In this document: positions 1-23,172 of the stretch, piece after piece
How positions within the stretch are numbered: the first letter of the stretch is position 1
Layout of the letters: each line of letters starts with the position of its first letter
Virus record (IMG/VR): IMGVR_UViG_3300035698_018820
Coordinates: 1 to 23,172 of that record
Strand: one strand, 5' to 3'
Length of the DNA: 23,172 nucleotides
Origin: a virus
Notes under the pieces: generated by a model
Told to the model about the DNA's origin: nothing
Seen by the model: the letters and a program-made list of their open reading frames with translations, nothing else
Database searches by the model: none
Program-made: the position numbers and the translations under genes

Positions 1-98
1 AACGTTGGTATTTATATAGTAGTCTGTTCTGTTCGTTGATTATGTCGACGAGGGAGATACCTATTATGTGAATTTAACTGAATTCAACCGTAGTATAA

Positions 99-125
99 CC
101 TCGTCAATTATGACGGGGTTTTTTT
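99..125 (+). terminator. Rho-independent terminator upstream of the tRNA cluster
   Basis: An 8-bp stem CCTCGTCA/TGACGGGG (99-106 with 111-118, one G-T pair), loop ATTA, is followed directly by seven T. It would end transcription of whatever lies left of the window, just before the first tRNA. I see no convincing gene in bases 1-98; the only open frame there has two stops near its start and no good initiation codon. Confidence 0.8.
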
Positions 126-127
126 AT

Positions 128-213
128 GCTCCTGTGGTGAAATAGGTATACACGTCAGATTTAAGATCTGGTATTCAGTAATGGGTGTGTCGGTTCGACT
201 CCGACCAGGAGTA
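128..213 (+). tRNA. tRNA-Leu(UAA)
   Basis: The acceptor strands GCTCCTG (128-134) and CAGGAGT (206-212) pair with a terminal G-T, and the discriminator is A213. The anticodon stem TCAGA/TCTGG encloses the 7-nt loop TTTAAGA, giving anticodon TAA at 162-164. The T arm is GTCGG-TTCGACT-CCGAC. The 17-nt variable region (172-188) fits a class II leucine tRNA. No CCA is encoded; CTA follows the discriminator. First tRNA of the cluster and well formed. Confidence 0.93.
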
Positions 214-238
214 CTATTAATAATTAAATTATAAAAAA

Positions 239-361
239 ATGAAATACATTAAACATTGTGTTCAATCTTATTTTAGAAGTAAAATTGGAACTAATTATTC
301 AACTAGAGAACATCAATATTATAATCATTTTACAAGGAGAGTTTGGTTTGAAGAATTTTAA
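239..361 (+). CDS. Small hypothetical protein (40 aa) between tRNAs
   Basis: An open frame from ATG 239 to TAA 361 encodes a basic, aromatic-rich 40-residue peptide beginning MKYIKHCVQSYF. It fills the gap between the two leucine tRNAs exactly, starting 26 nt after one and ending 11 nt before the next. I see no Shine-Dalgarno sequence and no recognisable domain or membrane segment. It may be a real small phage gene of the kind common between phage tRNAs, or an open stretch by chance; the position is the main argument for it. Confidence 0.35.
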   Translation: MKYIKHCVQSYFRSKIGTNYSTREHQYYNHFTRRVWFEEF

Positions 362-372
362 ATAGTAAAATT

Positions 373-447
373 GCCAGAGTAGAGAATAGGTATATCGGCT
401 TGATTTAGGATCAAGTGTCTTTAACGGTTCGACTCCGTTCTCTGGTA
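373..447 (+). tRNA. tRNA-Leu(UAG), short variable loop
   Basis: Acceptor GCCAGAG (373-379) pairs with CTCTGGT (440-446), again with a terminal G-T; discriminator A447. Anticodon stem CTTGA/TCAAG encloses TTTAGGA, anticodon TAG at 406-408. T arm AACGG-TTCGACT-CCGTT. At 75 nt, with only about 7 nt between anticodon and T stems, it lacks the long variable arm usual for bacterial leucine tRNAs, and the D stem is weak. The leucine identity rests on the anticodon. No CCA is encoded. Confidence 0.85.
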
Positions 448-452
448 CAAAT

Positions 453-543
453 GGAAAGTAAAGCAGGTGCATTGGAGTGCCGACTAGTCTTGAAAACTAG
501 GTTTCGATTTAATTCGGATGGGGGTCGGGTCCTCTGCTTTCCG
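453..543 (+). tRNA. tRNA-Ser(UGA), atypical T loop
   Basis: Acceptor GGAAAGT (453-459) pairs with GCTTTCC (536-542), discriminator G543, as usual for serine. Anticodon stem CTAGT/ACTAG encloses CTTGAAA, anticodon TGA at 491-493. The long variable arm (about 501-518) fits class II. The T arm is degenerate: the loop reads GTCGGGT instead of TTCGANT, so both partners of the conserved 54-58 pair have become G, and the stem has a T-T mismatch. It may be weakly functional. No CCA is encoded. Confidence 0.85.
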
Positions 544-555
544 CAAAGGTGTAAA

Positions 556-719
556 TACGGTACGAACCGTAATATTGGAAATAGCTACCAATAAAGCATT
601 TGATGTTGATGCAGCCTTAATTATTTTTAAATATAACAATGAGAAATCAGGGTTCGAAGCCCTGGTGGAGGGTCAAAGATGGCGTAGCAATACTAGATGT
701 ATTCCTTTGAGTCCTTCAC
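556..719 (+). ncRNA. Unidentified structured RNA: chain of hairpins with a tRNA-like T arm
   Basis: Between tRNA-Ser(UGA) and tRNA-Tyr I find five consecutive hairpins. They are TACGGT/ACCGTA (556-561 with 566-571); TATTGG/CCAATA (573-578 with 588-593); GCAT/ATGC (596-599 with 609-612); a perfect T arm CAGGG-TTCGAAG-CCCTG (648-664) that belongs to no tRNA I can assemble; and a long hairpin whose 665-678 strand pairs with 705-719 (14 bp, one bulged G), with an inner AATAC/GTATT stem. A 73-codon open frame crosses the region but starts inside tRNA-Ser and has no ribosome site. It could be a novel phage RNA, a tRNA with a large insert or rearrangement, or a decayed tRNA array. The boundaries are only those of the outermost hairpins. 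Confidence 0.35.
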
Positions 720-756
720 CTGAAGTTAGGAAGGTATAACTTATATTTAAATAATT

Positions 757-845
757 GGGAATAGTTCTTCACAGCGGTCTGTAAAACCGTGGAGTATAAA
801 AGAGTGAAGTGGTTACTCGGGGTAGTTCGATTCTATCTATTCCCA
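757..845 (+). tRNA. tRNA-Tyr(GUA), apparently without a normal D arm
   Basis: Acceptor GGGAATA (757-763) pairs perfectly with TATTCCC (838-844), discriminator A845. Anticodon stem GCGGT/ACCGT encloses CTGTAAA, anticodon GTA at 781-783. T arm GGTAG-TTCGATT-CTATC (821-837). Only 10 nt separate the acceptor from the anticodon stem, too few for a D arm. The 30-nt region between anticodon and T stems can form GAGT/ACTC (802-805 with 815-818), a D-arm-like hairpin with GG in the loop; alternatively CTTCAC (767-772) pairs with GTGAAG (804-809). Tyrosine identity fits the long variable region, but the fold is abnormal. Confidence 0.7.
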
Positions 846-889
846 CAAAATATTAACTGTAAAAATTATATATGAAAAATTTAGTTCGA

Positions 890-909
890 ATATATTTATT
901 TAAATATAT
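890..909 (+). promoter_or_regulatory. Perfect AT hairpin just upstream of the HNH ribosome-binding site
   Basis: ATATATTTA (890-898) and TAAATATAT (901-909) are perfect complements with a 2-nt loop, directly abutting the GAGG Shine-Dalgarno (910-913) of the HNH gene. It could modulate translation or be part of an AT-rich promoter; in DNA this AT-rich it could also be chance. Confidence 0.3.
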
Positions 910-920
910 GAGGATTAAAA

Positions 921-1439
921 ATGAAGAAATGTGAATATTGTAATAAACAACATGATGAAAAATATGGTAGTGGAAGATTTTGTTCAAATAAATGTGCTAG
1001 AGGATTTAGTACTAAAGCAAAAAGAAAAGAAATTAATGAAAAAGTTTCAATTAAACTTAGTAAAGATGGATTAACAAAAAAACAAATATTACAAAAAAAA
1101 CACGCATCTTATATTAAAGAAACCTCATTAACATCTATTTTAGATATGAGTACCCGCACAACAAAAAAAATAATCAAAAGAATGAAATTACCATGTTCAA
1201 TTTGTAATTGGTATGTTGAAAATGTAACAGGAGATATACATCATATAATCGAATTAAAAAATGGAGGTAATGATTTAAATACTAATTTATCATATTTATG
1301 TCCAAATTGTCATAGATTAGTACATTCTAATATTATATATAGTAATGAATTAATTTCATTAGAAGATTATATCGGTGATGAATGGAAAAAATATTATTTT
1401 GTCAAAAATAAAAAAATAATTGGAAAAGTAAGTCCATAA
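921..1439 (+). CDS. HNH endonuclease (free-standing homing type)
   Basis: The 172-residue protein starts with a zinc-finger-like CEYC...FCSNKC (C4, C7, C21, C25), continues with a lysine-rich middle region that probably binds DNA, and ends in an HNH nuclease domain: zinc-binding pairs C92/C95 and C127/C130 frame the catalytic DIHHIIELKNGGND...N (H107/H108, N117/N120), then HRLVH. This is typical of phage homing endonucleases that cut DNA at an unoccupied cognate site and spread their own gene. The ATG has GAGG 7 nt upstream. It interrupts the tRNA cluster between tRNA-Tyr and tRNA-Ser(GCU), and its last six codons (stop included) lie inside the tRNA-Ser acceptor and D region, so gene and tRNA share 18 nt. 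No intron is apparent, hence free-standing. Function confident; target site unknown, a neighbouring tRNA being the obvious guess. Confidence 0.9.
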   Translation: MKKCEYCNKQHDEKYGSGRFCSNKCARGFSTKAKRKEINEKVSIKLSKDGLTKKQILQKKHASYIKETSLTSILDMSTRTTKKIIKRMKLPCSICNWYVENVTGDIHHIIELKNGGNDLNTNLSYLCPNCHRLVHSNIIYSNELISLEDYIGDEWKKYYFVKNKKIIGKVSP

Positions 1440-1512
1440 TTGGTATTGGCGCAGTTTGCTAAACTGTTTATCGGTTAACGCTGGTATATGAGTTCGAGTC
1501 TCATCTTTTCCG
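1422..1512 (+). tRNA. tRNA-Ser(GCU)
   Basis: Acceptor GGAAAAG (1422-1428) pairs perfectly with CTTTTCC (1505-1511), discriminator G1512. Anticodon stem GCAGT/ACTGT encloses TTGCTAA, anticodon GCT at 1458-1460. T arm ATGAG-TTCGAGT-CTCAT. The 91-nt length and long variable arm fit class II serine. Its first 18 nt are also the 3' end of the HNH gene. No CCA is encoded. Confidence 0.92.
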
Positions 1513-1518
1513 CAATAC

Positions 1519-1589
1519 GGGTGTGAGTACAGGGTACTGAAAGGATTCCAACCCCTTGAACGAGGCTTCGATTGCTTCCATGCTCGCCA
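1519..1589 (+). tRNA. tRNA-Trp(CCA) with encoded 3' CCA
   Basis: Acceptor GGGTGTG (1519-1525) pairs with CATGCTC (1579-1585) using three G-T wobbles; discriminator G1586 and an encoded CCA (1587-1589), the only such tRNA here. The D arm is tiny (AGTA-CAGGG-TACT). Anticodon stem AAGGA/CCCTT has an A-C mismatch next to the loop TTCCAAC, anticodon CCA at 1548-1550. T arm GAGGC-TTCGATT-GCTTC. The small D loop, wobble-rich acceptor and encoded CCA set it apart from its neighbours and suggest a different origin. Confidence 0.82.
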
Positions 1590-1595
1590 AAATAT

Positions 1596-1670
1596 GGAAT
1601 GTTCGTATAGGTGGTCATTGTACGTCGGACTGAAAATCCGAAGGCTACGGTTCAACTCCGTGACGTTCCA
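1596..1670 (+). tRNA. tRNA-Phe(GAA)
   Basis: Acceptor GGAATGT (1596-1602) pairs with ACGTTCC (1663-1669), discriminator A1670. Anticodon stem TCGGA/TCCGA encloses CTGAAAA, anticodon GAA at 1632-1634. T arm TACGG-TTCAACT-CCGTG. Length 75 nt, no encoded CCA (CTA follows). Last of the first tRNA cluster. Confidence 0.93.
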
Positions 1671-1747
1671 CTAAATATAAAGTTCTTTGAAATATTTTGT
1701 AATAAAACATTCATACAATATATTTATAGTATATAAGTGGAGTTTGT

Positions 1748-2614
1748 ATGAAAAAAAGTGAATTAAGAAAATTAATTAAAGAAGTAATATTATCTGAATT
1801 CAAAGAAGATTTAAATAAACAATTAGTTGTTTTAATGGGATTACCTGCAGCAGGAAAATCAACATTTATTAAAAATGAAATTTCTAAATATATAGCTGGA
1901 TTTTCTGGTTACAAAACAACTAATTCAGATTCGATAGTAAAATCCCTTCAATACGATACTGCTAAAAAACATTATAATAATTTAACTAAAGAACTTAATA
2001 AAACTAATAATATTCAAAAAATAATTACTAAATTTATTGATGATACTAAATATGTATCTAATAGAGGTGAAAATAAAGTATTAGACATGACACCTAATTG
2101 GTGGAAATTAAATAAAGATAAAGGATTTAATTTTTATTGGAAATCATTTTTTAAACCTTATTATGCAACATATTTTGATATTAGAGATTTAGCTCAGAAA
2201 AAGGAATTTGAATTATTTAAAACTAAATTATTTAAAAGTTCTACTTTGTTAGTAATAGATACAACGGCGGCAAATTCTAAAAAAATATTACAACGAATTA
2301 AATCGGGTAAAGATAATGATTTTCATTCTACTATAATTTATTTAGAAATTGATCCACAATTATCAATAATTCGTGATAAATACAGAGAAAAAACTGAAGG
2401 TCGTGGAGTTGGTGAAAGTACTATTATGAATTATGTAGGTCAAATGGATAAGGCTTTTAATATATATAAGATGGAAGGAGAAAAACCAAAAGGTGTTGTA
2501 GATAGAGTTTTACATTTTAAATGGAATCAAACAGGTGATAATCCTATTAAAGGAACTTGGGTTAAACAATTTGATAAAAGATACAGTTTATTAAGAAAAA
2601 AACATGTAGCATGA
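1748..2614 (+). CDS. P-loop kinase with capsid-targeting-like leader (zeta-toxin/polynucleotide-kinase-like)
   Basis: The 288-residue protein carries a Walker A motif GLPAAGKST at residues 31-39, a Walker-B-like LLVIDTT at 167-173 and an arginine-rich stretch (RDKYREKTEGRG, 209-220) resembling the LID of small P-loop kinases. The order fits the zeta-toxin/AAA_33/polynucleotide-kinase group, which phosphorylate nucleotides, nucleotide sugars or nucleic-acid 5' ends; the substrate is not evident. The first 13 residues (MKKSELRKLIKEV) nearly match the start of the protein at 3128, while the catalytic domain begins only at about residue 25. GGAG precedes the ATG. The stop overlaps the start of the HAD phosphatase gene (ATGA), so the two are probably coupled, like the kinase and phosphatase halves of T4 polynucleotide kinase in separate chains. 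P-loop kinase: confident. Polynucleotide substrate: inference. Confidence 0.75.
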   Translation: MKKSELRKLIKEVILSEFKEDLNKQLVVLMGLPAAGKSTFIKNEISKYIAGFSGYKTTNSDSIVKSLQYDTAKKHYNNLTKELNKTNNIQKIITKFIDDTKYVSNRGENKVLDMTPNWWKLNKDKGFNFYWKSFFKPYYATYFDIRDLAQKKEFELFKTKLFKSSTLLVIDTTAANSKKILQRIKSGKDNDFHSTIIYLEIDPQLSIIRDKYREKTEGRGVGESTIMNYVGQMDKAFNIYKMEGEKPKGVVDRVLHFKWNQTGDNPIKGTWVKQFDKRYSLLRKKHVA

Positions 2615-3126
2615 TTAAATTAATAGATATAATAAATGAAATAAAATCAGAAGCATACATTGTTTATTTAGATATGGATGGTGTATTAACCGATTTTAAT
2701 ACACAATTATTTAAATATACTGGGATTAATGGTGGATATGAATACGAAGCTAAACATGGAAGAGATGCATTTTGGGATAAAGTACAGGTTCATGGATTAG
2801 ATTATTGGGTAAAAATGCCTTGGATGTCAGATGGACAAAAATTATGGAAATATTTACGAGATAAAAATGTAGAAATATTATCAGCACCATCTCGAGATTC
2901 AGAAAGTAGAAAGGGTAAAAAAATATGGGTTGATAAACATTTAGGTTCCAATGTGAAATTAAATTTAGTTAAAGCTATAGAGAAACAAAAATTTGCAAAC
3001 AAAAATGCTATATTGATTGATGATTTAGAAAAAAATATAAATCAATGGAAATCTAAAGGTGGTATTGGTATTTTACATAAAAATACAACTAATACTATTA
3101 AACAATTAAAAAACTTTGGTATATAA
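2611..3126 (+). CDS. HAD-superfamily phosphatase (5'-nucleotidase/Pnkp-phosphatase-like)
   Basis: The 171-residue protein shows the HAD signature: YLDMDGVLTDF with nucleophile D21 and acid D23, motif II near S91/S94, basic residues after it, and motif IV ILIDDLEKNI with D137/D138. This arrangement is shared by deoxyribonucleotidases and by the phosphatase domain of phage polynucleotide kinases; a cap region lies between residues 30 and 80. It would remove phosphate from a nucleotide or a nucleic-acid end. The start ATG overlaps the kinase stop, and the product lies between two leader-tagged proteins. Its own N-terminus, MIKLIDIINEIKSEA, is another short amphipathic helix ahead of the catalytic domain and may be a variant of the same tag. 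Confidence 0.8.
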   Translation: MIKLIDIINEIKSEAYIVYLDMDGVLTDFNTQLFKYTGINGGYEYEAKHGRDAFWDKVQVHGLDYWVKMPWMSDGQKLWKYLRDKNVEILSAPSRDSESRKGKKIWVDKHLGSNVKLNLVKAIEKQKFANKNAILIDDLEKNINQWKSKGGIGILHKNTTNTIKQLKNFGI

Positions 3127-3127
3127 T

Positions 3128-3643
3128 ATGAAAAAAAGTGAACTAAGACAATTAATAAGAGAAGAAATTTATAATTTAACTGAAAATGTTCTTGGTTATT
3201 TAAAGAGCTTAACTCAACTTAATATGGGTGAAAAACAAAACCAATTTTTTAATTGGCAATTAAAACAAGCAAAGAAAGTTAAAATATTACAATACAAAAA
3301 AATTCCAGGTTTACAAACTAAAATAGATAGTTTTTTAAAACATTACACACCTAAAAAGAAAGGATGCTATGATACAGCTTTTTGGTTATCTAATGAAAAT
3401 AGTGATATTGAATATATAGAAGGATATATTAGTTTTTCAGGTATTCCTATTGAACATGCATGGAATTGTTATAAAGGTAAATATTTTGATCTAACAGATG
3501 AAATATTATTTAATTCAAGTATGGGTAATGAACATGTACAAATTGTTAAATTAAAATCCAACATAGTTACAAAATATATTACAAGATCAAAAATGACTGG
3601 TAATGTAATGAATTTATATTTTAGGGATAAAGTACTAAAATAA
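3128..3643 (+). CDS. Leader-tagged protein with putative papain/transglutaminase-like fold
   Basis: I start the gene at ATG 3128, one base after the upstream stop; an upstream in-frame TTG would add four residues, but the ATG gives the same leader as the kinase (MKKSELRQLIREE). Of 171 residues, the C-terminal half holds KKGCYDTAFWLSN (C80), YIEGYISF, IPIEHAWNCYKGKYFDLT (H110, D121). The order Cys, His-Ala-Trp, Asp-x-Thr is that of papain-fold/transglutaminase-like hydrolases, so it may be a cysteine protease, amidase or acyltransferase; the substrate is unknown. No membrane segment. Last protein gene of the kinase-phosphatase operon, followed 7 nt later by tRNA-Cys and then a terminator. The family assignment is by motif only. 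Confidence 0.6.
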   Translation: MKKSELRQLIREEIYNLTENVLGYLKSLTQLNMGEKQNQFFNWQLKQAKKVKILQYKKIPGLQTKIDSFLKHYTPKKKGCYDTAFWLSNENSDIEYIEGYISFSGIPIEHAWNCYKGKYFDLTDEILFNSSMGNEHVQIVKLKSNIVTKYITRSKMTGNVMNLYFRDKVLK

Positions 3644-3650
3644 ATTATAT

Positions 3651-3722
3651 GGCAATGTGTCCGATCGGTAAGGTACAGTTCTGCAAAAACTCGTTATGCT
3701 GGTTCGACTCCAGTCATTGCCT
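3651..3722 (+). tRNA. tRNA-Cys(GCA)
   Basis: Acceptor GGCAATG (3651-3657) pairs perfectly with CATTGCC (3715-3721); discriminator T3722, characteristic of cysteine tRNAs. Anticodon stem AGTT/AACT (fifth pair C-C) encloses CTGCAAA, anticodon GCA at 3683-3685. T arm GCTGG-TTCGACT-CCAGT. It lies 7 nt after the papain-like gene and before a terminator, so is probably cut from that operon's mRNA. No CCA is encoded. Confidence 0.92.
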
Positions 3723-3724
3723 CT

Positions 3725-3759
3725 AAAGATGTTAACATATAATATATTAACATCTTTTT
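3725..3759 (+). terminator. Strong rho-independent terminator after tRNA-Cys
   Basis: A perfect 11-bp stem AAAGATGTTAA/TTAACATCTTT (3725-3735 with 3747-3757) with an 11-nt AT loop, the T run reaching 3759. It closes the 1748-3722 operon. Leading A's make it partly bidirectional. Confidence 0.88.
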
Positions 3760-3820
3760 CTATGACTAAAATTAGGATGGTAATTTAAAATATTATATAT
3801 TTGTATTATAGACTTTAAAA

Positions 3821-4048
3821 ATGAAATATAAAGAAGGTGTATTTAAACCATTTGTAGATTCTACCTTAAAAAATAAGAATTTTAAGTTAGAAAAAGAATT
3901 GTCATATAAGCAAACAATGATTGATAAAATGACTAATGATATGGTTGTATCATTAGATAAGCAGTCAGCTATTAGTCAAGAAATAATAGATTTAAAATTA
4001 GAAATAAATAAATTACAAAATATAAATATAGAAGCTACAAGTAAATAA
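3821..4048 (+). CDS. Small coiled-coil protein, unknown function
   Basis: This 75-residue product is charged and almost entirely helical by composition, with a heptad-like pattern from residue 25 on (KELSYKQTMIDKM...ISQEIIDLKLEINKLQ), suggesting a coiled coil or helical dimer. I do not recognise it. It is the first gene after the 3759 terminator, so the AT-rich stretch 3760-3820 probably contains a promoter, though no clear -35/-10 pair stands out. No Shine-Dalgarno sequence. Its C-terminus contains INIEA, also the last five residues of the larger coiled-coil protein at 4469, so the two may be related. Confidence 0.6.
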   Translation: MKYKEGVFKPFVDSTLKNKNFKLEKELSYKQTMIDKMTNDMVVSLDKQSAISQEIIDLKLEINKLQNINIEATSK

Positions 4049-4052
4049 TAAA

Positions 4053-4463
4053 ATGACACGTATAAATATAATATCACCCACTGAATTAACAGATCAACAT
4101 TTAATTGCTGAATATAGAGAAATATTTATGGTAGCTGGAGCATTGAAACGAACATTAAATAGTAAACATGGTTTACAAAAAAATAAAATATCTAAAGAAT
4201 ATACATTGAATTCCGGACATGTATATTTTTTTTATGATAAAGGATTATATTTATCAAAACGATATAATGAACTCATATATGAAATGAAATATAGAGGTTT
4301 TAACCCAGATCCAACTCGTATATTCCCAATTGATGTATTTCCTAAAGAACTTCAAAACGATTGGATTCCTTCATATAAAGAACAACAAATAGTTAAAAAA
4401 AGAATACATAAAAGAATAGAACAAAAACCTAATTGGTATAAAAAAACAAAATATATAAAATAA
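4053..4463 (+). CDS. denV: DenV-like pyrimidine-dimer DNA glycosylase/AP lyase (endonuclease V)
   Basis: The 136-residue protein is close in length and sequence to T4 endonuclease V (138 residues). It keeps the start MTRIN with Thr2, whose amino group is the nucleophile after Met removal, R3, H16, the AEYRE segment with R22 and catalytic E23, the GHVYFFYDK block, the LIYEMKYRGFNPD block and the C-terminal WYK. It excises UV cyclobutane dimers and nicks the abasic strand, protecting the infecting genome. Two positions right after E23, Pro25 and Arg26 in T4, are Phe and Met here, which could change DNA contacts. It sits 4 nt after the small coiled-coil gene and 5 nt before a second one. Confidence 0.93.
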   Translation: MTRINIISPTELTDQHLIAEYREIFMVAGALKRTLNSKHGLQKNKISKEYTLNSGHVYFFYDKGLYLSKRYNELIYEMKYRGFNPDPTRIFPIDVFPKELQNDWIPSYKEQQIVKKRIHKRIEQKPNWYKKTKYIK

Positions 4464-4468
4464 GTATC

Positions 4469-4843
4469 ATGTCTACAATACAAGAAAAATTGATAGAAAA
4501 ATTAAAATTCGATTTGAAAGAAGCTAAATTTGATTTAAATGATTTAACTTTAACTCATGAAGCATTACAGGATGATAATGAAAACTTAAAAGAAAAAATA
4601 GAAGAATTAGAAGGAGATTCACATTCCTTAAAATGTGAATATGATGAATTAGATAAACGAACTGATACTTTACAAGAAAATCATGATGAATTACAAAACG
4701 CATTTGAAACAATAGAAAAAGAGTATGCTGAATCAACTGAATCAAATGAAAAACTTGAAAGTGAAAATATAACTCTCACAGAAAAAGTAGAAAACTTAGA
4801 AACTGAAGTATACGAATTTACAGATATTAATATAGAAGCATAA
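4469..4843 (+). CDS. Acidic coiled-coil protein
   Basis: The 124 residues form one long, very acidic heptad pattern rich in Glu, Leu, Asp and Lys (for example LKEKIEELEGDSHSLKCEYDELDKR, abridged: residues about 40-64), with no other domain, signal or membrane segment. A single rod-like dimeric coiled coil is likely; function unknown. It shares the INIEA C-terminal stretch with the 75-residue protein at 3821. Third gene of the denV operon, ending 4 nt before a terminator hairpin. Confidence 0.7.
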   Translation: MSTIQEKLIEKLKFDLKEAKFDLNDLTLTHEALQDDNENLKEKIEELEGDSHSLKCEYDELDKRTDTLQENHDELQNAFETIEKEYAESTESNEKLESENITLTEKVENLETEVYEFTDINIEA

Positions 4844-4847
4844 AAAT

Positions 4848-4870
4848 AAACACTTAAAAATTTGTGTTTT
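4848..4870 (+). terminator. Rho-independent terminator after the denV operon
   Basis: AAACAC (4848-4853) pairs with GTGTTT (4864-4869), with a 10-nt loop that can extend the stem by A-T pairs, followed by T's. It separates the protein operon from the tmRNA gene. Confidence 0.65.
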
Positions 4871-4878
4871 TAAATATT

Positions 4879-4916
4879 TTTCACTATATTTATATATATA
4901 AATTAATTTAGTGAAA
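4879..4916 (+). promoter_or_regulatory. Long AT hairpin/promoter region ahead of the tmRNA
   Basis: A perfect 8-bp repeat TTTCACTA (4879-4886) and TAGTGAAA (4909-4916) encloses the 16-nt palindrome ATTTATATATATAAAT (4888-4903). TATAAATT (4897-4904) resembles a T4 late promoter. The hairpin ends 11 nt before the P2 strand of the tmRNA. It may hold the promoter, define the 5' end of the precursor RNA, or be a structural stem of it. Confidence 0.4.
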
Positions 4917-4927
4917 TATATTGTGAA

Positions 4928-5108
4928 TTTGATAGGACGTGGGTTCGACTCCCACCAGCTCCACTATTTGGTAGATAAATGTTTTTGGGGCTGCCTTGGA
5001 TTTGACTGTTAAAGAAGTATGGTATATAGAAAATTAATTTAATATACAAAAGGCAATTTTTTGCAAAAGGCAGCATAATTTTATAAGATGAAATTATAAT
5101 GCAGCCCC
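4928..5108 (+). ncRNA. ssrA: Circularly permuted transfer-messenger RNA (two-piece tmRNA)
   Basis: tmRNA rescues stalled ribosomes and adds a degradation tag. Here its 3' half comes first: P2 strand TTTGATAG (4928-4935), GAC, T arm GTGGG-TTCGACT-CCCAC (4939-4955), acceptor CAGCTCC (4956-4962), discriminator A4963, without encoded CCA. After a 23-nt spacer (4964-4986) comes the 5' half: acceptor GGGGCTG (4987-4993), D-like CCTTGGATTTGA, P2 strand CTGTTAAA (5006-5013), a GTATAT/ATATAC stem, then the tag. Acceptor strands pair over 7 bp with one G-T; P2 pairs over 8 bp with two. The best tag frame is GGC at 5052 to TAA at 5078, peptide GNFLQKAA, ending in Ala-Ala as SsrA tags do; a GCA start at 5063 would give AKGSIIL. 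The stop codon lies in a hairpin (5075-5081 with 5091-5097) like P5. A mature form would need cuts in the spacer and CCA addition. No downstream T arm exists, so it is not a one-piece gene. Confidence 0.85.
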
Positions 5109-5135
5109 GATGGAGGCATAATATCCATCATTTTT
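5109..5135 (+). terminator. Rho-independent terminator of the tmRNA gene
   Basis: GATGGA (5109-5114) and TCCATC (5124-5129) form a perfect stem with a 9-nt loop, followed by A and five T's. It directly follows GCAGCCCC and marks the end of the permuted tmRNA transcript. Confidence 0.7.
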
Positions 5136-5157
5136 CAAAAAAATAAATTAGTTATAT

Positions 5158-5763
5158 ATGATAAATAACGAAGAAAGAAATAGATTACGTGATATTTTAT
5201 ATCCAATAATGTATGCTATCAATAGACATGATAAAGAAAATAAATTACAATATTGTATAGGTGGTGGAGCTGTTTTAGATACACTTGCTGATAATACAGT
5301 ACATAATGACTTTGATATATTTTTAGGGGATATTACTAATGGAGATTATTTTTATCAAATATTAAATGATATAGGATATTCACAAATATTTCAAAATGAT
5401 TGGGTAAGAAGATTTAGAAGTTATCATAATTATATAGATGTAGCACATTTTAAAAACTTCTCTCCCGTAGAATATGTTTTAAATGTAGATATGACTGTTT
5501 CTGCAGTTTGTATTGACAATGATTATAAATTATACTGTCATCCTGATTTCTTTAATGATATGAGAAGCAGGATTATTAATATCAAATCATTACAAAATAG
5601 AAAAGAAGCTATTAACAAACGAATGAAAAAAATGCAGGCTAAAGGATATACACCAACAGTTCAAGCCAAAAAAATAATACAATTATTTAACAGCAATGGT
5701 GATTATTCTAAATATCTCAAAAGTAATATTGATTATCAAACTCAAATAATTGATCTAATATGA
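5158..5763 (+). CDS. Nucleotidyltransferase (pol-beta superfamily, CCA-transferase-like head)
   Basis: Residues 32-55 read YCIGGGAVLD...HNDFDIFLGD: the Gly-Gly loop (35-37) and the D-x-D metal pair (D51, D53) of the pol-beta nucleotidyltransferase fold, with D111 in VLNVDMTV a plausible third carboxylate. At 201 residues it is shorter than complete tRNA CCA-adding enzymes but carries the head-domain layout; the basic C-terminal helix region (about 145-175) could bind RNA. It could add nucleotides to RNA 3' ends; seven of the eight tRNAs and the tmRNA here lack encoded CCA, and this gene follows the tmRNA. An unrelated NMP-transferring role, as in toxins, remains possible. No Shine-Dalgarno sequence; its stop overlaps the next start (ATGA). 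Confidence 0.75.
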   Translation: MINNEERNRLRDILYPIMYAINRHDKENKLQYCIGGGAVLDTLADNTVHNDFDIFLGDITNGDYFYQILNDIGYSQIFQNDWVRRFRSYHNYIDVAHFKNFSPVEYVLNVDMTVSAVCIDNDYKLYCHPDFFNDMRSRIINIKSLQNRKEAINKRMKKMQAKGYTPTVQAKKIIQLFNSNGDYSKYLKSNIDYQTQIIDLI

Positions 5764-6077
5764 AAAATACAGAAGACTTCCAGAAAATAAAACATAAAAT
5801 TTTAAGTATATATCCAAATGCATATACAAAAATTACTAAAAAAGGTCGATACTATTTAGTAGATGAACAGGGATATAGAATATTAAATGATGAATATAGA
5901 ATAACAGATCAAGATACTCTATATGAAGCATGGAAAAAAACATTAGAAATGTTATGGAATCAAACAATAATATTACGAAACAATAGGAAGTTCGACGAGG
6001 ACAAAATGATGAATAATATAATGAAAAAAATAAAAGAAAAAACCGACACGTTTTATTCATCCGACACATATATATAA
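5760..6077 (+). CDS. Hypothetical protein coupled to the nucleotidyltransferase
   Basis: 105 residues, lysine-rich, with a compact predicted alpha/beta N-terminal part (residues 10-45, KIKHKILSIYPNAYTKI...GRYYLVDEQGYRIL) and a helical C-terminal half. No motif, signal or membrane segment recognised. The ATGA overlap with the nucleotidyltransferase gene implies coupled translation and possibly a partner role. Followed by a 295-bp gap, so it is probably the last gene of its transcript. Confidence 0.6.
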   Translation: MKNTEDFQKIKHKILSIYPNAYTKITKKGRYYLVDEQGYRILNDEYRITDQDTLYEAWKKTLEMLWNQTIILRNNRKFDEDKMMNNIMKKIKEKTDTFYSSDTYI

Positions 6078-6372
6078 TAGATAAAAGTTACATAATAAAT
6101 ATTGAAAATTAAAAGTTACCGTTAAAAATTAAATTAGTAAATTTAAGGTTAAAATTAAACACAGATCTGTATTAAAAATATGAGTCAGTGGTATTACGAA
6201 ATACCACTATAAATTCTATTGACATACCTTAAATTTAAGTAAATATATTCTGTAAGAATATAATAAATATTTTTTAACGAAGTTGAAAATTTTAATCTAC
6301 GATTAAAAATAGTATAGTTATAACTTTATAATAATAGTAATAATATATACTTATATAAAATATACATTGTAT
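6078..6372 (+). promoter_or_regulatory. 295-bp AT-rich non-coding gap with hairpin and possible promoter
   Basis: No open frame of useful length. It contains repeated runs of the type GTTAAAAATTAAA (about 6110-6160), a perfect 9-bp hairpin AGTGGTATT/AATACCACT with loop ACGA (6187-6208), and a consensus-like TTGACA at 6219-6224 followed 17 nt later by AATATA. A host-type promoter for the gene at 6373 is a reasonable reading, weakly supported. The AT-rich repeats could also mark a replication origin, with nothing specific to confirm it. Confidence 0.35.
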
Positions 6373-7023
6373 ATGAATGAAAAAAATTATATAATAAATA
6401 ATTGGTCTGTTAAAGATGTATTCAATAATTCTTATTGGGATAATATATTTACAGAATACTATTCACAAGATACAATTTTAGATGATCCATTTACCTTATT
6501 AACTTCAGGAACAAAACGAAGTGGTGAAACTGATATATCATACGAAAGTTGGGAAATATTACCTGACACAATTAGAAATAAATTATTTGATAACAACCCA
6601 GTAATATATGTATTATGGTTTGTTGACTTAGCTAGTGATGAAATTAGTTTACTTCTCAATGTTATAAATAATACTTCAGAGGATAATATATATCAGTATA
6701 TTGTAGCTACAGAATCATTTAAAAAATTACAATTACAAAAAAATAAAGCTCACACGGATATGTTTGAGGAGTCTTTTAATAATTCAGAAATCTCAACTGT
6801 TGATATGAGTCAGTTACTTATATATTTTTTAGAAGAAATTAAAAAAAGAAAAGTAATTTCGTTTTCTACAAAACATTTTGTCATGATAGGTGGTTCTTCA
6901 ATTGAAAAAGTCGAAGGTATTCGTAAAATAATGAATAAAAAATATAAGTTAAAATATAAACTAGATATGAAACTAAGGAAAAGGGTATTACCTATATACA
7001 TATATGAACTAAAAGTTACATAA
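6373..7023 (+). CDS. Hypothetical protein
   Basis: I use the ATG at 6373; an in-frame TTG two codons earlier gives no advantage. The 216-residue product has acidic N-terminal and basic C-terminal halves, no membrane segment and no motif I recognise. The C-terminal 60 residues (TKHFVMIGGSSIEKVEGIRK, then a Lys-rich stretch ending in YIYELKV) look like a small beta/alpha module. The stop overlaps the next start by one base, placing it in an operon with the nuclease-like gene. Confidence 0.6.
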   Translation: MNEKNYIINNWSVKDVFNNSYWDNIFTEYYSQDTILDDPFTLLTSGTKRSGETDISYESWEILPDTIRNKLFDNNPVIYVLWFVDLASDEISLLLNVINNTSEDNIYQYIVATESFKKLQLQKNKAHTDMFEESFNNSEISTVDMSQLLIYFLEEIKKRKVISFSTKHFVMIGGSSIEKVEGIRKIMNKKYKLKYKLDMKLRKRVLPIYIYELKVT

Positions 7024-7445
7024 TGAGTCTTAATGAACAAGGTATTGCGGGTGAAAAAATGGCTCGCGAATGGTTATTAGATAAATACAGATATAATTTA
7101 AAAAATTTAACTCAAATTGATTGGCTTATTAAAGATATTAATGGTGATTGGTTTTGTGTTGAAGTTAAAAATAAAAAACGATTTAAAGGTTCAAAATATT
7201 ATTCTGATAAACCAAAGTATAACACATTTGAAGGACATGGATTAGATTTAAGACAATTTAATTACAGAATGGATTTATGGTCTGATAAAGATATACCATG
7301 TTTATTTTTAATTTTCGAACCAGATACTAAGTATATATATTATCAGTGGTTAAGTGTATTAAAAGATAAAGATAATCATTTAATAACAAAAAATAATATA
7401 ATAATATTTGATATCAAAGATTTTAATTGTGAAACGAGGAAATAA
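7023..7445 (+). CDS. PD-(D/E)XK nuclease-like protein
   Basis: 140 residues. The start NEQGIAGEKMAREWL gives a conserved Glu (E11) on a helix, followed by QIDWLIKD (D33) and WFCVEVKNKK (E47-V-K49). The order Glu, Asp, Glu-x-Lys on beta strands is the PD-(D/E)XK core shared by Holliday-junction resolvase-like, restriction-type and very-short-patch nucleases; a second conserved-looking block is GLDLRQFNYRMDLW. It would cut DNA with Mg2+. Specific role unknown; recombination or host-DNA breakdown are options. Starts inside the upstream stop (TAATG). Confidence 0.6.
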   Translation: MSLNEQGIAGEKMAREWLLDKYRYNLKNLTQIDWLIKDINGDWFCVEVKNKKRFKGSKYYSDKPKYNTFEGHGLDLRQFNYRMDLWSDKDIPCLFLIFEPDTKYIYYQWLSVLKDKDNHLITKNNIIIFDIKDFNCETRK

Positions 7446-7447
7446 TT

Positions 7448-7648
7448 ATGGAAGTTACATATGATATAAATGGAATACAAACAAAATATAATGCCGATTA
7501 TAAGGATGCATATGTTATATTTAATAATATAAAAATATATAAAAAGTATCATCCTAATGTATTTGAAGCATTAACAATTAAATCCTCAGAACATTTTGAT
7601 TTTAGAATTGTACCTTTACAAGGAGTAATTTTGACCAAAATAAAATAA
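7448..7648 (+). CDS. Small hypothetical protein
   Basis: 66 residues beginning MEVTYDINGIQTKY, with alternating hydrophobic residues suggesting a beta-rich fold. GAGG lies 10 nt before the ATG, inside the end of the nuclease-like gene, so it is the next gene of that operon. No recognised family. Confidence 0.6.
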   Translation: MEVTYDINGIQTKYNADYKDAYVIFNNIKIYKKYHPNVFEALTIKSSEHFDFRIVPLQGVILTKIK

Positions 7649-7705
7649 AAGTAGTAAAAAAACACGAAGTTAGTATATATATAATAAATAATAAGGAAGT
7701 ACACC

Positions 7706-7888
7706 ATGAGAACAAAAATTTTAGTAAGAAAACATCTGGACAGAGTAAATATTTTAATTACTAATGTTAAAAAAGGTATGGAAACTAATACTATTACAGA
7801 AGCTCAAACTTTTAATGTTATAAAAGAATTAGAAAAAGAACTTGAGTTTATAACAGAAAAAATTGAGTTGGAGCCTGACAGCTACTAA
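7706..7888 (+). CDS. Small helical hypothetical protein
   Basis: 60 residues with a good Shine-Dalgarno (AAGGAAG) upstream of the ATG. The C-terminal half, NVIKELEKELEFITEKIELE, is a short amphipathic helix that could form a dimeric coil. No recognised family. It begins 57 bp after the previous gene and ends 7 nt before the membrane-protein gene. Confidence 0.6.
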   Translation: MRTKILVRKHLDRVNILITNVKKGMETNTITEAQTFNVIKELEKELEFITEKIELEPDSY

Positions 7889-7895
7889 TAAATAA

Positions 7896-8933
7896 ATGAA
7901 AGAACGTTTATTACAAATATTTTTGATTATTACTGCTTTAGCTGTTGCAACATCAGCTGCTTACTTTTCTATATTTGGATTATCTAAATTATTCGCAGGA
8001 GCTATAACTGCTGTGATAATCATGGCATCTGTATTAGAAGTAGGTAAAGTAATGGCAGTTTCATATCTCTATCGGTTTTGGAAATATGTGAAAATTCCTA
8101 TGAGAATTTATTTATTTACAGCTATAATAGTTTTAATGACTATTACCAGTATGGGAATATATGGATTTTTAAGTAATGCATACAAAAAAACATCGACAGG
8201 ATTTGAATCTGCAAATCAAGGAATAGGTGTATTAGAACAAAGAAAACAAATATTTATAGATCAAATCGATAACTATAAATCTCAATCTGAAACATATGAT
8301 AATAGAATTAAATTATTATCTGAAATTAGAAATCAACAAGAGAATAGATTAGATTCATTATATTCTAAAGAATATTGGATTAGTATACGAAGAACAGAAA
8401 AAAGTATAAACGATGCTAATGATAATATTAATGATTTAAATTCAGAGAATAAATTAATATCAATGCAAATTATAGCATTGTCAGATTCAATAGGTAAAAT
8501 TGATTTAAATATATCACAAATACAAAATAATGAATTTAGTGCTGATTTAGGACCATTAATTTATATATCCGAATTAACTGGAAAGGATATGGATAAAATT
8601 GTTAATTGGTTTATTTTATTATTGATATTTGTATTTGATCCTTTAGCAGTAAGTTTAATATTAGCTGTAAATCAAGTGACATTACATATAAATAAAAATA
8701 AAAGAAGAAATAATCGAATTGCTAAATTAGATAAAGAATCAACTGAAAAATTAGGAAATCAACAAAAAAATGTGTATATTAAGAATACAGTATTATCTGA
8801 AGATGAAGCTATTGATAAAAATAAATTGAAACAAATATATAAACAATTATTTGATCAAGAAGAAGAACCTGATACTGATAATACCAATATAAAAAAAGAT
8901 ATAATTAATATAAAAAAAAAGATTAAAGATTAA
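7896..8933 (+). CDS. Multi-pass membrane protein with central coiled coil
   Basis: 345 residues. Three N-terminal membrane segments (about 7-25, 33-57 and 72-92) precede a long hydrophilic coiled coil (about 110-212), then a fourth membrane helix (237-259) and a charged, Lys/Glu-rich tail. The GLSKLFAGA...EVGKVMAVSYLYRFW and TSMGIYGFLSNAY blocks resemble, as I recall, a conserved but uncharacterised membrane protein of many environmental tailed phages; the role is unknown (envelope remodelling, lysis control and exclusion are all guesses). Odd feature: just before the stop lies an A9 run (8912-8920), and one frame over the reading continues to 9078 with 9-residue repeats, so an extended form through slippage, or a sequencing/indel error, is possible. 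Confidence 0.7.
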   Translation: MKERLLQIFLIITALAVATSAAYFSIFGLSKLFAGAITAVIIMASVLEVGKVMAVSYLYRFWKYVKIPMRIYLFTAIIVLMTITSMGIYGFLSNAYKKTSTGFESANQGIGVLEQRKQIFIDQIDNYKSQSETYDNRIKLLSEIRNQQENRLDSLYSKEYWISIRRTEKSINDANDNINDLNSENKLISMQIIALSDSIGKIDLNISQIQNNEFSADLGPLIYISELTGKDMDKIVNWFILLLIFVFDPLAVSLILAVNQVTLHINKNKRRNNRIAKLDKESTEKLGNQQKNVYIKNTVLSEDEAIDKNKLKQIYKQLFDQEEEPDTDNTNIKKDIINIKKKIKD

Positions 8934-9078
8934 GCCTACTAAAATAGTAAAACACGAAGAAACTACTAAAACAGTAAACCAAGAAGAAACTACTAAAATA
9001 GTAAATCAAGAAAAAAATACTATAACAAAAATGAATAAAAACGGTGGAATACAGTATTATAAAGTTCCAAAAAAATAA
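8914..9078 (+). other. Out-of-frame C-terminal continuation of the membrane-protein gene
   Basis: After the A9 run the +1 frame is open to TAA 9076-9078. It reads, from the point where frame 0 stops, PTKIVKHEE, TTKTVNQEE, TTKIVNQEK, then NTITKMNKNGGIQYYKVPKK. It has no start codon of its own before the repeats, no stop, and protein-like composition; it otherwise fills a 152-bp gene-free gap. Loss of one A, or ribosomal/transcriptional slippage on A9, would append about 50 residues to the 7896 product. Confidence 0.55.
8935..9015 (+). repeat. Three 27-bp tandem repeats (9-residue periodicity)
   Basis: Units at 8935-8961, 8962-8988 and 8989-9015 share the core ACTAAAATAGTAAA with a few changes (A to C at one site, AAACAC to AACCAA). 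Differences mostly conserve a T-K-[IT]-V-x-x-E pattern in the +1 frame, which suggests the repeats are or recently were translated. Confidence 0.8.
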
Positions 9079-9085
9079 ATAAATT

Positions 9086-9574
9086 ATGATAGGGAGTTCA
9101 AAGAGTCATTTTAAAACTGTTATATGTTCTAGATGTCATAAGATGTCAATGAAGATAGATATTAAAGCTGTTTCGGGAATATGTTGGATGTGTGTTCAAA
9201 TGATGTGTGATCCACCAGCTCAATATAAAAAAGCAGACCCTAATAAAAAACCCAGAGGTTGGGCATTTATGAATGAGTTTGTTGATAAGGAAGGAAATGT
9301 ATATCATAAAGGAATAGAACAACCTGAATTAAAAGGTACTAAAGAATCTACTGTTATAAAACCTAAAGTTGCGAAGAAAAGATTATCTAAAAAACAAAAG
9401 ATTAGGATGATGGATACTGCAGCAGCAAAAATGTATGACGTGAAGAAACAAATTGATACACTGGGTAAAGGTAAAGGCAATAAGGGAAAGATAAAAGTCT
9501 TAGAAAAAGAAATGAAAAAATTAGAAAGAATTGCATCCGGAAAAATTAAAAGTACAGATGAAAATAATATATAA
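9086..9574 (+). CDS. Zinc-finger-type hypothetical protein
   Basis: 162 residues. The N-terminus has two Cys pairs, CSRC (14, 17) and CWMC (33, 36), probably one zinc-binding site, with an extra Cys41. A conserved-looking RGWAFMNEFVDKEGNVYHKG block follows, then a very basic, Lys-rich helical C-terminal half ending in a coil (KKQIDTL...KVLEKEMKKLERI). This suggests nucleic-acid or protein binding. No enzyme motif. No Shine-Dalgarno sequence; the 3' end overlaps the deformylase-like gene by 17 bp. Confidence 0.6.
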   Translation: MIGSSKSHFKTVICSRCHKMSMKIDIKAVSGICWMCVQMMCDPPAQYKKADPNKKPRGWAFMNEFVDKEGNVYHKGIEQPELKGTKESTVIKPKVAKKRLSKKQKIRMMDTAAAKMYDVKKQIDTLGKGKGNKGKIKVLEKEMKKLERIASGKIKSTDENNI

Positions 9575-10157
9575 CATAGAAGAATTAAAAATGAAATGTG
9601 AATCACATTTCATTTTCGAAGAGAATCAAAAGATTGCTAAAGAATTGTTTAAAACTTTAGTAGATCATCCTACTGGTAATAAATTAGCTTGTAATCAAGT
9701 AGGAGTTACGAATCGTAGAGTAGCAGTTGTAAATGTAAAGGAACCGATATATTTAATAAATCCTCATATAATTGAGAGTAATATTTTAATTAATTTTATA
9801 TCTGATGATTTATCGTTTCCTCAAAAAATTGTTCCTACTCATAAATATGCACAAATATTAGTTGCGGCAGATAATTTTAAGACGCCAATAACTTTTGGAG
9901 TTAAAAATCATACAGAAGAAATGCCTATAACACATCCTAATATAGTAGAAGCATGTGCAATACAACATGTGATTGATATGTTAGATGGAATACACATGTT
10001 TGATAGATTAACTGTAAATAAAACGAATATACCTATATATAAAACAACTAAAGTTCCACGAAATAAAATAGTAACTTTAATCAAAAATGGAGAGAAAATC
10101 ATGATAAAGTCTAAATTTGCTGGAAAATATACATCTAATGGTTGGAAAATCAATTAA
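9558..10157 (+). CDS. Peptide deformylase homologue, probably inactive
   Basis: I start at ATG 9558 (199 residues), overlapping the previous gene by 17 nt; a TTG at 9531 or an ATG at 9591 are alternatives. The order of segments is that of peptide deformylase, which removes the formyl group from new proteins: motif I G-N-K-L-A-C-N-Q-V-G (40-49), motif II region ISDDLSFPQ (81-89), motif III IQHVIDMLDGIHMFDR (135-150). But the catalytic residues are gone: EGCLS has become SDDLS (metal-ligand Cys replaced by Asp), and QHExDH has become QHVIDM (catalytic Glu to Val, second metal-ligand His to Met). Only His137 remains of the usual ligands. The fold is probably intact, since glycines and hydrophobic positions are kept. 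Possibly a binding decoy at the ribosome or a structural use of the fold. Confidence 0.8.
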   Translation: MKIIYNIEELKMKCESHFIFEENQKIAKELFKTLVDHPTGNKLACNQVGVTNRRVAVVNVKEPIYLINPHIIESNILINFISDDLSFPQKIVPTHKYAQILVAADNFKTPITFGVKNHTEEMPITHPNIVEACAIQHVIDMLDGIHMFDRLTVNKTNIPIYKTTKVPRNKIVTLIKNGEKIMIKSKFAGKYTSNGWKIN

Positions 10158-10190
10158 TAATTTGGAAAATTGAATAATTTTTAGTAATAT

Positions 10191-10230
10191 TATAAATTAT
10201 TTTAAAGTATCATGGCAAATGTCATGATAC
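10191..10230 (+). promoter_or_regulatory. TATAAATT late-promoter-like box and hairpin ahead of the lysis gene
   Basis: TATAAATT (10191-10198) differs by one base from the T4 late promoter. GTATCATGGC (10207-10216) pairs with GTCATGATAC (10221-10230) with loop AAAT (one G-T). No T run follows, so the hairpin is a 5'-UTR structure rather than a terminator. Confidence 0.45.
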
Positions 10231-10255
10231 CTATGTTTAATTAACTTGGAGAATT

Positions 10256-10966
10256 ATGAAACAAAAAAGATTTGAAACAACAATTCCTTTAAAGCATAAA
10301 AGGATTGTCAATATTGTGTTATCGCTTACTGTGGTAACCACAATATTCTTATCGGGAATGCAATTAAATCGGAAGCAACTAATTAAATCTCAGAATCAGA
10401 CTATTGTGTATCAAGCATCGTTTATTGAATTTAATTCATCATACCAACAAATTTTTGATGAACAAGAAAAAACAATTGATTCAATGCATATTGAATTAGA
10501 ATCTGATGGATATATAAAATATTTAATTGAAAAACGATCTAAGATATTTTTGCCAGATTCAGTAGAAGATGATCATATTAGATTATTATGGGATAGGGCG
10601 GAAGAAAAACAAATTCCTGTAAATATTTTATTTAGATTGGTAAATAGGGAATCGGGATATGATTCAACTGCTGTATCAGTAAAAGGAGCTTTTAGTTATA
10701 TGCAACTAATGCCTGGAACATTTGATTGGATGTATGATAAAATGGAATTGACAGGAGGACATACACCTAGAAATAATATATTGATAGGCACTCAATTGTT
10801 AAGTGATTTATATATATATTGGAGTTCTAAAGTTGATAAAGATAAATATGCTTGGACTCTCGCATTAGCATCTTATAATGCTGGGAAGGGAAATGTATTA
10901 GAGTATAATGGTGTACCACCATATGCTGAAACAAAAGATTATATAAGTTATATACAAAATAATTAA
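10256..10966 (+). CDS. Membrane-anchored lytic transglycosylase (SLT family)
   Basis: 236 residues. A basic N-terminus and a single hydrophobic segment (about 18-36) anchor it in the inner membrane with the rest outside; a short coil follows. The catalytic domain spans about 105-236: LVNRESGYDSTAVS with catalytic Glu132, GAFSYMQLMPGT (144-155, usually GAxGxMQ), and ASYNAGKGNV (205-214). These are the soluble lytic transglycosylase signatures, so it cleaves peptidoglycan, in lysis or in cell-wall passage. A good GGAG precedes the ATG. It is the first gene after a regulatory gap with a late-promoter-like box, consistent with late expression. Confidence 0.88.
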   Translation: MKQKRFETTIPLKHKRIVNIVLSLTVVTTIFLSGMQLNRKQLIKSQNQTIVYQASFIEFNSSYQQIFDEQEKTIDSMHIELESDGYIKYLIEKRSKIFLPDSVEDDHIRLLWDRAEEKQIPVNILFRLVNRESGYDSTAVSVKGAFSYMQLMPGTFDWMYDKMELTGGHTPRNNILIGTQLLSDLYIYWSSKVDKDKYAWTLALASYNAGKGNVLEYNGVPPYAETKDYISYIQNN

Positions 10967-10984
10967 TATGTATAAGGATAAGTT

Positions 10985-11740
10985 ATGAATTTAAAAGTAG
11001 ATGAATTAAAAGAAAATTATGATAAACTAATAGAAATAATTAATAAAAATTTTACAGGTGATCGTAAAGAAAAATTATTAAAAATGTATGATGATTTGGG
11101 GGAGCGGATGCTTTTAGCACCTGCTTCTTCTTATAATTATTTTCATGGAGCATTTCCTGGTGGATATGTAATTCATGTATTAAATGTAGTTAAAATTATA
11201 CAAACAGTATATAAATTGTGGAAACATTATGGTGCATATACAGATGATTATACATTTGAAGAATTAATATTTGTCGCTTTAAATCATGATTTAGGTAAAA
11301 TAGGAAATCCAGAACATGAATTTTATCTTCCAAATGATTCTGATTGGCATATAAAAAATCAAGGTAAATATTATGTATTGAATCCAAAATTGCAACATAT
11401 GAAACATGCCGATCGTTCTATATTTTTCTTACAACATTATGGTATTAGAATGACGGAAAATGAAATGTTATGTATACAATTACATGATGGTCCATTTGAT
11501 AAATTTAATGCATTTAATTTTGATACCTTTAGTGAAGAAAAAATGCTGAAAAGTAATTTAGTATTTATATTAAATCAAGCAGACCATATATCATATAGAA
11601 CAGAATATGAATTGTGGAGAAAAAATAAAGGGAAATATTTTAATCCTACAAAAAAATTAAAAACAGTAAAACCAGTAAATGCAGAACAAAAGTTTAGTAA
11701 CTTATTTGATGATGTAGATAAAAAAAGTAAAAAGGAGTAA
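10985..11740 (+). CDS. HD-domain metal-dependent phosphohydrolase
   Basis: 251 residues with the HD signature: GGYVIHVLNV (H64), ALNHDLGKIG (H101, D102), further His in KHADR (141) and LHDG (167-168), and the final Asp in NQADH (200). Such enzymes hydrolyse phosphate esters in nucleotides or cyclic nucleotides. The His-rich set between residues 137 and 168 is typical of larger HD hydrolases. AAGGATA serves as ribosome site. The C-terminal 40 residues are Lys-rich and low complexity. The substrate is unknown; nucleotide salvage or a signal-nucleotide degrading (anti-defence) role are possible. Confidence 0.8.
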   Translation: MNLKVDELKENYDKLIEIINKNFTGDRKEKLLKMYDDLGERMLLAPASSYNYFHGAFPGGYVIHVLNVVKIIQTVYKLWKHYGAYTDDYTFEELIFVALNHDLGKIGNPEHEFYLPNDSDWHIKNQGKYYVLNPKLQHMKHADRSIFFLQHYGIRMTENEMLCIQLHDGPFDKFNAFNFDTFSEEKMLKSNLVFILNQADHISYRTEYELWRKNKGKYFNPTKKLKTVKPVNAEQKFSNLFDDVDKKSKKE

Positions 11741-11744
11741 TGTT

Positions 11745-12047
11745 ATGGAGTTATGGATTATAATAATATTGGTAATATTATTAGGAGTTTCAATTTTTAT
11801 TAATTTTAATTTATTTCGTAAATATGAATATATGGAAAATGAATATAATATTTATTCGTCCAATATAGATAATTATTTAACTAAAATGTTAAAACAAATA
11901 CGTAATATTCATATTAACATAAATAGAATAGATGAACGAGGTTCATTTGAAGCTGATGATGAAATTGGTTTTTTCTTCAAAGAAATTAAAAAAATGGATG
12001 AATCATTGAGCAGTTTTCTTCCAGAAAATTTGGATGGTCAAAAATAG
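11745..12047 (+). CDS. Small single-pass membrane protein
   Basis: 100 residues: a hydrophobic helix at 3-23 (LWIIIILVILLGVSIFINF), then a charged, helical domain ending in an acidic stretch (DDEIGFFFKEIKKMDESLSSF). One membrane span with a coiled-coil-prone tail fits a spanin- or holin-accessory-like protein, but no motif proves it. AAGGAG, lying in the last codons of the HD gene, is its ribosome site. After its stop a 130-bp gap (12048-12177) holds AT repeats and a small hairpin AAGTC/GACTT (12106-12119), possibly a promoter region. Confidence 0.65.
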   Translation: MELWIIIILVILLGVSIFINFNLFRKYEYMENEYNIYSSNIDNYLTKMLKQIRNIHININRIDERGSFEADDEIGFFFKEIKKMDESLSSFLPENLDGQK

Positions 12048-12177
12048 GGTTTTCCAAAAATTTTACATATATATATAGTATATGTACCTTATATTTGTTA
12101 GTTTTAAGTCAGTTGACTTTCAAATTGTTTAAAAGCAAATAAAAAATTAGCAAATGATTATTTAAATTGGAGGAATT

Positions 12178-12945
12178 ATGAATCAAGTCGCAATCGACAC
12201 TTACCCATCTGCCTTTATTGGCACCAACAAAAATCGTTTAAAAATATATGAAAATAATAATATTTTCTTAAATGATAATCAAGAATTTCAATTCGAATTA
12301 TTTAACTCTACTAATGAAGTCATAGGAGCCAAAATATGGTTAAATGATAAATTATCATCTGATACAATATTAGTATTAAAACCAGGTGAACGTATTTGGT
12401 TGGATAGATACTTAGATGATAATAAAAAATTTATCTTTAATACTTATGAAGTTGATAATGAAAAAACAGTATTAGAAGCAATTAAGAAAAACGGTAAAAT
12501 TAAAATTGAATTTTTTAATGAATGTAATAGTATTACCACAGTAACTGGAACTACTAATACATGGATATATGATGGTAATATCACTACCACACCATATAAT
12601 AATGATATTCCATTTAATTGTACATCAGATGTAATGTATTCATCATGCAATCCTATAAAAGTAAAAGGTGATACAACAGAAAAACAATTATTGTGTGATT
12701 CTAAACAGGATAATAAACTTGAAACTGGTAGAATAGATAAAGGCAGTGAGTCAGCTCAAATATTTAATAATGTGAATTATAATTTCAATTGGTATGCTTT
12801 TCATACAATTGAATATATTATGTTACCAATATCACAACAAAAGGTAATTACTAAAAAAGATATTAAATCTTATTGTAATGAATGTGGTATAAGAATCAGA
12901 CAAAAAACATGGAAATATTGTCCTAAATGTGGGACTAAAATTTAA
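12178..12945 (+). CDS. Hypothetical (probably structural) protein with C-terminal zinc ribbon
   Basis: 255 residues. The N-terminal part is beta-rich and includes LKPGERIWLDRYLDDNKKF (about 67-85), a pattern I associate with an uncharacterised family in large phages. The middle is Asn/Thr-rich. The C-terminus is a clear zinc ribbon: CNEC (233, 236) and CPKC (248, 251). A strong Shine-Dalgarno (TTGGAGGA) precedes the ATG, implying high expression, in keeping with a virion or late protein. No enzyme motif. Confidence 0.6.
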   Translation: MNQVAIDTYPSAFIGTNKNRLKIYENNNIFLNDNQEFQFELFNSTNEVIGAKIWLNDKLSSDTILVLKPGERIWLDRYLDDNKKFIFNTYEVDNEKTVLEAIKKNGKIKIEFFNECNSITTVTGTTNTWIYDGNITTTPYNNDIPFNCTSDVMYSSCNPIKVKGDTTEKQLLCDSKQDNKLETGRIDKGSESAQIFNNVNYNFNWYAFHTIEYIMLPISQQKVITKKDIKSYCNECGIRIRQKTWKYCPKCGTKI

Positions 12946-12966
12946 TTAATTTTTTTATTTACATAT

Positions 12967-12974
12967 TATAAATA
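12967..12974 (+). promoter_or_regulatory. T4-type late promoter (TATAAATA)
   Basis: An exact TATAAATA in the 63-bp gap before the sigma/structural block. In T4 this octamer alone, read by gp55, directs late transcription, starting about 6 nt further on. The gene directly downstream is the gp55-like factor itself. AT-richness makes chance matches common, but most other exact copies here fall inside genes. Confidence 0.45.
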
Positions 12975-13008
12975 ATTTAGGAGTTTATTTATAATTAAAA
13001 CGGAGTCT

Positions 13009-13740
13009 ATGATACAGGAAAAAACCGCAGCAGAAAAAAAATACTATTTTACAAAAGATACTGAAAATGCAATATTAAAATATAATGTAAGTATCGATTA
13101 TATAGAAAGAGAAAAATTATATAGGGATGAAATTGGACCAGCATTTGATAAATTATCCGAAGTTTTAATACATAGTTTTAAATTTTATTATGCTGGTGAT
13201 AGTGATTCTATTAAAGATATTAAGAGTAATGTAATTGTATTTTTAATGGAGAAATTACAAAAATATAAACAAGAGAAGGGAAAAGCTTTTTCTTATTTTA
13301 CTATTGTTGCTAGAAATTATTTAATTATTAATAATAGGACTAATTATAAAAGGTTAAAGGATAAAAAACAATTAACTGATATTGATTATGACAATGATTT
13401 AAAGCCAGGATTTTCAGATGAAAGAAAACACAATGAAAAATTAGACTTCTTTGATATATTTATTGAATACCTAGATATTAATTTATCAATATTATTTCCT
13501 AAGAAAAATGATTTTATAATTGCGGATTCAATATTAGAAATAATTAAAAAGCGTGATACTATGAATAGTTTAAATTTAAGTAAAAAAGCTATTTATATTA
13601 TGATAAAAGAAATGATTGATGTGAAATCCCAACAAATTACTAAGGTGGTTAATATATATAAATGTATATACAAATCTGCCTATTTAGATTATATGAAATA
13701 TGGTTATATACAGTCTAATAAAAATTATAGGAGTAGTTAA
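13009..13740 (+). CDS. 55: Late-transcription sigma factor, T4 gp55-like
   Basis: 243 residues. The segment from residue 14 to 125 (FTKDTENAI..., AFDKLSEVLIHSFKFYY, FLMEKLQKYKQEKGKAFSYFTIVARNYLI, NNRTNYKRLK) is a divergent sigma region 2: the aromatic FSYFT block corresponds to the core-binding/promoter-melting helices and matches the gp55-like factors of T4-related marine phages. It redirects host RNA polymerase to late promoters such as TATAAATA. Unlike T4 gp55 it lacks an obvious C-terminal sliding-clamp motif (T4 ends in SLDFLYE); the C-terminal third is unlike any sigma I know. CGGAG is its ribosome site. Next gene overlaps by 1 nt. Confidence 0.78.
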   Translation: MIQEKTAAEKKYYFTKDTENAILKYNVSIDYIEREKLYRDEIGPAFDKLSEVLIHSFKFYYAGDSDSIKDIKSNVIVFLMEKLQKYKQEKGKAFSYFTIVARNYLIINNRTNYKRLKDKKQLTDIDYDNDLKPGFSDERKHNEKLDFFDIFIEYLDINLSILFPKKNDFIIADSILEIIKKRDTMNSLNLSKKAIYIMIKEMIDVKSQQITKVVNIYKCIYKSAYLDYMKYGYIQSNKNYRSS

Positions 13741-14159
13741 TGGATTTTTCACAAGAGTTATTTACCAAGAAAACGTTTTCTGATTTGTTGGAAGATATTT
13801 ATAATAATCGTCAGGATAAAGAGGAAAGGATTAAAATATTAATTGATGAGTTACGACCATTAATTAAAAATCCTTCTGATGCTATTGCATTGGTACCTTT
13901 ATTAAGTGATTATATGGAAGTAGCAGTGAAAAATGATGAACATTTAGTAAAAATGGCATCCATAGTCCAACGAGCTATTTCAAGATCAGCCGCCGCAGAT
14001 ATCGATGAGTTTACAATGAATGATGATGAATTAAAAGAATTAATGGATGAATATAACAACACAGCTAAAAAGTCTGAAAAAACAATAACTAATGCAGATG
14101 AAAAATTAGATGATTTTTTAAATACCGACTCAAATGATAATGTAATTGAGGATAAGTAA
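13740..14159 (+). CDS. Small acidic protein next to the late sigma (possible late co-activator)
   Basis: 139 residues, mostly helical with an acidic, low-complexity C-terminus. The block LFTKKTFSDLLEDIYNN and the segment LVPLLSDYMEVAVKNDEHLVKMASIVQR look like a conserved phage family whose function I do not know. It overlaps gp55 by one base, and near its C-terminus has KLDDFL, similar to the LDFL-type clamp-binding tails of T4 gp55 and gp33. T4 gp33 is also a small acidic protein encoded beside gp55. A gp33-like role is therefore an attractive guess, nothing more. Confidence 0.6.
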   Translation: MDFSQELFTKKTFSDLLEDIYNNRQDKEERIKILIDELRPLIKNPSDAIALVPLLSDYMEVAVKNDEHLVKMASIVQRAISRSAAADIDEFTMNDDELKELMDEYNNTAKKSEKTITNADEKLDDFLNTDSNDNVIEDK

Positions 14160-15310
14160 TGCCCTTAAAAAATTTACAACAATCAAATAATTCGAAATTT
14201 TACCAAACGATAAATGATAATGAAAATTTAATAATTGAGTCTGGTGAAGTATATGATATAATTTTAGATGAAAATCATACTGAATATATCGACGAAGATA
14301 GTATTGGTTTAATTAAATTTAAAAGATTAAATAGTGATTTTAATAGTGAAAATATAGACTTACATTTTGCTGCTCCATTAAATTCTCAAATAAAACAGTA
14401 TCCAATAAAACATGAGATAGTATTAATTATATCAGCACCTACTCCACAAACAGGTACTATAAATTTAAGTACTGGATTTTATTATACTGATATAGTAAAT
14501 GTATGGGGATTAGTAAATCACAATGCTTTACCGTATTCTACATTTCCAATATCCGTAGCTAATAAAAATATTGATAAATATTCTGCATTTAGTGGTATAA
14601 CAGATACTAAGGATGAAATTGATCTTGGCGATTATTTTGTAGAAAAAATAAAACGACCTAAATTAAAACCTTATGAAGGTGATACAATATTTCAAGGACG
14701 ATGGGGACAATCTATACGATTCACCAGCACACATTTGCAATCTACAAATCCTTGGTCGAAATCAGGGGATGACGCAGATCCGTTAATAATACTTAGAGCA
14801 GATAAAAAAGACAATTCAAAACAATTTATAACCGAAGATATAAATAATGACGCGTCATCAATATATATCTGTGATGGACAATTAATTGGTTTAAATCCAT
14901 CATATACTTCATTAGATTCATATACTACAGAACCAGATAGCCCAAAAAATTATTCTGGTAAACAAATATTAATAAACTCCGGAAGATTATTTTTAAACGC
15001 CAGTACAGATAGTATATTATTATCTGCAAAAAAATCAATTAGTTTATCAAGTGATAATACTTTAAATTTTGATTTTAAAGAAAGATTAACAATTGGTTCA
15101 TCAAAAAAGGCTCAAAAAAACACTAAAGGTGAATTATTAATCGAAGTCTTAAATGCTATATCTATACCATCACCTATGGGACCATTAGCTTTAAACACTG
15201 CAATATTTACAGATACCATTATAGTTGATAACATACCATATCTTGCTTGGGCACAATTATATGGTACAAATGGTAAAACCTTATTAAGTACAAAAACTTA
15301 CATTGAATAA
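14159..15310 (+). CDS. Baseplate hub/spike-type structural protein (gp5-like OB-fold candidate)
   Basis: 383 residues. Beta-rich throughout. The block KPYEGDTIFQGRWGQSIRFTST (about 175-196) and EDINNDASSIYI (about 230-241) match, as I recall, a conserved structural protein in T4-related environmental phages usually taken as a baseplate hub/spike component with an OB-type domain. The C-terminal third (LINSGRLFLNAS, LLSAKKSISLSSD) has short repeated strands, as in spike beta-helices. No lysozyme domain is visible, unlike T4 gp5. Its place just before gp25 and gp6 supports a baseplate role. TAATG overlap with the previous gene. Confidence 0.6.
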   Translation: MPLKNLQQSNNSKFYQTINDNENLIIESGEVYDIILDENHTEYIDEDSIGLIKFKRLNSDFNSENIDLHFAAPLNSQIKQYPIKHEIVLIISAPTPQTGTINLSTGFYYTDIVNVWGLVNHNALPYSTFPISVANKNIDKYSAFSGITDTKDEIDLGDYFVEKIKRPKLKPYEGDTIFQGRWGQSIRFTSTHLQSTNPWSKSGDDADPLIILRADKKDNSKQFITEDINNDASSIYICDGQLIGLNPSYTSLDSYTTEPDSPKNYSGKQILINSGRLFLNASTDSILLSAKKSISLSSDNTLNFDFKERLTIGSSKKAQKNTKGELLIEVLNAISIPSPMGPLALNTAIFTDTIIVDNIPYLAWAQLYGTNGKTLLSTKTYIE

Positions 15311-15363
15311 TCGTATTAAAATTCATTTTTAAAATATTTATTTACAAATATACGAGGGTAATT

Positions 15364-15936
15364 ATGACAAAATCAGACTTAGCAAATATTATTAAAAAAG
15401 AATTAAAATCAGCTATACATGAGGAATTAAGTAGTATTAGAAAAATTGTACGTGAAGAAATAGATTATGCTTTAAATCATTCTACACCAGATATTGAGTT
15501 ACATGAGGAAATTAAAATTAAAGAAACAAAGAAACAACCACCATTAAAAACATATACTAAAAAAGTTTTTTCAAAAGATCCTTTATTAAATCAGATATTA
15601 AACGATACAGCTAAAAATAGTAAACCAATTGATAATCCAGTTGGAAAATTAATGAATGAATCGATAAATGAAGAAGAATGGCCTACAATGGGTGGCATAA
15701 AAACAAGTGGGGCAGTAAATCAAGCAGCAACACCTAATTTTAAAGATATTATGAATAAAGAATTAGGAGTACCTACTGTTGCATCTGTTGTTCCGGAAAG
15801 AATGATACCAGATGATAAAAAACATGTTCCTATACCTGATTTTTTAAGTAAAGCCTTAACAAGAGATTACAGAGAATTAACAAAGAAATTTAAAGAACCG
15901 AAAACAGGTGTATCTAATTCTTTATTAAAGACATAA
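15364..15936 (+). CDS. Putative virion-associated protein with leader-like N-terminus
   Basis: 190 residues starting MTKSDLANIIKKELKSAIHEEL, similar in style (K-S-[ED]-L-x-x-[LI]-I-[KR]-[KR]-E) to the leaders at 1748 and 3128, though longer and more helical. The rest is Pro/Lys/Thr-rich and probably extended, with GGIKTSGAVNQAATPNFKDI in the middle and PIPDFLSKALTRDYRELTKKF near the end. GAGGG precedes the ATG. It lies between the spike-like gene and gp25, so a tail or baseplate accessory is likely; chaperone or tape-like functions are not excluded. Family not recognised. Confidence 0.6.
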   Translation: MTKSDLANIIKKELKSAIHEELSSIRKIVREEIDYALNHSTPDIELHEEIKIKETKKQPPLKTYTKKVFSKDPLLNQILNDTAKNSKPIDNPVGKLMNESINEEEWPTMGGIKTSGAVNQAATPNFKDIMNKELGVPTVASVVPERMIPDDKKHVPIPDFLSKALTRDYRELTKKFKEPKTGVSNSLLKT

Positions 15937-15937
15937 T

Positions 15938-16351
15938 ATGAGTGCAAAAAGAATACATCCCTTAGACCTAAATACTAATGTAGCAATAGGATTACGCTTG
16001 CCTCTGGCTAATAATGAAAAATCTTTTTTCGCACTAAACTATACTACTGCGGATCAAGCTAAAACAAATTTAAAAAATTTAATATTAACTGAACGAGGTG
16101 AAAGATATATGCTACCAGAATATGGTTGTAATATACGACATTTATTATTTGAACAAAATACTAACATTGAAGATAAAATATCAACTGAGATTAATAATTC
16201 AGTTAATAAATGGTTACCATATATAAATATACAGAATGTAAGTGTTGATATTGATTCTGTCAATGAACACATAATATACATAAAAATATATTTCAATTTA
16301 TTTTTAGACCAAGACGTAACAGAAAATATAGTTGTTTCATTTACAACTTAG
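15938..16351 (+). CDS. 25: Baseplate wedge protein, T4 gp25-like
   Basis: 137 residues with the gp25/GPW signature NLILTERGERYMLPEYGCNIRHLLFEQN (47-74, shown abridged by position): the R-G-E-R-x-M-x-P-x-[YF]-G-C core, then LLFE. This small wedge protein joins the sheath-like hub to gp6 in contractile tails. Although gp25 is called lysozyme-like by old homology, it is structural. It starts one base after the previous stop, and the gp6-like start follows with GGAGG in the intervening bases. Length and neighbour agree with the family. Confidence 0.92.
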   Translation: MSAKRIHPLDLNTNVAIGLRLPLANNEKSFFALNYTTADQAKTNLKNLILTERGERYMLPEYGCNIRHLLFEQNTNIEDKISTEINNSVNKWLPYINIQNVSVDIDSVNEHIIYIKIYFNLFLDQDVTENIVVSFTT

Positions 16352-16358
16352 GAGGATA

Positions 16359-18242
16359 ATGAGTAACAATTTAACAGTAAAAAAAGATGTATCATATTTA
16401 AATAAAGATTTTGTTCAATTTAGAGAAACTTTAATTGATTATGCTAAAACATATTTTCAAGGTACGTTTAATGATTTTGATCCTTCAGACCCTGCAATGA
16501 TGTTTATAGAAATGTCATCGTATGTAGGTGATGTATTATCTTATTATTTAGATACACAAGTTAAAGAAATGCTTCTTTTACACGCTGAGGAACGAAAAAA
16601 TGTAGTTCAGTTAGCGCAAGCATTAGGATATAAACCTAGACCAACAGTTCCTGCAAAAGCAAATATAAATATTTATCAAATAATACCATCTATAGGAAGT
16701 GGTGAAAATGTAAAGCCAGATTGGAGGTATGCATTATATGTAGCAGAAGGAATGCAACTATCATCCGATCAAAATGCTTCTATAATTTTTAGAACTTTGA
16801 ATGATGTTAATTTTGCATTCTCAAGTTCATATGATAATACTGAAATATCAATATATTCAACAGATGCTGGAGAGCCACAATATTATTTATTAAAGAAATC
16901 GGTAGATGCAGAATCTGGTACACAAAAAGAATTTACATATGATTTTGATAGTCCAGAAAAATATACAAAGGTTTTATTACCGGATGATAATATTATATCA
17001 ATAGATTCTATAACAGATTCCGATGGTAATATTTGGTATGAAGTTCCATATTTAGCACAAGATACAATTTTTAAAGAAGTAGCAAATATAGAGGCAAATG
17101 ATCCAACCCTATCACAATATAGTTCTCAAATACCATATTTATTAAAATTAATAAAAGTACCTAAAAGATTTATTACTAGATATAGAAGTGATAATAAATT
17201 AGAATTACAATTTGGTGCAGGTGTTGTTAATGATTATGATGAAGAGATAACACCTAATCCAGATAATGTTGGTTTACAAACTCCAACTGGAACAACAAAA
17301 TTAAATTACGCTTGGAATATTACTAATTTTATGTATTCAGATACATACGGTCAAGCACCTAGTAATACAACATTGACAGTCAAATATACTATTGGTGGTG
17401 GGCTACAATCAAATGCAATAGTTAATTCATTAACAAAAATTAATGAAGTTGATTTTAATGATTTAGAAACTGGATTGGAATCAACTGTATTGGAAACAGT
17501 TAAAAATTCGTTAGCTGTTAATAATGATGAAGCAGCTACAGGTGGAAGAAATTATGAAGAAATTGAAGAAATACGACATAACGCTTTAGCATATTTTGCA
17601 GCTCAGGATAGAGCAGTTACTAAAGATGATTATATTACTAGAGTATATTCGTTACCTGCTAAATTTGGTAGTATTGCAAAAGCATACATTGTTCAAGATG
17701 ATCAAATAACATATAGAGCGTATGGTGAAACTGTATATAATCAAGTATCAATGAATTTATATACATTATCATATGATGCAAATAAAAAATTAGTAAAAGC
17801 TAATGCAGCAATTAAAGAAAATTTATCTAAGTATATAGATAGATATAGAATGATGACAGATTCAATTAATATTAAAAATGCGTATGTTATTAATGTTGGT
17901 ATAAAATTTGAAATAACTGTTTTAGCAGGATTCAATGGTAAAGAAATATTAACTAAATGTATAGATCAGTTAAAGAAATATTTTGATGTTGATAAATGGC
18001 AAATTAACCAACCAATAATTAAAGCAGATATATATCGTGAAATAGCAAATATTAAAGGGGTACAATCTGTTATTAAAATATTAGTCGAAAATTTATTTGA
18101 TAGTACTGCTGGATATAATCCAAATGTATATGATATAGATTCAGCAACAAGAAATGAAATTACATATCCGAGTTTAGACCCAGCTATTTTCGAAGTTAAA
18201 TATCCTTCAACAGATATAAAAGGTCGGATTGTAACATATTAA
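16359..18242 (+). CDS. 6: Baseplate wedge protein, T4 gp6-like (baseplate J family)
   Basis: The start is ATG 16359, 7 nt from the GGAGG and 8 nt after the gp25 stop; a longer frame from 16332 would overlap gp25 and skip this site. The 627-residue protein carries the gp6/gpJ hallmarks: DFDPSDPAMMFIEMSSYVGDVLSYYLDTQ (about 38-66, by position), the AEERKNVVQLAQALGYKPRP block, and, in the C-terminal half, EEIRHNALAYFAAQDRAVTKDDYITRV with YVI...G. It dimerises into the iris-like ring of the baseplate wedge. Its length is close to T4 gp6 (660). Very confident. Confidence 0.93.
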   Translation: MSNNLTVKKDVSYLNKDFVQFRETLIDYAKTYFQGTFNDFDPSDPAMMFIEMSSYVGDVLSYYLDTQVKEMLLLHAEERKNVVQLAQALGYKPRPTVPAKANINIYQIIPSIGSGENVKPDWRYALYVAEGMQLSSDQNASIIFRTLNDVNFAFSSSYDNTEISIYSTDAGEPQYYLLKKSVDAESGTQKEFTYDFDSPEKYTKVLLPDDNIISIDSITDSDGNIWYEVPYLAQDTIFKEVANIEANDPTLSQYSSQIPYLLKLIKVPKRFITRYRSDNKLELQFGAGVVNDYDEEITPNPDNVGLQTPTGTTKLNYAWNITNFMYSDTYGQAPSNTTLTVKYTIGGGLQSNAIVNSLTKINEVDFNDLETGLESTVLETVKNSLAVNNDEAATGGRNYEEIEEIRHNALAYFAAQDRAVTKDDYITRVYSLPAKFGSIAKAYIVQDDQITYRAYGETVYNQVSMNLYTLSYDANKKLVKANAAIKENLSKYIDRYRMMTDSINIKNAYVINVGIKFEITVLAGFNGKEILTKCIDQLKKYFDVDKWQINQPIIKADIYREIANIKGVQSVIKILVENLFDSTAGYNPNVYDIDSATRNEITYPSLDPAIFEVKYPSTDIKGRIVTY

Positions 18243-18257
18243 AACAAAGGATGAAAA

Positions 18258-19373
18258 ATGATATATTCAATTTTTCCAACAAAAGATAATACGCTTTATG
18301 AAGATGAAGTAAATCAAAATGCTGGTTATGATAATGTAGTAGAATTAACCAAAACAATTAGTGATGATACTACTAATTCTAGAATTATTATGCAATTTGA
18401 CATTACTGATTTACCAACAGTATTAACTGCATATACATCTTCATTGAAATATTATTTGAATATGTATGCTACTGATGTATCAAACATACCGATAGAATAT
18501 AATATTTATGCATATCCAATATCAGGTAGTCCTTCGGAGTCAGCAGTTGCTGGATGGGAAATGGGTGTTGGTAGACGAGATAATGATCCAATAGTTGAAG
18601 TAGGTTCGAGTTGGCAATATAGAGATAGTGAAGATGGAGGTTCTTTGTGGTTTGAAACAGGATCAATAGCATCGGAATCATCGTATTATTATACTTCAGG
18701 ATCTGGTGGAGGTGTGTGGTATACAGCAAGTGCAGCATCACAATCTTATGATTTTGAAACTAGTGATATTAGAATGGATATTACTGATATGGTTAATGAT
18801 TGGAAAAATAGTACAATACCTAATTATGGATTGATAATTAAAAGAGCAGATACAGATGAAGCTAGTGATAATGAAATGGGATCTATTAAATTTTATTCAA
18901 GAGATACTCATACTATATTCCCTCCTAAATTAGAAGTATGTTGGGATGATAGTAATTTTGATACCGGTTCATTAACAGAGTTAATTAGTGGTAGTACGAC
19001 AAGCGATGAAATAGTATTGTATACTAAAAATTTAAGAAAATCATATAAAGAAGATACTAAAACTAAATTAAGAATACATGGTAGAGAACGATATCCAACT
19101 AGATCATATTCGACTACATCTGTATATACAACTATAAAATATTTACCATCTGCATCTTATTATAGTATTAGAGATTTGGCTAGTGAAGAAGTAGTGATAC
19201 CATTTAATGACGATTATACTAAAATTAGTTGTGATGAGAATGGTAATTATATTAGTTTATGGTTAAATGGTTTACAAGCAGAAAGATGGTATCGATTTAT
19301 TTTTAAAATAGTTGATATTGATGGTAATGAAGAATATTTCGACAATGATTATAACTTCAGAATTGATAGATAA
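18258..19373 (+). CDS. Tail/baseplate structural protein with DNRLRE-like beta domain
   Basis: 371 residues. The first half (PTKDNTLYEDEVNQNAGYDN...RIIMQFDITDLPTVLTAYTSSLKYYLNMYA) has the layout of DNRLRE/CBM-like beta-sandwiches: a disordered start, Asn-rich calcium-site-like loop, then FD-[IL]-x-x-[IL]. A Gly/Ser-rich insert (about 130-160) precedes DITDMVNDWKN and NYGLIIKRAD. The C-terminal part looks like an Ig/fibronectin-type domain (WYRFIFKIVDIDGNEEYFDN). Probably an adhesive or peripheral baseplate component. AAGGATG lies before the start; 15 bp behind gp6. Confidence 0.6.
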   Translation: MIYSIFPTKDNTLYEDEVNQNAGYDNVVELTKTISDDTTNSRIIMQFDITDLPTVLTAYTSSLKYYLNMYATDVSNIPIEYNIYAYPISGSPSESAVAGWEMGVGRRDNDPIVEVGSSWQYRDSEDGGSLWFETGSIASESSYYYTSGSGGGVWYTASAASQSYDFETSDIRMDITDMVNDWKNSTIPNYGLIIKRADTDEASDNEMGSIKFYSRDTHTIFPPKLEVCWDDSNFDTGSLTELISGSTTSDEIVLYTKNLRKSYKEDTKTKLRIHGRERYPTRSYSTTSVYTTIKYLPSASYYSIRDLASEEVVIPFNDDYTKISCDENGNYISLWLNGLQAERWYRFIFKIVDIDGNEEYFDNDYNFRIDR

Positions 19374-19386
19374 TATAGGAAAAAAT

Positions 19387-19989
19387 ATGAAAAAAATTAA
19401 ATTATTTGAAACAATTAAATATAAAACAAAAGATCCTACTAAGGCTCCAATTATTGGAACATTAGTAACTTTACCTATGGCGTGGGGAGATGAAAAGTAT
19501 CCAAGCAAGAAGTATAATGTTGTTGAAATACTTGATAATGGAAATATATATATGGTTGATAGTTGGTATAAATCTGGAAGTCCACAAGTAATTCATAAAA
19601 CAATAGTTAAAAAATATACTCCTATTAATATAAAAGAATTGCGATTAAGAAAAATGCTTAGAGAAGAAATTATACAACAATTAAACGAATCGTTTAATCC
19701 AGGTTTAGTATTAAAACAGTTAGGTGGTAATAAATTTATATCCATGACAGGAGCAAAAAATTTTGTAACAGATGCAAAAACTAAAATGATTGGATTTAAA
19801 ATTGGTGGTGGAGCAAAAAATAGTATAAATCATATTCGTATTACGTTGACAAGCATGGATGTATATCTTGTAGAATTTATACGTATTAGAGGTGATAAAA
19901 TAAATGTAGTGAATAAAGTTGATAATATATATAGTGACCAATTACAAACTATATTTACTAGATATACTGGTATGAACACGAGTTTATAA
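19387..19989 (+). CDS. Two-domain protein with internal leader motif, inserted in the baseplate operon
   Basis: The start is ATG 19387 with TAGGA upstream; an in-frame upstream ATG would overlap the structural gene by 62 nt. The 200 residues fall into three parts: an N-terminal beta domain (about 18-78, PIIGTLVTLPMAWGDEKYPSK), a helix KELRLRKMLREEIIQQLNES (83-102) that resembles the N-terminal leaders at 1748 and 3128, and a C-terminal domain FNPGLVLKQLGGNKFISMTGAKNF...TRYTGMNTSL (103-200). The last, as I recall, recurs as a free-standing module in many phages, function unknown. So a cargo-type module may be fused behind another domain. Not an obvious baseplate part. Confidence 0.6.
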   Translation: MKKIKLFETIKYKTKDPTKAPIIGTLVTLPMAWGDEKYPSKKYNVVEILDNGNIYMVDSWYKSGSPQVIHKTIVKKYTPINIKELRLRKMLREEIIQQLNESFNPGLVLKQLGGNKFISMTGAKNFVTDAKTKMIGFKIGGGAKNSINHIRITLTSMDVYLVEFIRIRGDKINVVNKVDNIYSDQLQTIFTRYTGMNTSL

Positions 19990-20000
19990 TATAAGATAAT

Positions 20001-20519
20001 ATGGCAATATTAAGAAAAATAAGACGTAATCCGTATTCCAATAATTGGGAACATTGGGTGGAACCTTCTGCTACATCAGTAACTGGTTATTGGACAGTAG
20101 GTATATATGATTCTACCGAACATGGTAACATACCTACGGGATCAATTATTAGAAATTCGAAAGGATATTTATTATCATATGAAGGAGCCTCGTATCCAGA
20201 ATATTCAATAGATTCTTATAAACATGCTATTAGAAAACCAGATTTTGAAAAGGCGTATGATTTAAATATTACAGAATTGTTAGTCGGTACATATGATGAA
20301 ATTATTATACGTAAACCTAGACCTACAGGTTCAGAACTCACTCCTAGACCTACAGGTTCAGATCCCAATCCTAAATTCACAGGTTCATTTTTTACAGCAT
20401 CTGAAGATCCGGGGGATGAAACAGGTGGTGGTATGTCATCTGGTGATCCTGGTGAAGGATCTATAGTAATAGGTAGTGGTGGCAGTAATAACGATAGTAC
20501 TCTAAACTTGCAAAACTAA
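20001..20519 (+). CDS. Hypothetical structural protein with Pro-Thr-Gly-Ser repeats
   Basis: 172 residues. The N-terminal domain (1-105) is mixed alpha/beta with several Trp/Tyr; WTVGIYDSTEHGNIPTGSIIRNSKGYLLSYEG is its clearest block (about 31-62). The C-terminus is low complexity: three 9-residue repeats PRPTGSELT, PRPTGSDPN, PKFTGSFF, then a Gly/Ser/Asp tail. The pattern suggests a folded base with a flexible linker ending in a tail, as in appendage attachment proteins. Operon position between baseplate genes supports a virion role. Function unknown. Confidence 0.6.
   Translation: MAILRKIRRNPYSNNWEHWVEPSATSVTGYWTVGIYDSTEHGNIPTGSIIRNSKGYLLSYEGASYPEYSIDSYKHAIRKPDFEKAYDLNITELLVGTYDEIIIRKPRPTGSELTPRPTGSDPNPKFTGSFFTASEDPGDETGGGMSSGDPGEGSIVIGSGGSNNDSTLNLQN
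20316..20389 (+). repeat. 27-bp tandem repeats in the structural gene
   Basis: CCTAGACCTACAGGTTCAGA occurs at 20316-20335 and exactly again at 20343-20362; a diverged third copy begins at 20370. The period is 27 bp (9 codons). Recombination between copies would change the linker length in frame. Confidence 0.85.
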
Positions 20520-23172
20520 ATGAATTATAATAATAAAATATCGAGAAAAAAAATAGGTGCTTCAAAAATATTGAGTAAATTAGAGTCAATTTTTGATGAA
20601 ACTGAACAGTCTATTATAATGTCAATTTATAATAAAGATGACACTCTTATTAAAACAGTTGAAATAATAGATTTTGAATTATTATTGGATGATAACGAAA
20701 AATGTTATTTGGATATAAATATTCATGATGAATTAAGAAAATATGGATTTAATAGTGGGTATTATAAAGTTAAATATAATTATATTTTAAAAATAGTAGG
20801 TGAATATGTAAAGAGTAATTTATATATAAATAAAATATCACCATCAAGAACAGAAGTTAAAATAGCATACAGGAATGATACAATTAAAAGTCAATTTAAT
20901 ACTTTTAATGAAGCTCCAAAATATGTACAATATTTAGATCCATCACAATATTATTATATCGAACCTCATATTAATTTAGGGTATGCAAATGACTATATGA
21001 TTATTAATTGGACTATTGATGAAAATAGTGATTCTACTGATATAATATTGAAATTAAATCAATCATTAGATAATATTATTAACGAAAAAGATTTTTTAGA
21101 AATTTATATATCATTAGCAGATTTAATATCTGATGATATAATATTAATCCCAGCTAATAATTTTATAGATGTTAATATATTACGACCATCCAATTTCAAT
21201 ATTAAATCAACAGCAAATAAAACTTATGAAGGATATAAGAATTGGAGTGATTTAACATCAACAAATAGTACTATATCGAATAAAATTATAAATAAATATT
21301 TTGGTACTGGAAGTAATGTAGTCAATTTAAATATAGATTATAAAACCTTTGACAATTATATATTTTATAGTTCTGCAGAACAACGATTAGTCAATTTTAA
21401 ATATAAATTAGGATTAATAGAATCATATGATGCATCAATAGCAAATATACAGACTTTAATAACTGGCTCTGCAACAGCATCAAATGAATATTCGTTAAAT
21501 ATTAATAAATATGAATCAAAACGCAATGAGATACTTAATAGTTTTGATTATTATGAGAATCATTTGTATTACGAATCTGCTTCATATGTAACAAGTTCTT
21601 ATGGTGAATTTTATCCTACAACCTGGCCAAAATCTAATACTATTAAACCGTATGTATTATATGATGTAACTTCATCTGTTGCATTAAACTGGTATAATGG
21701 AATAATAAGTAGTGCATCGTATTATGATAAAAATAATAATAATGCATTAGTAAGAACAATTCCTGAACATATTAGACGTGATGAATTTAGTGATAATTAT
21801 GAATTATTTGTGAATATGATTGGTCAACAAATGGATATCATATGGCAATATACAAAACAATTGACAAATATTCACAATAGAGATGAATCATTATATGAAG
21901 GATTATCTAAAGATTTAGTTTATAATACATTACGATCATATGGCTGGGATGGAGAAAACGATAATCAGTATGATGATTTATGGTATTATACTTTAGGAAC
22001 AGATGAAAATGAAAATTATATATTTACTGGTTCATTAGGAATCAGTCAATCTTTAGAATGGATTACTGCGGTATCACAATCTATATCAACAGAAGATTCA
22101 GCAAAAGAAATTTGGAAACGTATATTAAATAATTTACCGTATCTTAATAAAACAAAAGGTACAAAAGAAGGTATTCGTAGTTTAATTAATTGTTATGGTA
22201 TTCCTTCAACGGAATTACATATAAAAGAATACGGTGGTCCAGAACCATTAAATAATACATCATATTATGAATATGATAAATTTTCATATGCATTATTAAT
22301 GGAAACTGGATCTTCAATGATTATACCTATTCCGGCGGAGACAGGTTCTATAGAATTTAGATTTAAAACAACTGTTACATCTGCTCAAAAAATATTACAA
22401 TCAGATAATGGTTTATTTTATATTGGAATAGATTCTAATGCATCGATGTCAGTTAATGATACTATAATTCAATCTAAAGCAGTAAACGATGGAGATTGGT
22501 GGTCATTTTTATATACGCAAAATGCACACCAAGAAAGAAATGCTTATTTAAAAAAATCAACATATGGACAAATTACACATGAATATTCTCAAAGTATAGA
22601 AATAACAGATGGGTTTATTGCTTGGAATGATGATGATTCATTTGATAATAATATCAGCAAATCATATGATGGTGAAGATGTAATACATGAAATCACAGGA
22701 GCTGGTTCTAGAGGAAGATCATATGTAACGACCCTAGGTATCGAAGAAGATGGAGATAATGAAATAGCAGTAGAGTTAAATATAGTTTCTTTTAGTGGAA
22801 GTAGTATATCTTTTTATATGTGTGATACATTAGGTACTATTGCTACAGAACTATCTACAGGAATATATGTTGGTTCTCTTTCTGTTGGGAAAAATGTATT
22901 TTATTTATCACAAAATCATGTTGGTGAAATAGGTAGTGTAGGACTGGTATTATATACATACGAATCAGAAATACATATAGATAGCGTGTCTATATATAGA
23001 AAATTGGATTATTTGAATGATTATAGTAGTGGTTCATATACTATTGGTACAGGTAGTTTACCTACATCATCTTTTAGTGGATCATTACAAGAATTTAGAA
23101 TGTGGAATACTGTATTAAGTGAAACTGCATTTGATAATCATGTATTAGCACCAACATCATATAATGGAAATA
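20520..23172 (+). CDS. Very large baseplate/tail protein, partial (gp7-like position, LamG-like domain)
   Basis: The ATG at 20520 follows the previous stop with no spacing and the frame is open to the end of the window (at least 884 residues), so the 3' end is missing. The N-terminal 350 residues are Asn/Ile/Ser-rich beta domains. IPEHIRRDEFSDNYELFVNM (from about 414) and a helical stretch with NIHNRDESLYEGLSKDL follow; KTKGTKEGIRSLINCYGIP (from about 544) resembles blocks of phage tail proteins. From about 607 a jelly-roll begins (SIEFRFKTTV) and ends in GSLQEFRMWNTVLSETAF, the usual close of a concanavalin/LamG lectin-type fold. The place after gp6 and the great length suggest a gp7-like wedge protein; a fibre-like adhesin is an alternative. 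Confidence 0.7.
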   Translation, partial: MNYNNKISRKKIGASKILSKLESIFDETEQSIIMSIYNKDDTLIKTVEIIDFELLLDDNEKCYLDINIHDELRKYGFNSGYYKVKYNYILKIVGEYVKSNLYINKISPSRTEVKIAYRNDTIKSQFNTFNEAPKYVQYLDPSQYYYIEPHINLGYANDYMIINWTIDENSDSTDIILKLNQSLDNIINEKDFLEIYISLADLISDDIILIPANNFIDVNILRPSNFNIKSTANKTYEGYKNWSDLTSTNSTISNKIINKYFGTGSNVVNLNIDYKTFDNYIFYSSAEQRLVNFKYKLGLIESYDASIANIQTLITGSATASNEYSLNINKYESKRNEILNSFDYYENHLYYESASYVTSSYGEFYPTTWPKSNTIKPYVLYDVTSSVALNWYNGIISSASYYDKNNNNALVRTIPEHIRRDEFSDNYELFVNMIGQQMDIIWQYTKQLTNIHNRDESLYEGLSKDLVYNTLRSYGWDGENDNQYDDLWYYTLGTDENENYIFTGSLGISQSLEWITAVSQSISTEDSAKEIWKRILNNLPYLNKTKGTKEGIRSLINCYGIPSTELHIKEYGGPEPLNNTSYYEYDKFSYALLMETGSSMIIPIPAETGSIEFRFKTTVTSAQKILQSDNGLFYIGIDSNASMSVNDTIIQSKAVNDGDWWSFLYTQNAHQERNAYLKKSTYGQITHEYSQSIEITDGFIAWNDDDSFDNNISKSYDGEDVIHEITGAGSRGRSYVTTLGIEEDGDNEIAVELNIVSFSGSSISFYMCDTLGTIATELSTGIYVGSLSVGKNVFYLSQNHVGEIGSVGLVLYTYESEIHIDSVSIYRKLDYLNDYSSGSYTIGTGSLPTSSFSGSLQEFRMWNTVLSETAFDNHVLAPTSYNGN

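Follow-up and report, generated by a model that had tools for sequence, protein, structure and literature searches.

Identification of the locus

In the virus fragment analysed here, a stretch of 23,172 nt that we call the window, a T arm and a 3′ acceptor strand lie ahead of the matching 5′ acceptor strand. The original prediction read this arrangement, at 4928–5135, as a circularly permuted tmRNA gene and suggested that the permutation might have arisen independently of those known in bacteria. We asked whether the gene is real, where it came from and what its RNA would do.

RF04321, the Rfam covariance model for permuted tmRNA, which has a cut-off of 47 bits, matched the window at 4916–5121 with a score of 64.4 bits (E = 1.4e-10). 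The match was in the permuted order, by the test that the prediction itself had proposed, and readings of the locus as a standard tmRNA or a plain tRNA were ruled out in the same model search. ARAGORN, suggested as a second check, missed the permuted gene in the window. The features described at the base level (the order of the two halves with 23 nt between them, the acceptor GGGGCTG/CAGCTCC, the eight-pair P2 helix and a tag frame reading GNFLQKAA-stop) were all found as claimed (Table 1). Although the elements lie where they had been placed within the predicted span, the RF04321 match begins at 4916, and the gene is likely to extend upstream of 4928. The terminal hairpin with its T5 tract is likewise present and is probably the 3′ end or terminator of the gene, but a consensus terminator scan made no call at this hairpin, which has a loop of 9 nt.

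Table 1. Features of the permuted tmRNA locus, in window coordinates.
Feature	Position	Strand	Basis or remarks
Permuted tmRNA gene	4916–5121	+	RF04321 match, 64.4 bits
Candidate hairpin TTTCACTA/TAGTGAAA whose loop could pair with its flank	4881–4922	+	Placed like the Crassvirales pseudoknot
P2 3′ strand (P2′) TTTGATAG	4928–4935	+	8 pairs with 5006–5013
GAC connector and T arm GTGGG-TTCGACT-CCCAC	4936–4955	+	RF04321 alignment; T arm 4939–4955, stem GTGGG 4939–4943/CCCAC 4951–4955, loop TTCGACT
3′ acceptor strand CAGCTCC (4956–4962) and discriminator A (4963)	4956–4963	+	7 pairs with 4987–4993
Intervening spacer, predicted to be removed	4964–4986	+	23 nt
5′ acceptor strand GGGGCTG	4987–4993	+	Sequence, RF04321 alignment, covariation; RNase P cleavage predicted immediately 5′ of 4987
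D-arm analogue with TTTGAC motif, and P2 5′ strand CTGTTAAA	4994–5013	+	Sequence, RF04321 alignment; D motif TTGGATTTGAC 4996–5006, TTTGAC ending at 5006; P2 strand 5006–5013
Tag frame GNFLQKAA-stop, resume codon GGC	5052–5078	+	Read from sequence: GGC AAT TTT TTG CAA AAG GCA GCA TAA
GCAGCCCC, perfect 8-nt complement of GGGGCTGC (4987–4994)	5101–5108	+	Sequence
Hairpin GATGGA/TCCATC (5109–5129), then T5	5109–5135	+	Sequence

According to the RF04321 alignment, the tRNA-like domain consists of the T arm and a reduced D arm. The strict T-arm signature did not occur in any of 200 shuffles of the window. When the acceptor and P2 pairs were forced, the fold had an energy of −51.4 kcal/mol, compared with −51.7 kcal/mol for the unconstrained optimum; the functional fold is thus within energetic reach. 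The third acceptor pair is G–U (4989–4960; G3–U70), the element read by alanyl-tRNA synthetase, and no CCA is encoded after the discriminator A4963. The frame is short and ends in Ala-Ala-stop. Taken as a whole, the locus is very likely a real permuted tmRNA gene.

Relatives and covariation

Permuted tmRNAs were common in viral contigs, the majority of them encoding CCA and carrying TTCGAC and AND-type tags. Searches for CCA-less permuted genes with TTTGAC yielded about ten distinct contigs, all of which matched RF04321 and all but one above the cut-off. A similarity search started from one of these contigs led to genomes of Crassvirales (cr10_1, cr50_1, cr52_1, cr60_1, cr114_1, cr125_1 and cr130_1) and to Chryseobacterium phage MA9V-3. 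The genes of these phages, which ARAGORN calls permuted, resemble the window gene in being permuted and CCA-less with mostly GN-type tags; they differ in having spacers of 60–214 nt rather than 23 and in belonging to different types of phage. Their database records say only "transfer-messenger RNA, SsrA", a label that conceals the permuted form, and the permutation goes unmentioned in the paper on MA9V-3 (PMC13120357). A scan of genome contigs for CCA-less TTTGAC permuted genes with spacers of 72–102 nt gave no matches.

The 3′ half preceded the 5′ half in 18 phage relatives, with spacers of 20–214 nt among them, and most relatives shared the GGC resume codon and a tag starting with GN or GK. 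In an alignment of 19 sequences, 96.8% of 342 cells were paired and 12 of the 18 stem pairs had changed on both sides. Doubly changed cells numbered 52 against 12.1 expected, a value reached by none of 500 shuffles, and the signal was lost when the alignment was slid by one column. Pairing was complete (100%) in the acceptor and T stems; the P2 helix was paired in 90% of cells, with double changes in five of its six pairs, and the G–U pair was invariant. Rows had been admitted only if they had a complete T stem and six or more of the seven acceptor pairs, and for P2 the register with the best pairing was taken. Despite this selection, the variety of compensating acceptor changes across the spacer (CTG/CAG, CAT/ATG, GTG/CAC, TTG/CAA and CGTG/CACG) is hard to explain without pairing between the two halves.

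These observations bear on whether the locus is a product of chance or assembly, either because a tRNA-like T arm happens to adjoin a hairpin that has nothing to do with it or because a one-piece tmRNA was misjoined. The window is a single 23-kb metagenomic fragment, which would leave room for such an error. We nevertheless consider it highly improbable in view of the RF04321 E-value and the recurrence of the same order in contigs sequenced independently and in complete phage genomes, among them that of an isolate, where the two halves covary across the spacer.

Other elements were seen at these loci. Upstream of P2′ in L085, L224, L246 and L249 there is a conserved hairpin whose loop pairs with its own 3′ flank (CACAATA-TAAGA-TATTGTG-TCTTA), and the cr50_1 version carries the compensating changes CATAGTA/TACTATG. 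By its sequence, the hairpin of L085, L224, L246 and L249 is likely to form a pseudoknot in the acceptor piece. The layout of 4881–4922 in the window matches that of L085, L224, cr10_1 and cr50_1. About 25% of shuffles of this AT-rich window reached its score, so a pseudoknot here is no more than possible. A number of Crassvirales genomes and one related contig have RAGATH-9, -20 and -22 RNAs, scoring above their Rfam cut-offs, immediately ahead of the permuted tmRNA (L245 589–757, L252 337–504, L236 141–329, L249 207–373 and L250 333–435). In cr114_1 (L252 861–932), and probably also in cr130_1 (L244), the spacer of the permuted tmRNA contains a tRNA gene; a tRNA within a tmRNA spacer has been reported as unique to one nominally archaeal record (PMC11915505).

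Genome context

The window is a linear fragment that encodes baseplate wedge proteins, a lytic transglycosylase, a peptide deformylase and tRNAs. Among annotated phages, the baseplate protein was closest to those of Microcystis phage Mel-JY01 (47%) and Flavobacterium phage immuto (41%). For another structural gene, the relatives were these same two phages. The two genes together suggest that the window comes from a relative of Immutovirus with a contractile tail. A search for the baseplate protein in genome contigs gave no match. The ORFs that were scanned against Pfam contained no SmpB domain, the fragment being only part of a genome.

Neither the tRNAs nor the tmRNA of this phage encode CCA. 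Directly downstream of the tmRNA, the ORF at 5158–5763 contains the motif IGGGAVLD...DFDIF, suggestive of a nucleotidyltransferase that might perhaps act in CCA addition. The assignment was set aside, as the ORF had no phage or IMG/VR relatives, no match in Pfam, PHROG or PDB, and a structure model with a pLDDT of 36. An HNH endonuclease ORF, possibly a mobile element, is located among the tRNA genes at 921–1439.

Lineage and origin

The original prediction implied that two-piece tmRNAs are rare in phages. This was overstated: in 2022, 53 of 133 unique phage tmRNAs were already known to be of this kind, mostly from marine or aquatic phages (PMC9004378). Phage-encoded permuted tmRNA is thus not new in itself, and the new part is the group without CCA. 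The tmRNAs of Melnitz and other marine phages (PMC9004378) share with the window gene the two-piece form. That of Melnitz is alphaproteobacterial-like, whereas in the window gene CCA is not encoded, the D arm contains TTTGAC and the resume codon is for Gly.

RF04321 was merged from the alpha, beta and cyano models, and its seed contains only alphaproteobacterial, betaproteobacterial and cyanobacterial sequences (PMC11915505). The window gene and its relatives resemble this family in the permuted order, the pairs of the tRNA-like domain and the position of the tag frame in the second piece. Their scores were 50–73 bits, with one at 46.5 against the cut-off of 47, far below those of three CCA-encoding viral permuted controls, which scored 112–145 bits and passed the beta model. 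None of the clade models (RF01849, RF01850 and RF01851, for alpha, beta and cyano) was passed by the window gene or by the CCA-less relatives tested. The best for the window was the beta model, at 41.9 bits over the tRNA-like half only, against its cut-off of 84 bits. Membership of the alpha, beta or cyanobacterial clade was therefore rejected at the model cut-offs.

The CCA-less group is marked by TTTGAC in the D arm and tags of the Gly-Asn or Gly-Lys type, and was found in Crassvirales, MA9V-3, environmental phages and the contractile-tail phage of the window. Its tRNA-like domain resembles that of one-piece Bacteroidota-type tmRNAs (e.g. L008, L040, L041, L094 and L174), which likewise have the TTTGAC D motif, mostly a GGC resume codon and a T-arm region like GTTTGGACGAGGG. 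The Bacteroidota-type genes differ in their standard order, their length of about 370–400 nt and a tag that is usually GENNYALAA or similar.

In a tree of the tRNA-like domain (66 rows and 58 columns, with few resolved forks and a bootstrap that had not settled), the window fell in a supported set (96/98) with Crassvirales genes, grouping with cr10_1, cr50_1 and cr130_1. On these 58 columns, a single clade of all permuted genes was rejected (p-AU 0.0086), a clade of CCA-less permuted and TTTGAC one-piece genes was not (p-AU 0.13), and a clade of CCA-less permuted genes alone was weakly rejected (p-AU 0.036–0.047), which may reflect several permutations or simply poor resolution. The nearest one-piece gene in the tree came from a phage with a related baseplate gene. 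Of 79 records carrying such a baseplate gene, the majority of them short fragments, two had a one-piece tmRNA above the cut-off and none had a permuted one.

Could an AT-rich phage instead have acquired a two-piece tmRNA of the alphaproteobacterial or cyanobacterial kind, as Melnitz or the cyanophages did, with divergence thereafter? The abundance of CCA-encoding TTCGAC permuted tmRNAs in viral contigs and the partial beta-model score fit this explanation. It is at odds with the scores of the group below the cut-off in all three clade models, with the lack of CCA, with the features shared with one-piece Bacteroidota-type tmRNAs (TTTGAC, GGACGAGGG and Gly tags), and with the rejection of one clade for all permuted genes; we consider it unlikely. 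An independent permutation is likely, given the failure of the clade models, the likeness to one-piece Bacteroidota-type genes, the one-piece genes of related phages and the rejected joint clade, although the tree, with its 58 columns, is suggestive of it rather than proof. From the sequences, we favor, with some reservation, an origin of the group from a one-piece Bacteroidota-type tmRNA, separate from the alpha, beta and cyanobacterial forms. The occurrence of the gene in Crassvirales and in an Immutovirus-related contractile-tail phage suggests that it has most likely spread between unrelated phages.

The group is undescribed or little described, and its origin is probably separate. In the open-licence literature on tmRNA in Crassvirales, crAss-like phages or Bacteroidetes, no paper described it by title or abstract. 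The database of PMC11915505 catalogues 79 phage tmRNAs, and some of the Crassvirales genes may be among them.

Proposed mode of action

We put the probability at roughly 85% that the locus encodes a small circularly permuted tmRNA that acts as two base-paired RNA pieces in the following way. The gene order, the acceptor stem, T arm and P2, the D motif, G3–U70 and the tag frame are apparent from sequence and covariation; by analogy with tmRNA biology, we infer the processing into two pieces, the charging and the tagging. A single precursor would be transcribed from the permuted gene; cleavage by RNase P ahead of 4987 and trimming by a 3′ processing enzyme back to A4963 would follow. A tRNA nucleotidyltransferase would then add CCA, because none is encoded, and alanyl-tRNA synthetase would charge the acceptor piece via G3–U70. 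With host SmpB, the tmRNA would enter stalled ribosomes, Ala-GNFLQKAA would be added, and translation would end at the TAA of the tag, leaving the ribosome freed and the peptide marked.

The GCAGCCCC element was sought in other permuted genes and was absent there. It could compete with the acceptor stem, and its complementarity to GGGGCTGC could represent a precursor switch, a protective pairing of the ends, or chance.

This self-complementarity would also suit a decoy or remnant, an RNA made without tagging that titrates SmpB or alanyl-tRNA synthetase or else inhibits the host tmRNA. Such a role would agree with the very small size of the gene (about 206 nt), with a pseudoknot candidate that does not rise above shuffles, and with a tag ending in KAA rather than the common LAA or VAA, and there is a precedent in the CDS-less tmRNA of phage DS6A, as cited in PMC11915505. 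However, the tag frame is intact, with its stop and Gly resume codon; the acceptor, T arm, G3–U70 and P2 are all preserved; and the tag frames of the relatives are varied yet open. We therefore regard a decoy or remnant as improbable, and favor a tmRNA active in tagging.

On a wider scale, the odds seem to us about even that one or more additional tmRNA permutations took place within Bacteroidota phages, giving a two-piece lineage restricted to phages that passes between crAss-like phages and those with contractile tails, with one-piece genes retained by the hosts. If so, there would be a two-piece lineage confined to phages beyond the three described in bacteria, including in Crassvirales, which are abundant in human gut viromes. 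Phages would then be drivers of tmRNA gene rearrangement, and a single cell would naturally contain two tmRNA architectures with different tags, one from the phage and one from the host.

Follow-up and report, generated by a model that had tools for sequence, protein, structure and literature searches.

The window analysed here, a virus record of 23,172 bases, appears from its gp25 and gp6/baseplate-J homologues to be part of a large T4-like phage genome. It carries a homologue of peptide deformylase (PDF) whose frame opens with an ATG and remains uninterrupted for 199 codons up to its stop at 10155-10157, and which we refer to as the pseudo-PDF (Table 1). The protein scores 54.8 bits against Pfam PF01327, for which the curated cut-off is 22.8, matches the peptide deformylase family PHROG 2890 and finds solved PDFs in a phmmer search. 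Its AlphaFold model, computed from a 53-sequence alignment, has a pLDDT of 88.7 and matches solved PDFs over residues 1-155 with VIA Z scores of 20-21 (131-140 residues aligned, rmsd 1.4-2.5). These matches bear out the original prediction that the PDF fold pattern is kept, and the fold is predicted to be intact.

Table 1. Features of the PDF locus in the window (residue numbers refer to the pseudo-PDF).
Feature	Position	Strand	Characteristics
Upstream gene	9086..9574	+	Carries a GWxFMNEFVDxxGNVxHKGxEQPELKGT module besides two CxxC pairs (zinc-ribbon-like); shares 17 nt with the pseudo-PDF
Inactive PDF homologue (pseudo-PDF), 199 aa	9558..10157	+	Pfam match, AlphaFold model, VIA Z (values in text)
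Altered motif I, residues 40-47	9675..9698	+	GNKLACNQ (canonical GIGLAANQ): I41N, G42K, A45C; Q47 kept; alignment; L002 identical
Altered motif II, residues 82-86	9801..9815	+	SDDLS (canonical EGCLS); Asp84 for the metal-ligand Cys; alignment; L002 identical
Lys96	9843..9845	+	Replaces an Arg invariant among canonical phage PDFs; alignment
Altered motif III, residues 136-141	9963..9980	+	QHVIDM (canonical QHEIDH); Val138 for the general base Glu, Met141 for the second metal-ligand His; H137 (first His) kept; alignment; L002 identical
C-terminal tail, residues 165-199	10050..10154	+	Aligns to the SEC-C or SEC-C-like tail that canonical phage PDFs carry; retains R168, N169, K184 and K186, lacks Cys
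Downstream syntenic block	10985..13740	+	Other phages have the HD, membrane and sigma genes next to a canonical PDF, in unchanged order
HD-type hydrolase	10985-11740	+	
Small membrane protein	11745-12047	+	
Zn-ribbon protein	12178-12945	+	
Late-sigma-like protein	13009-13740	+	

The upstream gene, hereafter the Zn-finger gene, is likely co-translated with the pseudo-PDF. It gave no match in Pfam or NCBIfam, and its long module is found again in other genes of these phages. A Zn-finger gene also abuts or overlaps the PDF gene in the related contig L002 (IMGVR_UViG_3300033143_002834) and in L006, L007, L010 and L022, the nearest canonical relatives. Farther upstream, at 7896-8933, lies a multi-TM coiled-coil protein with a weak Rz-spanin-like PHROG match, conserved ahead of the PDF slot in many related phages. 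The block order shared among these phages is TM coiled-coil, Zn-finger-module gene, PDF, HD hydrolase, small membrane protein (where detected) and late sigma. A canonical PDF occupies a block of this type in L008, L011, L025, L027, L056, L074 and others, while the L006 contig shows the block from the Zn-finger gene onward and in the huge phage LR756508.1 (484 kb) only a few genes separate a canonical PDF from the same membrane-protein/sigma pair downstream. Since it is a canonical PDF that occupies this gene block in related phages, gene order identifies the pseudo-PDF as the vertical orthologue of the canonical phage PDF situated between the Zn-finger gene and the HD-hydrolase/late-sigma block. 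In L010, positions 4978-9035 form a compact translation/proteostasis island, with IF-3 just upstream of the Zn-finger/PDF pair and Hsp20 and DnaK just downstream, a context consistent with PDF work on nascent chains.

The same block also occurs with an empty PDF slot in L293 (62% in baseplate gp6), L295 and L298, and apparently without a PDF in Flavobacterium phage immuto, which together with Microcystis phage Mel-JY01 is the nearest named phage by sigma and gp6 (~37-47% identity). The blocks with the vacant slot, at L293:3547-5422 and L295:2161-4107, show gain or loss of a PDF at a fixed place. Many related phages, including ones that lack a PDF, keep the HD-type hydrolase next to the small membrane protein and late sigma. 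On this comparison of contigs the slot is variably filled, by a canonical PDF, an inactive one or none, and the PDF gene is dispensable in this phage group, since the three contigs with the empty slot share the same block.

Alignment with the other 71 phage-set PDFs shows the pseudo-PDF to be changed at nine positions (I41N, G42K, A45C, E82S, G83D, C84D, R96K, E138V and H141M), which correspond to E. coli Ile44, Gly45, Ala48, Glu88, Gly89, Cys90, Arg102, Glu133 and His136. Retained are Q47 of motif I, L85-S86 of motif II and H137, the first metal-ligand His; their E. coli equivalents are Gln50, Leu91, Ser92 and His132, with Gln50 and Leu91 as the oxyanion-binding pair. Alignment with these relatives confirms the earlier claims that motif II reads SDDLS for EGCLS, that motif III reads QHVIDM for the canonical motif, and that the catalytic Glu and two of three metal ligands are missing (in E. 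coli numbering first, Glu133 to Val138, Cys90 to Asp84 and His136 to Met141); the alteration of motif I is an addition to that account. The alternative that the true motifs lie elsewhere in the protein was ruled out by the same alignment and by the structural match.

Where active PDFs carry the motif II Cys of EGCLS, the pseudo-PDF has Asp84, and in place of HExxH in motif III it has HVIDM. Against the NCBIfam equivalog TIGR00079 it scores 33.3 bits, below the cut-off of 103.95, as compared with 103.9 for the canonical relative L007. The alignment thus shows loss of the general base and two of three metal ligands; since these are replaced, deformylation by the PDF mechanism should be impossible, and it is well supported that the pseudo-PDF no longer deformylates in this way. 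The A45C change alone might not inactivate the protein, because Ala48 is replaced by Ser in active integron PDFs (PMC12690207). Cys134 has also become Ala; together with G42K and I41N this change touches the presumed pocket for formyl-Met and may have altered or abolished peptide binding. Some metal could still be held by Asp84, His137 and Met141, or a salt bridge between Lys42 and Asp84 might stand in for it.

The replacements stand out against an otherwise uniform family. The motif II Cys, both HExxH histidines and the Glu are intact in all 71 other phage-set PDFs and in about 80 bacterial PDFs, the minor variants among canonical PDFs being DDCFS in motif II of L268 and QHEVGH in motif III of L026. 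The L268:4604 region, from a Gemmatimonadota MAG, encodes a bacterial PDF homologue in which DDCFS replaces EGCLS and QHEIDH is intact. Searching viral contigs for the QHVIDML pattern returned, among PDF homologues, only L002, and alignment-based scans of viral and genome contigs for altered motifs returned L002 or nothing. The late sigma and baseplate gp6 neighbours led to no further PDF at those loci beyond the L002 contig. A second PDF was sought in 27 records of related phages searched whole, many of them fragments, and PDFs were found only in the L002 contig and LR756508.1, one copy each. The literature searched, mostly without subscription papers, gave no report of an inactive phage PDF. 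In the tree, the pseudo-PDF falls inside the phage PDFs; the joining of LR756508.1 with L017 carries a risk of long-branch artefact and was left out of inference.

The two known pseudo-PDF members, both on fragments (the 23 kb window and the 20 kb L002), allow the history of the loss to be traced. The PDF homologue of L002 lies at the same locus, scores 50.5 bits against PF01327, is about 55-57% identical to that of the window and has all three motifs identical, so that the substitutions are conserved in a relative. Sharing by itself proves little, as these changes come by descent; what counts is their retention, with 30/32 positions identical in the motif windows versus 79/164 elsewhere (Fisher p = 4.6e-7). 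Because the altered columns are 96-100% invariant across canonical phage PDFs and the same replacements recur in the independent contig L002, we consider the replacements to be far beyond chance. The original prediction took canonical relatives as a sign of recent point loss. Canonical orthologues do occur at the same locus, but a recent point loss is ruled out by the identical motifs of L002. With nine coordinated changes, including a His to Met substitution that requires all three codon bases, shared with L002, the loss of the active site is old, going back to before the two phages, at present 57% identical, diverged.

Between window and L002, NG86 estimates for the PDF are dN 0.31 and dS 1.34, the latter near saturation (22/37 fourfold sites differ), and resemble those of the HD (0.34/1.56) and sigma (0.33/0.95) genes; identity is likewise similar at 55% for PDF, 56% for sigma and 55% for HD. 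These estimates indicate that the pseudo-PDF is under purifying selection similar to that on neighbouring genes. Conversely, the pseudo-PDF is only 33% identical to canonical PDFs, versus ~51-54% in canonical pairs with similar sigma or HD divergence, and the stem branch leading to the window and L002 pair is long, at 2.67 changes per column. Taken together, these two values point to rapid change when the activity was lost, followed by renewed constraint. The earlier argument that an uninterrupted frame of normal length speaks against decay is strengthened in that the frame is also open in L002, and we interpret the protein as being maintained as a pseudoenzyme.

The C-terminal tail provides a further link to the canonical phage PDFs, the tblastn match between the pseudo-PDF and L006 spanning residues 3-199. 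A true SEC-C (PF02810) tail above the Pfam cut-off was found in 3/3 relatives tested (L059:5914-6513, L074:4324-4920 and L083:6040-6630), and by eye also in L021, L035, L036, L039, L044, L046, L056, L068, L072, L076 and L082, giving 14 relatives in total. About 55 other phage PDFs have a cysteine-less tail at the same place, of the form GRNxxVTI...KYKKA...GW. The pseudo-PDF gave no Pfam match to PF02810 with its Cys-containing GRNDPCPCGSGKKYKKC tail, and in its clade the tail has diverged, with the Gly of the GRN core replaced and cysteines absent. The SEC-C-type metal-binding domain at the C-terminus of SecA binds 70S ribosomes (PMC6620043). Since E. coli PDF docks to the ribosome via a C-terminal region reported as missing from phage PDFs (PMC5591237), the SEC-C-like tail may, by analogy, substitute for that docking region. 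No report of a PDF with a SEC-C tail was found in the literature searched (again mostly without subscription papers); by these alignments the SEC-C or SEC-C-like tail of these phage PDFs is new here, and the inactive form keeps part of it.

We hypothesize that the inactive PDF has been kept because it binds nascent chains or the ribosome exit without cutting, a reading to which we give roughly even odds (about 0.5). The metal site and general base were rebuilt in the window/L002 lineage, while the protein would still be found at the workplace of PDFs, either the ribosome exit or the N-terminal formyl-Met of nascent chains, held there in part by its SEC-C-like tail. Binding without cleavage could then set it in competition with host PDF or methionine aminopeptidase, or let it protect N-termini while the host is infected. 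The original prediction had likewise proposed a use at the ribosome exit site or in formyl-methionine binding, and such a role gains plausibility from the SEC-C-like tail, the translation/proteostasis neighbours in L010 and the kept Gln/Leu oxyanion pair. Ribosome docking may nevertheless have been lost in the pseudo-PDF clade, because its tail has diverged. Also counting against this reading are the small number of members (two), the changes at the presumed formyl-Met pocket, the metal that Asp84, His137 and Met141 could still hold, and the empty slot of L293, L295 and L298. A wider proposal, that these proteins form a phage-specific class of PDF pseudoenzymes in which a SecA-type-derived tail docks at the ribosomal exit, formyl-Met nascent chains are captured and N-terminal processing is blocked or redirected during infection, is possible, though doubtful.

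The same pattern of change might instead reflect neofunctionalisation, in which N41, K42, C45, S82, D83, D84, K96 and H137 make up a new polar, possibly metal-free site of an enzyme or binder whose ligand is unrelated to nascent chains. All nine changes of motif and pocket residues are common to both members, in which the remainder has diverged. This, as well as the very long stem and the low identity to canonical PDFs, is what a functional shift would be expected to leave, and we regard such a shift as possible, though doubtful. The tail and operon partner have been retained, which favours the old setting, and we know of no family with this set of residues.

A purely structural role, with the fold kept as a scaffold for binding a partner on its outer surface (e.g. 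the overlapping Zn-finger product) and the pocket conserved only as buried, seems unlikely. The motif core is generally buried in PDFs, and the Zn-finger gene touches or overlaps the PDF in the window and several canonical relatives; however, a passive buried core would not favour the identical polar or charged replacements K42, D83 and D84 seen in both members. Still less probable is a weak or unusual deformylase using metal held by Asp84, His137 and Met141. Asp can ligate metal and a Type 3 PDF of T. brucei with altered motifs is reported to be active (PMC12690207), but the changes described for Type 3 lie in motifs I and II, whereas here Glu has also become Val and His has become Met with no alternative base evident, and the TIGR00079 score is far below its cut-off. 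A decaying pseudogene or assembly artefact, which the absence of the gene from many relatives in the same phage group might suggest, is very improbable given a frame open in two independent contigs, purifying selection and identical substitutions, and is contradicted by L002.

If the pseudo-PDF is kept for binding at the PDF workplace, it bears on why phages carry PDFs at all. Phage PDFs had been suggested to be active throughout, the first alignments having shown perfect conservation of the catalytic motifs (PMC5591237). That an inactive orthologue is conserved at the same locus implies that it can be useful in itself to occupy the position or the substrate of a PDF, and the pseudo-PDF represents a natural separation-of-function variant with which to ask this question. 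Moreover, the SEC-C-like tails found more widely among phage PDFs suggest a device for ribosome docking in place of the C-terminal helix that bacterial PDFs have.

Among known systems, the closest are the canonical PDFs of the same block (L006, L007, L009, L010, L014, L022 and LR756508.1), which themselves can be compared with the 'Type 4' PDFs of marine phages. They share with the pseudo-PDF the fold family, the C-terminal tail, ~30-40% identity and the neighbourhood of an upstream Zn-finger gene and, where the contig reaches, the downstream HD/late-sigma block; unlike it, they retain EGCLS, QHExDH and the motif I glycine. The PDFs of phages S-SSM7 and Vp16T (3uwa and 5mtc) have the same core fold, with VIA Z of 20.1 and 20.0, but are active with complete motifs (PMC5591237) and have no SEC-C-like tail described. 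SecA-type SEC-C domains (PF02810) share the GRN...G..KYKK core with phage PDF C-termini, up to true SEC-C in L059, L074 and L083, whereas the pseudo-PDF tail is without cysteines. Type 3 PDFs, which occur in archaea, trypanosomatids and as accessory PDFs of S. aureus and S. pneumoniae, have substitutions in their motifs and are weakly active or inactive (PMC5591237, PMC12690207). The pseudo-PDF resembles them in having substituted catalytic motifs (I, II and III) but differs in also losing the Glu and His of motif III; its placement inside the phage PDFs comes from a tree built without any Type 3 sequences. Inactive PDFs are already known in cells as Type 3, while a phage form conserved at its locus and carrying a SEC-C-like tail appears to be new.
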